From: Haladaptatus paucihalophilus DX253
Lineage (GTDB): Archaea; Halobacteriota; Halobacteria; Halobacteriales; Haladaptataceae
DNA: 64,000 nucleotides
Assembly: GCF_000376445.1 (NCBI RefSeq)
Contig: NZ_AQXI01000002.1
Location: 124,001 to 188,000 of the forward strand
Direction: 5' to 3'
In this document: piece by piece, positions 1 through 64,000 of the stretch
How positions within the stretch are numbered: the first letter of the stretch is position 1
Layout of the letters: every line of letters begins with the position of its first letter
Position numbers and translations under genes: made by a program
The notes under the pieces: generated by a model
The model's input: only the letters and a program-made list of their open reading frames with translations
Told to the model about the DNA's origin: nothing
Databases searched by the model: none

Positions 1-16
1 CCGTGATTACGAATCG

Positions 17-979
17 ATGCGAAAGTTCGGCGACTTGAAGGAACTACTCATCGAATTCGAAGCGAGCGACAGCGTCCCAGTCATCGAATGGGTCCCCACC
101 GAAACGATTCCCGGTGGGCATACGGTCCATCTCGGGCAAGTTTTCGACGACTTCGGGTACGACCTCACCGTCTTTGGTACGTTCGGCGACCCGACACATC
201 CCGTGTTCGAAGACGTGTTCTCCACCCACGATGTCCTCAGTGCAGGCGAGCCGACCTTCGCCGATTACATTCTGTTCGAAGACGGGAAGCTCATCCTCCG
301 CGAGCCGAACTTCGACCAAGTGGATTGGGACACGGTGGTCGAGGAGATCGGTATCGAGACGCTCGCGGAGTCCGTCGATGGGACGACCGTCCTCGGTTTC
401 GGGTCATGGTCGAACATCCCGTCGCTTCCGTCCGTTTGGGATGGGTTTCGGGACGAAATCTGGCCGCTCCTCGAAAACCCACCGAACTCGGTCGTCATCT
501 CACCCGCGGACATTCAGCAGATGTCACCGAACCTCGTCAAAAACGGGCTCCAGTCCCTCCGCGCTCTCGACGACGTCGTTCCCGTGACGGTTACGACGAA
601 CCGGACACAAGCAAAGCGTCTCCTCACGGTCCTCGACGAGGAGGGGACGGACAGTTCGCTTTCGAACACGGCCATGACCCTCCGTAACGAAATCGGTGTT
701 TCCAAATTCGTGGTCCACACGCTTCTCGAGGCGGCACTCGCCCGAGAATCCGGTATCGTGACCGCGCGAGCACCCAGACCGGCCCCCGAACAGGTCACGA
801 ACTCCGATGCCCACTTCGATACGGGGCTGACGCTCGGCCATGCGGAGGGGCTGTCCGACGGGACGTCACTCATCCTCGCGAATACGGTCGCGGGGTGTTT
901 CATGCGCGAGGGAGTTCCGCCGACCGAGGAATCCATCCGTCATCTCCTCGACCAATACGATACCCTCTTCGAGGCTTAA
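17..979 (+). CDS. Ribokinase-fold (PfkB/ADP-kinase superfamily) kinase-like protein, probably missing its true start
   Basis: 320 residues from the first ATG. The frame stays open upstream to the window edge, so the real start may lie outside. The early GGHTVHLGQVFDDFGYD stretch resembles the sugar-recognition segment of ribokinase-fold kinases. Near residues 261-285, NSDAHFDTG followed by an LGHAEGL helix resembles the family's GAGD-x-F catalytic loop and the helix after it. The loop is altered: the acidic residue remains, but the glycines of the anion hole are replaced by T, N and S, with one extra residue before F. Haloarchaeal homologues are usually annotated as hypothetical or PfkB-like. 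Activity and substrate cannot be assigned, and it may be a non-catalytic relative. It is followed by a 185-base gap without a gene. Confidence 0.6.
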   Translation: MRKFGDLKELLIEFEASDSVPVIEWVPTETIPGGHTVHLGQVFDDFGYDLTVFGTFGDPTHPVFEDVFSTHDVLSAGEPTFADYILFEDGKLILREPNFDQVDWDTVVEEIGIETLAESVDGTTVLGFGSWSNIPSLPSVWDGFRDEIWPLLENPPNSVVISPADIQQMSPNLVKNGLQSLRALDDVVPVTVTTNRTQAKRLLTVLDEEGTDSSLSNTAMTLRNEIGVSKFVVHTLLEAALARESGIVTARAPRPAPEQVTNSDAHFDTGLTLGHAEGLSDGTSLILANTVAGCFMREGVPPTEESIRHLLDQYDTLFEA

Positions 980-1164
980 TAGCCCCGCATCGACCGAAGG
1001 CCACGCTCGACATCTACGGGCCATATCGAGCGGAAGCAACCATACCCGACGAGACTGACCGTTTCACGCCGACACGGAATTCGATTCGTGAACTTCGACG
1101 TATCGGTCGTCGGTTCCTGAAGCCGAATACTTACTCCCCTCGCTCACGTTCATTCTATGGTACA

Positions 1165-1939
1165 ATGGTCGAGAGCGGACTGCGACGGTTGACCAACCGC
1201 CGATGGAAGGTGGGTGTCGGTATCCTTCTGGCCGTCATCCTCATCGTCGTCGGTGGTGTCGCGGTGTACTTCTCGCTTCCACATCACGGGACATCGGCCT
1301 CGGTGCAGTCGGCAGCAAAACGACCCACACGTCTCGATTTCGAAAACAGATGGTGTGACAGTTCTTTCTCCCACGAACGGGACATCGACCGTCGGACTCG
1401 TTTTCTATCCCGGCGCGCGCGTTGCACCGGATGCCTATTATGCCTCTCTCGCACCGCTGGTGCGACGTTCCAACGTGACGGTCTTCGTCCCGAAAATGCC
1501 GTTCAACGTCGCCCTCCTCGATGTGGGCGCTGCGGGGGAAGTCAGGTCTCGGTATCCCAGGATTCGGACGTGGTTCGTCGGCGGACATTCGCTCGGGGGC
1601 GTTGCCGCTTGTCGATATGCGAGCTCACACGACGTCCGAGGACTGGTGCAGTTCGCGTCGTATTGCGATACCAACGTGAGCGAACGTCCGATAGACGTAC
1701 TGAGCGTCACCGGCAGCAGGGATACCGTTTTGGACCGGGAGGCCTACCGTGAGAGTAGAAATCTCCTCCCGCAGAACGCGACGGTCCGCGAAATCGCCGG
1801 AATGAACCACACCGAATTCGGTTCGTATCGCGGTCAGCGAGGGGACTCACGAGCGACCATCTCGTACGACGTCGCCCATCGACGGCTAGCGGATATCCTC
1901 GTTCCGTGGCTGAGCAAATCGGGTACTGCGACTGCGTAG
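1165..1939 (+). pseudogene. Membrane-anchored alpha/beta hydrolase, split by a +1 frameshift
   Basis: The N-terminus (MVESGLRRL, then a hydrophobic anchor of about 22 residues) starts at ATG 1165 in one frame. The catalytic body lies in the next frame up to 1939. That body has the nucleophile elbow GGHSLGG (about 1577-1600), an acid in VTGSRDTVL and a histidine in GMNHTEFGS, a complete Ser-Asp-His set. Removing one A from the AAAA run at 1317-1320 joins the frames smoothly (SAANDPHVSISKTDG). This looks like a single-base insertion or a sequencing error in an otherwise intact extracellular hydrolase of the haloarchaeal family with the GLVFYPGARV signature. Without resequencing it should be treated as a disrupted gene. 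Its substrate is unknown. Confidence 0.75.
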
Positions 1940-2021
1940 CCCGGCTGTCAACCAGTTCGGTGCTCTGTTCGTCTCGACCCACGCCCGTGCTTTGAACCAT
2001 CGTTACCGGATGAAATGTCAC

Positions 2022-2189
2022 TTACCTCAGTCCATTCTCAAGATAGTCGAGGACTATCGGCCAGGAGTCCGCCGCGGCCCGTGCATTCGCTTTCGGGCTT
2101 CCCCCGTTGGCATCGTTCGTCGGGACACCGGTGTAGTCGGCGTAGGGCACTCCAAAGATGATACACCCGGGACGAAATCCTCTATCAAA
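2022..2189 (-). pseudogene. C-terminal remnant of an unidentified protein
   Basis: The minus strand between stop codons encodes 55 residues with protein-like composition (GVPYADYTGVPTNDANGG, then an alanine-rich helix and WPIVLDYLENGLR) ending in TAA. There is no start codon, and a TGA lies just upstream. I read it as the tail of a lost gene. The family was not recognised. It abuts another tail-like fragment on the opposite strand (2162-2275), which suggests a deletion junction. Confidence 0.35.
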
Positions 2190-2275
2190 TCACGGCGGAC
2201 GAATCCGACACTGACGACTCGACGGACGGGTCGGAGGATAGGGACGAGGAAAGGGAGGACGATCGCTGTAATTGA
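2162..2275 (+). pseudogene. Acidic C-terminal remnant of an unidentified haloarchaeal protein
   Basis: A 37-residue open stretch without a start codon (DEILYQITADESD, then a run of D/E/S/T, ending DDRCN and TGA). The strongly acidic end is typical of haloarchaeal C-termini. It overlaps the minus-strand remnant at 2022-2189 by about 28 bases, which two intact genes would not do at their inner ends. The frame could be open by chance, so confidence is low. Confidence 0.25.
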
Positions 2276-2362
2276 TGTCTTTGGGACCGTGAGGTCGGCG
2301 TCCCCCGAAACCGTCACCACGTTCACCGTCGTTCACAATATTTCAATTGATACTTTCTTGGT

Positions 2363-2379
2363 AGTATGTGCCACATACT
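2363..2379. promoter_or_regulatory. Perfect 8-1-8 inverted repeat upstream of the HalOD1-type gene
   Basis: AGTATGTG-C-CACATACT is a perfect palindrome with a one-base centre, 29 bases before the ATG at 2408 and just upstream of the AT-rich TTATTATT stretch. Position and symmetry suit an operator for a dimeric regulator. The regulator is not known. Confidence 0.5.
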
Positions 2380-2407
2380 TATTATTGTACAGACGAAGTG
2401 TGTAGTC

Positions 2408-2728
2408 ATGTCCAACGCTGCTTCAATCAACGCTGAATCGACGGTGGACGATTCCATAGATAAACAGATGTTCGTCCACGAATATCGGTTCGAATACGAT
2501 ATGAACGGTGAGACGCCACTTACCGAGTGTCTCATCGACATCATCGCATTCGTCACCGATGATTCTCGAGACGAAGCAAAATCGCTCGTTCATCAGCGTT
2601 GCCGTCACGATATTGAGGACCACTTTTCGATGCTCAATCGACGCCAAAAGTGGAAATCCTCCTTCTGGGTCGGTAGTCTGAACGTTACCATCAGTCGGGA
2701 TGGAGAAATAGTCGTCCGAGAATTGTGA
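2408..2728 (+). CDS. HalOD1 output-domain-type protein
   Basis: 106 residues. From about residue 22 the chain follows the HalOD1 pattern: an opening strand (VHEYRFEYD), a helix of the LTECLIDIIAFVTDD type, a middle helix region, and a closing hairpin with VGSLNVTISRDGEIVV. HalOD1 is a haloarchaea-specific domain found alone or behind response-regulator and sensor modules, and is thought to act in signal output. This copy stands alone. ATG 2408 is preferred over the in-frame ATG at 2366 because the upstream part reads like promoter DNA and contains a palindrome. No signal peptide or membrane segment is seen. Confidence 0.7.
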   Translation: MSNAASINAESTVDDSIDKQMFVHEYRFEYDMNGETPLTECLIDIIAFVTDDSRDEAKSLVHQRCRHDIEDHFSMLNRRQKWKSSFWVGSLNVTISRDGEIVVREL

Positions 2729-3413
2729 TCGACTTTCCCTTTCACTTGGGTCGGCTTGGAAGCGTCCCCGACGTTCCGTCTACCATCGCAGTAACTGTCG
2801 ATTCTGTCCCCAATCTAGCAGAGTGAGCTTCGGTGTGATTTCGAGGGGTCGATCGAAAATGACGAACTCATAGACTTCTCATCGAGTTCGAATCGTCCAG
2901 TAATGCTATGAGCGGACAGTGCAACGCTTATTCCCGATGATGGGGACAGGGCCTCCCCGGAAACGGGACGACGCACTGACACGGCCGGTTCGAGTCTTCG
3001 TCAGTGCGTCCGCAGATGGGCTGCCCGATAGCGTTCGTTGATGGGTTATCGTAAGACATATTCCATCTGTACTGGCAGCATCGATAAATACATTTTCGAA
3101 TTTCATTGAAATATGTCTGACGAATGAGCAACGATAGATGATGAGGGATATCGGTCGTCGAAGAATCTTCGCCTTTAGTCCTGGTTTGGCATACGAGACC
3201 GGAGGATTCCGTTGCGACCGTGCAATGGCTCGGTTTTTGAGCTACATCGCCACCACGGACGAAACGTCGTTCGGCGGCCGATTGTCCCCGGTATCGGCTT
3301 CGACGGACACCTCCGGAATCGTCCTCACGGCATCCGACTCGTCCCCGATATATTATATTAATATTATTAGAAAATTCGTTAATTATATATTCTACACTGT
3401 GTACCGTAGGTCC
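2729..3413. other. Gene-free stretch with a hairpin and an AT-rich promoter zone
   Basis: No convincing gene in 685 bases. It holds an 11-bp inverted repeat (2970-3010), a short acidic minus-strand open stretch ending at 3242 that may be gene debris, and a very AT-rich block at about 3350-3392 (repeated TATATTA/TTAATAT) that probably carries the promoter of the lactate permease unit. Confidence 0.5.
2970..3010. repeat. Inverted repeat, 11-bp arms, 19-base loop
   Basis: GACGCACTGAC at 2970-2980 is the exact reverse complement of GTCAGTGCGTC at 3000-3010. In RNA this gives a GC-rich stem. It lies in non-coding DNA and could be a structured RNA, a terminator or debris of a mobile element. There is no T-run after it on the plus strand, which argues against a simple terminator. 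Confidence 0.5.
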
Positions 3414-3562
3414 ATGACAGGTGGTACCGACCAACGGAGAGTAGCGATGACACGGCAGCGACGATACCGTCCGAGTTCGGACGCCGTATCGATAAACAGA
3501 CCGGCGGAAAGGAGCGCCCAGGAACGACGACCCCAGTTAACGAAGACGAAGCTAAGTGGTGA
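3414..3562 (+). pseudogene. Small frame-disrupted ORF directly upstream of lctP
   Basis: The segment ending at TGA 3560-3562 encodes a protein-like, polar tail (DDTAATIPSEFGRR, then TTTPVNEDEAKW) but has no start codon in its own frame after the stop at 3407-3409. An ATG at 3414 (MTGGTDQRR) sits in a different frame of the same stretch. A single-base change near 3435-3445 would join them into a peptide of about 48 residues ending 6 bases before the lctP start. It is either a broken small gene co-transcribed with lctP or a chance frame. Confidence 0.35.
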
Positions 3563-3568
3563 GTCGCG

Positions 3569-5272
3569 ATGGTGAGTGCCCTCAAAATAGTTCTCGCAGT
3601 CCTGCCGCTGGCGGTCATCGCCTACCTCATGATCGGCCGGTACTGGCCAGCGACTCGGGCGATGCCGATAGCATGGTTATCCGCCGTCGTCGTCGGAGTC
3701 ACGAGTTGGCAGATGACGCCGTCGTGGGTCGCGGCCGCGACCATCAACGGCTTCATCACCGCGACGAACATCCTCTGGATCGTTTTCGGTGCGATTCTCC
3801 TGTTGTACACCCTGAAACAGACCGGCGCTTTCGACACTATCAACGCCGGGTTCACCTCCATCAGCGAGGACCGACGCGTTCAGGTGGTCCTGCTCGTCTT
3901 CCTGATGGGGTCGTTCATCGAGGCCGCCGCTGGTTTCGGAACGCCGGCGGCCGTCGTCGGTCCGCTCTTGGTCGGGCTCGGGTTTCCACCGCTCGCGGCG
4001 GTCGTGGTCGCGCTCACCGGAAACCTGATGGCCATCACCTTCGGCGCGGTGGGGACGCCGCTCATCATCGGGTTGCAGGACACGTTCTCGACGGCGAACG
4101 TGGCGACGCCCGCGGGAACGACGGTACCTGGTTGGGTCGCCCAAATCGGCGTGTGGGCCGCGTCGTTCCACGTTATCGTCGGTATGCTACTGCCGTTTAT
4201 CGGCGTCGCCATGATGACGCGGTTTTTCGGCGAAGAACGTTCCATCAAACCCGCGCTCGAAGTGCTTCCACTCACCCTGTTCGCGTGGTTCACCTTCGCG
4301 GTTCCGTACTGGTTGACCGCGTACTTCCTCGGACCGACGTTCCCCGGCCTCATCGGCGCGATGAGCGGCATGGTGTTCACCGTCGGTACGCTGAAAGCCG
4401 GGTTCTTCCACCCCGACGAAGAGTGGGATTTCGCACCGCAGGAACTCTGGCCGGAACACTGGGTCGGCGATATCGAACCCGGTGAGACGTCCCCGAGTGA
4501 CACTCCGGTCGCCGCCGACGGTGGCGTCGTGACGAAACAGATGCCCCTTTGGAAGGCGTGGACGCCGTACGCGCTGCTGGCGGCGCTGCTCGTTCTCACC
4601 CGCGTTTGGACTCCCCTCACGGACTTCCTGACGAGTACGCTCGTCCTCAAGTGGACAAACATCCTCGGTACTGGCCTCGATAACGACTTCGCACTGCTCT
4701 ACCTCCCGGGGGCGGTCTTCGTATTCGTTCACCTGCTCACCATTCCGCTACACGGCATGAACGGACGCCAGATAAAGGATTCGTGGGTCGAAACGGCCGA
4801 GAACGTCACCCCCGCGGTCATCGCGTTGCTGTTCGCGGTGGCGACGGTTCAGATCATGATCCAGTCGGGCAAGGCCGCCAATATCGACAGCATGCTGGTC
4901 ATCCTCTCGGACGCGACGGCGAACGTCGCGGGCGGCGTCTACCCGTTCTTCGCGTCGCTCGTCGGTGCGTTCGGCGCGTTCCTCGCCGGTTCGAACACGG
5001 TGAGCGACATCCTGTTTGGAACGTTCCAGTACAACGTCGCCGAGAACCTCGCCGTCTCGCGTACCATCCTCGTCGGTGCACAGGCCGTCGGTGGTGCGAT
5101 AGGGAACCTCATCGCGATTCACAACGTGGTCGCCGCGCTCGCGGTGGTCGGCCTCGTCGGACAGGAAGGACGGGTCATCCGACTCGAACTCCTTCCGTTG
5201 ACGTACTATGCGGGCATGACGGGAATCCTGACGATGCTGTTCGTCTACGTGATTTTCCCGGGCGTCTTCTGA
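3569..5272 (+). CDS. lctP: L-lactate permease
   Basis: 567 residues, about 12-14 membrane segments, matching the length and pattern of the LctP family (lactate/glycolate:proton symport). Family-typical stretches include [20 protein letters not shown] near residues 110-130 and a late [21 protein letters not shown] loop of about 55 polar residues with an acidic patch sits near residues 285-330, a common haloarchaeal variation. It is probably the last gene of a unit driven from the AT-rich zone at 3350-3392. A T-run just after the stop (about 5284-5289) may end the transcript. Confidence 0.92.
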
Positions 5273-5435
5273 AGCCGCCGAACTTTTTTCGCTTCGCATC
5301 GCCGGATAGGTGTGAGGAAACGACGATGGTTCGAGTGACTTCGTTCCACATAGTGAATTCGTTTCACAACGTGGTCAAATTTCGGACGGTAACTACAAAC
5401 GAATGTGATTAGATACTTCGTTTGGGTATCAATCG

Positions 5436-6098
5436 ATGAATCTCGACGAATTTGTAACCTCCTACGCACCGAACGAGACGCAAAACACGTTCGAACTGGA
5501 AAGTTCGAAGCTGCTCGATGTTTCGGTGGACGGTAGCGTCATGGCACGAGCGGGGTCGATGGTCGGCTACACCGGCGAAATTTCGTTCGAACAGAAGTCC
5601 GCCGGTGGACTGAAAGGAATGCTGAAACAGAAAGCCACCGGCGAGGGAGCGGTGATGATGAAGGCGACGGGAACCGGCCATCTCTATCTGGCCGACCAAG
5701 GCAAAGAGGTCCAACTGCTCGAACTGGACGCCGACGACGAGATCAGCGTCAACGGAAACGACGTGCTGGCGTTCGAGGACAGCGTCAGTTGGGACATCAA
5801 GATGATGAGCAGCATCGCCGGAGCGACCTCCGGCGGTCTGTTCAACGTCTATCTCTCGGGTCCGGGCTATATCGCGATTACCACGCACGGCAAACCGCTC
5901 GTCGTCCCGACGCCGGTCAGTACCGACCCCAGTGCGACGGTCGCGTGGAGTAGCAACGTCTCTCCGAGTTCGAAGCGGGATTTGAACCTCAAGAGCTTCA
6001 TCGGCCGCTCCTCCGGGGAGTCGTACCAACTTCAGTTCGCCAACGAAGGCGGATTCGTCATCATCCAACCGTACGAGGAAGTACACCCCGAACAGTGA
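5436..6098 (+). CDS. AIM24 family protein (DUF124/TIGR00266)
   Basis: 220 residues covering a full AIM24 domain: an N-terminal strand block (FELESSKLLDVSVDGSVMA), a glycine-rich centre (GGLKGMLKQKATGEGAVMM) and a repeated beta structure with LSGPGYIAITTHGKPL. AIM24 proteins form a beta-prism-like fold. In yeast the namesake affects mitochondrial inner-membrane architecture, while the prokaryotic role is unclear. There is no signal peptide or membrane helix. The gene appears monocistronic, between lctP and the glycan island. Confidence 0.85.
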   Translation: MNLDEFVTSYAPNETQNTFELESSKLLDVSVDGSVMARAGSMVGYTGEISFEQKSAGGLKGMLKQKATGEGAVMMKATGTGHLYLADQGKEVQLLELDADDEISVNGNDVLAFEDSVSWDIKMMSSIAGATSGGLFNVYLSGPGYIAITTHGKPLVVPTPVSTDPSATVAWSSNVSPSSKRDLNLKSFIGRSSGESYQLQFANEGGFVIIQPYEEVHPEQ

Positions 6099-6251
6099 CG
6101 GCCTCGTTCGGTCATTAGCTACGATCGCTCCCTGATCACGATATCTCGTTTTCCGCTCTCTTGTCCGGTTGATGCGCGGGACCTTCGGACCCTCCGGCTC
6201 GATCCACAGATCAAAAAACACGCTCAAATCCATAAATACAATATACTTTAT

Positions 6252-6279
6252 TAAAAAGGAAAAATAAATATCCTTTTTA
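6252..6279. promoter_or_regulatory. Inverted repeat upstream of the first O-antigen-ligase-like gene
   Basis: TAAAAAGGA (6252-6260) and TCCTTTTTA (6271-6279) are perfect arms around a 10-base A/T loop. They lie 36 bases before ATG 6315. A second AT box, CTATTTTAG, at about 6295-6303 is well placed for transcription starting near the ATG at 6324. The repeat may be an operator, or on the plus strand a T-rich terminator stem. Confidence 0.4.
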
Positions 6280-6314
6280 TGCTATGGTACTAAACCTATT
6301 TTAGCTAACGCGGA

Positions 6315-7760
6315 ATGGCTCCCATGAATTTACAAGACAATCAGAACGCTTCTACTCGTTCATTTTTGAACCCGTTTACGAGTGAGTTCCGTCCGTTCGC
6401 CCTCGTTCAGCTCATCCTGATTCCACTTCTTTTCACCGGGGTTCTTTACAGAGCGCAGAATTCCCCAGAATGGTTTGGTTCGTTTCATCTCGACCTTCTC
6501 TTTCTCTATGTTACACCCCTTTTGTTGCTCGCGCACACGTACTATCGGACCGATAGTGGACTGTGGATACACGTCGCACAGGCGTCTCTGTTGATACTTC
6601 TGACCTTCATCCTCCTCCGGCAGCACAACCTGTACATCCCGGGCGACGGACGCACCCTCCACGTCGTGCTGGTCTTCCTTCTGTACGCAGTCTATCCGTT
6701 CATCGGGTACGATTTCGTAGCGTTCCTCCGAAGTCGAGCGGTATACGTGGCCGCGTACGTCCTCATGCTCGGGGTGTTCTTTTTCCACGTCAACTCGATG
6801 GCCGCCGGTTCGACGAAAGCGTCGTTCGTCGTCTATATGGCGTTGCTATTCGGGGTAAACGTCTTCTTCATTCCGAGGTACGTCTCGCGGAACGTCTTCT
6901 TCTGGGGTCTGTCACTCGTCGCTGGGTTTTTCGTCGTGATAGGGCTCCCCGTCTACGTTATCGGGTCGTACGACCTCTGGTGGTTCCAGCCCCAACTCTT
7001 CGAGGCCACAGCCACCATTCCGCTGCTCGGGACGGAGTTCCACTACCTGCAATCCGTGCTCGACAATCCGAATATCCTCGCCGTCCTCACCTTCTCCGGA
7101 GCGTTTGCAGCGCTCGTGCTTGCCGTCGAAAACGTCTTCCAACGGCGGTTCCTCCTTGTGTCGCTCGCATCCGTACTGTTCTTCCTCAACGGACTCGCCA
7201 CGTACCTGACGCATGCACGTGCATCGTGGTTGGCCCTCGCGTTGGCCACCGTCGTGTACGCCGGGTACGTTCTGTTCGGTCGTCGGAGCGTTCCGTTTAC
7301 GGTCGTTCCGCTCGCGCTAGCATCCGCGGTCTTACTTCTCACAATCCTCTTCGCGGTCGGACCGATAGATGCACACGGGCGAGCACCGCTTTGGATGGCC
7401 GGACTTCGTGCCATCAAAAACGCACCCTCCGCCCTCGGCTACGGAGTTGTCAACACGCACGCCGTTATCGAACCGTTCGTCACCGACCCGCACTTCCGCG
7501 GGTACTCGCCCCACAATTCGTACGTCCAAATCTTCTTGCAAGTCGGCATCGTCGGTGGGATGGCGTATCTCGTAATCGTCCTCGGTAGCATCGTCGAGGG
7601 CATCGTTCGATGGAACTCTGTCGACGTGCCGATGCTCGGGTTCGCTCTCGCGTTCGCGGTTCACCAAACGTTTGCGGTGTACACGATGTTCAACAACGCC
7701 GTCGCCTCGATACTCGCGATGCTGGTCTTCGGGTATCTCATCTGCGGATACGAACGGTAG
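6315..7760 (+). CDS. O-antigen ligase/polymerase-like membrane protein (Wzy_C type)
   Basis: 481 residues with about 11-12 membrane helices. The Wzy/WaaL signature parts are present: LTHARASWLALALA (about residue 297) before a helix pair, and a large outer loop ending in HNSYVQIFLQVGIVGG (about residues 399-414). Such proteins join or polymerise lipid-linked glycans on the outer face of the membrane. An alternative ATG at 6324 fits the leaderless promoter spacing better. It opens the glycan island, and a second protein of the same type lies at 16469-17761. Confidence 0.8.
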   Translation: MAPMNLQDNQNASTRSFLNPFTSEFRPFALVQLILIPLLFTGVLYRAQNSPEWFGSFHLDLLFLYVTPLLLLAHTYYRTDSGLWIHVAQASLLILLTFILLRQHNLYIPGDGRTLHVVLVFLLYAVYPFIGYDFVAFLRSRAVYVAAYVLMLGVFFFHVNSMAAGSTKASFVVYMALLFGVNVFFIPRYVSRNVFFWGLSLVAGFFVVIGLPVYVIGSYDLWWFQPQLFEATATIPLLGTEFHYLQSVLDNPNILAVLTFSGAFAALVLAVENVFQRRFLLVSLASVLFFLNGLATYLTHARASWLALALATVVYAGYVLFGRRSVPFTVVPLALASAVLLLTILFAVGPIDAHGRAPLWMAGLRAIKNAPSALGYGVVNTHAVIEPFVTDPHFRGYSPHNSYVQIFLQVGIVGGMAYLVIVLGSIVEGIVRWNSVDVPMLGFALAFAVHQTFAVYTMFNNAVASILAMLVFGYLICGYER

Positions 7761-7803
7761 AACCGACTCGTTCCTCCCGTGTCCGTGCTTCGTGGTGCCG
7801 ACC

Positions 7804-7923
7804 TCAAATCAGTTTGATGATCGCCGCCCACATGAAGAGAGAGATAACGCTCGCAAGTAAAAACGCGATCCAAAAGTCCGAGAAGTCGGGGAAGTCCGGG
7901 ATAGTCGAGCCAGCGATGGCCAT
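7804..7923 (-). CDS. Membrane microprotein (39 residues)
   Basis: A short N-terminus (MAIAGSTIPDFPDFSDFW) is followed by one hydrophobic helix (IAFLLASVISLFMWAAIIKL). Start and stop are clear (ATG at 7923, TGA at 7804-7806). It lies alone in the gap between the ligase-like gene and uppP and is below usual gene-calling limits. The pattern suits a single-pass membrane peptide. Function unknown. Confidence 0.6.
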   Translation of the reverse strand: MAIAGSTIPDFPDFSDFWIAFLLASVISLFMWAAIIKLI

Positions 7924-8217
7924 TTCTACTTCACGTTGGACCTCACGGAGTAATTAGTGTTGGGTTCAGATGGACAGTCATTAAATAGACATACGTCTCT
8001 TCGACTACCACCTCTGGGTCTTTCAGTGGAGTTTTCCGATGGTGGGGGATTTTCACGGTTTGAGTACACTACAATAATTGTCATATCATCCGAGTTCTTG
8101 TTCGTCGAATCCCTATCTCAAGAACAGCAAATAGGGAAACATACTTGTACGAAAATTAAATCAACTAATCAAACCGGAAACCGAATCGCCTTTCTTCTTC
8201 GCCCGAGACACCCATCC
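7924..8217. other. Gap between microprotein gene and uppP
   Basis: 294 bases. The left end is AT-rich and may carry the promoter of the minus-strand microprotein. AT boxes near 8140-8165 (GAAAATTAAATCAAC) may serve uppP. The uppP frame runs open through this stretch, but the upstream translation has no family similarity, so it is treated as non-coding. Confidence 0.4.
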
Positions 8218-9042
8218 ATGGTCGACGAGTCCGTTCTGATCGCGTTCGTCGCGGGTATCCTCCAAGGCATTTTCGAGTGGCTCCCGATTTCGAGCGAGGG
8301 GAATCTCACCCTGTTCCTCCGCGCGATGGGAAGTCAACCGAAAGCGGCACTCCGCTTTTCTCTGTTCCTCCACGCCGGAACCGCAATCGCCGCAACCGTC
8401 TACTATCGTGGAGAACTCGAAAACGTCCTCGGTTCGCTTCGGGGGTGGCGTCCCGATTCGGCGTTCGAGAATAGACAAGCCGAACTGTCGTTCCTCGTCG
8501 TAGCCACGCTCGCGTCGGGTATCGTCGGAATCCTCGCGTTGAAAACCCTCGATGCGGTCGTCTCCGAACTGGCAGGTGGCGGGTTCGTCGCACTCATCGG
8601 TGTGCTCCTGATCGGGACGGGAGTGTTGCTCCGCTTTGCCGACCGGTTCGAACTGGGTACCCGGGAAACCCCCACGTTGACCGACGCGATTCTCGTCGGT
8701 GGAATGCAGGGTTTGGCCATCCTTCCGGGTATTTCGCGCTCGGGGACGACCGCAGGGACCCTCCTCTTTCGTGGATACGACGGCGCTGACGCGTTTCGCC
8801 TGTCGTTTCTGCTTAGCATTCCCGCGGCCGCGGGTGCAGGTGCGTTGGTCGTCTACGAAACCGGTGGCCTCCCCACTGTCTCCCCCACGGTTGCACTCAT
8901 TGCACTTGCAACCAGTGCTATCGTCGGCTATGTCACGATCGACGCGTTGTTGCGGGTCGTCGAACGGGTTTCCTTCTGGGCGGTCTGTGTCGGAATCGGG
9001 ACGCTAGCGATCGCTGGGGGCGTCTTCCTCCTCGTCGTGTAA
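8218..9042 (+). CDS. uppP: UppP/BacA-type undecaprenyl-diphosphatase-like lipid phosphatase
   Basis: 274 residues, eight or so membrane helices. Both family motifs are visible: QGIFEWLPISSEGN (residues 16-29), equivalent to the bacterial E-rich first motif, and PGISRSGTT (about residues 171-179) with the catalytic Ser/Arg. The family removes a phosphate from polyprenyl diphosphate to recycle the glycan carrier; in archaea the substrate is presumably dolichyl or another polyprenyl diphosphate. Its place inside the glycan island fits. ATG 8218 was chosen because the family homology begins within a few residues of it. Confidence 0.88.
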   Translation: MVDESVLIAFVAGILQGIFEWLPISSEGNLTLFLRAMGSQPKAALRFSLFLHAGTAIAATVYYRGELENVLGSLRGWRPDSAFENRQAELSFLVVATLASGIVGILALKTLDAVVSELAGGGFVALIGVLLIGTGVLLRFADRFELGTRETPTLTDAILVGGMQGLAILPGISRSGTTAGTLLFRGYDGADAFRLSFLLSIPAAAGAGALVVYETGGLPTVSPTVALIALATSAIVGYVTIDALLRVVERVSFWAVCVGIGTLAIAGGVFLLVV

Positions 9043-9092
9043 TCTCCTCCGCGTCGAAATCGAACGCTTATGCGGTCCGTTTTTCTCGGCAT

Positions 9093-9173
9093 TCAAAAGC
9101 CGATGAACGCGTAGCCGATTCCGAACGTCCCCAAAAGGATACCGGTCGCAATCATGGCCTCGTCTTTCGTCAT
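9093..9173 (-). CDS. Membrane microprotein (26 residues)
   Basis: A charged start MTKDEAM is followed by one hydrophobic helix IATGILLGTFGIGYAFIGF and TGA. Start at 9173. It follows uppP on the opposite strand, 50 bases past the uppP stop. The clean charged-then-hydrophobic design suggests a real single-pass peptide, but it is too short for certainty. Confidence 0.5.
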   Translation of the reverse strand: MTKDEAMIATGILLGTFGIGYAFIGF

Positions 9174-9352
9174 TTTCTCATCTTCGAGTTATAGTTCCTC
9201 AACAATACATTCTTTTATACGAAGTTTGATGAGTTTTAAAGCAAGGATGGGGATTTTGCCAACTTGTGAGTGTTCCGCAACCACTGTCGGGCCACCGGCG
9301 TATCGAGTCACCGCTGCCGGTAGGTTACCTCTAGAATCTACGACTGCATTCT

Positions 9353-9445
9353 TTAGAGGAGGACCAGCAGTGTCTGACCGATTCCGAGCCAGACGGCGGC
9401 CGAGAGGAGTACTGCAACGAGGTATCCCTTCCAGAACGATGTCAT
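9353..9445 (-). CDS. Membrane microprotein (30 residues)
   Basis: MTSFWKGY followed by an aliphatic helix (LVAVLLSAAVWLGIG, then QTLLVLL) and TAA. Start at 9445. It lies on the same strand as the 26-residue peptide at 9093-9173, about 180 bases upstream of it, so the two could share a transcript. No known family was recognised. Confidence 0.5.
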   Translation of the reverse strand: MTSFWKGYLVAVLLSAAVWLGIGQTLLVLL

Positions 9446-9793
9446 CTGTTCGCCACCAAGGGCACTTTTCGTTCGCTCAATCCAACGGTGCCGTCCGTCG
9501 AAGGTGTCCTATCGGCCCGGAAGACTCTCCCATCCATACTATTTCCTCAACCCCACACGGTATTGTAATGAGGCCTCTACCGTCCGTAAAGATACCATTT
9601 CACTACTTCAGTGTCTCTTTACTCCTGGTCCGAACTATAATCTGCAGAAACGGAATGTCCCATTCCACGACTGATTTGACAATTTAATTTTGTATTTTAC
9701 CCACTATATTGAATTTATTTAGTATTTAATCTGCTTATTTTGGTCAATGTTGGACGTAGCATTTATGATATTGCATATCTCTTTAATCAAATA
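9446..9793. other. Promoter-bearing gap before the sugar transferase
   Basis: 348 bases that become very AT-rich after about 9660 (TTTAATTTTGTATTTTA and further boxes). No supported gene. Confidence 0.45.
9762..9770 (+). promoter_or_regulatory. TATA box for the sugar transferase gene
   Basis: TTTATGATA is centred about 28 bases before GTG 9794. This spacing supports a leaderless transcript and decides the start codon. Confidence 0.5.
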
Positions 9794-11239
9794 GTGCTCT
9801 CCACATTCCGCTATCGCTTCGCTAGCGTTACTGGAACCATTTCACTCGTGGTACTTTCGGTCCTCATCGCGAACGAACGCGCGGTCCAATCGTTCGTTAC
9901 CACGAGTTTTCCGGTACTCGATCAGCTTCATTCGACGGTACTCCCGATGCCGAAGATCGGAATTGCGGGCCTCATCACCGCCTTCGTCGTTACGGCGAGC
10001 CTCATTCCCATGTTCAAACCACGTCCTCGACGGGTATTGGACACGATTTCGGTCACGGAAAAACGACTGTTCATCGCCGTTTTAGGGCTCGCCACGCTCG
10101 GCTACGCGGACTACTCGTACCGTCTCCCTCGCTCGACGCTCATCATCATCACTGCACTGCTTGGGGTCGGTCTGCCCGCGCTATTCGTTTCGATTCGCCG
10201 ACGTCCGACCGATACCAACGCGCCTGCAATCGTCGTCGGTGACGATGTTCGCTACGTCGCCGACGTTCTCAAAGCTATCAACACGCCCGTGTTGGGATAC
10301 GTCTCGCCGCCGAGCGGAAACGAGATTCACGAGCGCGAATTGGAACGAGTCGTCACGGACGGTGGAACCGAACAACCGCTCCCGGGCGTCGAACGTCTCG
10401 GCGGCCTTTCGCGCTTGGAAAACGTCATCATCGAAAACAGCGTCGATACGGCCATCTTGGCCTTCTCGACCACGGACCGGGCGGAGTTCTTCGGTGCACT
10501 CGATACGTGTCACAAGCACGGGGTGACGGCGAAGGCTCCCAGTCGGCACATCGATAGTGTTCTCACGAAGACGGAAGCGACGGAGGACGACGAACTCGTC
10601 GAAGTCGCCCTCGAACCGTGGGACTGGCAGGATTACGTGTTCAAACGGGCGTTCGACGTGTTGTTCGCCGCGGCCAGCCTCCTCGCATTTGCCCCCCTCC
10701 TCGGCGTCATCGCACTGACGATAAAACTCGACAGCCCCGGCCCCATCTTCTACAGTCAGGCTCGGACCGCGGAGTTCGGCGGCACGTTCCAAGTGTACAA
10801 GTTTCGGAGCATGGTCACCGACGCGGAAGCGGAAACAGGGGCCAAAGTCAGCGAGGAGGACAAGGGCGAGGTCGACCCTCGGGTCACGCGCGTCGGTCGA
10901 ATCCTCAGGCGGACCCATCTGGACGAAATCCCGCAGCTTTGGTCCATTCTCATCGGGGATATGAGCGTCGTCGGACCCCGCCCGGAGCGACCGGAGCTGG
11001 ATTCCGACATCGAGACCGGCGTCGTCGAGTGGCGAAAGCGGTGGTTCATCAAGCCCGGCCTGACCGGACTCGCACAAATCAGCGACGCCACCGGACACGA
11101 ACCGGCCAAAAAACTGCGGTACGACGTCGAGTACATCCGCCGACAGTCGTTCTGGTTCGACGTCCAAATCGTGACCCGCCAACTCTGGCAAGTGGTCCGG
11201 GACGTCGGTCATCTCGTCCGCGGAGAAGAAGAGCAGTAA
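9794..11239 (+). CDS. Polyprenyl-phosphate sugar-1-phosphate transferase (bacterial sugar transferase family)
   Basis: 481 residues from GTG 9794; a TTG at 9740 is also in frame. Four N-terminal membrane helices and a soluble nucleotide-binding-like middle precede the PF02397 catalytic domain. That domain has KRAFDVLFA (about residue 283), the SPGPIFYSQ loop, YKFRSM, and LDEIPQLWSILIGDMS then VVGPRPE (about residues 375-398). Enzymes of this kind load the first sugar phosphate onto the polyprenyl carrier for exopolysaccharide or glycoprotein glycans. The start choice rests on promoter spacing and on the expected LSTFRYRFAS opening. Confidence 0.88.
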   Translation: MLSTFRYRFASVTGTISLVVLSVLIANERAVQSFVTTSFPVLDQLHSTVLPMPKIGIAGLITAFVVTASLIPMFKPRPRRVLDTISVTEKRLFIAVLGLATLGYADYSYRLPRSTLIIITALLGVGLPALFVSIRRRPTDTNAPAIVVGDDVRYVADVLKAINTPVLGYVSPPSGNEIHERELERVVTDGGTEQPLPGVERLGGLSRLENVIIENSVDTAILAFSTTDRAEFFGALDTCHKHGVTAKAPSRHIDSVLTKTEATEDDELVEVALEPWDWQDYVFKRAFDVLFAAASLLAFAPLLGVIALTIKLDSPGPIFYSQARTAEFGGTFQVYKFRSMVTDAEAETGAKVSEEDKGEVDPRVTRVGRILRRTHLDEIPQLWSILIGDMSVVGPRPERPELDSDIETGVVEWRKRWFIKPGLTGLAQISDATGHEPAKKLRYDVEYIRRQSFWFDVQIVTRQLWQVVRDVGHLVRGEEEQ

Positions 11240-11484
11240 GCGAGCGACCCCCGTCGGACCGCGCTAATTTTGTACACGATGCGTGCGGCGTTTCCCGACC
11301 GTTCGAAACCGCACGTGTGTCTGGCCGTTCTTCTTCGACGACCTCTCGTCGTGTTTCGAGCGTTCAACGACGCGAACCGATTTCTCCGAGAATCGGTTCC
11401 TCGTGTGTTTCTTCAGTAACGTCCTGCCACGTTCGGCAACAATCGTTTTTTATTCCTTCCGTACACACGAATCCGTAGAGACAA

Positions 11485-12645
11485 ATGGAACTACTATCAA
11501 TTGGGGCGCTAGTTGTATTCTGGGCGAGCTCGCTCGGAATTCTACAGACGTATCTCTTCTATCCCGCGTTACTTCGTGTGTTCACGAGCGACCGTCCACC
11601 CGTACAGTCCCCATCGGAATGGCCTTCCACGACGCTCGTCATCGCGGCGTACAACGAGGAGGACGTCATCGAGGAGAAGATAGAAAACAGCCTCGAACTG
11701 GACTATCCCGACGACAAGTTCGATATCGTCGTCTTCTCGGATGCGTCCTCGGACAGGACCGACGAGCTCGTGAAAGGGTACGCTGACGAGGGCGTCGAAC
11801 TGATGCGAATCGAGGGGCGCGTCGGGAAGACGGAATGCCAAAACCAAGTCACGTCGAGGCTCGATTCGGACTTCATCGTCTATTCGGACGCGAACAGCAT
11901 GTACGAACCAGACGCAATCAAACGGTTGATTGCCAGGTTCTCCGACGGCGTGGGATGTGTCGTTGGCGAACTCCGCTACTCGGACGACAGCGACGTCGAA
12001 GGCGAGTCGCTGTACTGGCGCTACGAGCAAGCCATCAAAAAGCTCGAAGCCCGGTTCCATTCCCTCGTGACCGGAAACGGTTCCATCTACGCCGTTCGAC
12101 GCTCCTCGTACGTCCCCCTTTCACCGGGTGGCATCAGCGATTTCGCCGAACCGCTCGCCGTCGTCAGCAACGGTGAGAGAATCGACTACGCCGACGACGC
12201 AGTCGCGTGGGAACGAACCGGTGAATCGGTCGAATCCGAGATGTCCCGACGGATTCGAATCGTGACCCGCTGTTGGAACACGGTCACGGAGTTCACGGAA
12301 CTCCTCAACCCGCTTCGATACCCCAAATTCGCCTTCCAGTTCATCTCGCACAAGATACTCCGCTGGTTGTCCCCGCTCCTGCTCGGAACCGCGTTCCTCG
12401 CGAACGCCGTCCTTCTGCTCCTCGACGCCAACCCGATTTACACGCTCTCGTTCGTCGTACAGGTTCTCTTTTACTTCTCTGCCGTCTTGGGATGGGTCTC
12501 GGAGCGATACGACGTGGCGATACCCGGACCGGTACACGTCACCTACTATTTCATCGTCTCCAACGTCGGGATGGTCCTCGGCCTGTGGAAGTTCCTGAAA
12601 GGGCAGAACATCGTCACGTGGGAAACCGCGGACAGAACGGGATGA
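11485..12645 (+). CDS. Family 2 glycosyltransferase
   Basis: 386 residues: one N-terminal membrane helix, then a GT-A domain with VIAAYNEED (about residue 53), VVFSDASSDRTDE and YSDANSMYE as nucleotide-sugar and metal motifs, and WERTGES near the acceptor site. Several C-terminal membrane helices follow. It resembles processive or membrane-bound GT2 enzymes that extend glycans at the cytoplasmic face. A T-rich box about 34 bases upstream of the ATG probably drives it. Confidence 0.87.
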   Translation: MELLSIGALVVFWASSLGILQTYLFYPALLRVFTSDRPPVQSPSEWPSTTLVIAAYNEEDVIEEKIENSLELDYPDDKFDIVVFSDASSDRTDELVKGYADEGVELMRIEGRVGKTECQNQVTSRLDSDFIVYSDANSMYEPDAIKRLIARFSDGVGCVVGELRYSDDSDVEGESLYWRYEQAIKKLEARFHSLVTGNGSIYAVRRSSYVPLSPGGISDFAEPLAVVSNGERIDYADDAVAWERTGESVESEMSRRIRIVTRCWNTVTEFTELLNPLRYPKFAFQFISHKILRWLSPLLLGTAFLANAVLLLLDANPIYTLSFVVQVLFYFSAVLGWVSERYDVAIPGPVHVTYYFIVSNVGMVLGLWKFLKGQNIVTWETADRTG

Positions 12646-12705
12646 TCGCGTTTCGACCTCGTTAGTTCCCTTCTTTCCCGTTCGTCTTTGTCTCCGGCCG
12701 TCCTT

Positions 12706-13656
12706 TTACTTGTAACCGAGCGCCTGTAGCCGGTCTTCGACCATATCCTCGTCGAGCGAGGACTGGTCTTCTTCCTCCGGCGGGTCCGATTTGATGTCCC
12801 GTCTGGTTTCGCCCTCGACGACGAACCACGGCACTTTCACGAGTTCGGGAGCGCGGAGGCCGCGTGGATGTCCGTACGCCCGCACAGGAATCGGGGATAG
12901 TCTGTCTCCGAGCAGGTTCCCGTGGTCCGCGCTGACGACGGTCTTCCCCGGAATCTCATCGATGATTCGCTGGACGTGTGGGAACACCAGTCTGAGGTTC
13001 TCCTCGTAGGCCTCTTTTACCTCGGCGGGCGTGTCCTCGGAGATGTCGTACTGGAGTTCGTTCCAGATGGACCGGTCGCTTCGGAGGTTCGAGTCGTCGG
13101 TCGGTGCGAATCCTCGGTGGTTCATACTCCGTCCTTTCTCACCGATGAACGGGTAATGGGGCTGCATGAAGTGGACGATGAGACGCTTGTTCGGATACCG
13201 CTCGAAGGCGTCCATCGCCGCATCGACGACCGTCTCTGGGACGACTGTTTGAAGCTCATCGTCCCACTCCGTGAGGAGGTTGATGACGGAGTGAAACACG
13301 CCGTCCTCCAACTCCGTCACGTAGGGGTTTGCGGTCACGTACACCGTATCGTGGACCTCCTCGCCGGAAAAATTCCCTTGGATGAACTCCGAACTCTGAC
13401 TCCCTCTCGACCGTCGAAACTCCAGTTTTCCGTCCAGAACGTTGTTTTCCTCGAAGGTATCGTATCGCGTTCCGTCGAGTATGACCAGCGTATCCCAATC
13501 TTCGTCCATGACATCGACACCGATATCGCCTCCCGCTTTTTGATGGACCTTCTTGTTGACCGCTATCCCGATTTTTCTGCATTCGCCCACGGACATTCGC
13601 GGATTTTGGAGGAGCTTTTTCACGTTAGACGTGTTATATCGGCCGAAATCTACCAT
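12706..13656 (-). CDS. Sulfatase/alkaline-phosphatase-fold protein
   Basis: 316 residues. The first metal-binding strand DTLVILDGTRYDTF (about residues 55-68) and the later SADHGNLLGD (about 245) match the core of the sulfatase/phosphoglycerol-transferase superfamily. A serine-rich RSRGSQSSEF could supply the nucleophile position. It lacks the formylglycine-type CxPSR motif, so it is not a classical sulfatase. The usual E after DHG is N here. Its place among glycosyltransferases suggests a glycan-modifying role, such as phospho- or sulfo-group chemistry, but this is inference. Confidence 0.7.
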   Translation of the reverse strand: MVDFGRYNTSNVKKLLQNPRMSVGECRKIGIAVNKKVHQKAGGDIGVDVMDEDWDTLVILDGTRYDTFEENNVLDGKLEFRRSRGSQSSEFIQGNFSGEEVHDTVYVTANPYVTELEDGVFHSVINLLTEWDDELQTVVPETVVDAAMDAFERYPNKRLIVHFMQPHYPFIGEKGRSMNHRGFAPTDDSNLRSDRSIWNELQYDISEDTPAEVKEAYEENLRLVFPHVQRIIDEIPGKTVVSADHGNLLGDRLSPIPVRAYGHPRGLRAPELVKVPWFVVEGETRRDIKSDPPEEEDQSSLDEDMVEDRLQALGYK

Positions 13657-13718
13657 TAAATAGGAGTTGGGAATACAGGAATATAGATGTGGGGGACTAG
13701 GATTATTCGTAACTGTTG

Positions 13719-14846
13719 TTAATGAGTTAATTCATCGTACAGCTCCACGAGATTGGCTTTCTCCTCTTCCCAACAGTACTCGTCGACGACTCTTTGGCGT
13801 CCCGCGTCTCCCATCTCGCTTCGTTTCTCTTCGTCCCGCAGGAGCTCTGTGACTGCATCCACGTCCGACTCTCGAAGGGATTCGGAGACGAAGATGCTGT
13901 AGTCCGAATCCAAATAGCGCTCGGTCGAGCCGCTTTTCGTCGCGACGACCGGCAGTTCGGCGTACATATACTCGAACATCTTCGTGGGGACGTTTCGCTC
14001 GAATCGCGCCGTATCGACCAGCACGAGGCCGAGGTCCGACTGGTAGAGGTAGGCGAACATGTCCTCGTAATCGACGTAGCCGAGGAGTTCGACGGCGGAT
14101 TCGAGGTCGTGACGCCGGATGTACGATTTGGCTTTCCGCTCCACGTCGTCGTTCTGGAACGGACCGATGAGTCGGAGGGTGACGTCGATATCGCGCTGGC
14201 GAAGCTTATGCGTCAGTTTCAACATCCGCTGGAGGCCGCGTTCGCTGTCGAGGCCACCGACGTACGAGAGGGTGTATTCCGAATCGTTCTCTCCGTCCAC
14301 CTCCCCGAATTCGACGTTTTCGAGGCGTGGGAAGTTCCGAACCGTGACGACCGAATCGTGGCCGCGGTTCGCGAACTGGTTCGCGGTCGGCAGGTCCGCG
14401 GTCACGATGCTGTCCATCGCTCGCGCCAACTGCGATTGAACCTGTGGAAATCCGCGAGCGAGAACGGGCTTTATCTCGTCCGGTATCCACTCCCGTACCC
14501 GAATCGCATCGGCGTAATCCTCGTGAACGTCGTAGACGACCTTCGAATCCGTTCGAAGGCTCAGCAGGATTCCGACCGTGAGAAGTTCCGGGTCGTGGAA
14601 GTGATAGACGTCCGCGTCGGCCTCTATCGCCATCTGATATATCTTCACGAGATGGGACCATCGCTCGACTCGGGAATCCACGGTACCGAGTGTGGTTATC
14701 CGTATTCCGTCCTTCGTAGTGTCTTCGTCGTGGTGGCAGAGCAATTCCACCTCGTACCCGGCATCGACGAGCGTCCGGGCCTGCTTATGAAAAATACGGG
14801 TGTCGAAGGGCGTATGAACCGTTGTGAGGATACAGACGGAGGTCAC
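13719..14846 (-). CDS. Family 4 glycosyltransferase
   Basis: 375 residues with a GT-B layout: N-terminal TTVHTPFDTRIFHKQARTL, a DVYHFHDPELL segment (about residue 80), YVGGLDSERGLQRML as the phosphate-binding turn, and a C-terminal FEYMYAELPVVATKSG with the family's donor-binding acidic residue region (SDLGLVLVDTARFERN nearby). It begins with GTG at 14846. A TATA-like TATATCT at 14873-14879 lies about 30 bases upstream and supports this start with a leaderless message. First gene of a minus-strand pair with the sulfatase-fold gene. Confidence 0.87.
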   Translation of the reverse strand: MTSVCILTTVHTPFDTRIFHKQARTLVDAGYEVELLCHHDEDTTKDGIRITTLGTVDSRVERWSHLVKIYQMAIEADADVYHFHDPELLTVGILLSLRTDSKVVYDVHEDYADAIRVREWIPDEIKPVLARGFPQVQSQLARAMDSIVTADLPTANQFANRGHDSVVTVRNFPRLENVEFGEVDGENDSEYTLSYVGGLDSERGLQRMLKLTHKLRQRDIDVTLRLIGPFQNDDVERKAKSYIRRHDLESAVELLGYVDYEDMFAYLYQSDLGLVLVDTARFERNVPTKMFEYMYAELPVVATKSGSTERYLDSDYSIFVSESLRESDVDAVTELLRDEEKRSEMGDAGRQRVVDEYCWEEEKANLVELYDELTH

Positions 14847-14872
14847 ACCTCAATACGGTTCCGTGCGGACGA

Positions 14873-14879
14873 TATATCT
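14873..14879 (-). promoter_or_regulatory. TATA box for the GT4 gene
   Basis: On the minus strand AGATATATCG is centred about 30 bases before the GTG start at 14846, the spacing expected for a leaderless archaeal transcript. Confidence 0.45.
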
Positions 14880-14923
14880 TTTGTCTTCAAATACGCTCGA
14901 AACTATACTAAATTCAGATTATA

Positions 14924-16372
14924 CTAATCTATCGCCTCGACGAGCACCTTGTCGTTCTCGAAGCCGAGCAGATACACGACGACGCCGAAGACGCCGAGTG
15001 CGACCGCGCCGATAAGGACGGTTCCGAGGAAACTACCGATTCCCATCAGACGGCCGCCGACCAACACGATGGTGCTCACGAGGATGGCGATTACCCCTTT
15101 CCAAAACCGTCGAGAGTACGGCTGAATTCCGAGGAGATACCGAACCTCGACGAGGCGAAGGACGTTGAGCGTCGCGATGGAGCTACTCGTCGCGGCGGCC
15201 GCGCCGACGATACCGAACTGGCGGATGAGCAGGAAGTTCAGGCCGATGTTCATCGCACAGACGGCCACGGAATTGATCATCTGGAGCTTTTCGTACCCGG
15301 ACATGATGAGCAGGTAGCCGGACGGTCCGACCATCGCCGCTGTCGTCTGCCCGAACGCCAAGATGACCAAGGCGAGACGAGCCGATTCCGTGGACGTTCC
15401 GAATATTTGGAGTACCGGCCCGGCATACGTCGCGAGGAATATCAACCCTAACACGGTGAAAAAGGAGACCCACTTGGTGACGACCGTATACACCATTTCC
15501 AGCCGATCTTTCTTGCCGTTGTGATAGAGGTCGGCGGCGAGCGACGGGAATATCGAACTCGCGGCCTGCAGGACCACGAGTAGCAACATCGACGTTTGAT
15601 ACGCCGCCTGATACCACCCGACTCTCGCGGGTGAAACGAAGAAACCCAACATCAGGATGTCCGTCCACGAGACGAGATACTGCGTGACGAGCGCGACGGT
15701 GAGCGGCATGGAGACGAGGAATATCTCCGTGAATTCGAACTGGGGACGAACGTCGAGGGAGATGACGCCGCGTCGCAAGAGGAAGAAGACCGCGAGCAAG
15801 ACGCCGACCCCTAACGAGACCACGTAGCCCAGAATAGTTAGCCGGAGGTCGTTGAGGACGAACGCACCGACCGCCACGAGGAGAAACGCGACGCTCGATT
15901 GGCCGATGTCGCGTGTGTAAACGAAATATTTCGTCTCCTTGAGTCCCTTGGTCGCGTTGCTCGCGACCATCATCGTCGAGAACAACGGTATCCCGACGAT
16001 GAACAACTGTATCGCGGACCCGAACCGGTTGCCCGTGAAGGCGCTGATGGCCGCCCGGTTGAAATATAGTAGCAGCGAGAGACCCGACCCGATGACGAGG
16101 GGCGTTACCAACCCGAGGAGTGCGGTTCCGCTCACCTTCGACGTCTCCTCGTCGTTTCGATATATCGGAATGAACTTCTGTACCGCCGTGTCCAGTCCGA
16201 GGCGGGCAGGAATGCTTCCGGCCTTCATGACGACCATTCCGAACGCGAACAGTCCCAACGCGTCAGTTCCCAAGCCCTGTGCGATGACGACGTTTATCGC
16301 GTATCGAAGACCTCGACCGACAATCCCGCCGACGAAGGCGATGGAGGCGAATTTAGCGATATTGTTCTTCAT
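14924..16372 (-). CDS. Polysaccharide flippase (MOP/Wzx-like)
   Basis: 482 residues with about 14 hydrophobic helices, the usual size of oligosaccharide flippases. The N-terminus (FASIAFVGGIVGRGLRYAINV) and the following GLGTDALGLFAFG resemble the Wzx/RfbX and archaeal AglR-type proteins that carry lipid-linked glycans across the membrane. It lies on the minus strand directly after the second ligase-like gene's neighbourhood (96 bases between them), in the same direction, so the two may be co-transcribed. Confidence 0.88.
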   Translation of the reverse strand: MKNNIAKFASIAFVGGIVGRGLRYAINVVIAQGLGTDALGLFAFGMVVMKAGSIPARLGLDTAVQKFIPIYRNDEETSKVSGTALLGLVTPLVIGSGLSLLLYFNRAAISAFTGNRFGSAIQLFIVGIPLFSTMMVASNATKGLKETKYFVYTRDIGQSSVAFLLVAVGAFVLNDLRLTILGYVVSLGVGVLLAVFFLLRRGVISLDVRPQFEFTEIFLVSMPLTVALVTQYLVSWTDILMLGFFVSPARVGWYQAAYQTSMLLLVVLQAASSIFPSLAADLYHNGKKDRLEMVYTVVTKWVSFFTVLGLIFLATYAGPVLQIFGTSTESARLALVILAFGQTTAAMVGPSGYLLIMSGYEKLQMINSVAVCAMNIGLNFLLIRQFGIVGAAAATSSSIATLNVLRLVEVRYLLGIQPYSRRFWKGVIAILVSTIVLVGGRLMGIGSFLGTVLIGAVALGVFGVVVYLLGFENDKVLVEAID

Positions 16373-16468
16373 GTATCGACCAACGATTCCGTGATGTTAG
16401 TGCTTCAATCAAGTTTCCTAAACTCCATCGATAGTTATCTCGTCTCGGTCGGCGTGTCGATGGTTCGT

Positions 16469-17761
16469 TCAATAGTGGCTGTTGTTCCTATTTTTCAGCG
16501 TCCTGACCGACGTCGCTCGATAGCAGTACGCCGTGAGTCCGAGCATCGTGAAGAGATAGCGATTATCGGGAATATCGGACGTCACGAACGCGTTGAATCC
16601 CATAAACAGGAGTAGCGCGACGAACAGAATCCGATACGGGTCGCGATGGAGCGGCCGTTTCGGCGCGAGTAGCAAGTACGCGGCGCAACCGAACAACGAC
16701 CCGAACAGCAACAGACCGAAGAGTCCGAATTCGACGAGGATTTCCAAGACGATATTGTGCGGGTAGTATTTCACATCGCCCATCCCGTACAGAATCGGCC
16801 AACTTCCGATGCCGTGGCCGAAAGCTGGCGCCGACAGCCACATCGGTATCGACGCCAGATAGTAGTCGACCCGTCCTTCCACCGACCCCGTGCTTTTGCC
16901 GGAGAGCGTTGCGACGATGCGCTGGATGGTGTTCGGGAGTTCGTCGAGATAGAGCAGGACGACGAAGACGATAGCTCCCACCAGTACGACCGCTCCGATC
17001 TTTTTCACGAGGTCCGTCCGGGCCAATTCGCGGGGGGACTTCGACAGGTCGAAATACCCGATTCCCAGCCAGAGGCCGGCACCGATGGAGGCAAGAAGCG
17101 GACCACGCGCGCCGTTCACGAGCAGGATGAATCCGAACAAAGCACTGAGGGCGATTCCCACTCGCCGTTGCATCTTCGATGACGCTTCGTACAGCGTGTA
17201 CGCTACCGTGATGAGGAACGCAATCCCGATGACCCTCCCGACGAGGAGATACGTGGCATCGAACGGTCTGAGTTGGCTTTCACCCGCTACGACGATGAAT
17301 TGGAAGATCGATATCGCCGCGATAACGACGGAAAAGATGACGGTGGCGGTCAAAAAGCGTCGTAGCCGTCTCTTGGATTTCGAGATGATGAGGGCCGGGG
17401 CACCCAGCGACCAGAACGTGACGGTGGCGAGTTCTAACGACTTCGAGGTCGCATACTCGGAGCTCGGGGTCCAGAGGTTGCTCAACAACGCATAGCAGAT
17501 GAACGCCCCCAACAGGACAGTCAGAACCAGTCCGCTTCTCGGTGGGTGTTCCGTTTTCGTTATCAACACGTATCCGCCGACGATAGCTGAAATCACCGCC
17601 AGAATGGCCGTCAGATTCCCCGGAACCTTATCCAATATCGGGGCTTGTTTATACAAGCCCACGAAGAGAAAGAGAGTGAACAGCGCTTCGAAGGAGAATA
17701 GATTCTGTTTTAGAAGCCTCACGTCAATCCTACCGTCATCCATCAATTTAGGAGAACTCAT
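16469..17761 (-). CDS. O-antigen ligase/polymerase-like membrane protein (second copy)
   Basis: 430 residues, about 11 membrane helices. The Wzy_C features are LLVNGARGPLLASIGAG (about residue 215) and, after the large loop, YPHNIVLEILVEFGLFG (about residue 340). This is the second ligase/polymerase-like protein of the island. The two share layout rather than close sequence, so one may polymerise and the other ligate. An AT-rich 200-base gap upstream (17762-17962, with TATTAATAATTTAGG) probably holds its promoter. Confidence 0.82.
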   Translation of the reverse strand: MSSPKLMDDGRIDVRLLKQNLFSFEALFTLFLFVGLYKQAPILDKVPGNLTAILAVISAIVGGYVLITKTEHPPRSGLVLTVLLGAFICYALLSNLWTPSSEYATSKSLELATVTFWSLGAPALIISKSKRRLRRFLTATVIFSVVIAAISIFQFIVVAGESQLRPFDATYLLVGRVIGIAFLITVAYTLYEASSKMQRRVGIALSALFGFILLVNGARGPLLASIGAGLWLGIGYFDLSKSPRELARTDLVKKIGAVVLVGAIVFVVLLYLDELPNTIQRIVATLSGKSTGSVEGRVDYYLASIPMWLSAPAFGHGIGSWPILYGMGDVKYYPHNIVLEILVEFGLFGLLLFGSLFGCAAYLLLAPKRPLHRDPYRILFVALLLFMGFNAFVTSDIPDNRYLFTMLGLTAYCYRATSVRTLKNRNNSHY

Positions 17762-17962
17762 GTTTTGAAGAACTTTCTCGAACCGTAGTCATCTACAAGC
17801 AACGAACAGGGATAATAAAAGCTTGTGGGCTATCGGGAAAACATGTATTAATAATTTAGGACCCTTTCAAAATATATCTTCTCAAACTGAGCCAAAAATC
17901 ATCGAAAATAAAACCACCGAAATTGCACGTCGCGGTGGGGAATCCCGATTATTTCACCGATG

Positions 17963-19255
17963 TCACCACGTGAGCCCTTCGTACGTGATTCCCTCACGTC
18001 GTTCGACGATTCGACGCCCGTCCACGACGACCGGGTCCGTCATCGATTCGAATTCGTCGTCCAACGCGGCGAACTCGTCCCAATCCGTCACGACGAGCGC
18101 CCCGTCCGCGCCATCGAGCGCCGCTGTGGCGGATTCGACGTACTCGATATCGGGGAAATGCTCACGCATGTTTTCGGTCGCGACAGGGTCGTAGGCCACG
18201 ACGGTCGCACCACGGTTTTGGAGCGCTTCGATGACCGGAATCGCCCGGGAGTTGCGAACGTCGTCGGTTCCCGGCTTGAACGCGAGTCCGAGTACCGCGA
18301 TGCGCTTGCCCTGAGGCGGAACGTGGTCTTCGAGTAGTTCGAGCAACCGTTTCGGTTGTTTTTCGTTCACTTCGATGGCGGCTTCGACGAGCGACGGTTC
18401 GTACCCCTTCTCGTGTGCGGCGGCGACCAACGCGGCCGTATCCTTCGGGAAGCAGCTGCCGCCCCAGCCGACGCCGCTGCGAAGGAATCGCTCGCCGATA
18501 CGGTCGTCGAGACCGATGGCGTCCATGACCTCGTAGGCGTCCACGTCGTACTCTTTGCAGATATTTCCGAGTTCGTTGACGAGGCTGACCTTCGTCGCGA
18601 GGAACGCGTTGTTCGCGTACTTTATCATCTCCGCCTCGCGGATGCCGGTTTCGACGACAGCGGGAGCGGACGACTCGACGAGCGGTTCGAAAACTGCCGA
18701 CAGCCGTTCGTTCGCGCGCTCGTTCTCCGTTCCCAGAACCACCTTGTCCGGTCCGAGGAAATCCTCGACCGCGCTTCCTTCACGGAGGAACTCTGGGTTC
18801 ATCGCCACGTCGAAATCCTCCCCTCGGCTCTCGTTCGACGCGTCTTCGATGATGGACCCGAGGACGTCCTCTGTCGTTCCCGGAACGACCGTGCTCTTGA
18901 CGACGACGAGGTGGTAGTCGTCCTTCGACCCCAAGGCCTCGCCGAGCGAACGGGCTCCCGCCTCGATTATCGACGTGTCGATACTACCGTCCGCGCGGGA
19001 AGGGGTCGGCAATGCGAGGAACGTCGCATCCGTCTCGCGGACTGCACCGTAGTCGGTCGTCGCCGTGAGTCGGTCTCCTCCGTGTTCGGCGACGAGTTCG
19101 TCCAATCCGGGTTCGTGGATGGGTGCCTGACCGTCGTTGAGTTGTTCCACGATGTCCTCGTCGATGTCGATGTTGGTGACCGAGTGTCCGAGGTCGGCGA
19201 AACAGGCGGCGACGGTCGTTCCCACGTAGCCACTCCCGACGATGCTAAGTTCCAT
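17963..19255 (-). CDS. aglM: UDP-glucose 6-dehydrogenase
   Basis: 430 residues. N-terminal Rossmann motif [18 protein letters not shown] (residues 7-24), the catalytic cysteine in [12 protein letters not shown] (about residue 257), and a C-terminal UDP-binding domain with [19 protein letters not shown]. It oxidises UDP-glucose twice to UDP-glucuronate. In Haloferax volcanii the equivalent AglM supplies hexuronic acids for S-layer N-glycans and works with AglF, which is the divergent neighbour here. Confidence 0.93.
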
Positions 19256-19312
19256 TAGGAACGGTACTAATCCCGGTTTCCTTGAACCTTCGCATATGCT
19301 TCGGTCTAAAAG

Positions 19313-19319
19313 TATTTAT
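19313..19319 (+). promoter_or_regulatory. TATA box for aglF
   Basis: TATTTAT is centred about 27 bases before ATG 19343 in the 87-base gap between divergent aglM and aglF. It indicates a leaderless aglF message. Confidence 0.5.
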
Positions 19320-19342
19320 GACTGGCATCCCCGTTCAAAAGT

Positions 19343-20077
19343 ATGAAAGCTGTAGTCCTGGCGGCTGGCAAAGGTACCCGCCTCCGACCGCTCACCGACG
19401 ACAAGCCGAAAGGATTGGTCGAAGTGAACGGCAAGCCCATCGTCACCCACTGCTTCGAGCAACTCGCCGAACTCGGCGCGGAGGAGTTCATCGTCGTCGT
19501 CGGCTATCGCAAAGAAGACATCATCAGCTACTACGACGACGAGTTCGACGGGATTCCCATCACGTACACGCATCAGCGGGAACAGAAGGGACTCGCACAC
19601 GCGCTGTTGACCGTCGAGGAGCACATCGACGACGACTTCATGCTGATTCTGGGCGACAACATCTTCCAGGCGAATCTCGAAGATGTGGTTCGTCGCCAGC
19701 AGGAGGACCGCGCGGACGCCGCGTTCCTTACCGAGGAGGTGCCGTACGAGGATGCCAGCCGGTTCGGAGTCTGTGACACTAACGACTACGGCGAAATCAC
19801 GAACGTCGTCGAAAAGCCGGAGGACCCACCGTCGAACCTGGTGATGACCGGGTTCTACACGTTCACGCCCGCTATTTTCCACGCCTGCCATCTCGTGCAG
19901 CCCTCGAACCGCGGCGAGTACGAGATCAGCGAGGCCATCGACCTCCTCATCAGAAGCGGTCGTACCATCGACGCGATTCGCATGGACGGCTGGCGCATCG
20001 ACGTCGGCTATCCCGAGGACCGCGACGAGGCGGAAGAGCGGCTCACGGACGAAGAAGTGGCCAGCCCGTCCGCATAA
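19343..20077 (+). CDS. aglF: Sugar-1-phosphate nucleotidyltransferase (AglF-type UTP--glucose-1-phosphate uridylyltransferase)
   Basis: 244 residues. The pyrophosphorylase signature AVVLAAGKGTRLRPLTDDKP is at residues 4-23, the acidic metal motif in LILGDNIF at about residue 109, and sugar-binding VVEKPEDPPSN at about 156. It is the short form without a C-terminal hexapeptide domain, matching haloarchaeal AglF, which makes UDP-glucose from glucose-1-phosphate. It is divergent to aglM, so the two make UDP-glucuronate together. The exact sugar cannot be fixed from sequence alone. Confidence 0.9.
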   Translation: MKAVVLAAGKGTRLRPLTDDKPKGLVEVNGKPIVTHCFEQLAELGAEEFIVVVGYRKEDIISYYDDEFDGIPITYTHQREQKGLAHALLTVEEHIDDDFMLILGDNIFQANLEDVVRRQQEDRADAAFLTEEVPYEDASRFGVCDTNDYGEITNVVEKPEDPPSNLVMTGFYTFTPAIFHACHLVQPSNRGEYEISEAIDLLIRSGRTIDAIRMDGWRIDVGYPEDRDEAEERLTDEEVASPSA

Positions 20078-20204
20078 GGCCACCTCGCACCGTCCTCGCT
20101 TCGGTACGTAGCCCGCAACTTTCGGAGACGTCACCGTAACCGCATCGCTCAAACTATTCTACAGTAGAAACGGATTTAATAGAGGGCGCTTCATAAAAAG
20201 ATGA

Positions 20205-21116
20205 ATGGTCCAAACACCAGTCTCCAAAACGGTCCTCGTCACCGGCGGTGCGGGATTCGTCGGCAGCCACCTCGTCGATGCGCTCGTTCAGGAGAACGAC
20301 GTTCGTATCCTCGACGACTTGAGCACCGGAAAGCGCTCCAACGTAAACGAAGAGGCGACGCTCATCGAAGGCGATATCCGCGACTCCGAGACCCTCGACC
20401 GCGCGACCGAAAACGTCGATCTGATATTCCACGAAGCAGGTGTCGTGAGCGTCCAACAATCCGTTGAGGAGCCGATGCGCGCGAACGAAGTGAATCTCGA
20501 CGCGACGCTTGCCTTGCTCGAACGAGCGCGAGACCTCGACGCCCGCGTCGTCCTGGCGTCGAGTTGTGCGATTTACGGACAGCCGACCGAAGTTCCGATT
20601 TCTGAAGACGAGTCGTTTTCGCCGTCGTCCCCGTACGGCTTACAGAAGTCCGCGCTCGACCACTACGCTCTCCTCTACGAGGAACTGTATGGGTTGGAAA
20701 CCGTCGCTCTCCGGTATTTCAACATCTACGGGCCGCGACAGTCGAGCGGCGATTACAGCGGCGTCATCAGCATCTTCAAACGCCAAGCGACGAACGGCGA
20801 CCCGATAACCGTAGACGGCGACGGCGAGCAGACGCGTGATTTCGTCCACGTCGACGATATCGTCCGGGCCAATCTACTGGCCGCGACGACGGAACACGTC
20901 GGCGAAGCGTACAACATCGGTACCGGCGACAGCGTTACGATACGCGAACTCGCCGAGACGATCCGTGACGTTTCGGCGTCGTCGTCCGATATCGTTCACA
21001 CGGACCCGCGTCCGGGGGACATCGACGAAAGCGAGGCCGACATCTCGAAAGCCACGGAGAAGTTAGGCTACGAACCAACGATTCCGTTGGACGAGGGGCT
21101 TTCGTCCTTATTGTGA
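20205..21116 (+). CDS. NAD-dependent sugar-nucleotide epimerase (UDP-glucose 4-epimerase-like SDR)
   Basis: 303 residues, extended-SDR fold: VLVTGGAGFVGSHLVDAL (residues 9-26), the LASSCAIYG serine segment, the catalytic pair in SPYGLQKSALDHY, FNIYGPRQ, and DFVHVDDIV. It probably interconverts UDP-sugars (Glc/Gal or GlcA/GalA, the latter being plausible beside aglM). A TTTAAT box lies about 28 bases before ATG 20205. A remnant tail of a related epimerase follows at 21335-21421, so this locus once held two. Confidence 0.87.
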   Translation: MVQTPVSKTVLVTGGAGFVGSHLVDALVQENDVRILDDLSTGKRSNVNEEATLIEGDIRDSETLDRATENVDLIFHEAGVVSVQQSVEEPMRANEVNLDATLALLERARDLDARVVLASSCAIYGQPTEVPISEDESFSPSSPYGLQKSALDHYALLYEELYGLETVALRYFNIYGPRQSSGDYSGVISIFKRQATNGDPITVDGDGEQTRDFVHVDDIVRANLLAATTEHVGEAYNIGTGDSVTIRELAETIRDVSASSSDIVHTDPRPGDIDESEADISKATEKLGYEPTIPLDEGLSSLL

Positions 21117-21334
21117 CTGTGTAGTCGGCTTTGACAGTACCATTGTCCACAGCACTGTGGTATTCGGATTTTCTCGCCTCTGAAGCGGTCAAATATCGGT
21201 GGTGGTGCCGGCGCTCGACCGGACTTGACCAGTGCAGCACAAAAATTCGACCGGAGGGACGTTATGGAACGAAACGATAGCGCTCTCGAGATAAGGGCTG
21301 TTGGCATCGCGCTTCCGTGTTTTTCCGGTGATAC

Positions 21335-21421
21335 TACTCCCAGATGCACGCGGAAACCGGCTGGGAGCCGGAAATCGACCTCGAGGAAGGGATAAATTCG
21401 GTCTGCCAGCAGTATCGATAG
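21335..21421 (+). pseudogene. C-terminal remnant of a second sugar epimerase
   Basis: 29 codons reading YSQMHAETGWEPEIDLEEG and INSVCQQYR, then TAG. This is the typical end of extended-SDR epimerases (GWEP-x-DLEEGI). No start or upstream catalytic part remains in frame. A glycine-rich stretch in another frame at about 21189-21215 (SNIGGGAG) may be earlier debris. It suggests loss of a tandem epimerase next to the intact one. Confidence 0.55.
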
Positions 21422-21565
21422 ACGGGAACGACGTCCGTCTTCTGTTTTATTGCTCGCGATATCGACCACTGCGTCGTATCGAGCGCAAACATCAATGCAT
21501 CTCTACTCGCCAAAGCGGACGTCGGTGGAAATCACGCTTATTGAACAGGGGTTTGACTGTAGAGT

Positions 21566-21763
21566 ATGGCGAAACTAGTGTACGACGGGCCGGACGGAAC
21601 CAACGAACGCGAAATAGATGCGGATGCCATTGCCGACTCCGGCCGAGGAGGTGATATCAGAGTGAATCTCGAAGAGGACAGGTATCTGCACACTCCGTAC
21701 ACTGGTCTTTACTGGATACGAACGAGCGAAGACGAAGAAAAGATGCATTACTCGCACGTATGA
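21566..21763 (+). CDS. Small conserved-looking hypothetical protein
   Basis: 65 residues, soluble, acidic, with no membrane segment. The layout suggests a small beta protein: opening strand AKLVYDGPDGTNEREID, then DIRVNLEEDRYLHTPYTGLYWIRT. A CTTATTG box about 26 bases upstream of the ATG supports transcription from here. No function is assigned; it stands alone between glycan genes and the permease. Confidence 0.6.
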   Translation: MAKLVYDGPDGTNEREIDADAIADSGRGGDIRVNLEEDRYLHTPYTGLYWIRTSEDEEKMHYSHV

Positions 21764-21845
21764 TGTTCTTTCCGTTCGATTCTCTCACGAACTATTCTCA
21801 TATTGGGCAAAGGACTTTAGAGCGAGCCTCTCCGAGCGTTGATAC

Positions 21846-23072
21846 ATGAACTTCGACCCCACACAGAATCGTGAACGGGTCGCCTGGTGGCTCATCTTCG
21901 GTGTACTCGGCTTGATTATCGCGTTTATCCTTTACTCGTACGTCGGAACGATCGTCCTCGGACTGTTCGTCTACTACGCGACGCGGCCGATTTACCGAAG
22001 GTTGAGCCATCGGATACAACCACGTAGCCTTGCGGCAGGGCTTGCGTTGGGAGTGCTTGCGTTCCCCGGCATTCTCCTCATCGCGTACACGGTATTCGTG
22101 GGTATCCAGCAATTGAGCGAACTCGCAGGAATCGATCTCCGGCAGTACGAGTCCTCGTTGGGGCCGTACCTACAAACTATCCTTGGACAGCAAAATCCCC
22201 AAGACGCAATCAATCAAATTCTTTCGAATCCTCAACAACTCACCCAGTATCTCAATCCGCAAACGGCGAGCGGGGTAGTGACGTCGGCCGGTGGCTATCT
22301 CGGTGCCGCCGCATCCGGGCTCATACACGTCTTTATCGCGCTCATTATCGCGTTCTATCTCCTCCGGGACGACCAAAAACTCGCTGGCTGGTTTTCATCA
22401 CAGATCAGCGGGGAGAACAGCGCGACGCACGCTTATTTGACGGAGGTCGACACCGACCTCGAAACGATTTACTTCGGAAACATTCTGAACGCGTTCGTCG
22501 TCGCCATCGTTGCAGCCATCACCTACACGGCACTCGATAGCATCGCACCGCCCGAAGTGGGCATTCCCGCAGCGGTCCTCTTGGGACTCTTGACCGGACT
22601 CGGCAGTCTGATCCCTGTCGTTGGTATGAAGATCGTGTACGTACCGATTGGCCTCTACCTTGCGGGGCGTTCGCTCGTGACCGCCCCGCAATCGATTTGG
22701 TTTCCAATCGTATTTCTCCTGGTTGCCGCGGTCATCGTCGACGGTGTGACCGAACTGCTGTTGCGGCCGTACATCTCCGGTCGGAATCTCCACGTCGGCC
22801 TCGTCTTGTTCGCCTACATTCTCGGCCCGCTCCTGTTCGGATGGTACGGATTGTTCCTCGGACCGCTTCTGTTGGTACTGCTCGTTCACAGCGCACGAAT
22901 CATCCTCCCGGACCTTCTCCACGGCCGGGAGCTAACGCCGTTCGCAACCGCCGCAGACCCGATTCCGGATTCGAATGAGAAAACGAGTGAGGATACAACT
23001 GCGTCTGATACAGTCGATACTGAACCATCAGAAACTGACTCATCTACCGAATCGCCCGACGGAGGGGAATGA
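21846..23072 (+). CDS. AI-2E family transporter (PerM/TqsA-type permease)
   Basis: 408 residues, about eight membrane helices in the family's 3+5 arrangement with a soluble segment of about 80 residues between (IDLRQYESSLGPYLQ onward). Family features include FIALIIAFYLLRDDQKL (about residue 165), the GLLTGLGSLIPVVG loop (about 240) and GPLLFGWYGLFLGPLLL near the end. The tail of about 50 residues is low-complexity and acidic. The family ranges from autoinducer export to ion antiport, so the substrate here is unknown. Confidence 0.87.
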   Translation: MNFDPTQNRERVAWWLIFGVLGLIIAFILYSYVGTIVLGLFVYYATRPIYRRLSHRIQPRSLAAGLALGVLAFPGILLIAYTVFVGIQQLSELAGIDLRQYESSLGPYLQTILGQQNPQDAINQILSNPQQLTQYLNPQTASGVVTSAGGYLGAAASGLIHVFIALIIAFYLLRDDQKLAGWFSSQISGENSATHAYLTEVDTDLETIYFGNILNAFVVAIVAAITYTALDSIAPPEVGIPAAVLLGLLTGLGSLIPVVGMKIVYVPIGLYLAGRSLVTAPQSIWFPIVFLLVAAVIVDGVTELLLRPYISGRNLHVGLVLFAYILGPLLFGWYGLFLGPLLLVLLVHSARIILPDLLHGRELTPFATAADPIPDSNEKTSEDTTASDTVDTEPSETDSSTESPDGGE

Positions 23073-23143
23073 GGGACCGTCGGTTGACCGTCTCGACGCT
23101 CCCTTCTTTGTCACCGGTCGATTTCGAAGTCGTCGCGAGCCGC

Positions 23144-23527
23144 TTAGAACTGATGCGGAGCGCTCGCGTGCATCCCGACGAACTTCCAATCTTCCCCCCG
23201 CTTTGCAAGCGTACCGCTCCACCTGGAATCGAACTCACGGCGCGTTCCACTCGTCGTGTCCGTCCACGCCATCTCAACCGTGTCGCTGAACCAAGCGTGA
23301 CGGTCGCGTTGGGTCACTCGCAGTTCGTGACTCGTCACCGTCCAGTCCTTCGACTGACGGGTCTGCTCGCGCAACCCCTCTTCGACGGCCTCGTACCCGA
23401 CGAGTTGCTCCGTGATTCCGAACTTGACCAGCGAGTCGTCATCCGCGAAATATGGATAGAGCGGTTCGCCCTGACGAAGCGATTCGTAGTAGTCACGGAC
23501 CGTAGCTTCAGCATCGTCGGTTTCCAT
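23144..23527 (-). CDS. SnoaL/DUF4440-like NTF2-fold protein
   Basis: 127 residues from METDDAEATVRDYYESL; a longer in-frame start at 23572 adds 15 unlikely residues. The N-terminal helix pair and the strands ending in WSGTLAKRGEDWKFVGMHAS are typical of the SnoaL-like fold, used as small enzymes or ligand-binding proteins. It lies between the permease and the aldo/keto reductase, on the reductase's strand. Confidence 0.7.
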   Translation of the reverse strand: METDDAEATVRDYYESLRQGEPLYPYFADDDSLVKFGITEQLVGYEAVEEGLREQTRQSKDWTVTSHELRVTQRDRHAWFSDTVEMAWTDTTSGTRREFDSRWSGTLAKRGEDWKFVGMHASAPHQF

Positions 23528-23647
23528 GGCGAACGAAACTCCTCGTTCAAGTTCCAAAGGTCTTCGTCCCACCCGGTGGCAACGGGTAAATCGACGCTCA
23601 CCTTCGAAACGAGATGAACGGATGCGAACGACTCGCCAGACGATGTA

Positions 23648-24448
23648 TTACCGATTCCACGGCGCGTCGTCTGGGTCGATGAGACGCTCTTCACGTTCGA
23701 TGGCGTCTATCGTTGCCATGTCCTCCTCGTCCAACTCCAGTTTCCGTGCTTCGAGGTTGTCCCGGAGGTGCGCCTCGCTCGACGTCTTCGGGATGGCAAC
23801 GACGTGCTCCTTCGAGGCTAGCCACGCCAACGATACCTGATGGGGCGTCGCGTCGTGTTTCTCCGCGACCGTCTGAATCTCGTCGATTTCGGTCACCTCC
23901 CCGCGCGCTATCGGCGCGTAGGCGACGAGCCAGTGGTCGTCCTCGCGGGCGTACTCGTGGAGTTCCTCCTGCTGGAGCAGGGGATGCATCTCGACCTGAT
24001 GGGCGAATATCGGCGCGTCGAGCGTGTCGCGCGCCTCGTCGAGTTGTTCCGGCGTGAAGTTACTCAGGCCGACGTGCTCGATCGTCCCCTCGTCGTGAAG
24101 TTCGTCGAACGCCGGAAGGGTCTCCTCGGCGTCGTACGTGTCGCGCGGCCAGTGGACGTACAACAAGTCCACGCTCTCGACGCCGAGTCTGTCGAGACTC
24201 TCGTCCGTGCTGGAGAGCACGTCGTCGTAGGCGAGTGTATCGTCCCACACCTTCGTCGCCAGGAACACGTCGTCGCGGTCGACGTCCGCGCGCTCGATAC
24301 CATCGCCGACGTACGTCTCGTTATCGTAGGCCTGTGCGGTGTCGATGTGACGGTATCCCATCTCCAGCGCGGTGGAAACGATTTCCGAACACTGTTCCGG
24401 GTCGGTATTTTTGTAGGTTCCGAGTCCGATTTTCGATAGTTCGTCCAT
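23648..24448 (-). CDS. Aldo/keto reductase
   Basis: 266 residues from MDELSKIGLGTYKN (start at 24448). The AKR tetrad is visible: D and Y in IDTAQAYDNE (about residues 39-47), K in ATKVW, and H in LLYVHWP. The NADPH end motif IPKTSSEAHLRDN lies at about residue 222. It reduces aldehydes or ketones with NADPH. Physiological substrate unknown. Confidence 0.9.
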   Translation of the reverse strand: MDELSKIGLGTYKNTDPEQCSEIVSTALEMGYRHIDTAQAYDNETYVGDGIERADVDRDDVFLATKVWDDTLAYDDVLSSTDESLDRLGVESVDLLYVHWPRDTYDAEETLPAFDELHDEGTIEHVGLSNFTPEQLDEARDTLDAPIFAHQVEMHPLLQQEELHEYAREDDHWLVAYAPIARGEVTEIDEIQTVAEKHDATPHQVSLAWLASKEHVVAIPKTSSEAHLRDNLEARKLELDEEDMATIDAIEREERLIDPDDAPWNR

Positions 24449-24536
24449 ACGTTTCCGTGTAGACGAACGCACGTGAATGATACGGCCATCACGCCGTCGT
24501 TCGATTTTTCGTGATGAACCAGTCGAACCTCGGTCG

Positions 24537-25190
24537 CTACTCGTCCTGCACGAGCGTCGTCTCGATGAGCCGCGACGTTCCGCGCCTGATTCGGCCGCCG
24601 ACCGCCGTCGAGGAGATGTCCAACTGTTCGGCGAGCGCTTCGTGCGAGGTCTGTCGCGGTTCCTCGAAATACCCCTCCTCGAACGCGGTCAGCAGGGCCT
24701 TTCGTTGGGCCTCGGTCAGCGATTTTCCGTCGGCGGTGAGGCTCTCCTGTTGGTACAGCCGGTCGAGTTCGAACGAGATGCCTTCCTCCCGGCAGTAGCT
24801 CCACAGTTTCGACAGCGACTTTCGGTCGGGCAATTGGACGCGGAGGAGCCACCCCTGTCTCACCGACCGCGCTTCGAGCATCATCCCACCGACTTCGGTT
24901 GTTTTCGGCGTGACCAGTTTCGTGCCGGGCGTATAACAGAGACGATAGATACGGGTGTCCCCGTGGTCGGCGACCATCTCCCATCGGTCGACCGTCGAAT
25001 CGTCCCCCAATGCAACCTCGAACGGCTCGAAATTCCCGTCGTCGGTCTCGACGAGAAAGAAAAACATCCCCGTCTCCGGGTCGGTTCCCGTCGTCGGGAC
25101 GACTTTGATAGCGACGTTCGATACCGACTTTATCGTGGGTGCCAGCGCGAGGTCCGGGTGATGAACCGTGACGTGCGAAATAAACGTCAT
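24537..25190 (-). CDS. HTH_10 (Bat-type) transcriptional regulator
   Basis: 217 residues. The C-terminal third is the haloarchaeal HTH_10 domain: LTEAQRKALLTAFEEGYF (about residues 155-172), then LAEQLDISSTAVGGRIRRG. The N-terminal part resembles the sensing domain of bacterioopsin-activator-like regulators. It is the nearest regulator to the Rieske oxygenase operon (137 bases between genes, same strand), so it may control that block, but the sequence does not prove it. Confidence 0.85.
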   Translation of the reverse strand: MTFISHVTVHHPDLALAPTIKSVSNVAIKVVPTTGTDPETGMFFFLVETDDGNFEPFEVALGDDSTVDRWEMVADHGDTRIYRLCYTPGTKLVTPKTTEVGGMMLEARSVRQGWLLRVQLPDRKSLSKLWSYCREEGISFELDRLYQQESLTADGKSLTEAQRKALLTAFEEGYFEEPRQTSHEALAEQLDISSTAVGGRIRRGTSRLIETTLVQDE

Positions 25191-25327
25191 AGTGGGTTGT
25201 AATGCGTTGATTCGCTACGTGTCCCATTCTCGTTGGCATCCATGTTAAACATTCGGTACCACGGAATTGTTCGCGTGGAAACCCGCCGCGTTCCGCCTTT
25301 CGCGTTCACTCCCCGTTCACTTCCTGT

Positions 25328-25690
25328 TCAAAAAGCGCTCACGTGGTCGTCTTTCGGCTCCCACACGTGACCGGTCATCCGTAGCTCCCGGAGGTCGTCG
25401 AGCGTTTCGCCGACGGTTCGGCCCTGCTCGCCCATCGCCGCCGTCACGAGGCCGAGCGGAACGCCGTCCTCGTACTCCTCGCCGAGTTCGAGAACGACGG
25501 CTTTGAGGTCGGCGCCTTCCGTCGTTTCCCTGATCGACTCGACGTCGGCGATCTCCCACTCGACGTCGTGGCCCGTGAGTGCTCGGTGGCGTCTGTAGAA
25601 CGCTATCACCTCGTTGGGCGTTTCCGTTTCCCTTCGTTCCCCACAGTTGGGACAGCTGGCGACGAACGGCGTTCGTTCCTGTTCTGTCAT
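25328..25690 (-). CDS. Zinc-ribbon plus winged-helix-like small protein, coupled to the Rieske oxygenase
   Basis: 120 residues. The start holds one CPNCG pair (about residues 13-17), half a zinc ribbon. The end (VPLGLVTAAMGEQGRTVGE, then LDDLRELRMTGHVWEP) has the helix-turn-helix-wing spacing seen at the C-termini of haloarchaeal replication and regulatory proteins. It starts 6 bases after the oxygenase stop, so it is almost certainly co-transcribed. It could be an operon regulator or an assembly factor. It is not a ferredoxin or a reductase. Confidence 0.65.
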   Translation of the reverse strand: MTEQERTPFVASCPNCGERRETETPNEVIAFYRRHRALTGHDVEWEIADVESIRETTEGADLKAVVLELGEEYEDGVPLGLVTAAMGEQGRTVGETLDDLRELRMTGHVWEPKDDHVSAF

Positions 25691-25696
25691 CGGTGG

Positions 25697-26836
25697 TTAG
25701 GCGTTGTAGGCCTCTTGGGCCAGTCGGTGGAATTTGTGCAGCGTGTGCTCGTTCGGTCCGAGTTGGGCCTGCGCGAGCGCACCCGATTTCAACCCCTCGT
25801 ACTGGCGCTCGACCAGTTCGAAGTCCTCCTCCTGCAGTTGGCGACTCGTTCGCACGAACTCCAACTCCTCGTCGGTCATCTCCGCATCCCTGAAGAAGTA
25901 GTCGGCGATGAGCTGGAAACGCTCCTCGTCTATGGGGTCGATGATGTACGTGCCGTAACCGTCCGCGGTACCGTACATGTTCACCGTGAAGTTCGGCCAC
26001 ATGTAGTAGAACTTCGCCTCGTGTTCGTCGTGGATCCGGAGGTCGTCGTCCACGTCCTCCTCGTGGGTGTAATGGAGCACCCAGTGATAGTCGTTCACTT
26101 CGAGTTCGGAGTCGTTGAGTTGGATTCCTTTGATCCAGTCCTGATGGTTCGCCTGGCAGTGGTCACACTCGGAGTAGTTCCCCCCGAACGTCTTCCAGTT
26201 GCACTCGACCTCCGAGACGAATCGTGCGGCGTGTTCGTACTCGTCGAGCGGGAGGACTTCGAGTTCCGTCGCCATCTTTCCGGCCTGTTCCGAGAGCGGT
26301 ATCGGGTCGGTGTCGAAGTTGACGAACACCAGCGGTCCGATGCGGTCGGTCGAAACCTCCATGAGGCCGTTCGTCTCGGCGTCCAGTTCCGACACGTCCT
26401 CGTCGTCCAAGTCGGGATTGAGACTGGCCTCTTCGAAGCTCTTCGGCGTCGTCGAGAGGTCCCCGTCGAGGTCGTACGTCCAAAGGTGGTACGGACACTG
26501 AATCCGACTCATGTTGCCGGGGTCGGTCATGGGCGTGTCGTCGACCATCTTCGACCCGCGGTGGGCACAGACGTTGTAAAACGCGCGAACGTCGTCCTCG
26601 TCGTCCCGAAGGATGATGACCTGCTTATCGCCCACCGTCCGGGTGAAGAAGTCCCCGACCTCGGGAATGCTGTTGGCGTGGCCAGCGTACACCCAGTACC
26701 GCGAGAACACCTTCTCCTTCTCCATCTCGAAGACGTCCGGGCTGGTGAAGTACTCCGCGGGGAGGGCATTCGTTTCGTCGGTGATGTCCGGGCTGACCGC
26801 TTCGACCTGATCCGTTCCGTCGTTCCATCGTGTCAT
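25697..26836 (-). CDS. Rieske non-haem iron oxygenase, glycine-betaine monooxygenase (GbcA)-like
   Basis: 379 residues from MTRWNDGTDQV. The Rieske [2Fe-2S] site is CAHRGSKM ... CPYHLW (about residues 92-125). The mononuclear iron site is in NYSECDHCQANHQDW (about 215-229). This is the alpha-subunit layout of aromatic-ring hydroxylases and of GbcA, which demethylates glycine betaine to dimethylglycine, releasing formaldehyde. With dimethylglycine dehydrogenase, sarcosine oxidase, SHMT and a BCCT transporter next door, betaine is the most likely substrate. A strong TATAAAAA box lies 26-33 bases before the ATG. No reductase gene is adjacent. Confidence 0.85.
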   Translation of the reverse strand: MTRWNDGTDQVEAVSPDITDETNALPAEYFTSPDVFEMEKEKVFSRYWVYAGHANSIPEVGDFFTRTVGDKQVIILRDDEDDVRAFYNVCAHRGSKMVDDTPMTDPGNMSRIQCPYHLWTYDLDGDLSTTPKSFEEASLNPDLDDEDVSELDAETNGLMEVSTDRIGPLVFVNFDTDPIPLSEQAGKMATELEVLPLDEYEHAARFVSEVECNWKTFGGNYSECDHCQANHQDWIKGIQLNDSELEVNDYHWVLHYTHEEDVDDDLRIHDEHEAKFYYMWPNFTVNMYGTADGYGTYIIDPIDEERFQLIADYFFRDAEMTDEELEFVRTSRQLQEEDFELVERQYEGLKSGALAQAQLGPNEHTLHKFHRLAQEAYNA

Positions 26837-26861
26837 GTGACAACTTGTCTCGTCCTTGGGG

Positions 26862-26869
26862 TATAAAAA
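26862..26869 (-). promoter_or_regulatory. TATA box of the Rieske oxygenase operon
   Basis: On the minus strand TTTTTATA is centred about 29 bases before the ATG at 26836, the expected position for a leaderless transcript. Confidence 0.6.
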
Positions 26870-26898
26870 TGAACCACAGATAGCTCCCCCATTCAAGT

Positions 26899-26922
26899 GA
26901 ACCGGTGTTCGCGCCCCGGTTC
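26899..26922. promoter_or_regulatory. Candidate operator between divergent betaine genes
   Basis: GAACCGG (26899-26905) and CCGGTTC (26916-26922) are perfect inverted arms 10 bases apart, in the 180-base gap between the oxygenase and sarcosine oxidase genes. They sit about 30 bases upstream of the oxygenase TATA box, where an activator or shared repressor would bind. Confidence 0.5.
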
Positions 26923-27016
26923 GAGGACACCAATTCGCGTCGAAACTCCCGCCGGTTCGCTCGTTTTTTCCGGGGAAAACTCTGAAGATGGTCGATTCGA
27001 AACATCGTTGGTGGGT

Positions 27017-28159
27017 ATGAGTGACAGTAACAATCGAAGGGACGTCATCGTCATCGGCGTCGGTGGAATGGGGAGCGCAGCCACGTACCACCTGGCCCGA
27101 CGCGGTTTCGACGTCCTCGGATTGGAACGGTTCGATATTCCGCACACGCATGGCTCGTCGCACGGCATCACGCGTATCATCCGCCGCGCGTACTACGAAC
27201 ATCCGTCCTACATCCCGCTCATCGAGCGGGCGTACGAACTGTGGGACGATTTGGCCGAGCGGACGGGCAGGCCCGTCATCCACCGGACCGGGTCCATCGA
27301 CGCCGCTCCCGAAGGGAACATCGTCTTCGAGGGCTCGCTGCGCTCCTGTGAGGAACACGACATTCCCCACGAAATCCTCACCGGCGCGGAACTGAACGAG
27401 CGGTTCCCCGGCTATCGCCTCCCGGACGAGTACAAGGCGCTGTACCAACCGGACGGCGGGTTCATCGTCCCGGAGGAGTCCATCATCGGCCACGTCGAAG
27501 CCGCACAGGAAGCAGGCGCTGACGTTCGCGCTCGACAGCAGGTCCTCGACTGGACGGAGACGCCGGACGGCGGCGTGCGGGTCGAAACCCCGAACGCGTC
27601 CTACGAAGCCGACAGCCTCGTGCTCGCCGCCGGTGCGTGGAACTACAAACTCGCGGACGCGCTGGAGGGCCTCGCCGTCCCCGAACGGCAGGTCCTCGCG
27701 TGGTTCCAACCCGAAACGCCGTCGCTGTTCGAACCCGACTCGCTCCCCGTGTGGAACATCAGTTCGCCGGAGGGACGGTTCTACGGCCTTCCAATCTACG
27801 GCGTCCCCGGATTCAAACTCGGCAAGTACCACCACCTCGACGAACAGGTCGATCCCGACGACTGGAACACCGAACCGGGACCCGCCGACGAACGACTCTT
27901 GCGCGATTTCACGGAGAAGTACTTCCCGGAGGCGGCGGGCCAGACCATGCGACTGGCGACGTGCATGTTCACCAACTCGCCGGACGAACACTTCATCCTC
28001 GATACCCTCCCGGACCATCCGCAGGTCGCGGTCGGGGCCGGGTTCTCGGGTCACGGATTCAAGTTCGCGAGCGTCATCGGCGAAATCCTCGCCGACCTCG
28101 CCGTCGAGGGCGAAACCGACCATCCGATAGACATGTTCGAGTTGGACCGGTTCGATTGA
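27017..28159 (+). CDS. Monomeric sarcosine oxidase-like FAD enzyme
   Basis: 380 residues from MSDSNNRRDVIVIG. The FAD motif is VIGVGGMGSAATYHLARRG (residues 12-30), followed by HGSSHGITRIIRRAY, typical of the monomeric sarcosine oxidase/N-methyltryptophan oxidase family. The covalent-FAD cysteine is present in ATCMFTNSPDEHFILD (about residue 317), and GAGFSGHGFKFAS closes the active site. It oxidises sarcosine to glycine, formaldehyde and peroxide. ATG 27017 is preferred; an open extension to 26897 is non-conserved. A T-run (28190-28195) after the stop may terminate the message. Confidence 0.88.
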   Translation: MSDSNNRRDVIVIGVGGMGSAATYHLARRGFDVLGLERFDIPHTHGSSHGITRIIRRAYYEHPSYIPLIERAYELWDDLAERTGRPVIHRTGSIDAAPEGNIVFEGSLRSCEEHDIPHEILTGAELNERFPGYRLPDEYKALYQPDGGFIVPEESIIGHVEAAQEAGADVRARQQVLDWTETPDGGVRVETPNASYEADSLVLAAGAWNYKLADALEGLAVPERQVLAWFQPETPSLFEPDSLPVWNISSPEGRFYGLPIYGVPGFKLGKYHHLDEQVDPDDWNTEPGPADERLLRDFTEKYFPEAAGQTMRLATCMFTNSPDEHFILDTLPDHPQVAVGAGFSGHGFKFASVIGEILADLAVEGETDHPIDMFELDRFD

Positions 28160-28257
28160 AGAGGCGTCTCTCGCTGAAACGGGGGGACCTTTTTTCAATA
28201 CCTGTCCTATCTCACAATGACCCTTTTCACACGTTCCCGTCGATGTTAATGTGGTAA

Positions 28258-30768
28258 ATGAGTACAAGTAGCATACTCCCCGATGAAGCCGGGACGCTCA
28301 TCGTGGGTGCCGGGTGTGTCGGCTGTAGCGCGGCGTACCACTTGAGCGAACTTGGCCGCGAGGATGTCGTCGTCGTCGACCAGGGACCGCTGTTCGAAAC
28401 GGGTGGCTCGACCTCGCACGCCCCCGGTCTGGTGTTTCAGACCGCCGGGAACAAGTTGATGTCCAAGATGGCTCAGTACACGCGGGAACTCTACGACGAC
28501 CTCGGCGGCTTCCGGAAGTGCGGCGGTATCGAGGTGGCCTACACGGAAGACCGGTGGGAGTTCCTCAAACGGAAGCGCGAGTGGTCCCGCTCGTTCGGCG
28601 TCGAGGACGGGGAACTGCTCTCCCCATCGGCGGTCGAAGAGCGCGTTCCCCAGATAAACGCGGACGTCATCCACGGCGGGTTCTACGTCCCCTCCGACGG
28701 GAAGGCCCACGCGGTCGAGGCCTCGGAGGAGATGGCGAATCTGGCGCGCGAACGCGGAGCCGAGTTCTACGGGAACACGAAAGTCATCGACCTCGAAACC
28801 GACGACGGGGAAATCGATGCCGTCGTGACCGAACACGGCCGTATCGAGGCCGACGAGGTTCTCCTCGCCACGAACATCTGGGGGCCGCTGTTCGGCGAGA
28901 TGGTGGACGTCGACGTACCCCTCAAACCGTGCGCCCACCAATATCTCGTCTCGGATTCCATCGACGAACTGGCCGGTTCCGAGCGCGAAATCGAACAGCC
29001 GATACTCCGCCATCAGGACCGCTCGCTGTACTTCCGCCAGCACGGTGACGCCTACGGCATCGGGTCGTACAACCACGACCCCCTCCTCGTCGAACCCGAG
29101 GACATCTACGGCCCGGACCAACTGGACGACCTCGGACTGGAGTACCCGTCGCTCCGCGAGTTTACGGCCGAACACTTCGTCGAGAACACGCATCCCGACC
29201 ACGAACAACCGGCGTTCGACGCCGCGAGTGAACTGATTCCCGCGTTCGAGGAGTGTGACTGGGAAACCGAAATGAACGGGATGTTCTGTTTCACCACCGA
29301 CGGGATGCCGATTCTCGGCGAAACCGAGGATATCGACGGCCTCTGGTGGGCGCTCGCCGTCTGGGTGACCCAATCGGGCGGCGTCGGGAACGTCATCGCC
29401 GAGTGGATGGAAAACGGCACCCCGCGACTCGACGGCGAGCGCGTGGACGCGACCGGTGCGTCCATCGACCGGTTCCAAGGCCACCACGGTGCCGACGAAT
29501 TCGTCCGCGACCGAGCCGCACAGCAGTACCGCGAGGTCTATCAGCTCACCCATCCTCGGAATCAACCGAAGAAACAACGCGGCTTGCGCCGAAGTCCGTA
29601 CTATCCGCGTCAGCAGGACCTCGGCGCGGAGTTCTACGCGAGCGACGGCTGGGAGTCACCGCAGTGGTACGAAGCGAACGAGGCGCTGCTCGACGAGTAC
29701 GACGTCCCCGACAGACCCGAGTGGATAGGTCGCAACTGGTCGAAGGCACACGGAGCGGAACACCAAGCGGTCCGCGACCGGGTCGGGCTGTACGACCTCA
29801 CATCCTTCACCGCCATCGAAGTGCGTGGCTCCGGTTCGGAGCGGTTCCTGCAGGGACTCCTCTCGAACGACATCGACGTGTCGCCCGGACGGGTGCGCTA
29901 TACGACGATGCTCAACGAGGACGGGGGCATCCTCGCCGACCTGACCGTCTCCCGACTCGACGAGGACCGGTTCCTGATTCTGACCGGCGGCGGCAGTTCG
30001 GGGACGACGCAGGGCCGCTGGATTCGAGACCACGCCCCCGACGACGGCACCGTCGAGGTCATCGACCGGACCTCCGCCCGATGCGGCCTCGGCGTCTGGG
30101 GACCCAACGCTCGCAAGACCCTCGAAGGACTCGTCGAGACGGACATCTCGCACGACGCTTTCCCCTTCTTCTCCTGTCAGGAGACGTACGTCGGGGGCGT
30201 TCCGGTGACGATGCTCCGCGTCTCGTTCGTCGGCGAACTCGGCTGGGAACTGTACGCTCCGCAGGAGTACGGTGCGCAACTGTGGGACGCGGTCTGGGAC
30301 GCTGGCGAGGAGCACGGCGTCCTCGCGATGGGCGATGCGACGCTCAACTCGATGAGCATGGAGAAAGGATTCCGGCTGTGGGGAACCGACATATCTCCCG
30401 AGTACAACCCCTACGAGGCGAACCTCTCCTTTGCGGTGGACATGGAGACCGACTTCATCGGAAAGGAAGCGTTGGCCGAAGCCAAAGAGTCTGGCATCGA
30501 ACGAAGGCTCGTTCCCGTGACCCTCGACGAACCGGGTGCGGTCGTCGATACGGGCCACCCCATCGTCGACGGCGACGAGATTCTGGGCTACACGACCCGC
30601 GCCGACTACGGCTACACCATCGACGCCGGTATCGCCTACGCCTATCTGCCGACCGACTACACCGACGCCGGACAGTCCGTCGAGGTGGAGTACGAAGGCG
30701 AGCGGTTCCCGACGACGGTGCGGAACGAACCGCTGTTCGACTCCGACCGGGAGAAGATACTGCGCTGA
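28258..30768 (+). CDS. Dimethylglycine/sarcosine dehydrogenase-like FAD protein with C-terminal GcvT folate domains
   Basis: 836 residues. Residues 1-380 are a DAO-type FAD domain: LIVGAGCVGCSAAYHLSELG, then GGSTSHAPGLVFQ, where the histidine matches the covalent-FAD histidine of dimethylglycine dehydrogenase. An FAO_M linker follows, then GcvT and GcvT-C domains from about residue 490 (LLSNDIDVSPGRVRYTTML, LGWELYAPQEYG, EKGFRLWGTD). The family demethylates dimethylglycine or sarcosine and passes the methyl group to tetrahydrofolate as 5,10-methylene-THF. Beside a separate sarcosine oxidase it most likely acts on dimethylglycine. Confidence 0.87.
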   Translation: MSTSSILPDEAGTLIVGAGCVGCSAAYHLSELGREDVVVVDQGPLFETGGSTSHAPGLVFQTAGNKLMSKMAQYTRELYDDLGGFRKCGGIEVAYTEDRWEFLKRKREWSRSFGVEDGELLSPSAVEERVPQINADVIHGGFYVPSDGKAHAVEASEEMANLARERGAEFYGNTKVIDLETDDGEIDAVVTEHGRIEADEVLLATNIWGPLFGEMVDVDVPLKPCAHQYLVSDSIDELAGSEREIEQPILRHQDRSLYFRQHGDAYGIGSYNHDPLLVEPEDIYGPDQLDDLGLEYPSLREFTAEHFVENTHPDHEQPAFDAASELIPAFEECDWETEMNGMFCFTTDGMPILGETEDIDGLWWALAVWVTQSGGVGNVIAEWMENGTPRLDGERVDATGASIDRFQGHHGADEFVRDRAAQQYREVYQLTHPRNQPKKQRGLRRSPYYPRQQDLGAEFYASDGWESPQWYEANEALLDEYDVPDRPEWIGRNWSKAHGAEHQAVRDRVGLYDLTSFTAIEVRGSGSERFLQGLLSNDIDVSPGRVRYTTMLNEDGGILADLTVSRLDEDRFLILTGGGSSGTTQGRWIRDHAPDDGTVEVIDRTSARCGLGVWGPNARKTLEGLVETDISHDAFPFFSCQETYVGGVPVTMLRVSFVGELGWELYAPQEYGAQLWDAVWDAGEEHGVLAMGDATLNSMSMEKGFRLWGTDISPEYNPYEANLSFAVDMETDFIGKEALAEAKESGIERRLVPVTLDEPGAVVDTGHPIVDGDEILGYTTRADYGYTIDAGIAYAYLPTDYTDAGQSVEVEYEGERFPTTVRNEPLFDSDREKILR

Positions 30769-30867
30769 TTCGAGTGTCACGATGACGACGCAGATATCGA
30801 ACCGTTCGGGACACACGTTCGCGCCAAACCGCACCTGTCATTGCAGTGCACGACGACGACCACACAG

Positions 30868-32106
30868 ATGACTACCAACACGACGGAACGACTCTCCTTT
30901 TCGGACATCGAACAGGCCATCGAACGACTCGACGACCCGTCCGTCGTGAAGCGGACGCCCGTCGAACGGAGCACGTCGCTCGACGACCGAACCGGCGGCG
31001 AGGTGCACCTGAAGATGGAGCATCTCCAGTGGACGGGGTCGTTCAAAACCCGCGGCGCGTACAACAAAATCGAGCGCGACGTGGTGGGGACGGACACCGA
31101 GCGCGTCGTCGCAGCGAGCGCCGGGAATCACGCGCAGGGCGTGGCGCTCGCGGCGACCAAACTCGGCATCGATTCGACCATCGTGATGCCCAAGACCGCA
31201 CCGCAGACGAAAATCGACGCGACGAGGGGCTACGGCGGCGAGGTGGAACTCGTCGGACAGGACTTCCGCGAGGCGATGAATCACGCACAGTCCCTCGCCG
31301 AGGACGGCTCCGCGGAACTCATCCACGCGTACGACGACCCGGCCATCATCGCCGGGCAGGGCACGCTCGGCGTCGAGATGTACGAGGACCTCCCGACCGT
31401 CGATACCGTCGTCGTTCCCATCGGCGGCGGCGGCCTCATCTCGGGTATCGCGATGGCTTTCGCCGAACTGTCCCCCGAGACGCGTATCGTCGGCGTCCAA
31501 GCGACGGGCGCGGCGACCGTCCCCGACAGTCTGGACAAAGGGATTCCAAAAACGCTCGACTCGGTGGACACCATCGCGGACGGCATCGCAACCGGCGGCA
31601 TCTCCGAGTTGACGCTCTCGCTCATCGAACAGCACGTCGACGAAATCGTCACCGTGACCGACAGCCAAATCGCGCGTGCGGTTCTCTTCCTCCTCGAGCG
31701 GGCGAAACAGGTGGTCGAAGGTGCCGGTGCGGCCTCGGTCGCGGCCGTCATGAGCGAATCCCTCGACGTCGAGGGAGAGACGGTGATGCCGCTGCTCTGT
31801 GGCGGAAACCTCGATATGACGATGCTGCAAACCGTGTTGGTGCACGCGTTGACGAACCGCGAGCAGCTCCTTCGGCTTCGGGTGCGCATCCACGACCAAC
31901 CCGGGGAGATGCAGGAGGTGTCCGGCATCATCGCGGACCACGGGGCGAACATTCGCAACGTCCGCCACGACCGCTCGGCACCGGAACTGGACGTCGGCGA
32001 GGCCTACCTCGTCTTCCAGGTGGAGACGAGCGGTGCCGGGCAGGCGAGGAATATCATCCGTTCGATACGCAGTCACTCCTACGAGGTCATCCACGTCAAC
32101 TCCTGA
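30868..32106 (+). CDS. ilvA: Threonine/serine ammonia-lyase with ACT domain
   Basis: 412 residues from MTTNTTERLSF (9 residues inside a longer open frame). Fold-type II PLP enzyme: the PLP lysine is in TGSFKTRGAYNKI (about residue 57), SAGNHAQG binds the substrate carboxylate, and GGGGLISG holds the phosphate. A C-terminal ACT-like domain follows from about residue 330 (LLRLRVRIHDQPGEMQEVSG). It converts threonine to 2-oxobutyrate or serine to pyruvate. In this cluster, next to SHMT, the serine reaction would complete betaine breakdown to pyruvate; that assignment is contextual. Confidence 0.85.
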   Translation: MTTNTTERLSFSDIEQAIERLDDPSVVKRTPVERSTSLDDRTGGEVHLKMEHLQWTGSFKTRGAYNKIERDVVGTDTERVVAASAGNHAQGVALAATKLGIDSTIVMPKTAPQTKIDATRGYGGEVELVGQDFREAMNHAQSLAEDGSAELIHAYDDPAIIAGQGTLGVEMYEDLPTVDTVVVPIGGGGLISGIAMAFAELSPETRIVGVQATGAATVPDSLDKGIPKTLDSVDTIADGIATGGISELTLSLIEQHVDEIVTVTDSQIARAVLFLLERAKQVVEGAGAASVAAVMSESLDVEGETVMPLLCGGNLDMTMLQTVLVHALTNREQLLRLRVRIHDQPGEMQEVSGIIADHGANIRNVRHDRSAPELDVGEAYLVFQVETSGAGQARNIIRSIRSHSYEVIHVNS

Positions 32107-32519
32107 GTCGGTTTCGGACGCGTGACCGCCATCGTCGAAGTCGAGCGGTTCTCTCTTTCGTTCATAGTGCGTTCGATGAGTTGCTATAAAATACGGTGGC
32201 GATTAAATTTTTGTCCGTCCATTAAATAGACCACAGTATAGAAACACGAGCTATTATTATCGAATCTCAAGACAGAGGCATGTGGCATTGTGTCATGGTG
32301 TCCTGGAACATGGGTTCGATGTCGGATTCGAGCGTACATCGCCTCTCAGCCGTCTCGGGACATCTGACAACGATTCAATGGATTGTTGGGAAATCGCCGT
32401 TGAATTCGAGCGACACGTCGTCGAGCGCCGAAGATATCGTCGTCAACTGCTCGAACGGACGGCCGACGCGTAGTTCCGTGCGGTACAAAAAACGTAACAG
32501 GAGATTACATGAGCGAAAT
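32107..32519. other. AT-rich promoter gap before the BCCT transporter
   Basis: 413 bases. Boxes such as TTATAAAATACGG, ATTAAATTTTTG and TATTATTATCG between about 32180 and 32265 suggest a strong or multiple promoter. The frame of the transporter is open from 32280, but that translation has no membrane character and lacks family similarity, so it is left out. A TACAAAAAA box lies about 32 bases before ATG 32520. Confidence 0.5.
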
Positions 32520-34250
32520 ATGAGTCAAGAACAAGGAATCGTACGCGAGTTCGTAGACGAAATAGACCCCCTCGTGTTCGGGTTCGGGATTCTGACCGCG
32601 GTAACGTTCCTCGGATACGTCTTACTGGTCGGCCCGGACCAAGCAGGAACCACCATGGAAGCCATCAACGACTGGTTGTGGACCAACTTCTCGTGGTTCT
32701 ACCTCTGGGCGATGCTGATATTCGTCGGCTTCACGACGTTCCTCATCTTCGGCCCGTGGGGAAAGATCAAACTCGGTCCTCCCGATGCGGAACCGAGGCA
32801 CGACTTCCTCACTTATTTTGCGATGTTCTTCTCCGCCGGAATCGCCGCCGGAATCGTGTTTTGGGGTCCCGCCGAAGCCATCTTCCACTACGGGAGCGGA
32901 ACCCCACTCGCGGGTGCTGACTCCCCCGCGAAGCAACGCATGCTGGGGTCGCTCCAGTACACGTTCTTCCACTGGGGCATCTCGGCGTGGGCGGCCTACC
33001 TCATCGTCGGCGTGCCCATCGGCTACTTCGCACACAAGAAGGGTGCGCCGTTCAAGTTCTCTACCGTAATCGCCCCGATTGTCGGCGTCGAGAATCTCGA
33101 CGACAGCTACTTCGCGCGACTCGTCGACCTCATCGCGGTGTTCGGGACCATGGGCGGCATCGCCACGTCGCTCGGATTCATCGGCCAGCAGTTGCTGATG
33201 GGGATGGACTATCAGTTCGGGTCGGTCCGAACGCCGTCGGCGTCGGCGTCGGCGCTCCCGCTCGACATCTTCGGCGTCCAACTCGGCGACCTCGGCATCA
33301 TCCTCGTCATCATCGGCGTGACCACGGTGTTCACGCTCTCCGTCATCAGCGGCGTCGAGAAGGGTATCAAGCGGCTCTCCCAACTGAACGTCATCGTGTT
33401 CGTCTCGTTGGGAGTGTTGGTCTTCTTCATCGGCATCTACAACGGGATGGCCTCGTTCGTGCTCAATCTGGGGACGCAGGCCGTCGGTCAGTACTTCAAC
33501 CAGTTCATCAAAATGAGCCTGTTCACGGGCGCGGCGACCGATTCGTCGTTCCTCGGAAGTTGGACCATCTTCTACTGGGCGTGGTGGTTCTCGTGGGCAC
33601 CCTTCTCGGGCATCTTCCTCGCGCGGATTTCGTACGGTCGAACCATCCGCGAAGTGACGTTCGTCGGCGTCATCGCCACGACGCTGGCCACGGTTCCGTG
33701 GTTCCTCGTCATCGGCGGGATGTCGATGCGGATGCAACAACTCGGTCAAGCGGACATCCTCGGCGTCCTCGCGAACTACGGTGGTAACGAAGCCGTCTCC
33801 GGCTATCCGTTGTTCGGAGCGCTTCCAGCGGGTGCCCTGCTGTCGGGCCTGTTTTTCCTGTTGGTCATCACGTTCTTCGTCACCTCGGCCGACTCCTCGA
33901 CGCTCGGCATCGCGATGCTGACCACCGGCGGGGAGGAGAACCCCTCGGAACTCAACCGCCTCATCTGGGGCGTCCTTCAGGGGCTCGTCGCCGCCGTCCT
34001 CATCGTCATCGGCGGTACGAACGCGCTCCAACAGGCAGCCATCATCACCGGCGGACCGGTCGCCATCATCGGTCTCATCGGCGTGTACGGCATGGTGAAG
34101 GAGTTCAGCAGTTTCAAGGGACGCGTCCTCGTTCAGGAGGGGGCGTCCATCCGGGACGACGATACGCTACTCGGCGGTCGAAGTAGCAGTGGCGGCGGGA
34201 CGAGTGGTGCGGCGTCCGTCCGTCCCGCCGAGAGCGACGAGGACGACTGA
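32520..34250 (+). CDS. BCCT family transporter, probable glycine betaine importer
   Basis: 576 residues with 12 membrane helices, the BCCT standard. Signature parts: FFHWGISAWAAYLIVG (TM4 aromatic box, about residue 152) and FYWAWWFSWAPFSGIFLARI followed by SYGRTIREV (TM8, about residue 350), the most conserved BCCT stretch. The family imports betaine, choline or carnitine coupled to sodium or protons. Both the aromatic box and the neighbouring demethylation genes point to betaine. The C-terminal tail is short, so the osmosensory extension known from BetP is not evident. It is convergent with glyA. Confidence 0.9.
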   Translation: MSQEQGIVREFVDEIDPLVFGFGILTAVTFLGYVLLVGPDQAGTTMEAINDWLWTNFSWFYLWAMLIFVGFTTFLIFGPWGKIKLGPPDAEPRHDFLTYFAMFFSAGIAAGIVFWGPAEAIFHYGSGTPLAGADSPAKQRMLGSLQYTFFHWGISAWAAYLIVGVPIGYFAHKKGAPFKFSTVIAPIVGVENLDDSYFARLVDLIAVFGTMGGIATSLGFIGQQLLMGMDYQFGSVRTPSASASALPLDIFGVQLGDLGIILVIIGVTTVFTLSVISGVEKGIKRLSQLNVIVFVSLGVLVFFIGIYNGMASFVLNLGTQAVGQYFNQFIKMSLFTGAATDSSFLGSWTIFYWAWWFSWAPFSGIFLARISYGRTIREVTFVGVIATTLATVPWFLVIGGMSMRMQQLGQADILGVLANYGGNEAVSGYPLFGALPAGALLSGLFFLLVITFFVTSADSSTLGIAMLTTGGEENPSELNRLIWGVLQGLVAAVLIVIGGTNALQQAAIITGGPVAIIGLIGVYGMVKEFSSFKGRVLVQEGASIRDDDTLLGGRSSSGGGTSGAASVRPAESDEDD

Positions 34251-34304
34251 CGTTCATTCCTTTCGAGCCGAACATAAAAATTCCGTCTTCGCGCCCCCAC
34301 GTTT

Positions 34305-35549
34305 TTACTCGTAAATCGGAAACTCCTGACAGAGGCGGCCGACGTCACCGCGTGCCTGTTCGAGGACGGTCTCGTCGTCGGGCGCATCCAACACGTCCGC
34401 AATCGTTTCCGCGACGGTTTGCATCGCTTCCGCGTCGAATCCGCGAGTGGTAACGGCGGGTGTGCCGATTCGGATGCCGCTCGTCACCATCGGCGACCGA
34501 CTCTCCCCAGGAACGGTGTTCTTGTTGACGACGATACCAACGCGGTCGAGTGCGGTTTCGGCCTCCTTTCCGGTGAGGTCCGGGTGCGAGTCACGAAGGT
34601 CGACGAGGACGAGATGTTTGTCCGTCCCGCCGGAGACGAGCGAGAATCCGCGCTCTCGAAGCACCGACGCCAGCGTTTTGGCGTTCTCGACGACCCGCGT
34701 CGCGTACTCTTCGAACTCGGGTTCGAGCGCCTCGCCGAACCCGGCCGCCTTGCCCGCGATGTTGTGCATGAGCGGACCGCCCTGTGCGCCCGGGAAGACC
34801 GCCGAATCGACGGCATCAGCGTGCTCCTCGTCGCACATGATGATGCCGCCCCGTCCCGCACGAATCGTCTTGTGCGTCGACCCGGTGACGAAATCGGCGT
34901 GCGGAACCGGATTCGAGTGTTCGCCCGCCGCGACCAACCCCGTGATGTGGGCGATGTCCGCAAGATGGTAGGCGTCCACCTCCTCGGCGACGGCGGCGAA
35001 TCGCTCGAAGTCGAACTCCCGCGGATACGCCGACGAACCGCTGACGATGAGGTCGGGGTCGAACTCTCGAGCGTGGGTAGCGAACTCATCGTAATCGATG
35101 TATCCGGTTTCCGGATCGACTTCGTACTGTTCGACTTCGTACAACTGCCCGGAGAAGTTCACCGAGTGGCCGTGCGAGAGGTGGCCGCCGTGACTCAGCG
35201 AGAGGGACAGGATTCGGTCGCCGGGGTCCAACATTGCGAAGTAAACGCCCATGTTCGCCTGCGTCCCGGAGTGGGGTTGCACGTTGACGTGCTCGGCACC
35301 CCAGAGCCGTTTGGCTCGTTCGACCGCCAACTCCTCGACGGTGTTCGCGTGCTCACAGCCGCCGTAGTACCGGCCGCCGGGATAGCCTTCCGCGTACTTG
35401 TTCGTGAAGACGCTTCCCTGTGCGTTCATCACCGCCTCGGAGACGTGATTCTCCGAGGCGATCATCCCCAGCGTCGATTCCTGTCTGTCGCGCTCGTTTT
35501 CGATCGCCGCTTCGACCGTCGAATTTCTCCCTTCGAGTTGCTCCGACAT
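34305..35549 (-). CDS. glyA: Serine hydroxymethyltransferase
   Basis: 414 residues from [16 protein letters not shown] (start 35549). PLP-dependent fold-type [19 protein letters not shown] near residue 50, HGGHLSHGH, and the PLP lysine in [14 protein letters not shown] (about residue 226). It interconverts glycine plus methylene-THF with serine. Here it can combine the glycine made from sarcosine with the methylene-THF made by the GcvT-fused dehydrogenase. Archaeal genomes usually carry another glyA for housekeeping; whether this is the only copy cannot be seen from the window. Confidence 0.93.
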
Positions 35550-35771
35550 GTGTGAACAGATTACATACGTTGTCCGGCGTAGTTTTTCGGGTGTCTCACG
35601 CCGGATGTTTTTGAAGGTCGGCGAGACGGATGGACTCTTCCGTCTCTGCCGTGAACGTTCGCGTTCTGCAACGTTTCCACCCGTCTTCATCACCCTGTCG
35701 TCCACCGATGACGCGGAACGAAACGATCGTCTCGAAGACGGATGTCGGCCGGATTATTTCCAAATTGCTTT

Positions 35772-35789
35772 TAAACATGTTACTGTTTA
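35772..35789. promoter_or_regulatory. Inverted repeat upstream of fdhA
   Basis: TAAACA-N6-TGTTTA, perfect arms, lies just upstream of an AT box (GATTATATG, about 35797-35805) in the 295-base gap between divergent glyA and fdhA. It is a plausible operator, but short AT-rich arms can arise by chance. Confidence 0.3.
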
Positions 35790-35844
35790 CAGACGCGATT
35801 ATATGTGGCTTTGCGTTCGTGAATAACGCGAGGTTGTATACCAA

Positions 35845-37017
35845 ATGTCAATGGATGCCGTAGTTTACAAGGGCGAACACGAGGTCGCCGTGGAGGAAGT
35901 CGAGGAACCGGAGATAGAGAACCCCAACGACGTCATCATCGACGTCACGACGACCTGTATCTGCGGCTCCGACCTCCACATGTACGAGGGGCGGACGGCG
36001 GCCGACTCCGGCCTCGTCTTCGGGCACGAACCGATGGGCATCGTCGACGAGGTTGGGGAGGGCGTCGAATCCCTCTCGGTCGGCGATCGCGTTTCGATTC
36101 CGTTCAACGTCGCGTGTGGATTCTGCGAGAATTGCGAGAACGGGTACACGGGCTTTTGCCAGACCGTGAACGACACCGGGAGCGTACCGGCGGGTGGCGC
36201 GTACGGGTACGTCGGCATGGGTCCGTACAAGGGCGGGCAGGCGGACCGCATGCGCGTACCGTTCGCGGACTTTAACGCGCTGAAACTCCCCGACGGCGAC
36301 GAACACGAGGACGCCTTCGCGTTGCTCGCGGACATCTTCCCGACGGGATGGCACGGGACGGAACTGGCGAACCTCCAACCCGGCGAGTCGGTCGCCATCT
36401 TCGGCGGCGGACCGGTCGGACTGATGGCCGCCTACAGCGCCAAAATCAAAGGCGCATCGGAGATTTACGTCGTCGACCGCGTGGAGAGCCGCCTCGACCT
36501 CGCCGAGGAACACTGCGATGCGACGCCCATCAACTTCGAAGCGGGCAACCCCGTCGAACAGATAATCGATGAACACGGCGGCGAAGTGGACAAAGGCGTC
36601 GATGCGGTCGGCTATCAGGCGGTCGACCCGGACAAACAGGCCGACGATGCGTACGACCCGGCACGGGAGAACCCCGCGGTCGTTCTCAATCAGCTGATCA
36701 GGACCGTCCGTCCCACCGGCAAACTCGGAATCATCGGGTTGTACGTCCCGGAGGACCCCGGCGCACCGGACGAGATGGCGGCACAGGGCCGTCTCGGTAT
36801 CGACTTCGGAAAGCTCTTCGAGAAGGGCCAACGCCTCGGTACCGGCCAATGTAACGTCAAAGAGTACAACCGAGAACTCCGCGACCTCATCATCTCCGGC
36901 CGTGCCGACCCCAGTTTCGTGGTCTCTCACCGCGTCGGGTTGGAACAAGCTCCCGAGATGTACGACCGATTCGACGACCGCGAGGAAGGGTTCACGAAAG
37001 TGCTGCTCGAACCCTGA
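35845..37017 (+). CDS. fdhA: Glutathione-independent formaldehyde dehydrogenase-like zinc alcohol dehydrogenase
   Basis: 390 residues. Catalytic zinc ligands are in CICGSDLHMYEG (about residue 33) and FGHEPMG. The structural zinc lobe is CGFCENCENGYTGFC (about residues 92-106). The NAD motif IFGGGPVGLMAAYSAK is at about 188. A long VGYQAVDPDKQADD insertion and GQCNVKEYNRELRD are typical of the FdhA/PFDH branch rather than general alcohol dehydrogenases. It would oxidise formaldehyde from betaine and sarcosine demethylation. ATG 35845 or 35851 could both serve as start. Confidence 0.82.
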   Translation: MSMDAVVYKGEHEVAVEEVEEPEIENPNDVIIDVTTTCICGSDLHMYEGRTAADSGLVFGHEPMGIVDEVGEGVESLSVGDRVSIPFNVACGFCENCENGYTGFCQTVNDTGSVPAGGAYGYVGMGPYKGGQADRMRVPFADFNALKLPDGDEHEDAFALLADIFPTGWHGTELANLQPGESVAIFGGGPVGLMAAYSAKIKGASEIYVVDRVESRLDLAEEHCDATPINFEAGNPVEQIIDEHGGEVDKGVDAVGYQAVDPDKQADDAYDPARENPAVVLNQLIRTVRPTGKLGIIGLYVPEDPGAPDEMAAQGRLGIDFGKLFEKGQRLGTGQCNVKEYNRELRDLIISGRADPSFVVSHRVGLEQAPEMYDRFDDREEGFTKVLLEP

Positions 37018-37220
37018 ACCGGCGTTCGATTCCGTCGTCAAATTACTTCTCGTTCGACCGTTTTCCGCATCAATCGCCGTTTCCACCAACCGCGTTTCTT
37101 CCCGTCACGCTCGACGACGTGATGTAACTGGTATTGGTTATATTTCTCCCACAAACATGACTTCCGTAACCGCATTTAATGGTGTTTCTATACCGTGGTG
37201 AATCGTTATTCCTTTCCACC

Positions 37221-37649
37221 ATGGAATTATTCACGATGGAATCGATTTCACTTTCCGAGGCGAAGACGCTCATCGAAGCCGCAGAACAGAGAGCGAACGA
37301 GATAGAGAATCCGATGGTGATCACGGTTGCGAACGACGAAGGGAACCTCGTCGCCCAACATCGGATGGACGACGCGTGGCTCGCGTCGGTAAACATCTCG
37401 CGGAACAAAGCCTACACGGCCGCCGCGCTGGAGATGCCGACGCACGAACTGGCCGAAGCGTCGGAACCGGGGAACTCTCTCTACGGACTCCAGACGACGG
37501 ACGACAACCGAATCGTCGTCTTCGGCGGCGGTTATCCCCTCGAACGCGACGGCGAGGTCGTCGGTGCGTTCGGCGTTTCCGGCGGCGCAGTCGAACAGGA
37601 CCGCGAAGTCGCCGAGGCGGGCGTCGAGGAGTGGAACCGGAATAACTGA
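37221..37649 (+). CDS. GlcG/HbpS family protein
   Basis: 142 residues from MELFTMESISLSEAKTL. The family pattern is full-length: an N-terminal helix (TLIEAAEQRANEIENPM), a strand block VITVANDEGNLVAQHRMDD, SRNKAYTAAALEMPTHEL, and a closing VVGAFGVSGGAVEQDREVAEAG. Members include haem-binding HbpS and GlcG, found beside glycolate or diol catabolism genes, with unclear roles. A CTATACC box 30 bases upstream of ATG 37221 favours this start. It follows fdhA on the same strand after 203 bases. Confidence 0.82.
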   Translation: MELFTMESISLSEAKTLIEAAEQRANEIENPMVITVANDEGNLVAQHRMDDAWLASVNISRNKAYTAAALEMPTHELAEASEPGNSLYGLQTTDDNRIVVFGGGYPLERDGEVVGAFGVSGGAVEQDREVAEAGVEEWNRNN

Positions 37650-37705
37650 CGGGCAACCGCCGAGGCGGAGAGCGAACTTGTACTATTCGCTTTAATACCC
37701 GTGAG

Positions 37706-38701
37706 CTACGGCCGCGGGGCGGCCTTTTGGAGCGCCGCCTCGGCGATGTTGCCGCCGTAGTCGGCACACCGGGACAGCGAATCGATGCTCAGTCGAAGTT
37801 GCTGGGCTTGGTGTGGACCGAGGTCGCGGAGATGATCGTCGATAGCGCGGCCACGATGGTCGACTTCGGAAACCGCGTGGCGAGCCTCGTTCGCCAGCTG
37901 AACGGCGTTTTCACGGTCGTCGGCGAGGAGTGCCTCCGTGGCGGTCTCGATGATGCGTTCCGCCTCTTCGTGGAGTTCCACGACCGACGTCGATACGGGT
38001 TCGGGGACAGAATCGAGTTTGACGGAGACCTGACCGATTTTCGCCGCGTGGTCGGCGATGCGTTCGAGTTGGCGAGCGCCGGTGAAGAGGTCGAAACAGA
38101 CCTCCCGCGGGATGCCGAGTTCCTCGACCGCGGCGGGCGTTCGGAGCGTCTTTCGGAACAGTCGTGACACGACGAACCACAGTCTATCGACGTCGTCGTC
38201 GCGGTCGATGACGTCCCGCGCGAGAGCGTCGTCGCGCTCGGTGAGTGCACGTATCGCGTCTTTCAACATTTCGAGGGCGATGACGTGCATCCGCCCGACC
38301 GCGTTGGTGAGCGAAAACTGGGAGGAGTCGAAGAGCACTTGGACGACGAACGTTCTGTCCCTCTCTTTTATCACCTCGAAACCGGCGAGCGTCCGCGTGG
38401 CCGTGCGGATGGCGCGCCGATCGTCGGCCGTGATACGGCTGGTTTCGACCGTGATGACGTCGTACCCGCTCACGTACATGGCGATCACAGTGCGAACGAG
38501 TTCGTCACCGCCGCAACCGGTGCCGTCGAAGTGCCCTTCGAGGGCTTCGTCGCGGTGATTCGGCGTGAGGATGAGGGTGTACTCGTCCGGGTAGATGCCG
38601 AGCGCACTACCTTCCGATACCTCGTTCTCCGTCGCCCATCCCTTCGGAAGGGAAACGGTGTACGTCGACCCGCCCGTGATCTGCACTTTCCGTGTCTCCA
38701 T
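37706..38701 (-). CDS. AbrB-PhoU fusion, phosphate-uptake regulator family
   Basis: 331 residues from METRKVQITGGSTYTVSLPK (start 38701; the open frame extends further but is non-coding). An AbrB/SpoVT-type DNA-binding strand pair is followed by two PhoU-like helical repeats (from about residue 110 and 215, with LFTGARQLERIADHAAKIG). Archaeal PhoU-AbrB proteins regulate phosphate transport in several haloarchaea, but this copy has no pst genes nearby. Its position at the end of the betaine block may be coincidental. Confidence 0.82.
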   Translation of the reverse strand: METRKVQITGGSTYTVSLPKGWATENEVSEGSALGIYPDEYTLILTPNHRDEALEGHFDGTGCGGDELVRTVIAMYVSGYDVITVETSRITADDRRAIRTATRTLAGFEVIKERDRTFVVQVLFDSSQFSLTNAVGRMHVIALEMLKDAIRALTERDDALARDVIDRDDDVDRLWFVVSRLFRKTLRTPAAVEELGIPREVCFDLFTGARQLERIADHAAKIGQVSVKLDSVPEPVSTSVVELHEEAERIIETATEALLADDRENAVQLANEARHAVSEVDHRGRAIDDHLRDLGPHQAQQLRLSIDSLSRCADYGGNIAEAALQKAAPRP

Positions 38702-38723
38702 ATCCCCATACTCACAATAGAGA

Positions 38724-38765
38724 CTATAAAAACTTCCTAAAATATATATTCTATTGGAATATATA
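38724..38765 (-). promoter_or_regulatory. Promoter of the AbrB-PhoU gene with 9-bp inverted repeat
   Basis: On the minus strand TTTTTATAG (about 38724-38732) lies near 28 bases before the start at 38701. Upstream of it, TATATATTC (38743-38751) and GAATATATA (38757-38765) form a perfect inverted repeat with a 5-base centre. This is where an activator or autoregulator would bind. Confidence 0.5.
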
Positions 38766-39937
38766 GATATATGGCTATATCGGATGAGATATTTTGAGAC
38801 GTATTCGGTTTGGCTTTTCGTCGCATTTCGGCCATCTCTGTGGCGACTCTTCAAGAAGGAATCCCTGGGATGAATCGGTGACGTCGCGCATATTTCGGGC
38901 GAAGTTCGTTGATATAATCTGCGACGAACTATCGAATCACTGGCGTACGGTTTCCCCTCAACGGCGCACGCGTTGGGACGTAAACCGTTACGGGACCATC
39001 TGACAGCTGTGCGATGAGCGACCGATGGCTCCCATCAATTCGCTGAGTAGAACACGCTGCTCGCCGGGATTCTGTTCGTCGATATGGAATACAAATATCA
39101 ACGATATAAACCTCCAAAATGGGCTGCGGTGAACCGACTCTGGTCAAGTGGTTCAAAAGCATCCGAGTGGTTCGAGACGCCGCTGACGTCTCGACATTAC
39201 GAGAGAGCGAAGTTCTTTCGAACGACCAGGTGGCACTCGGTTTGTTCCGGCCTGTAGAAACAGTGGACCCATCACACCGCCATCGAACCTCCACCGTTTC
39301 TTGTAACTATCGAAGGAAACGCCGATGGATGCTCAGCGTTACAGTTCGGATGATTTTCCGTACGCGTGGCGTGATTAGCGCAGTTCGTGTGCTTTCTTCA
39401 CACGTCCCAGCGGGAACACGTGGCCGACGCCACTCGCCGCCGCGTGTATCAAAACGCGCACGTCGAAGCGATGAAGATGGCTATCGGGTGCCGCTGAACG
39501 AACGCACTTGGTCCGTGTTTCGTGGCGGGGAGAGCCGCACCCTGCAACCTGCTATAGTGCAGCGAAGGCGATAAACGATTTCGGCATGCAGTTGCTGTAA
39601 TTTCGTCGTCAAAAAAGCCAATCTATTCAGTTGGTGATGGTTTATCGACGAAACACGAGACTCTCGACCGACGTTCGGAAACCAACTACCCGAGACGACT
39701 TTCCCGTTTCCACGGTCGAGAGTACGACCGGCAAACCATTTCCTCCAGAGTGGAGGAACCCTCACAAACTACGGGACGCTTTTTCTCGGTTGATATAGCG
39801 TTATGAAATACATTGATTTTACATGATGCCCGTCCGGTTTCGAACTCACCGCCGACACCCGTCCATTACAGTAGTAATTCTGTAATGGAAGGCTCCGTTA
39901 CGGTCGTCGTTCTCGGCGCGAGCGGAGACGAGTATCG
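38766..39937. other. Gene-poor stretch with decayed coding debris
   Basis: About 1.2 kb without a convincing gene. Open frames in both directions have basic, unnatural composition for a haloarchaeon. Short acidic or helix-like fragments at 39325-39497 suggest a decayed gene. No terminal inverted repeats or transposase motifs were recognised. Confidence 0.5.
39325..39497 (+). pseudogene. Frameshifted gene debris
   Basis: ATG 39325 reads MDAQRYSSDDFPYAWRD then TAG. The next frame from about 39375 continues with protein-like helix sequence (REHVADATRRRVYQNAHVEA and MKMAIG) to TGA 39497. Together they look like a small gene broken by at least one frameshift. Family not recognised; may be a chance pattern. 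Confidence 0.25.
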
Positions 39938-40753
39938 TCAGATGAACTTCGGATGGTCCGCCTCGCGCTCCGCCATGTTGATGTTCACCTCGATGACGTT
40001 CGCCGCGTTCGTCACTTTCTCGACGATCATGTCGTGATACTCCGTTTCGTTCATCCGGTTAGTTGGACCGGAAACGCTCACCGCCCCGAGAACGCGACCG
40101 TTCCTGTCGAGTACCGGCGCGCCGATGGCTTTGAGACCCTCTATCTCCTCCTCGTCGTTGTACGCGTACCCTCGCTCTCGGATTTGTTCGAGTTCCGAAT
40201 CCAGTTCCTCTCGGTCGGTGATGGTGTTTTCCGTCTTACGAACCAGTCCGTAGCGGTCGACGATGGCGTCCACGCGCTCGGGCGGGAGCGACGCGAGAAT
40301 CGACTTCCCGGTCGCCGAGAAGTGGAGATAGTCCGGTTTCTGCAGTTTGCTCGTCTGATAGTTGCTCCCGACCGCTTTCTCGCCTCGCACCTTGTACAGG
40401 TTCACGCTGAGACCGTGCTGTTCGGTTGCGAGGTGGGCGTACTCCCCCGTTTCGTCGGCCAAACTTTCGATTTCGGGTTTTCCGATGCTGTACAGTTTGT
40501 TCTGGTTGCGAACGTACTCGCCGAGGAGGAGGAACTGCAACGACAGCGAGTAGGTGTTTCCCTCCTGGACGACGAACTTGTTCTCCCGAAGCGTCGTGAG
40601 GTGATTGTAGACGGCACTTTTCGACATCCCGAGATGGTCGGCGAGCTCCGTGACGCGCGCGCCGTCCAACTCCTCCAGCGCCTGAATCACGTCGAACGCC
40701 CGCGTGACCGTCTTTAGGGTCCGCGACGAGCCGGTTTCGGTGGAATCTGCCAT
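39938..40753 (-). CDS. IclR family transcriptional regulator
   Basis: 271 residues from MADSTETGSSRTLKTV (start 40753). N-terminal winged helix (AFDVIQALEELDGARVTELA, then LGMSKSAVYNHLTTL) and C-terminal IclR effector domain with HFSATGKSILASLPPERVD and AIGAPVLDRNGRVLGAVSVSG. A TTTTATC box on the minus strand lies about 28 bases upstream, giving a leaderless message. It sits between the betaine block and the amidohydrolase/ABC block and could control either. IclR proteins usually sense small acids. Confidence 0.9.
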   Translation of the reverse strand: MADSTETGSSRTLKTVTRAFDVIQALEELDGARVTELADHLGMSKSAVYNHLTTLRENKFVVQEGNTYSLSLQFLLLGEYVRNQNKLYSIGKPEIESLADETGEYAHLATEQHGLSVNLYKVRGEKAVGSNYQTSKLQKPDYLHFSATGKSILASLPPERVDAIVDRYGLVRKTENTITDREELDSELEQIRERGYAYNDEEEIEGLKAIGAPVLDRNGRVLGAVSVSGPTNRMNETEYHDMIVEKVTNAANVIEVNINMAEREADHPKFI

Positions 40754-41278
40754 GCTAACCGATACCAAATAGAGCGATAAAAGCGTTTGTATATGGAGCA
40801 AAGATTTCCGAGGCTTCGAACCGATAGCCGTCGTCGGGGTCGAAATCGACAGACGACCCGTCCGATTCTCGAAGCCCTCAATTTCGGCTCGAACGGCCGA
40901 TATCGGTGTCACGGCAGCTCATCATTTTTGAGCTTGCGTTCAAAATACGTGCAAATTGACTGTGGACATTTAGGCCGTTCACGAGTTGTGTTACCCATTA
41001 TCTGAAACGGATAATGCTATCCGGTCGAAAATGCGCGTTTCACGCCCTGTATGGTTAATGATGAAGCTAGCTCCTGTTCTCAATAGGTATAACGACCGAA
41101 GCGACGAGAGAAGGGACAGAAATCGGTCGAAAATCGCTGAATCAAGGGCTGTTGTGTGGACAAAGCGTACTTCGCCGCGGAGGATATTCAAACGAGAATC
41201 CCGCTGATGACGAGCTGAAACGCTCGATTCTCGGTCTTCTAGCCAAGAACAGTCCGATTTGCTCGTTCGAGAACGCCG
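40754..41278. other. Gap between the IclR gene and the amidohydrolase gene
   Basis: 525 bases. The left end carries the IclR promoter (GATAAAAG at about 40776-40783). A small inverted repeat CATTATC-N7-GATAATG lies at 40996-41016. The plus strand near 41180-41260 reads a short helix-like stretch (DELKRSILGLLAKNSP) without a credible start, possibly debris. No gene supported. Confidence 0.4.
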
Positions 41279-42535
41279 TTATTCGTCAGCGTCGGCGAGT
41301 CGCGTTAGCGCACCCGCGAGGACGCGCGTCGATGCGGCACAATCCTCCCACTCGGTCCACTCCAGCGGATTGTGTGAAATGCCGTCACGTGACGGGGCGA
41401 AAAGTAGGCCTGCATCCGTGACATTCGCAACGTGCATGGTGTCGTGGGCGGCACCCGAGTGCAGGGACAACGTGTCGATGTTCGCGGTCTCCCCGGCGGC
41501 TTCCAGCGCGGTGCGACACCGGTCGCTCATCGGAACGGGGTGGCGGTTCCACGGCCGCTCGAACGCAGTCGTCACGTCGCGCTCGGTTTCGATGCGGTCG
41601 AGGCTCCGCTTCGCTCGGTCCACGACGTACTCGATGGACTCCTGTTCGATGTCGCGGACATCGAGGGTCAGTTCCGCCCGTCCCGGAATGACGTTCGGTG
41701 CGCCCGGTCCCACGTCGAGTTTGCCGACGGTGGCGACCGCCGTGTCCGATTCGGCTTCGACGCGCTCACGCGCGGCGCGTTCGACGTCGAGAACGAACTC
41801 GCTCGCCCCCGCAAGGGCGTCCGACCGGTCGTCCATCAGCGTCGATCCCGCGTGGTTCGCTTCGCCGGTGATTTCGATGGCACACCGGGAGAGTCCCGTT
41901 ATCGTCGTCACGATTCCGGCGGGGATACCCGCGTCTTCGAGGCGCTCGCTCTGTTCGATGTGGAGTTCGAGCCACGCGTGCCACTCGTCGGCGGCCACGC
42001 GCCCCTCGCCGAGAAAGCCGATGTCGTCGAGGGCGGCTTCGAGCGTCACGCCGGATTCGTCTTCGAGCGCGAGCGCCGTTTCGAGGCTCATCTCCCCGGC
42101 GGCGACGGCGGAACCGAGCAACCCGCCGTCGAACCGCTGGCCCTCCTCCTCGGTGAAACAGACGACCTCGACCGGCCGCGCCGGTTCGACGCCCGCGTCT
42201 TGCATCGCCCGAACCGCTTCCAGCGCGGAGTAGACACCGAGCGGGCCGTCGAAGATGCCGCCCTCCGGGACCGAATCGAGGTGGCTCCCGGCGGCGACCG
42301 CGGCCGCGTCGAGGTCCGCGCTCTCGGGCGTCCACCGGCCGACGATGTTTCCAACGCCGTCCACGCGAACGTCGAGACCGGCGTCCCGCAATCGCTCGCA
42401 AAAATACTCTCTTGCCTCCCTGTCCGCCTCGGTTCCGGTGAGGACGGTTCGACCGTGACCGTTTTCGACCGCGACCGACCCGAACGCCGCGTTGGCCTCG
42501 ATGTCACGTCGTAGCCGTTGCTCGCGTACCTGCAT
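41279..42535 (-). CDS. M20-type Zn-dependent amidohydrolase (hydantoinase/carbamoylase family)
   Basis: 418 residues from MQVREQRLRRDIEANAAFG. Metal-site parts of the AmaB/HyuC/allantoate-amidohydrolase branch: GSHLDSVPEGGIFDGPLGVY (about residues 79-98), EEEGQRFDGGLLGS (about 127), HIEQSERLEDAGIP and, near the end, LHSGAAHDTMHVANVTDAG. It hydrolyses N-carbamoyl amino acids or ureido compounds. The divergent ABC importer next door may bring in its substrate. A link to sarcosine through N-carbamoylsarcosine is possible but not shown by sequence. Confidence 0.85.
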   Translation of the reverse strand: MQVREQRLRRDIEANAAFGSVAVENGHGRTVLTGTEADREAREYFCERLRDAGLDVRVDGVGNIVGRWTPESADLDAAAVAAGSHLDSVPEGGIFDGPLGVYSALEAVRAMQDAGVEPARPVEVVCFTEEEGQRFDGGLLGSAVAAGEMSLETALALEDESGVTLEAALDDIGFLGEGRVAADEWHAWLELHIEQSERLEDAGIPAGIVTTITGLSRCAIEITGEANHAGSTLMDDRSDALAGASEFVLDVERAARERVEAESDTAVATVGKLDVGPGAPNVIPGRAELTLDVRDIEQESIEYVVDRAKRSLDRIETERDVTTAFERPWNRHPVPMSDRCRTALEAAGETANIDTLSLHSGAAHDTMHVANVTDAGLLFAPSRDGISHNPLEWTEWEDCAASTRVLAGALTRLADADE

Positions 42536-42658
42536 GCGTACCAAGGCAACGTGGCCCACCCGCCTATTTGACTGTTTCCCAATCAGGCATTCGACTTACA
42601 GGTTTGACGCCCGGTTTCACTTCAGAAATCCAACTATCGTGTCGGTTTTTTCATAATC

Positions 42659-42664
42659 TTTATC
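42659..42664 (+). promoter_or_regulatory. TATA box of the ABC importer operon
   Basis: TTTATC is centred about 27 bases before ATG 42689. It supports that ATG rather than the upstream GTG at 42677 as the start. Confidence 0.45.
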
Positions 42665-42688
42665 ACGGACGGTTGAGTGCGCTATTCT

Positions 42689-44314
42689 ATGCCAAGCGAT
42701 AGCAATAGCCGCAAGAATGAAAATAATAGCGATACGGCCGGTCACGGACGCGTCGACCGCCGGGCGTTCCTCGCCGCGACGGCGGCCGGTGTTCCCGTCG
42801 CGCTCGCCGGCTGTCTCGGTGGCGGCGACTCGGACGACTCCGGCGGCGGAAACGGGGACGGAAACGCGAAGATGGGCGGCACGCTCCAGTGGGGCGGTGC
42901 CGTGCCCGTGCAGGGACTCGACCCTCACCTCGAAAGCGCAGCCGCGACCAACCGCGTGCTCGAAAACATCACCGAGCCCCTCATCCGGTTGGCTCCCGAC
43001 TACTCGCTGAAACCCCATCTCGCGAAGGACTGGACGACCTCCGACGACAACACGAAACTGGAGTTCACCCTCCAGAAGGGAGTGAAATTCCACGACGGCA
43101 GCGAGATGACGTCCAAAGACGTTCTCGCGACCTACAAGCGGATTGCGAACGGCGAGTACCTCGCCACCGGGTTCTTCGACTTCGTGGACTCGATGGACAA
43201 CCCCGACGACCAGACGTTCGTCGTGCAGTTGTCCGAACCGTTCGCGCCGTTCCTCTCGCGGATGTCGACCGGGGAGATGCACATCGTCCCCGAGAAACAA
43301 GCACAGAAGAAGAAGATCAAGGAACCCATCGGAACGGGGCCGTACCAGTTCGAGAGCCACGAGGTGGAGACGTCGTTCACGATGACGAAGTTCGACGACT
43401 ACTGGAACGCCAACGACGAGAACGGGCCCTTCCTCGACAAAATCGTCAAGAGCGAGATTACGGACCCCAACGTTCGACTGCAGTCGTTCCGCGCGGGCGA
43501 GTACGATTTCGTCAACGGCGTCCCGCCGAAGGACGTCGAATCGCTCAAGAACGATTCGTCCGTCCGCTTCGAAAAGCAGTTCCCGAAGGCGCTCGTCTAC
43601 CTCGGGTTGAACTGCAACAAGAAGCCGTTCGACGACAAACACGCCCGCCTCGCGCTCGATTACGCGCTCGACAAGGAGAAGATCAGCGAGGCGGCGCTCT
43701 ACGGCACCGGCAAGACGACGGCGACGCCCGCCGCGCCCGGCAGCAAGTGGGTGAACCCCGACATCAAACCGCGTCCGCGTGACCTCGACAAGGCCAGAGA
43801 ACACCTGAAGAAGGCGGGCATGCCCGACGGATTCTCGGTTTCGTTCAAGATTCCGCAATCCTACCCGACGCAGGTGCAGGGTGCGAAGGTCATCTCGGAC
43901 CAAGCGTCCGAGGTCGGCATCAACCTCAACATCCAGAAAATCACGTGGAGTACGTGGCTCTCTGACGTCTACAGCAAGCAGAACTTCGAGGCGACGACCA
44001 GTTCGTACCTCGCGCTGACCTACCCGGACGTGTCGTTCTACAAGTTCCTCCACCCCGACGGCGCGTTCTTCTTCACCGGCTGGAACAACGACGAATACAA
44101 CAAACTCGTCGAGAAGGCCCGCCACATGTACGACGAGGACAAGCGCGCCGAACTGTACCACGAGGCGACCGAAATCCTCCACGAGGACCGCGCGGGGCAC
44201 CTCCTGCTCTGGTGGCAGGCGAACCTGTACGCCGGTTCGACCGACTACAAAGGAAAAATCGGCACGCCGGACGGCTCGACGCTTCGGTTCGACGACAACT
44301 GGCTCGACGGATAA
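42689..44314 (+). CDS. ABC transporter substrate-binding lipoprotein (peptide/nickel/opine family)
   Basis: 541 residues. Tat-type signal DRRAFLAATAAGVPVALAGC ends in a lipobox cysteine at about residue 36, followed by a Gly/Asp linker typical of haloarchaeal surface lipoproteins. The mature part is an SBP_bac_5 protein: VQGLDPHLESAAATNRVLEN, then LEFTLQKGVKFHDGSEMTSK (about residue 120) and FFFTGWNNDEYNKLV. It captures peptides or other polar compounds outside the cell. First gene of the operon with two permeases and a fused ATPase. Confidence 0.9.
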   Translation: MPSDSNSRKNENNSDTAGHGRVDRRAFLAATAAGVPVALAGCLGGGDSDDSGGGNGDGNAKMGGTLQWGGAVPVQGLDPHLESAAATNRVLENITEPLIRLAPDYSLKPHLAKDWTTSDDNTKLEFTLQKGVKFHDGSEMTSKDVLATYKRIANGEYLATGFFDFVDSMDNPDDQTFVVQLSEPFAPFLSRMSTGEMHIVPEKQAQKKKIKEPIGTGPYQFESHEVETSFTMTKFDDYWNANDENGPFLDKIVKSEITDPNVRLQSFRAGEYDFVNGVPPKDVESLKNDSSVRFEKQFPKALVYLGLNCNKKPFDDKHARLALDYALDKEKISEAALYGTGKTTATPAAPGSKWVNPDIKPRPRDLDKAREHLKKAGMPDGFSVSFKIPQSYPTQVQGAKVISDQASEVGINLNIQKITWSTWLSDVYSKQNFEATTSSYLALTYPDVSFYKFLHPDGAFFFTGWNNDEYNKLVEKARHMYDEDKRAELYHEATEILHEDRAGHLLLWWQANLYAGSTDYKGKIGTPDGSTLRFDDNWLDG

Positions 44315-44328
44315 CTCGGTGACCCACC

Positions 44329-45288
44329 ATGTCAATGTCTAATTATCTACTGAGGCGGTTGGGGTTCATGGTGCTAACCCTCCTGTTCGTGACGATGATC
44401 ACGTTCATCGTGACGACGATTCTTCCGGGGGACGTCGCGTTGCTCATCCTCGGGCCGAACGCCACCGACAAGTCGATTCAGGCGCTCCAAGCACAGATGG
44501 GGCTCGACAAGCCGTTGTACGTCCAATACGTGGACTGGGTGTTCGGACTCGTTCAGGGCGACATGGGAACGTCGCTCCGCTTCGGCGACCCGGTCATGGC
44601 GCTCATCATGGAGAAACTCCCGAAGTCGCTCCTCCTCGCCGGAGCGGCGACGCTCATCGCGGTCGTCTTGGCGCTGCCGCTCGGCGTCATCGCCGCGGTG
44701 AAACAGAACGAGCTTCCGGACCTGTTCGCGTCGATGTTCGGGTTCATCGGCGTCTCCATCCCCATCTTCCTGTGGGGGCTGGTGTTCATCCTCGTCTTCG
44801 CCGTCTGGCTGAACATCTTCCCGACGGGGGGCTACGTCCCGCCGAGCGAGGACCCGGTGGGAACGCTGACCCACCTCGTCCTCCCGGCGTCGGCGATGGG
44901 ATTCGCCCTCACCGCCTACATCATGCGGATGACCCGCTCGTCGATGCTCGAAGTCATGTCCGAAGAGTACATCAAACTGGCGCGCTCGAAGGGGATGACC
45001 CAGCGGGTCATCGTCCTCAAGCACGCGCTCCGGAACGCCATCATCCCAGTCATCACGGTCATCGCGTTCCAGTTCAGCTACGCGTTCGGCGGCGTCGTCG
45101 TGCTGGAACAGGTATTCTTCTGGCCGGGTATCGGCAGGCTGACGCTGACCGCCATCCAGAGTCGCGACATCCCCCTGTTGCAGGGCTGTATCGTCGTCGT
45201 CGCGCTGATGTACATGCTCTCGAACCTCGCGGCCGACATCCTCTACGGCTACTTCGACCCGCGGATTCGCTACGGAGGTGACGAATAA
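44329..45288 (+). CDS. dppB: ABC transporter permease, DppB type
   Basis: 319 residues, six membrane helices, N-terminus MSNYLLRRLGFMVLTLLFVT and the family GLDKPLYVQYVDW loop. The EAA-type coupling loop is SEEYIKLARSKGMTQRVIVL (about residue 215). It forms the channel with the DppC partner. The stop overlaps the next start (TAATG). Confidence 0.92.
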   Translation: MSMSNYLLRRLGFMVLTLLFVTMITFIVTTILPGDVALLILGPNATDKSIQALQAQMGLDKPLYVQYVDWVFGLVQGDMGTSLRFGDPVMALIMEKLPKSLLLAGAATLIAVVLALPLGVIAAVKQNELPDLFASMFGFIGVSIPIFLWGLVFILVFAVWLNIFPTGGYVPPSEDPVGTLTHLVLPASAMGFALTAYIMRMTRSSMLEVMSEEYIKLARSKGMTQRVIVLKHALRNAIIPVITVIAFQFSYAFGGVVVLEQVFFWPGIGRLTLTAIQSRDIPLLQGCIVVVALMYMLSNLAADILYGYFDPRIRYGGDE

Positions 45289-46181
45289 TGGCGACCTCGA
45301 CGTCGAACTCGAATTCGACGGCCACGTCCGCGCGGATAGAACGCTTCCAGCGATTCGCGCGGCAGTTCAGGAACAACACCAAGGCGATGATAGGCCTCGT
45401 CATCGTCGTCTCCCTCGTCGTGGTGGCGATTTTCGCGCCGTTCATCGCGCCGTACTCGATTTCACACACGTCGGTCGCCGACCGAACGCAATCGCCGTCG
45501 ATGGACCACCCGTTCGGAACCGACGACCTCGGCCGTGACATCTTCAGCCGCGTCGTGATGGGCAGTCGGATTTCGCTGAAAGTCGGCTTCGGTGCCATCA
45601 CCGGCGCGCTCCTCATCGGAACGATAATCGGACTGGTGTCCGGGTACTACGGCGGCATCATCGACGAGTTGCTGATGCGGTTCATGGACGCCGCGATGTC
45701 CTTCCCGCCCATCCTGCTCGCGTTGACGTTGATGGTCGTCCTCGGCCCCGAACTCACGAACGTCATCATCGCGCTGGCGTTCGTCTACACGCCGTACATC
45801 GCTCGCGTCGCCCGGAGCGCGACGCTCTCGGAGCGAAACGAGGCGTACGTCGAGTCGGCCATCGCCCGCGGCGAGAGCAATTCGCACATCATCTTCCGCG
45901 AGGTGCTGCCGAACTGTTCGGCCCCGCTGCTCGTGCAGGGGTCGCTGAACATCGCCTTCGCCATGCTCGCGGAGGCGAGCCTGTCGTTCCTCGGCCTCGG
46001 CGCGCAACCGCCGACGCCGTCGTGGGGACTGATGATAAACAACGGGAGCGGGTTCATGCAAACCGCGCCGTGGATCATCATCTTCCCCGGTATCGCCATC
46101 GCCGTCACCGTCATCGGGTTCAACCTGCTCGGCGACGGCCTGAGAGACGTGCTCGACCCCAAGGTGGATTCGATAGAATGA
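45288..46181 (+). CDS. dppC: ABC transporter permease, DppC type
   Basis: 297 residues, six membrane helices. The conserved HPFGTDDLGRDIFSRVVMGS (about residue 77) and the coupling loop NEAYVESAIARGESNSHIIF are diagnostic of DppC/OppC. Its last bases overlap the ATPase start by four (ATGA). Confidence 0.92.
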   Translation: MATSTSNSNSTATSARIERFQRFARQFRNNTKAMIGLVIVVSLVVVAIFAPFIAPYSISHTSVADRTQSPSMDHPFGTDDLGRDIFSRVVMGSRISLKVGFGAITGALLIGTIIGLVSGYYGGIIDELLMRFMDAAMSFPPILLALTLMVVLGPELTNVIIALAFVYTPYIARVARSATLSERNEAYVESAIARGESNSHIIFREVLPNCSAPLLVQGSLNIAFAMLAEASLSFLGLGAQPPTPSWGLMINNGSGFMQTAPWIIIFPGIAIAVTVIGFNLLGDGLRDVLDPKVDSIE

Positions 46182-48310
46182 ACGGAAACGACGCGGACGG
46201 CGGGTCCGCTCCCCTCCTCGACGTTCGAGACCTCAGGACGGAGTTCCTGACGGAGGACGGGACGGTCGTCGCCGCCAACGACGTATCGTTCGCCCTCGAT
46301 TCGGGCGAGACAATGGGCTTGGTCGGCGAAAGCGGGGCCGGAAAGAGCGTCACCGCGCGCTCGCTGCTCCAACTCGTCGATAGCCCCGGCGAAATCACCG
46401 GCGGGGAAGTCGTCTTCGACGGCGTGGACCTGTTGGGACTCTCCGAACCCGAGATGCGGTCCGTTCGCGGGAACAAAGTCGCGCTCATCCCGCAGGACCC
46501 CATGTCGTCGCTGAATCCGGTGCTCACGGTCGGCGAACAGATCGTCGAGACGATACTGCACCATCAGGGCGGCAACCGCGAGTCGGCGCGCGAACAGGCC
46601 ATCGAGGTCATGCGCGACGTGGAAATCCCGGACGCGGCCGAGCGGTTCGGCGACTACCCGCACGAGTTCTCGGGCGGGATGCGCCAGCGCGTGCTCATCG
46701 CCATCGGCCTCTCCTGCAAGCCGGACCTGATAATCGCGGACGAGCCGACGACGGCGCTCGACGTGACGACGCAGGCGAAAATCCTCGACCTCCTGAACGA
46801 ACTCCAGGAGGAAAAGGGGATGGCCATCCTGATGATAACGCACAACCTCGGCGTCGTCGCCCAGACGTGCGACCACGTCGGCGTGATGTACGCGGGGAAC
46901 CTCGTGGAGACGGCGGAACTCGACGAACTGTTCGACAATCCCCAGCATCCGTACACGCGCGGTCTCATCGACTCGATTCCGCAGACGGACGTGGAGTACG
47001 ACGACCTACCGACGCTGGCCGGGTCGATGCCGGACCTCACCGACCTGCCCAGCGGCTGTAACTTCGCACCCCGGTGTGAGTACGCGACCGAGGCCTGTCG
47101 GACCGGCGGCAATCCCCGGCTCGAACCGGCCGCGGGAACGACGTCGCGTGCGGCGTGTATCCGCACGGACGAAATCGACCTCAGGCAGGGGTACACCCCC
47201 GACGAATCGAGCGGCGAGCGAAAACGCATCGACCGGAGCGGCGAACCGCTGTTCGCGGTGAAAAACCTGAAAAAGCACTTCCCGTCCGGCGACGGGTTCT
47301 TCGGTGATCTCACGCTCACGCGCTCGGACGGCGGTATGCCGACGCTCGAACGGCGGGCCGTCAAGGCGGTCGACGGCATCGACTTCGAGATTTATCAGGG
47401 CGAGACGGTCGGTCTCGTCGGCGAGAGCGGGTGTGGCAAATCGACCGTCGCGCGCACGGCGCTCAAACTCCTCGAACCGACCGACGGCGAGGTGTACTTC
47501 GAGGGGCAACCCATCCACGAGATGAGCGGGTCGGAGGTGCGGAGCCTCCGCCGCGAGATGCAGATGATATTCCAAGACCCGCAGAGTTCGCTCAATCCGC
47601 GAAAGACCGTGGGTCAAATCATCGGCCGAGCGATGGAGAAACACGACATCGCGACCGGCGAGGAGAAACGGGAGCGAACCCGCGAGTTGCTGACGCGCGT
47701 CGGCCTCTCGCCCGACGCGCTCCACAAGTATCCCCACCAGTTCTCGGGCGGGCAACAACAGCGCATCGCCATCGCGCACGCGCTCGCCGTGGAACCGAAA
47801 CTCATCGTCTGTGACGAACCGGTGTCCGCACTGGACGTGTCCGTACAGGCACAGATTCTGAACCTGCTCGACGAGATTCAGGCGGAGTACGGGCTGTCGT
47901 ACCTGTTCATCTCACACAACATCGGCGTCGTCCGACACATCTGTGACCGCATCGCCGTGATGTACCTCGGCAAGATAGCCGAGTTCGGCACGGTCGAACA
48001 GGTGTTCTCGGCCCCGTTCCACCCCTACACCGAGAGCCTGCTTTCGGCGGTTCCGCACGCCAATCCGTCGCGGAAGACCGACCGCATCCTGCTCGAGGGG
48101 AGCGTGCCGAGTCCGCTGAACCCGCCGTCCGGGTGCCCGTTCCAGACTCGGTGTCCGAAGAAAATCGGCGACGTCTGTGAACAAACCGAACCGACGCTGG
48201 AGGAAAAAGAGGGAGACAGCGGTCACCAAATCTCCTGTCACCTCTCCGTCGGGGAGATGAGCGAACGACGGTCGTTCGTCGAGACGGCGGAATCGACGTC
48301 CGACGACTGA
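46178..48310 (+). CDS. Fused double ABC ATPase (DppD-DppF in one chain)
   Basis: 710 residues holding two full nucleotide-binding domains. NBD1 has Walker A GESGAGKS (about residue 52), signature FSGGMRQR and Walker B LIIADEPTTALD. NBD2 has GESGCGKS (about 415), FSGGQQQR and IVCDEPVSALD. Each ends with an oligopeptide-transporter C-terminal cysteine motif (CNFAPRCEYATEAC and CPFQTRCPKKIGDVC). In most peptide transporters these are separate proteins; fusion fixes the heterodimer. A linker of about 45 polar residues joins them. Confidence 0.92.
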   Translation: MNGNDADGGSAPLLDVRDLRTEFLTEDGTVVAANDVSFALDSGETMGLVGESGAGKSVTARSLLQLVDSPGEITGGEVVFDGVDLLGLSEPEMRSVRGNKVALIPQDPMSSLNPVLTVGEQIVETILHHQGGNRESAREQAIEVMRDVEIPDAAERFGDYPHEFSGGMRQRVLIAIGLSCKPDLIIADEPTTALDVTTQAKILDLLNELQEEKGMAILMITHNLGVVAQTCDHVGVMYAGNLVETAELDELFDNPQHPYTRGLIDSIPQTDVEYDDLPTLAGSMPDLTDLPSGCNFAPRCEYATEACRTGGNPRLEPAAGTTSRAACIRTDEIDLRQGYTPDESSGERKRIDRSGEPLFAVKNLKKHFPSGDGFFGDLTLTRSDGGMPTLERRAVKAVDGIDFEIYQGETVGLVGESGCGKSTVARTALKLLEPTDGEVYFEGQPIHEMSGSEVRSLRREMQMIFQDPQSSLNPRKTVGQIIGRAMEKHDIATGEEKRERTRELLTRVGLSPDALHKYPHQFSGGQQQRIAIAHALAVEPKLIVCDEPVSALDVSVQAQILNLLDEIQAEYGLSYLFISHNIGVVRHICDRIAVMYLGKIAEFGTVEQVFSAPFHPYTESLLSAVPHANPSRKTDRILLEGSVPSPLNPPSGCPFQTRCPKKIGDVCEQTEPTLEEKEGDSGHQISCHLSVGEMSERRSFVETAESTSDD

Positions 48311-48480
48311 CCCGTTTCGACGTCAGGCCACTCTGCCGTCCGTCGTCGATTTCTTTTATTGTCGCCATAACTACTTCAATAGTTTAAATACTGCACGGGA
48401 TCGCGTGCTCGGAACCAGATTGCCAAAGTCGGGAATTCCATTGAAGTGGGTGGACGTGGAAGTGGTGCCGGGGGATATTC

Positions 48481-49533
48481 ATGCAAGCGTACGTGATGCG
48501 TTCCATCGGCGAAACCGACGTTATCGAGAAGGACGAACCGGAAGCGGGACCGAACGACGCCATCGTTCGGCCGACGAAGGGGCTGGTGTGTACCTCCGAC
48601 GTGCACACCGTCGGCGGGGCAATCGGCGAACGCGAGGACATCACGCTCGGCCACGAGGCCGTTGGTGTGGTCGAATCGGTCGGGAGCGAGATCGAGCAAT
48701 TCGAACCCGGCGACCGCGTCGCCGTCGGCGCTATCACCCCGGATTGGGGGTCGCCGGCCGCACAGGACGGGCATCCGTCGCAATCGAACGAGGCGCTCGG
48801 CGGGTGGAAGTTCGCCAACGTCAAGGACGGCGTGTTCGCCGAGTTCTTTCACGTGAACGAGGCCGACGCGAACATGGCTCACATCCCGTCCGGCGTCAGC
48901 GACGAGGCCGCGGTGTACGTCACGGACATGATGAGCACCGGCTTCGGCGCGGCCGAGCGGGCGGATATTCCAATCGGCGGGACGGTCGCGGTCTTCGCCC
49001 AAGGGCCGGTCGGGTTGATGGCAACGAAGGGGGCGGCGCTCCGCGGTGCGGGGCAGGTCATCGCCGTCGAAAGCGTTCCAAAGCGCCAAGAACTCGCCGA
49101 ATTCTACGGCGCCGACGAGGTGGTCGATTACACCGAGGTCGAAACCGTCGACGCCATCATGGATCTGACCGACGGGGAGGGCGTAGACGCCGCCATCGAA
49201 GCGCTGGGGTCGAACGCCACGTTCAAACAGTGTATCGAAGTCACCAAACCCGGCGGCGTCATCTCCAACGTCGGCTACCACGGCGAAGGGGAGTTCGTGG
49301 ACATCCCGCGGGACGCGTGGGGGGTCGGTATGGCCGAAAAGGACATCGTGACGTCGCTCTGTCCCGGCGGTCGCCTCCGGCTCCGCCGCCTGCTTCGATT
49401 GCTCGATGAGGGCAAGGTGGACCCGACGCGGATGACGACCCATCGGTTCGACTTCGAGGACATCGACGAGGCGTTTCAGCTCATGGACACGAAAGAGGAA
49501 GGGATCATCAAACCTCTCATCGACTTCAGCTGA
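48481..49533 (+). CDS. Zinc alcohol dehydrogenase, NADP-isopropanol dehydrogenase-like
   Basis: 350 residues. The sequence closely follows the Thermoanaerobacter/Clostridium secondary alcohol dehydrogenase pattern: GLVCTSDVHTVGGAIGERED (residues 34-53, catalytic cysteine), LGHEAVGVVE, WKFANVKDGVFAEFFHVN, and an aspartate zinc ligand in VTDMMSTGFGAAE. The structural zinc lobe is absent, as in that group. The cofactor motif is FAQGPVGLMATKGAALRGAG. It probably oxidises secondary alcohols or reduces ketones. It follows the ABC operon by 170 bases and probably has its own promoter (AATAGTTTAAATAC near 48375). Confidence 0.87.
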   Translation: MQAYVMRSIGETDVIEKDEPEAGPNDAIVRPTKGLVCTSDVHTVGGAIGEREDITLGHEAVGVVESVGSEIEQFEPGDRVAVGAITPDWGSPAAQDGHPSQSNEALGGWKFANVKDGVFAEFFHVNEADANMAHIPSGVSDEAAVYVTDMMSTGFGAAERADIPIGGTVAVFAQGPVGLMATKGAALRGAGQVIAVESVPKRQELAEFYGADEVVDYTEVETVDAIMDLTDGEGVDAAIEALGSNATFKQCIEVTKPGGVISNVGYHGEGEFVDIPRDAWGVGMAEKDIVTSLCPGGRLRLRRLLRLLDEGKVDPTRMTTHRFDFEDIDEAFQLMDTKEEGIIKPLIDFS

Positions 49534-49638
49534 AGCGCTCGACGCGGAATTCCGCGCTGAACGCTCACTCTTTTCGGAGTCACCGCGGGGACGGGACGGA
49601 AAAATTATGTGTCCGTTGTTCTTCGGGAGCGATAGACC

Positions 49639-50007
49639 ATGCAACGACGCGACCTGCTTCGCACCGGCGGTTTATTCGTCTGTGGCGGTATGACGGCCCT
49701 TTCCGGCTGTAGCGGTGTCGTCTCGAAACTCACGGGGTCCCTCGAAGTGACGACCACCGACTCGCGGGTCACGGGATTCGGAAACGTCGTCGTCACCGCG
49801 AGCGTGCGCAACGATTCGGACGAGACGAAATCGGGCACGCTCTGGGCGCAAGTGAAAGTCGATGGCGGCAGCACGTACGAGGAATCGGAAAACGTGATCG
49901 TCCCGGCGCACACCGAAAAGGAGTATCAAATCAGACTCGATATCGACTTCGGCGAATCGCTGTCCGCGGACCGGTATTCGTACAAGGCGTGGCTCGAATC
50001 GGACTGA
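49639..50007 (+). CDS. Small Tat-exported lipoprotein with a beta-sandwich-like domain
   Basis: 122 residues. MQRRDLLRTGGLFVCGG is a twin-arginine signal and TALSGC its lipobox (cysteine at about residue 30). The mature part, LEVTTTDSRVTGFGNVVVTA onward with NDSDETKSGTLWAQV, reads like an FxLYD-type beta-sandwich domain found on haloarchaeal surface proteins. Function unknown; it stands alone. Confidence 0.75.
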   Translation: MQRRDLLRTGGLFVCGGMTALSGCSGVVSKLTGSLEVTTTDSRVTGFGNVVVTASVRNDSDETKSGTLWAQVKVDGGSTYEESENVIVPAHTEKEYQIRLDIDFGESLSADRYSYKAWLESD

Positions 50008-50046
50008 CGAGCGGTCGAGGCGACGCCGGTGGTCACGGCTCCCAGT

Positions 50047-50442
50047 CTACGAGTCGGACTCGTCTCCGCCGTCGGCGTCGGAAGCGCCGTCCTCGTCCGT
50101 CGCCGCGGTTTCGTCGAGTTCGTCCGTCTCCTCCTCCGTCGTGGACCGCACCTCGTCGATATCGACGTCCGTGCCGAGTTTCTCCTCGTCGATGGCGGAT
50201 TCGAGCGTCTCGCGGTCCGTTATCGCGTCGATTCCCTTCTCGTCCACCGCCGACTGAATCGTCCCGGCGTCGATGGCTCCGCTGACGTCCTTTCGTTCGA
50301 CCGCCGCTTTGACCGCGCGTCGGACCGCGATGTAGCCGACCGCGCCCGCGCTACCGGCCATCACCGCGCCCGGTATCCCGTATCGTTTGTAGCCGAACTT
50401 CGCCGCCTTCTTGCCGATTGTGAGTGGGCCGAGTCCGAACAT
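50047..50442 (-). CDS. Hypothetical protein with hydrophobic N-terminal hairpin and acidic tail
   Basis: 131 residues. The N-terminal third is small and hydrophobic (KFGYKRYGIPGAVMAGSAGA, then VGYIAVRRAVKAAV), possibly one membrane-associated helix. The middle holds helices with KDVSGAIDAGTIQSAVDEKG, and the last 40 residues are almost only D, E, T, S and A. No family recognised. Confidence 0.6.
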   Translation of the reverse strand: MFGLGPLTIGKKAAKFGYKRYGIPGAVMAGSAGAVGYIAVRRAVKAAVERKDVSGAIDAGTIQSAVDEKGIDAITDRETLESAIDEEKLGTDVDIDEVRSTTEEETDELDETAATDEDGASDADGGDESDS

Positions 50443-50570
50443 CGTGTTTGGACACTGCCGCCGAACCCGTCTAAGGCTTGAGCCTGCATGCTCAACGAAA
50501 CGACCCTCTTCACTCGACGTCCGTCCCCTTCGCGTCGTCGACGGAACGTACCGAATCGCGGTTCGTCCAG

Positions 50571-50600
50571 ATTAGTAAAATCGTGATTAGTAAAATCGTG
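50571..50600. repeat. Tandem 15-bp repeat upstream of the ATPase gene
   Basis: ATTAGTAAAATCGTG occurs twice in perfect tandem, followed by a partial third start (ATTTAG). It ends 48 bases before ATG 50648, in the promoter zone, so it may be a double binding site for a regulator of this gene. Confidence 0.6.
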
Positions 50601-50647
50601 ATTTAGATAATCGCCAGCATTATCTACCGTCGTCTCGAAATCGACGC

Positions 50648-52033
50648 ATGAACCCACCGCGTTTCGTCAACCGCGAGCAAGAGCTCGATACGTTGCAGTC
50701 TCGGTTTCGAAGCGACACCGCCGACCTGATCGTCATCTACGGTCGCCGACGACTCGGGAAGAGCGCACTCGTCCGCGAGGCGATACGAGATACTGACGAC
50801 GCCGTTTACTGGCAGGCAACAGAGGAGACGCCGGAGGTGCAACTCGCTAACTTCGTCGAGACGGCGAGTGAGACGTTTCCCCTCTTAGACGACATCCAAC
50901 GTGACTGGGAGGCCCTGCTGCGTGCGCTCGGTCGGGAGAACGCGGTCGTCGTCCTCGACGAGTTTCCGTATCTCGTCCAGTCGGACGAAGCGCTTCCATC
51001 GAAGATCCAGCGCGTCTGGGATTTACACCTCGAAGACACGGCGATGACGCTCGTCCTCGTCGGATCGTCGATCAGCGTTATGGAGGAGAAGGTCCTCGGC
51101 GGAGGGAGTCCCTTGTACGGTCGGCGCACGGCGGCAATCGACCTCCCGCCGCTCTCGCTGGAGAACGCACGCCGATTCTATCCCACGGACGATCCGGATA
51201 CGATACTTCGATATCGGGGCGTCTTCGGTGGAACACCGTATTACTTGCGAGCACTCACCCCCTCCGCATCGCTTCCTGCAAACATCCAGTCCCACGTGCT
51301 CTCGGAACACGGCGTTCTCCACAACGAGCCGGAGTTCCTGCTCCGGACGGAGTTCGGAATCCGAGAACCGCAGACGTACTACACCATTCTCCGGGCGATA
51401 GCGACCGGAAAGCGTGAAGCAAACGAGATCGCAAACTTCGCGGGCGTCGATTCGAACACGCTCGGATCGTATCTCTCGAAACTTCGTCGCCTCCGATTGG
51501 TCGAGCGAGATATCCCGGTGACGGCCGACCCCAACGCGACACGCAAGAGCCGATATCGACTGAACGAACCGCTCTTCCGGTTCTGGTTTCGGTACGTCTA
51601 CGGTCAGGAAGGAACGCTCGTTCAACTCGGTGATGACGCGTACGAGCGGTCGGTCGAGCCGTCGTTCTCCGATTACATGGGGTCGATGTTCGAGATCATC
51701 TGCCAGGAAGCACTTCCGTCGCTAATTCCGAAGGCGTACCAAGGAATCGGATACTGGTGGCATCGGCAGCACGAACTCGATGTCGTCGGTCTCGGAAGCG
51801 ATGGCACGCTCGTCGCCGGTGAATGTAAGTACACGTCTCGGGAGATGAACGAAGGTGATCTGGCGGACTTAGAGCGGAGTGCGGCGCAGGTTCGCTGGAC
51901 GCCGGAAAACGGCACCGAACCGGCGTACCACTACTGCTGTTTCTGTCGCTCCGGGTTTTCGGACGGACTTCGAGCCACTGCCGACGAGCGTGACGACGTT
52001 TCGCTGTTCACACCCGCCGAAATCGTTTCGTAG
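50648..52033 (+). CDS. Archaeal ATPase with C-terminal DUF234 (nuclease-like) domain
   Basis: 461 residues. STAND/MoxR-like archaeal ATPase: Walker A YGRRRLGKSAL (about residue 31), Walker B VVVLDEFPYL (about 101), then a winged-helix segment (EIANFAGVDSNTLGSYLSKL). The C-terminal DUF234 part has ELDVVGLGSDGTLVAGECKY, whose D and E-x-K spacing matches PD-(D/E)xK nuclease folds. Members are scattered and mobile in archaea and have been discussed as selfish or defence-related, but no function is proven. Codon use looks slightly less GC-rich than neighbours. Confidence 0.85.
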   Translation: MNPPRFVNREQELDTLQSRFRSDTADLIVIYGRRRLGKSALVREAIRDTDDAVYWQATEETPEVQLANFVETASETFPLLDDIQRDWEALLRALGRENAVVVLDEFPYLVQSDEALPSKIQRVWDLHLEDTAMTLVLVGSSISVMEEKVLGGGSPLYGRRTAAIDLPPLSLENARRFYPTDDPDTILRYRGVFGGTPYYLRALTPSASLPANIQSHVLSEHGVLHNEPEFLLRTEFGIREPQTYYTILRAIATGKREANEIANFAGVDSNTLGSYLSKLRRLRLVERDIPVTADPNATRKSRYRLNEPLFRFWFRYVYGQEGTLVQLGDDAYERSVEPSFSDYMGSMFEIICQEALPSLIPKAYQGIGYWWHRQHELDVVGLGSDGTLVAGECKYTSREMNEGDLADLERSAAQVRWTPENGTEPAYHYCCFCRSGFSDGLRATADERDDVSLFTPAEIVS

Positions 52034-52169
52034 GTCTCGATTCGGAACTCCTCGCGTATCATCGAAACCAAATTCTCCCCCATCGGTTTCCGAGGGACCC
52101 TTTCCCCACCGCCGCGACGCGGTGCACGGAACACGGAAAAGGGTGCGACCCGTAGTTCGGCCCGACGCG

Positions 52170-52526
52170 ATGACACGGACGCTCACGCTCCCGAACGGAG
52201 AGGAGGTAACCGAGGACGACATCATCCTCTACGACGGCTATCCGTACCGGCTCCGGTTCGTGGACGACGACGAGTACGAGTTCGAACTCTCGCCTCTGTA
52301 CTGGGGGAACAGCGGAATGGACGTCCCGTTCCCCGACCGGGAGGCGCTGGTCGAACAGTGGGAAGGCGACTCCCGAGGCACGCTCACGGACGAGGAGTGG
52401 AACGGGTGGCTCCGCGAGGCGCGCCACAACCCGAAGTTCTCCGACGACGAACTCGACGAACTCGCCCGCGAACTCGGCACGAACGACGGCCTACTCGACC
52501 GCCTCCGTCGGCTGTTCGGACGGTGA
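52170..52526 (+). CDS. Hypothetical acidic protein
   Basis: 118 residues from MTRTLTLPNGEEVTEDD. Soluble, very acidic, with a strand-rich start (DIILYDGYPYRLRFVDDDE) and a helical end (SDDELDELARELGTNDGLLD). No family recognised. The open frame extends upstream to 51879, but that part is antisense-like and lacks haloarchaeal composition. Confidence 0.65.
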   Translation: MTRTLTLPNGEEVTEDDIILYDGYPYRLRFVDDDEYEFELSPLYWGNSGMDVPFPDREALVEQWEGDSRGTLTDEEWNGWLREARHNPKFSDDELDELARELGTNDGLLDRLRRLFGR

Positions 52527-52616
52527 TGCGGGCGGTAGCTGCGGACGACACCGTGTTCAACCGGTTCGGACTTCCGGGGTAGTCACCGTTATGCGTGCCG
52601 GTTCGTAAACACGGAC

Positions 52617-53651
52617 ATGGACCTATCGCTCGTCGACCTCGCACCGATACCGGAGGGCGGAACGGCGACGGAAGCGTTCGAGAACACGATAGAGCGCGCC
52701 CGTCACGCCGAGGAACTCGGCTACTCCCGCTTCTGGGTCGCCGAACACCACGATTTTACCGACCGGTTGGCAAGCACGACCCCCGAAGTGTTGATGGGCA
52801 ATCTCGCCGCCCACACCTCGGACATCCGCATCGGGTCGGGGACGGTGTTGCTCAACCACTACAGCCCGTACAAGGTGGCCGAGTCGTTCGGCGTGCTCGA
52901 CGCCCTCGCTCCCGGCCGTATCGATTGCGGACTGGGGAGAGCGACGGGCAACCCCGTCTCTGACTTCGCGTTACAGGACGACCGGAGCGAACGACAGCAA
53001 CCGACCGACCACGCCGGGAAGATAGAGGAGGTCGCCGCGCACCTCTACGACGGGTTCGACGACGACCACCGGTTCAGCGAGCTCTCGCTGTCGCGGTCCC
53101 GCGAGAGCATCCCCGACGTGTGGGTACTCGGCTCCAGTCCGTCGAGCGCCGCCATCGCGGGTGATTTAGGGCTTCGATACTGCTTCGCGGCGTTCATCCG
53201 ACCCAAACCCGCCGTGCGGGCGTTCGAGGTGTACCGGGACCACTTCCAACCGTCCGACATGGGCGCTGGCCCGGACGAACCGCACGGCATGCTCGCAGCG
53301 AACGTCACCTGCGCCGAGACGGACGAGGAGGCCGCGCGACTTCGTTCGGTCCCCGAAGCGAACCGCCAGCGGTTGCGTCGCGGGCAGATAGACCGCCCGC
53401 CGATTCACTCGGTCGAGACGGCCATCGACGAACTCGGGCACGTCCCGGACCCGACGCCGAGCACCCTCGCTCCGGGCGACTGGCCCCGCCAAGTCTCGGG
53501 GAGTCCCGAGACGGTCCGCGACCTGTTGGACCAGATGGCGGCCCAGACCGGCGTCGATGAAATCATCGTCCAGAACCAGTTCGCCGACCCCGAGGACGAA
53601 CTCCGGTCGCACGAACTGCTCGCCGAGGCGGCGGATTTGACCCCTCGGTAA
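52617..53651 (+). CDS. LLM class flavin-dependent oxidoreductase (luciferase-like)
   Basis: 344 residues covering the bacterial-luciferase TIM barrel: LSLVDLAPIPEGGTATEAFE, WVAEHHDF (about residue 40), IRIGSGTVLLNHYSPYKVAE (about residues 82-101), and GLGRATGNP. The C-terminal GSPETVRDLLDQMAAQTGVD segment matches the MsnO8-type subgroup. It uses reduced FMN to oxidise an unknown substrate. Single-gene unit. Confidence 0.9.
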   Translation: MDLSLVDLAPIPEGGTATEAFENTIERARHAEELGYSRFWVAEHHDFTDRLASTTPEVLMGNLAAHTSDIRIGSGTVLLNHYSPYKVAESFGVLDALAPGRIDCGLGRATGNPVSDFALQDDRSERQQPTDHAGKIEEVAAHLYDGFDDDHRFSELSLSRSRESIPDVWVLGSSPSSAAIAGDLGLRYCFAAFIRPKPAVRAFEVYRDHFQPSDMGAGPDEPHGMLAANVTCAETDEEAARLRSVPEANRQRLRRGQIDRPPIHSVETAIDELGHVPDPTPSTLAPGDWPRQVSGSPETVRDLLDQMAAQTGVDEIIVQNQFADPEDELRSHELLAEAADLTPR

Positions 53652-53694
53652 GCCGAGCGCCGCACTCCCTCGACAAGCCGGCCGCCGGACACAC

Positions 53695-53829
53695 CTAACT
53701 TCCGGTGAGCAGGCGAAGCGCGACGCCGATGAGGATTACGATGACGCCGAGCGCCGTCGCCACCGGCGGGATGGGGACGAACAGGAGGACGATGCCAGCG
53801 AGGAGGACTATCGTCGAGGCTCGTACCAT
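53695..53829 (-). CDS. Membrane microprotein (44 residues)
   Basis: MVRAS is followed by two closely spaced hydrophobic stretches (TIVLLAGIVLLFVPIPPVAT, ALGVIVILIGVALRLL), i.e. a helical hairpin or one long helix with a proline kink. It starts at 53829, 110 bases from the divergent gene at 53939. Small proteins of this build are common and uncharacterised in haloarchaea. Confidence 0.65.
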   Translation of the reverse strand: MVRASTIVLLAGIVLLFVPIPPVATALGVIVILIGVALRLLTGS

Positions 53830-53938
53830 ACGAACGGGCACCACCCGCCGTCTGTTAGAGGTTGTGGCGGACCGTTCCGATTTCGTCCGTGAGAACGATT
53901 TATTAGTAGCAGATTCATACGATATCGTACATCGAACG

Positions 53939-55768
53939 ATGGCGAAACCACCGGAACTCACCCGCGACAACGAGGGGGCGTGGAAGTTGGCGGGGTCGTT
54001 CAGCAGCGGTCGGTATCAGTTCAGCGTGACGCCCGCCGCGGAGCGACTTCTCCGGGACGAACTCGGATGCGACGAAGGGGATATCGTCCCGTGGAACTGC
54101 TTTCGGGCGCTCGTCTACGCCGGAGACGCGTCGCTCCCCTCCGCGACGGATAGCCCCGTCGAGACCGGAGACGATTTGGCCCGACCGAACGGCGACGTCG
54201 AGATGTTGGACGCGGAGGCCCGCGCGCTCGCCGAGCACCTGCAATCGAAACGGTTCGACGAACGCCAGCGCGAGGCGCTTTCGACCCACGTCGCCGACAC
54301 GAAACTGGACCCGTTGCTCGCCGTCGAAACGCTCGACCGAACCGAGGACTGGGTGGCGGAGACGACCGAATCGCTCGTCCGTGAAGGGGAAACATCGGAT
54401 GAGAGACTCCAATCGGAATCAGACGCGGACTTCGGCGGGGAGAAGTCCGCGTCTACCGCATCGGACCGCCACTCCGCCACGACCGTCCTGCACGTGAGCG
54501 ATTCGTACCTCAAACCCGGAGGGGAGAGCGACGTGGATGGCGTTCACGGTCTCGATGGCTTCGAGAAGGCGGTGGACGTCGCCGTCGGCGAGGCCGTCGA
54601 TGCGGTCGTCCACACCGGGAACCTGTTTTCGAGCGCGACACCCTCGGATGAGGTGAACGCCGCCTGCCGCGAGCGACTGGAGCGACTGGAGCGACGCGAC
54701 ATCCCGTTTTTCGTCGTCGCGGGTCGAAACGAGGCCGAGGATACCGACGCGCTCGATGCGCTGACCGAAACGGCTGGCGTGCGTCGCCTCGGGACCACGC
54801 CGACGGCTATCGACGAGTCGGTCGCCCTGTACGGCATCGATCACCGGCAAGACGTGGGGGCGGGGAATGGGGGGATTCACCTCGAAGACCCCGAAGAACG
54901 CTGTCTCAAACTGTGTTGCGTCCACCAAGCGGTTTCGCCGCCGTACTCGGAGTACGGCGCGGACGTCGAGGCCTACGAACTGGCCATCGAGCACATCGAC
55001 GGCTGGGTCGATGCGTTCCTCTGTGGCGGGACTGACCGCGCGGTCGAATGGGAGGGCGACGACCTCTGTGTGTACTACACCGGAACCACCGACGCCGCGC
55101 GGGTGCGCGACGACGAGGACGAACCCCTCGTGAGTCTGTTCACCGTCCGCGGGAAGTCGTTCGAGCGCGAGACGATTCCGCTCGACGGGTACGACGCGAG
55201 CGCGCGGGAGCGCGAGCGAGCGAGACGCGAACGGGAGAACGGTGACGAGAGGGATGGGTATCCCGGCAGAGAGGTGCGGTCCCGAGAAGCGACGAATCCC
55301 GACGCTCGACCCCTCACCGAGGCCACCGGGTCGCTGGCGACGATGCTCGACGACGCGGGGACGCCCGATTTCGAGGACCGTTCGACGGCGGAACTCGCGG
55401 ACATGTACGCCCTCTTTTCGGACGTCAAAGGGCAGATCGAAACCCTCCGAACCGAGGTTCGTGACGTGCTTTCCTCGCGCGTCGGCGAAGGGCAAGAGGT
55501 TACGGGCTCGTTCGGGTCGGTCAGCGGCCGTCGCCGGACGCGAAAATCGCTCAAGGACTCGGAGACGGTCCTTACGGAGCTCGCCAGACACGGCGTCTCC
55601 CGGGAGGACGTCGTGACCGAACGGGTGGACGGGACGAAGGTCGAGGACGCCATCGAGGAGCGGAACCTCGACATCGACGAATCGCGCCTCTACGATATCA
55701 GCGAGAACGACTACGTTCGGCGGGACGACATCGACCGCGACGCGCTTCGACGGCGGTTCGAGGAGTAG
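53939..55768 (+). CDS. Mre11/SbcD-like protein with degenerate phosphoesterase site and extra domains
   Basis: 609 residues from MAKPPELTRDNEG. An N-terminal domain of about 75 residues and a helical acidic linker precede a metallophosphoesterase-like domain (about residues 180-370). Its motifs can be aligned to Mre11/SbcD, but the metal ligands are lost: VLHVSDSYL (canonical D-x-H), VVHTGNLF (GD becomes GN), FVVAGRNE (GNHD becomes GRNE) and CCVHQ. The C-terminal 110 residues include a TGSFGSVSGRRRTRKSLKDS stretch like phage-associated domains. Probably a non-catalytic DNA- or protein-binding relative. Confidence 0.7.
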   Translation: MAKPPELTRDNEGAWKLAGSFSSGRYQFSVTPAAERLLRDELGCDEGDIVPWNCFRALVYAGDASLPSATDSPVETGDDLARPNGDVEMLDAEARALAEHLQSKRFDERQREALSTHVADTKLDPLLAVETLDRTEDWVAETTESLVREGETSDERLQSESDADFGGEKSASTASDRHSATTVLHVSDSYLKPGGESDVDGVHGLDGFEKAVDVAVGEAVDAVVHTGNLFSSATPSDEVNAACRERLERLERRDIPFFVVAGRNEAEDTDALDALTETAGVRRLGTTPTAIDESVALYGIDHRQDVGAGNGGIHLEDPEERCLKLCCVHQAVSPPYSEYGADVEAYELAIEHIDGWVDAFLCGGTDRAVEWEGDDLCVYYTGTTDAARVRDDEDEPLVSLFTVRGKSFERETIPLDGYDASARERERARRERENGDERDGYPGREVRSREATNPDARPLTEATGSLATMLDDAGTPDFEDRSTAELADMYALFSDVKGQIETLRTEVRDVLSSRVGEGQEVTGSFGSVSGRRRTRKSLKDSETVLTELARHGVSREDVVTERVDGTKVEDAIEERNLDIDESRLYDISENDYVRRDDIDRDALRRRFEE

Positions 55769-55781
55769 GGGCGACGCCGAC

Positions 55782-56741
55782 TCACTCCGGGAATATCGAT
55801 TGCGGGAGATACGCCGAGACGACCCAGTTGGGGGCGTCCACGACTTCGTTGATTTTGAGGTCCACGATGGCGGAACACAGCAGGTACGCCTCCGAGCGCG
55901 TCAAACCGCGGGTTCGGTGGAGGTGCGAAATCATGTGCCGAATCGCCTTCTTGCTGGCGTCCATCAGGTCGTCGCTGATGCCGGTCGTGGCGTACACCCG
56001 GCCGCCGTCGGTCGCCGAAAACGGCCCGTCCGTCTCGAACTGCGGTTGCTCGATGTCCATGCCCGAGACGAGTCGGAGGCGGGCCGTCACCGTCATCGGC
56101 GCTTCGATACCCGTGACGCACACCTCGCCGTCGCCCTGCGCGCCGTGGCAATCGCCGATGCTGAACCGCGCGCCCGCAACTTCGACCGGCAGGTACAGCG
56201 TCGAGCCCGCCGTCAGGTGCTTCACGTCGAGGTTGCCGCCGACGCGGCGCGGGGGCGTCGTGCTGTGCTCCCCGCCGTCGGCGGGCGCGACGCCGAGGTT
56301 GCCCGGGAAGGGCGCGAGCGGGACGTCGATTCCGTTCACGAAGTGGCCGACGTCGCCGTCGAGGTCCCAGACGTGCAGTCCCGGGTCGGGAAACTCCTCG
56401 GGAAGCAGTCCGGTTCCCTCGTCGCCGCCGTAAAAGTACGAGAAGCCGATGCCCTCGTGGTCGAACGAGAGGAGGTCCACCGCGAGCACGTCGCCGGGTC
56501 GCGCGTCCGCGACGTCGACGGGACCGGTCAAGGCGTGGCCGGGGAGCGTCCCCGCGAGGGCGGCGACGTCCTCGACGGTCGAGTCCGCATCGAGGCGACC
56601 GTTCGTCGCATCCCGACAGTCGAAGCGCACCACGTCACCGGATTCGACCGTTCGAATCGGGTCGTGGTCTCGGCTCCAACTCGTGTGAATATGCTCGTCT
56701 CGGGCGGGTATGTGGTGGTCCGGGGATGGTGTCTGTGACAT
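55782..56741 (-). CDS. Acetamidase/formamidase family protein
   Basis: 319 residues, full length for the FmdA_AmdA family. It shows HIHTSWSRDHDPIRTVESGD near the N-terminus, a central GIDVPLAPFPGNLGVAPADG and GDCHGAQGDGEVCVTGIEAP, with D and H residues expected at the zinc site. It hydrolyses formamide or acetamide to ammonia and the acid. A GTATAAAATT box (56771-56780) lies about 33 bases before the start. It faces the Mre11-like gene tail to tail. Confidence 0.88.
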   Translation of the reverse strand: MSQTPSPDHHIPARDEHIHTSWSRDHDPIRTVESGDVVRFDCRDATNGRLDADSTVEDVAALAGTLPGHALTGPVDVADARPGDVLAVDLLSFDHEGIGFSYFYGGDEGTGLLPEEFPDPGLHVWDLDGDVGHFVNGIDVPLAPFPGNLGVAPADGGEHSTTPPRRVGGNLDVKHLTAGSTLYLPVEVAGARFSIGDCHGAQGDGEVCVTGIEAPMTVTARLRLVSGMDIEQPQFETDGPFSATDGGRVYATTGISDDLMDASKKAIRHMISHLHRTRGLTRSEAYLLCSAIVDLKINEVVDAPNWVVSAYLPQSIFPE

Positions 56742-56770
56742 CGGCGTACACCCGAGTAGAGACGGAACGG

Positions 56771-56779
56771 GTATAAAAT
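56771..56779 (-). promoter_or_regulatory. TATA box of the acetamidase/formamidase gene
   Basis: On the minus strand ATTTTATAC is centred about 34 bases before the ATG at 56741, consistent with transcription starting at or just before the start codon. Confidence 0.45.
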
Positions 56780-56807
56780 TCGTTCGCGGATTCCGGTGGC
56801 GTATCGA

Positions 56808-57587
56808 TTATCGGACGGTGTAGCCGCCGTCGAGGACGATGGTCTCGCCGGTCATGTACGCGGAGGCGTCGCTCGCCAGATACACCGCCGTCGGGCCGAG
56901 CATCTCCGGCGACGCCATCTCGTCCTGTAACATCTCGTCCGTCCAGATATCGACGGCGTTCTCCGCGACTTCCGCACCTTGGTCCGCGTTGTCGGTGGCG
57001 ACGTAGCCCGGTGCCAGATTGTTCACGCGGATTCCGTGTTCCGCCCACTCGGAGGCGAGTTGGTTCTTGAAGCCCTCCAATCCGGCCTTCGAGGCGTTGT
57101 AGGCCACCTGTCGCTGGGGATGGTTCGCGATGAACGCCGACATCGACGAGACGTTGAGGATGACGCCGCCGCCGTCCCCCATCATCTCGCGGCCCGCGGC
57201 GCGCGAGCAGAGGAACGCGCCCGTGAGGTTCGTCTCGATGACCGCGTGCCACTCGTCGAGCGACATCGTTTCCGCCGCCTCGTGGACGACGATTCCGGCG
57301 TTGTTCACGAGCACGTCTATCCCGCCGAACCGTTCGACGGTCGCCTCGACCATCGCCGCCACGTCGTCCTCGTCGGTCACGTCGCATTCGACTGCGAGAG
57401 TTTCGACGCCCGTCGTGTCAGCGAGTTCATCCGCGACGGCTTCGCCCGACGCCGCGCTCCGATTCGCAACGACGACGTTCGCGCCGACGTCGGCCAGCGC
57501 GGTTGCGATGGCGCGGCCGATACCGCGATTGCCGCCGGTGACGATGGCCGTCTGGTCCTGCAGGTCGAACGCATCGAGTACGGTCAT
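56808..57587 (-). CDS. Short-chain dehydrogenase/reductase (FabG/glucose-dehydrogenase-like)
   Basis: 259 residues from MTVLDAFDLQDQTAIVTGG. Classical SDR: TGGNRGIGRAIATALADVG, NNAGIV (about residue 95), the serine in NVSSMSAF (about 148), and the Y-x3-K pair in VAYNASKAG (about 163). It ends with YMTGETIVLDGGYTVR. It oxidises or reduces a secondary alcohol or sugar with NAD(P). The acidic residue expected for NAD preference is not obvious (VVANRSA suggests NADP). Confidence 0.9.
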   Translation of the reverse strand: MTVLDAFDLQDQTAIVTGGNRGIGRAIATALADVGANVVVANRSAASGEAVADELADTTGVETLAVECDVTDEDDVAAMVEATVERFGGIDVLVNNAGIVVHEAAETMSLDEWHAVIETNLTGAFLCSRAAGREMMGDGGGVILNVSSMSAFIANHPQRQVAYNASKAGLEGFKNQLASEWAEHGIRVNNLAPGYVATDNADQGAEVAENAVDIWTDEMLQDEMASPEMLGPTAVYLASDASAYMTGETIVLDGGYTVR

Positions 57588-57716
57588 AATCGTACCACCG
57601 GACGGCACCCACAAAACGGTTCGCCCCGAAATCACGACGAACGCGACCGGTTCGGACGCCCGACAGAAGGCCATTCTCGCAAAGCATTATACCGTTTCAG
57701 CGCCTTTCGTGGGACG

Positions 57717-57863
57717 ATGTGTCAATACTGTTCCGTTCGTGAGGAAGGCTGGACCCAACTCCTCGCCTACGACGACGTGTATCAACGCGCCGTCGGTTCC
57801 GGCGGCGACGACGAGTACGGGTTCCACGAATCGTGGGACGACCTCCGCGACCAACTCGCGTAG
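57717..57863 (+). CDS. Small hypothetical protein with N-terminal CxxC
   Basis: 48 residues, MCQYCSVREEGWTQLLAYDD then an acidic helical end. The CQYC pair could bind zinc. It abuts the CobW gene tail (57864) and is divergent to the SDR gene. Haloarchaeal genomes carry many such small CxxC proteins of unknown role. Confidence 0.55.
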   Translation: MCQYCSVREEGWTQLLAYDDVYQRAVGSGGDDEYGFHESWDDLRDQLA

Positions 57864-59009
57864 TCACCGTCGCGGGAACGGTCCGTTCTCGGCGAGCGCG
57901 GGTTCCCTCTCTTCGTCCTCGACGAGACAGCGGTCGAGTTCGGCGGTCACCCCCGCCTCGTCGATGTCGGTGCCGATGAGCACGAGACGGGTCTCCCGCT
58001 CGTCCGGGGACCACTCCCCGAGGGGGCCACAGCGGACCGAGGGTCCGGCCTGATTCAATCCCATGGCGTTGTCGTCCCATCCGGCGATCCAACAGATGCC
58101 CTTGGTTCTGGCGAGGTTTCCGTCCCAATCGTCCAGCCACGCGTTCAACCGCTCCGGGTGGAACGGGCGTTCCCGTTCGTAGACGACGGTTTCGATGCGG
58201 TCTGCGACGGATTCTCCTGCATCGTGTGCGTGCCCCCCGTGGTCGTCGTGGTCGTGGTCCGCGTGTGTGTGGTCCCCCTCACGGTCGTGCCCGTCATCAC
58301 CTCCCGCCAACGCGCGTTTCCACCCCGGCGATTGGCGCGCATCGTCGAAATCGAATCGCCCCGTGTCGAGAATCACGTCCGCGGGAACCTCCGAGTACGT
58401 CGTTCGAATCATGTCCGCGTTCGGTTGTAGTTCCCGCACGAGGGCCGCCACTTCGTCGAGGGACTCGTCGGAAACGGCGTCACACTTGTTCAGCAACAGC
58501 AGGTCGCAGAACTCGACGGTTTCGACCAAGACGTCGGTCAGCGGCCGCTGTCCGTCCGCCGCTTGGTCGCTCAACTGCCCCGTTTCCGCGTCGAACGCGT
58601 TGTCGAATCCGACCGTATCGACGACCGAGACGACGGTATCGAGTCGGTACTTCTCGGTCGGGTCGGGGGTTTCGTCGTCCATCCCGAGCAGCGTCCGCGC
58701 GAGCGGGATGGGTTCGCTCACGCCCGACGCTTCGATGAGGAGGGAGTCGAACTCGCGGTCGTCGAGTCTGGAAAGGGTCGAGCGGAGGTCGTCCTGTAGC
58801 TGACAACAGATACAGCCGTTGGAGAGGTCGATTACGTCGTCGGTTTCCCCCTGTATCAGCTCGGTATCGACGTTCATCTCGCCCACGTCGTTGACGACGA
58901 CCGCGACCCGTCGGTCCCCCGGGTCGCGGAGGACGTGATTTATCAGCGTCGTTTTGCCCGCCCCGAGACAGCCCGTTACCACCGTGATCGGCGTTCGGTC
59001 GTCTCCCAT
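57864..59009 (-). CDS. CobW/COG0523 family GTPase (metal chaperone type)
   Basis: 381 residues from MGDDRTPITVVTG; an in-frame ATG at 59036 adds nine. G1 motif TGCLGAGKTTLINHVL (residues 11-26), the family C-x-C-C metal motif in SNGCICCQLQDD (about residues 66-77), Walker B-like LLIEASGVSEP, and LNKCDAV. A histidine- and aspartate-rich loop (GDHTHADHDHDDHGGHAHD, about residues 240-258) precedes the CobW C-terminal domain. The family delivers zinc, cobalt or iron to client enzymes. The zinc acetamidase or dehydrogenases nearby are candidate clients, by inference only. Confidence 0.9.
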   Translation of the reverse strand: MGDDRTPITVVTGCLGAGKTTLINHVLRDPGDRRVAVVVNDVGEMNVDTELIQGETDDVIDLSNGCICCQLQDDLRSTLSRLDDREFDSLLIEASGVSEPIPLARTLLGMDDETPDPTEKYRLDTVVSVVDTVGFDNAFDAETGQLSDQAADGQRPLTDVLVETVEFCDLLLLNKCDAVSDESLDEVAALVRELQPNADMIRTTYSEVPADVILDTGRFDFDDARQSPGWKRALAGGDDGHDREGDHTHADHDHDDHGGHAHDAGESVADRIETVVYERERPFHPERLNAWLDDWDGNLARTKGICWIAGWDDNAMGLNQAGPSVRCGPLGEWSPDERETRLVLIGTDIDEAGVTAELDRCLVEDEEREPALAENGPFPRR

Positions 59010-59479
59010 GGGGTTGCCTTCGGGATGCGGCATCATAGCGTTTGGTTGTGAAAACGAACTGATTTTTTCGCTCGTCGGGGTCGGGCGTCGGTCGCGTGGC
59101 TCGTGTGCTTCGTGGAAACCGCGCGCGATTAATTTCTAAATAGTAAATATTATATTAGAAATTAAGAATATGAAAATAAAATAAAGAGTGCGGATACGGG
59201 GCCGGATTGGTCGGAATAAATACTAGTACCCCTATTCGATATCTGTAACGGACGTTCCGTCCAAACGTGCGCCGCACCGATCATATCTGAACACATGTTG
59301 AATATACAAGGACAGTATACGTATAATAGGAATCAATACGCGTACCTTGAGTGAATAACTAAACAATACCGTCACACATATCGTGAACTACTGAACACCA
59401 CACTCAATGGCGTATATCGTCGAATTCACGTGTTTCAATCCGTTTTGCGTCTATACTCTCGCATTCACAAAACGTAAAT
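59010..59479. other. AT-rich divergent promoter region between cobW-like and iclR-like genes
   Basis: 470 bases with an extreme AT block at about 59129-59190 containing an 11-bp inverted repeat, and further AT boxes near 59320-59345 and 59450-59456. No gene supported. Confidence 0.5.
59129..59165. repeat. Perfect 11-bp AT-rich inverted repeat
   Basis: TTAATTTCTAA (59129-59139) and TTAGAAATTAA (59155-59165) are exact reverse complements around a 15-base A/T loop, about 93-120 bases upstream of the CobW start. It may be an operator for metal-responsive control or a structural element. Confidence 0.6.
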
Positions 59480-60274
59480 ATGCGGCCTTGGTACTGCGTG
59501 ACGATGGTGGGTGATTCCTCCCCGAGTCGTCCGCTGAAAACCGTCGAGACCGCCATCGATATCGTCGATGCGATTCAGCGGTCCGACGGTTCGGACGTTC
59601 AAGAACTCGCTCGGGAATTCGACCTCGCACAGAGTACGGTCCACGGCTACGTGAAAACGCTCGAAAATCGTGGTTACCTCACCGTCGACGACGGGGAGTA
59701 CCACGTCGGTCTGGAATTCTTGAACAAAGGTGGTCACGCTCGCAAGCGAAAACGCGAGTACGACTTCATCATCGGAAAACTGGACGACTTGGCCGAGCAG
59801 ACCGGCGAGCGCGTTCAGTTCATCGTCGAGGAGAACGGTCGTGGCTACTATATCCACACGTCCATCGGCGAAAACGCCGTCCACGTCGATGCCCACATCG
59901 GAAAGAAGATTCACCTCCACGCGAGTTCGGCCGGGAAGGCGATTCTCGCTACCCTTCCCGAGGAACGCGTCCACCAAATCCTCGACCGGTGGGGAATGCC
60001 CGAGTACACCCAGCACACCGTCACGGACCGCGAGGAACTGTTCGACGAACTCCAATCGATTCGAGAGATGGGCTACGCGACGAGCGAACAGGAGTCCATA
60101 ACGGGACTACGAGCGGTCGGCGCGCCGATACAGCCGTACGAGTCGAACCCCATCGGCGCTATCAGCTTCTCCGGACCGGCGCATCGTCTCACCGGCGACT
60201 GGTACGACGAGGAAGTACCCAACCTCGTCCTCGGCGTCGCCAACGAAATCGAGTTGGACCTCAAATACCAGTAA
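59480..60274 (+). CDS. IclR family transcriptional regulator of the TTT operon
   Basis: 264 residues. Winged helix with AIDIVDAIQRSDGSDVQELA and FDLAQSTVHGYVKTLENRGY; effector domain with LHASSAGKAILATLPEERVH and LRAVGAPIQPYESNPIGAIS. A CTATAC box centred 27 bases before ATG 59480 supports that start; an internal ATG at 59504 is also possible. It lies 123 bases upstream of the transporter operon on the same strand and probably regulates it in response to the imported acid. Confidence 0.9.
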   Translation: MRPWYCVTMVGDSSPSRPLKTVETAIDIVDAIQRSDGSDVQELAREFDLAQSTVHGYVKTLENRGYLTVDDGEYHVGLEFLNKGGHARKRKREYDFIIGKLDDLAEQTGERVQFIVEENGRGYYIHTSIGENAVHVDAHIGKKIHLHASSAGKAILATLPEERVHQILDRWGMPEYTQHTVTDREELFDELQSIREMGYATSEQESITGLRAVGAPIQPYESNPIGAISFSGPAHRLTGDWYDEEVPNLVLGVANEIELDLKYQ

Positions 60275-60397
60275 CGGACGACCGTCGCAGGACGGAAACC
60301 GGTCGCCCTTTCACGATATTCGAATTGCTCCTTCGCCGATGATTCGGTAGTTGGAACGTAATTATTAAATACTAGTTCGAGAAGGCCGTGTCTGTTG

Positions 60398-61399
60398 ATG
60401 ACTGGTAACAAGAACCGTGTCTCACGGCGACAGTTCATAGCAGGAACGGTGGCAAGTAGCGCCCTTCTCGCGGGCTGTACGAGTAGCGGCGGCGGCGGTT
60501 CCTACCCGAGCAAGGATATGACCTACATCGTCCCCTTCAGTCAGGGCGGCGGGACCGACACCTACGCTCGCAAGGTCGTCCCCGCGATTGGCGACGAACT
60601 CGACACCGACATCGCCATCGAAAACGTCCCCGGGGCGGCGTCGCTGAAGGGTACCGGCGAGATACTGCGGGAGAAATCCGACGGCTACACGTTCGGGGGT
60701 TTCAATCCTCCGTCGACGCCGATCTCCTACCTCGTCCACGACCCGAGTTGGGACATCACGAACCTCGTTCCGGTGGCGACGTACGCCCGGACGCCGTACG
60801 CCATTTTCGCACGCCCGGACCTCAAGATAGAGGGGATGAAGGATTTGACGAAGCGGTACAAGAACGGCGACCTCTCGAAGTTCGCCGGGCTGGCTCGCGG
60901 CGGCATCGTTCACGTCGCGGCGAACGTGATGAAGGCGGAATACGACCTGCAGTACCAGAAGTACATCGGATACGACGGCGGCGGTCCGGCGATCAAAGCC
61001 GCCATCTCCGGCGAGGTCCCGGTCGTCGCGACGACCGACACAGCCGCGATGAGCGCCGTCGAATCCGGCGATCTGGAACCCGTGGCCATCCTTTCGAGCG
61101 AGGGAAGCAACGTGTTCAAGGACGCCCCGTCACCCTCGGACGAGGGACTCCCGAGCATCGACTACATCGGACAGCTGACCCGCTGTATGTTCCTCCCGAA
61201 GGGGACGGAGACGGAGAAGCGAGACACGCTCGAAGAGGGTGTGAAATCGGCCCTGAAGAAGGATTCGGTGCAACAGTGGTCCGAGAAGACGGGAAACATC
61301 GTCGAGTTCGGCGGCCACGAGAAGGCGAAAAAGGCGCTGAACGACTCCATCGAGACGATTCCGAAGAAAGTCGATCTGGACAAAATCGCGAACGAATAA
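60398..61399 (+). CDS. tctC: Tripartite tricarboxylate transporter substrate-binding lipoprotein
   Basis: 333 residues from ATG 60398. Tat signal SRRQFIAGTVASSALLAGC with lipobox cysteine at about residue 27, then a glycine-rich linker. The mature TctC/BugT fold shows MTYIVPFSQGGGTDTYARKV (about residue 41), ENVPGAASLKGTGEIL and GYDGGGPAIKAAISGEV. It binds a carboxylate outside the cell and hands it to TctAB. ATTATTAAATA about 31 bases upstream is the likely promoter. Confidence 0.9.
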   Translation: MTGNKNRVSRRQFIAGTVASSALLAGCTSSGGGGSYPSKDMTYIVPFSQGGGTDTYARKVVPAIGDELDTDIAIENVPGAASLKGTGEILREKSDGYTFGGFNPPSTPISYLVHDPSWDITNLVPVATYARTPYAIFARPDLKIEGMKDLTKRYKNGDLSKFAGLARGGIVHVAANVMKAEYDLQYQKYIGYDGGGPAIKAAISGEVPVVATTDTAAMSAVESGDLEPVAILSSEGSNVFKDAPSPSDEGLPSIDYIGQLTRCMFLPKGTETEKRDTLEEGVKSALKKDSVQQWSEKTGNIVEFGGHEKAKKALNDSIETIPKKVDLDKIANE

Positions 61400-61417
61400 C
61401 GCACACACACCTACACA

Positions 61418-62836
61418 ATGACAGAAAATTATCTGGATACGTACGATTACGACGTCGCCGTGGTGGGGAGCGGAACCGCGGGACTCGTCGCTGGTCTTCG
61501 CGCCGCGGAACTCGGCAACTCGGTCGCAGTCCTGGAGAAAGCGCCGAAGGAGCGCCAAGGTGGGCACACCCGATTCAGCGAATCCTTCCGCGTCCCGTCG
61601 GTCGGAACGGACCTCGAACAGTACGGTTACGAGTTCGCCGTGGACGACTACACGACGGCGGACTTCCGACGGGACATCATGAGCCAGACGAGTGGCAAAG
61701 CCGACGACGAGTTGACCGACACCCTCGTCGAGAACGCCGGGGAGACCGTCGAGTGGTTGACCGCGGCCGGTGTGGACTGGCAGATGGAACCGCTCGCCGT
61801 GGGATACACTGCCGCCCGAACGTGGTTCGACGGGGAGGAGTACGTCGAAACCCTCACCGACGCCGCCGAGGACGAAGGTGCGGACTTCTGGTTCGAAACG
61901 GAAGCCGAGTCGCTGCACCGCTCTCCGACCGGCGAAATCGACGGACTCACCGCACGAACGGCGGACGGACGGGTGAGCTTCGAGGTCGGCGCGGTCATCC
62001 TCGCGGCGGGCGATTACGGCTCCAGCGACGAGAAACGGGTTCGCTACTACGGCCCCGGCTACGACGAGATGAGCGTCCGCGGCAGTCGGTACAACACCGG
62101 GGAAGCCCTGATGATGGCCGAGTCGGCAGGCGCGAACCTCGTCGGTCAGTGGGGCGGCGCACACATGGCGCTCATCGACGCGGCGTCGCCGGACGTCGAA
62201 GGCGGCGCGAATCGAGTCGACGGCTATCAGTACGGTGCCATCCTCAACGACCATGGCGAGCGATTCGTCGACGAAGGAGAGGACGCCAGAGCGCACACGT
62301 ACGCGAAGTTCGGTCGCCTCATCTTCGAACAGCCGAATCACGTCGCGTACATCGTTCTCGATTCGAAGACACAGGAGATGGTGCGGGCAACCGGCCCGTC
62401 CGACCCGGTTCGTGCGGACGACCTCGAAACCCTCCTCGCGGAGGTCGGTTGTAGCGACCCCGCGGTCGGTGCGGAGACGGTTCGGGCGTTCAACGACGCG
62501 TGCGACCCGGGCGAGTTCGACCCGAAAACGCTGGACGGCAACGCGACGGACGGACTGCCCCTCGAAAAATCGAACTGGGCGATTCCGATAGACGAACCGC
62601 CGTACTACGCCTACGTGGTGACCGGCGGCATCACCTTCAGTTTCGGAGGGGTAAAAATCGACACCGACGCGACGGTCATCGACACCCGCGACAGGTCGAT
62701 TCCCGGCCTGTTCGCCGCGGGGAACAGCACGGGAGAACTGTTCTACGACAACTACCCCGGTGGAACGGCACAGACCAACGCGGCCGTCTACGGGAAAATC
62801 GCCGCGGAATCGGCTGATACGCACGTACAACCATGA
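61418..62836 (+). CDS. FAD-dependent dehydrogenase, tricarballylate dehydrogenase (TcuA)/fumarate-reductase flavoprotein family
   Basis: 472 residues. The FAD motif is VAVVGSGTAGLVAGLRAAEL (residues 10-29). Substrate-domain parts follow: QGGHTRFSESFRVPS, GAVILAAGDYGSSDE, YNTGEALMMAESAGANLVGQ and the terminal GLFAAGNSTGELFYDNYPGG. The layout matches TcuA/KsdD-type flavoproteins that oxidise or reduce C=C bonds next to carboxylates. Being inside the transporter operon (18 bases after tctC, 4-base overlap with tctB), it probably acts on the imported acid. Tricarballylate, aconitate-like or aromatic substrates are all possible. Confidence 0.83.
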   Translation: MTENYLDTYDYDVAVVGSGTAGLVAGLRAAELGNSVAVLEKAPKERQGGHTRFSESFRVPSVGTDLEQYGYEFAVDDYTTADFRRDIMSQTSGKADDELTDTLVENAGETVEWLTAAGVDWQMEPLAVGYTAARTWFDGEEYVETLTDAAEDEGADFWFETEAESLHRSPTGEIDGLTARTADGRVSFEVGAVILAAGDYGSSDEKRVRYYGPGYDEMSVRGSRYNTGEALMMAESAGANLVGQWGGAHMALIDAASPDVEGGANRVDGYQYGAILNDHGERFVDEGEDARAHTYAKFGRLIFEQPNHVAYIVLDSKTQEMVRATGPSDPVRADDLETLLAEVGCSDPAVGAETVRAFNDACDPGEFDPKTLDGNATDGLPLEKSNWAIPIDEPPYYAYVVTGGITFSFGGVKIDTDATVIDTRDRSIPGLFAAGNSTGELFYDNYPGGTAQTNAAVYGKIAAESADTHVQP

Positions 62837-63360
62837 GCAACGAAGAGCGATCGAAGACCCTCGAACGAAGTCCGGTGACGCCGCTCGCCGAGTTCCTCCG
62901 AGGGGTCGACGGCGGGCCGGTGTTCTTCGGATTCCTCATCGCCGTCGCCGGATACATGTTCGTTACCGCCGCCGGGTTCACCGCTTCGGCGCGGCTGTTC
63001 CCCAGACTCGCAGCCGGAACGGTACTCGTCGCCGGTGCGCTTCGGCTGGCGGTAACGCGGCTGAATATCGGCGTCGAGCGGAGCGAATCGGTCGTACTGA
63101 GCGGTGGGCAGTCGGAGGCGAACGACGACGAAGAAGCGTCGCTGGAATCGATGCTCGTCCTCGGGTTCCTGATCGCCGGGTACGTCCTCGGCGGGTTCCT
63201 CGTCGGGCTGTTCTGGTTGACGCCGCCGTTCGTCTTCCTGTACCTCCTGTACAACCGCCAACCGCTCTGGCGGACGGCGCTTCTCACCGCGGTCATGACG
63301 GGGGTCGCCTACGGATTCATGACGCTCATGAACCTCGACCTGCTGACGGGGGGATTCTGA
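62833..63360 (+). CDS. tctB: Tripartite tricarboxylate transporter small membrane subunit
   Basis: 175 residues with four membrane helices, as for TctB: FFGFLIAVAGYMFVTAAGF, then RLFPRLAAGTVLVAGALRLA, a polar loop of about 40 residues, and two C-terminal helices (MLVLGFLIAGYVLGGFLVGL). It starts inside the dehydrogenase stop and its own stop overlaps the tctA start. Confidence 0.88.
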   Translation: MSNEERSKTLERSPVTPLAEFLRGVDGGPVFFGFLIAVAGYMFVTAAGFTASARLFPRLAAGTVLVAGALRLAVTRLNIGVERSESVVLSGGQSEANDDEEASLESMLVLGFLIAGYVLGGFLVGLFWLTPPFVFLYLLYNRQPLWRTALLTAVMTGVAYGFMTLMNLDLLTGGF

Positions 63361-64000
63361 TGGCGGACGTTGGCATCCTCGTCGAGGCGACGAAGACGAT
63401 ATTCGCGTGGCCGAACGTCCTGCTCATCCTGCTCGGCGTCCTCATCGGCATCATCGGCGGCGCGTTGCCCGGCGTCGGCGGTGCGCTCACCGTCGCGATA
63501 GCGATGCCGTTCACGCTGGGGATGGGAAGCACGAGCGCCATCATCTTCCTCATGGCGATTTATAACGGCGTGATGTACGGCGGCAGCATCTCGTCGATTC
63601 TGTTCAACGTTCCCGGAGATTCCTCGGCCGCCGCGACGGCGATAGAGGGCTATCCGATGACGAAACAAGGGCGCGCGATAGACGCGCTGACGATTTCGGC
63701 TCTCTCCTCGGGACTCGGCGACCTCTTCGGCGCCATCGTGATCATCCTCCTGATGCCGGTGATGGTCTCGTTGGTGCTGATGTTCGGGACGCCGGAGTAC
63801 TTCCTGATAGCGGTCTTCGGCCTCTCGCTCATCATCGTCGTCTCCGACGGGTCCTTCCTCAAGGACGTAATGGCGGGCGGGTTCGGTGCGCTCATCGCCA
63901 CCATCGGCGTCGCGCCGATGTCGGTATCGGAGCGGTACACCTTCGGAATGCTCGGACTCTACGACGGCGTTAACTTCGTCGCCGCGCTCATCGGCATCTT
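63360..64000 (+). CDS. tctA: Tripartite tricarboxylate transporter large membrane subunit, cut by the window edge
   Basis: About 213 residues visible, the frame open to the end of the window (full TctA is about 500). ATG 63360 overlaps the tctB TGA. TctA hallmarks: GIIGGALPGVGGALTVAIAM (about residues 33-52), YNGVMYGGSISSILFNVPGD (about residues 78-97) and AIEGYPMTKQGRAIDAL. It is the carrier subunit that moves the acid with a sodium or proton gradient. Confidence 0.93.
   Translation, partial: MADVGILVEATKTIFAWPNVLLILLGVLIGIIGGALPGVGGALTVAIAMPFTLGMGSTSAIIFLMAIYNGVMYGGSISSILFNVPGDSSAAATAIEGYPMTKQGRAIDALTISALSSGLGDLFGAIVIILLMPVMVSLVLMFGTPEYFLIAVFGLSLIIVVSDGSFLKDVMAGGFGALIATIGVAPMSVSERYTFGMLGLYDGVNFVAALIGI

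Follow-up and report, generated by a model that had tools for sequence, protein, structure and literature searches.

The window studied here is a 64,000-nucleotide stretch (G000:C2:124001-188000) of a 4.3-Mb haloarchaeal genome (Haladaptatus). It carries a gene, hereafter P0001, whose reading frame and coordinates had been given correctly in a preliminary description.

53899..53905, + strand: TATA-like box TTTATTA, by direct reading, ~35 nt 5' of ATG 53939
53939..55768, + strand: gene of P0001, the putative pseudoenzyme; 609 aa plus stop, ATG 53939 to TAG 55768

An alternative, longer frame opens at GTG 53705, upstream of this ATG. The N-terminal residues MAKPPEL are common to P0001 and its ortholog in Haladaptatus sp. 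DYF46, and both AACGATTTATTA, which contains the TATA-like box, and the 15 nt nearest the ATG are identical in that strain. Because MAKPPEL and AACGATTTATTA are kept in DYF46, ATG 53939 is the likely start of P0001, and a promoter of its own is probable. The two loci are syntenic, and the shared neighbours are metabolic genes. Neither in the window nor at the DYF46 locus did we find a Rad50-like neighbour, and no DNA-repair gene adjoined P0001 when its neighbourhood was read. The window also encodes (50648-52033, + strand) a 461-aa ATPase that, judged by eye, is of the archaeal ATPase/DUF234 type; its gene lies two genes upstream of that for an LLM oxidoreductase.

P0001 consists of three domains separated by two linkers:

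53939..54328, + strand: N-domain, residues 1-130; fused to other domains in G206, G078, G371, G491 and G035, stand-alone elsewhere
54473..55192, + strand: degenerate Mre11/SbcD-type phosphoesterase domain, residues 179-418, by sequence and Foldseek matches; without capping domain
55319..55765, + strand: C-domain, residues 461-609, of phrog_35116 type (profile match 2.7e-17)
55526..55555, + strand: basic patch GRRRTRKSLK, residues 530-539; consensus RxRRSLRDE over 17 C-domain sequences

The resemblance of the middle domain to Mre11/SbcD, already proposed, is far above chance. Residues 204-393 match the NCBIfam profile Mre11_Halo (NF041030) with E=1.5e-16, although the score of 60.5 bits falls far short of the 550-bit equivalog cut-off; Mre11_Sulfo also matches (E=1.3e-10), and Pfam Metallophos just misses its cut-off (21.4 versus 21.5 bits). 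The host encodes a separate, intact Mre11 (C1:597599), to which P0001 is ~30% identical in the phosphoesterase region (E=3e-12). A Foldseek search of the PDB with a low-confidence AlphaFold model of P0001 (two-sequence alignment, mean pLDDT 51) returned Mre11 structures in all of the top 25 places, with a best E of 1.8e-6. The homology is carried by sequence, and the match of the predicted fold is supportive only. With a homologous core and its motifs in register, the middle domain is, judged by these alignments, a true relative of the Mre11/SbcD-type phosphoesterases by descent.

Is the active site still present? The motif register was set by alignment with 40 intact relatives. In all 40, motif I reads SDTH, GDTH or SDVH, motif II GD, motif III GNH or GSH and motif V G[D/H]xH, and the motif IV His is present in all listed forms. 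The corresponding segments of P0001 are:

54497..54508, + strand: motif I, SDSY (canonical SDTH), S187 D188 S189 Y190; D188 kept, His replaced by Tyr190
54614..54622, + strand: motif II, TGN (canonical TGD), T226 G227 N228; bridging Asp replaced by Asn228
54722..54733, + strand: motif III, GRNE (canonical GNHE; GNH[DE]), G262 R263 N264 E265; Asn replaced by Arg263, catalytic His by Asn264
54920..54928, + strand: motif IV, VHQ (usual form CMHQ or CLHQ), V328 H329 Q330; His329 intact
55025..55036, + strand: motif V, GGTD (canonical G[D/H]xH), G363 G364 T365 D366; both ligand positions gone

In the numbering of P. furiosus Mre11 (PfMre11), D188 and H329 correspond to the ligands D8 and H173, the replaced ligands are H10 (Y190), D49 (N228), N84 (R263), H206 (G364) and H208 (D366), and the catalytic H85 has become N264. 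Of the seven metal ligands, five are thus gone from P0001, as is the catalytic His, while the remaining sequence of the domain is preserved. The earlier statement that all visible ligands are lost was overstated, since D188 and H329 persist; of the four motifs it listed as altered, SDSY, TGN and GRNE are indeed changed, but VHQ is normal, CMHQ or CLHQ being typical of intact relatives, and motif V, whose ligands are lost, was overlooked. By the standard of the motif I-V residues (seven metal ligands and a catalytic His), P0001 is not an Mre11 nuclease. We infer that it lacks nuclease activity and consider it most likely nuclease-dead. D188 and H329 may still bind metal. Together with nearby acidic residues (e.g., D366 and D301), they might even hold a single metal and support a weak or altered phosphodiesterase, and D188 is invariant in the five-member subgroup described below, while H329 is retained in P0001, P0002, G052 and G479. 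Such a cryptic enzyme nevertheless seems quite unlikely: Mre11 needs the bridging Asp and the catalytic His, and P0001 has other residues in place of both; neither motif V ligand survives, G025 retains D188 alone and G078, G371 and G491 retain no ligand.

The ortholog in DYF46 (G008; L004/L098) is 69% identical to P0001 and has identical altered motifs. Scanning genome and viral contigs for exact patterns taken from P0001 alone gave no match, whereas alignment-based patterns recovered one named ortholog. Seven further haloarchaeal proteins proved degenerate, with the following motifs I-V:

G025: ADPR/TGN/GRND/ALPR/GGGV; of the ligands keeps D188 only
G052: SDTL/TGN/GTRE/ACHQ/GGSD
G479: SDSL/TGN/GPRE/CLHR/GGSD
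G078: GKTT/TGH/GPKE/ACGG/GKRA; no metal ligand left
G371: GKAT/TGR/GPKE/ACGD/GKRT; no metal ligand left
G491: GKAT/TGR/GPKE/ACGG/GERT; no metal ligand left
G206: GQAS/TGD/GQRE/AVAD/GGNN; motif II Asp retained

Degenerate proteins of this kind are rare: a search of several hundred haloarchaeal genomes yielded a handful. P0001, P0002, G025, G052 and G479 form a group with support of 100/99 even when all motif columns are removed; D188, TGN (N228) and G363-G364 are invariant within it, and the TGN...GG signature spans four genera in three families. All degenerate members together form one clade (92/81) with the motif columns and two groups without them; a single clade is not rejected (AU p=0.27 and 0.38), and the branches are long.

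The altered residues are thus shared by the DYF46 ortholog and the subgroup, and fixation of the signature in four genera of three families would be expected of a maintained pseudoenzyme. Selection points the same way. In the P0001-DYF46 comparison, a single ortholog pair, dN/dS (NG86) over residues 179-420 is 0.183/0.775, about 0.24; for the same pair it is 0.157/0.441 in the N-domain and 0.210/0.532 in the C-domain, while the two linkers are unconstrained (dN 0.64-0.77). Because the ratio is ~0.24 over the dead domain in this pair, the domain appears to be maintained rather than decaying, as had been proposed. That the gene occurs in only two of nine genus members sampled would suit a relic heading for loss, a very improbable reading given that the frame is intact, the promoter-like box is conserved, dN/dS is well under 1 in all three domains and the altered motifs are fixed across families.

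The domains that accompany the phosphoesterase (PPE) domain vary among relatives. P0001 has the order N-domain, dead PPE without cap, C-domain. G078, G371 and G491 are N+PPE+cap+C proteins, G206 is N+PPE+cap+HhH (an HHH_5 match), G025, G052 and G479 are PPE+C, and G035 is N+C with a zinc-finger-like segment and no PPE. The capping domain is absent from P0001, P0002, G025 and G052 and present in G078, G371 and G206.

The N-domain, described earlier as unknown, is genuine and also occurs separately in other haloarchaea, as proteins of ~155-160 aa. At five of five loci read (L070, L071, L084, L085 and L086), these stand-alone relatives adjoin or lie near a gene that looks DUF309-like from its sequence. 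Neither the N-domain nor the C-domain had a credible match in PDB sequence profile searches.

The C-domain is a member of a large family of haloarchaea that is common on plasmids, and phrog_35116 was defined in viruses. All 17 members compared match phrog_35116, 9 of the 17 weakly match the C-terminal part of the phrog_69 exonuclease and 4 of the 17 weakly match DUF2800; P0001 itself does not reach the DUF2800 cut-off (11 versus 21 bits), and one plasmid C-domain protein is labelled DUF2800 by NCBI. The basic patch noticed in the preliminary description is kept across this family. A role of the C-domain as a Gam-like DNA-end binder was considered and gained no support: no Gam structure emerged by sequence or by Foldseek, the latter with a poor model.

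The same C-domain also follows an N-terminal CxxxxC...H-like finger in a family of ~230-330 aa (L010, L012, L013, L017, L020-L022 and L025), present at near one copy per genome in many haloarchaea. Searches found no such finger protein in G000 and G008, both of which have the N-PPE-C protein. Replacement of the finger protein by P0001 at one locus was rejected: the finger gene sits elsewhere, and some relatives have neither.

Could P0001 serve in conflict with phages or plasmids, its dead Mre11 domain sensing viral DNA ends or viral nuclease inhibitors, or being a decoy for them? The C-domain family, with its plasmid and viral associations, and the patchy distribution of the gene fit this idea, as does the remote relative in G206, which adjoins McrBC-like, DprA-like and other phosphoesterase genes and provides the sole defence-like context. 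However, P0001 and its ortholog sit amid metabolic genes, no PADLOC defence model matched P0001 and a search of phage and viral-contig collections with P0001 returned no match. The anti-phage sensing suggested earlier thus finds no direct support, and we consider a conflict protein unlikely.

The same G206 region (L073:13462-16752, - strand) also encodes, ~3 kb from the degenerate N-PPE-HhH protein and with the McrBC-like and DprA-like genes in the region, a 1096-aa protein that combines an intact Mre11-like phosphoesterase (SDTH/GD/GSHD/LHQ/GHRH) with pentapeptide repeats and whose C-terminus is likely transmembrane.

How does P0001 compare with known systems? With haloarchaeal Mre11 (NF041030) and with archaeal and bacterial Mre11/SbcD it shares phosphoesterase homology and motif register, but it lacks five of the seven ligands, the catalytic His, a capping domain and a Rad50 neighbour, and carries extra N- and C-domains. 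The closest intact relatives are ~400-aa proteins labelled "DNA repair exonuclease" (e.g., on Haloferax alexandrinus pBNX82-4, L095), each the first gene of a four-gene plasmid operon that continues with Rad50-like (AAA_23), NurA and HerA genes. Unlike P0001, which does not keep them all, these proteins retain SDTH, TGD, GNH[DE], MHQ and GDxH; they also carry a cap, belong to operons and have neither the N- nor the C-domain of P0001. The operons were seen on plasmids of Halocatena, Haloferax alexandrinus and Natrinema (L094, L095 and L096), and the Rad50-like protein encoded there also gives scores against PADLOC models, LmuB and JetC among them; HerA-NurA has been reported absent from Haloferax volcanii (PMC7776575).

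The proteins of phrog_35116 and the C-terminal part of DUF2800 nucleases are homologous to the C-domain but have no Mre11-like domain, DUF2800 proteins having a PD-(D/E)XK nuclease instead; DUF2800 genes encode such nucleases in phage DUF2800-gp2.5-polA modules (PMC8093625). A functional precedent comes from the eukaryotic polymerase B-subunits, whose calcineurin-like fold is catalytically inactive (PMC4996933). In POLD2, POLA2 and Dpb2, which are related to archaeal DP1, the inactive fold is kept as a regulatory subunit, but these proteins differ from P0001 in their OB-domain architecture and polymerase partner, and the kinship is at superfamily level only.

Mre11 proteins dimerise via the phosphoesterase domain, and the host genome encodes an intact Mre11, so P0001 might regulate host Mre11-Rad50 as a dominant-negative partner in a hetero-oligomer. 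Against this, P0001 is only ~30% identical to host Mre11 and has no capping domain, and we regard such regulation as improbable. A direct complex of P0001 with Rad50 is likewise doubtful because P0001 has no capping domain and no recognisable Rad50-binding region.

With moderate confidence we place P0001 in the Mre11/SbcD group as a protein that has been maintained, is most likely nuclease-dead and would serve DNA-end or fork metabolism as a scaffold or regulator, binding DNA without catalysis. The separate intact Mre11 of the genome and the DNA-metabolism company of its domains favour this scaffold reading; the DNA-repair role proposed earlier is plausible through homology and domain company and draws nothing from the neighbouring genes. 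The intact ~400-aa Mre11-like proteins encoded in the plasmid Mre11-Rad50-NurA-HerA operons would either be ancestral to P0001 or have a common ancestor with it, the P0001 lineage having gained the N-domain and a phrog_35116-type C-domain. The dead domain would have been retained as a platform for DNA binding and/or dimerisation, and we infer a role at DNA ends or forks in which P0001 would hold, shield or recruit without catalysis.

Nuclease-dead mre11-D56N and mre11-H125N keep most repair functions in yeast, and by this analogy P0001 would work in parallel with the intact host Mre11-Rad50. We take D56N to be the motif II Asp and H125N the motif III His, and P0001 naturally has Asn at both. 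Its changes therefore include the positions of these classic laboratory nuclease-dead alleles. In both mutants endonuclease activity is lost, yet complex formation with Rad50 and Xrs2 persists (PMC2625443).

As far as sequence can tell, P0001 is a real, conserved and degenerate Mre11/SbcD-type protein whose domain company is new, and no dead archaeal Mre11/SbcD paralogue was found in the open-access literature searched. More tentatively, and with less than even confidence, haloarchaea may have evolved a lineage of Mre11 paralogues that are naturally nuclease-dead and joined to a DNA-processing domain from mobile elements. These would bind DNA ends without cutting them and thereby steer repair or protect the ends. 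If true, evolution would have produced a separation-of-function Mre11 in prokaryotes. The graded series, from active through dead but capped and dead and uncapped to domain absent (G035), suggests an evolutionary route to such a scaffold. Confirmation would make haloarchaea a natural setting in which to test the role of an Mre11 fold that does not cut.
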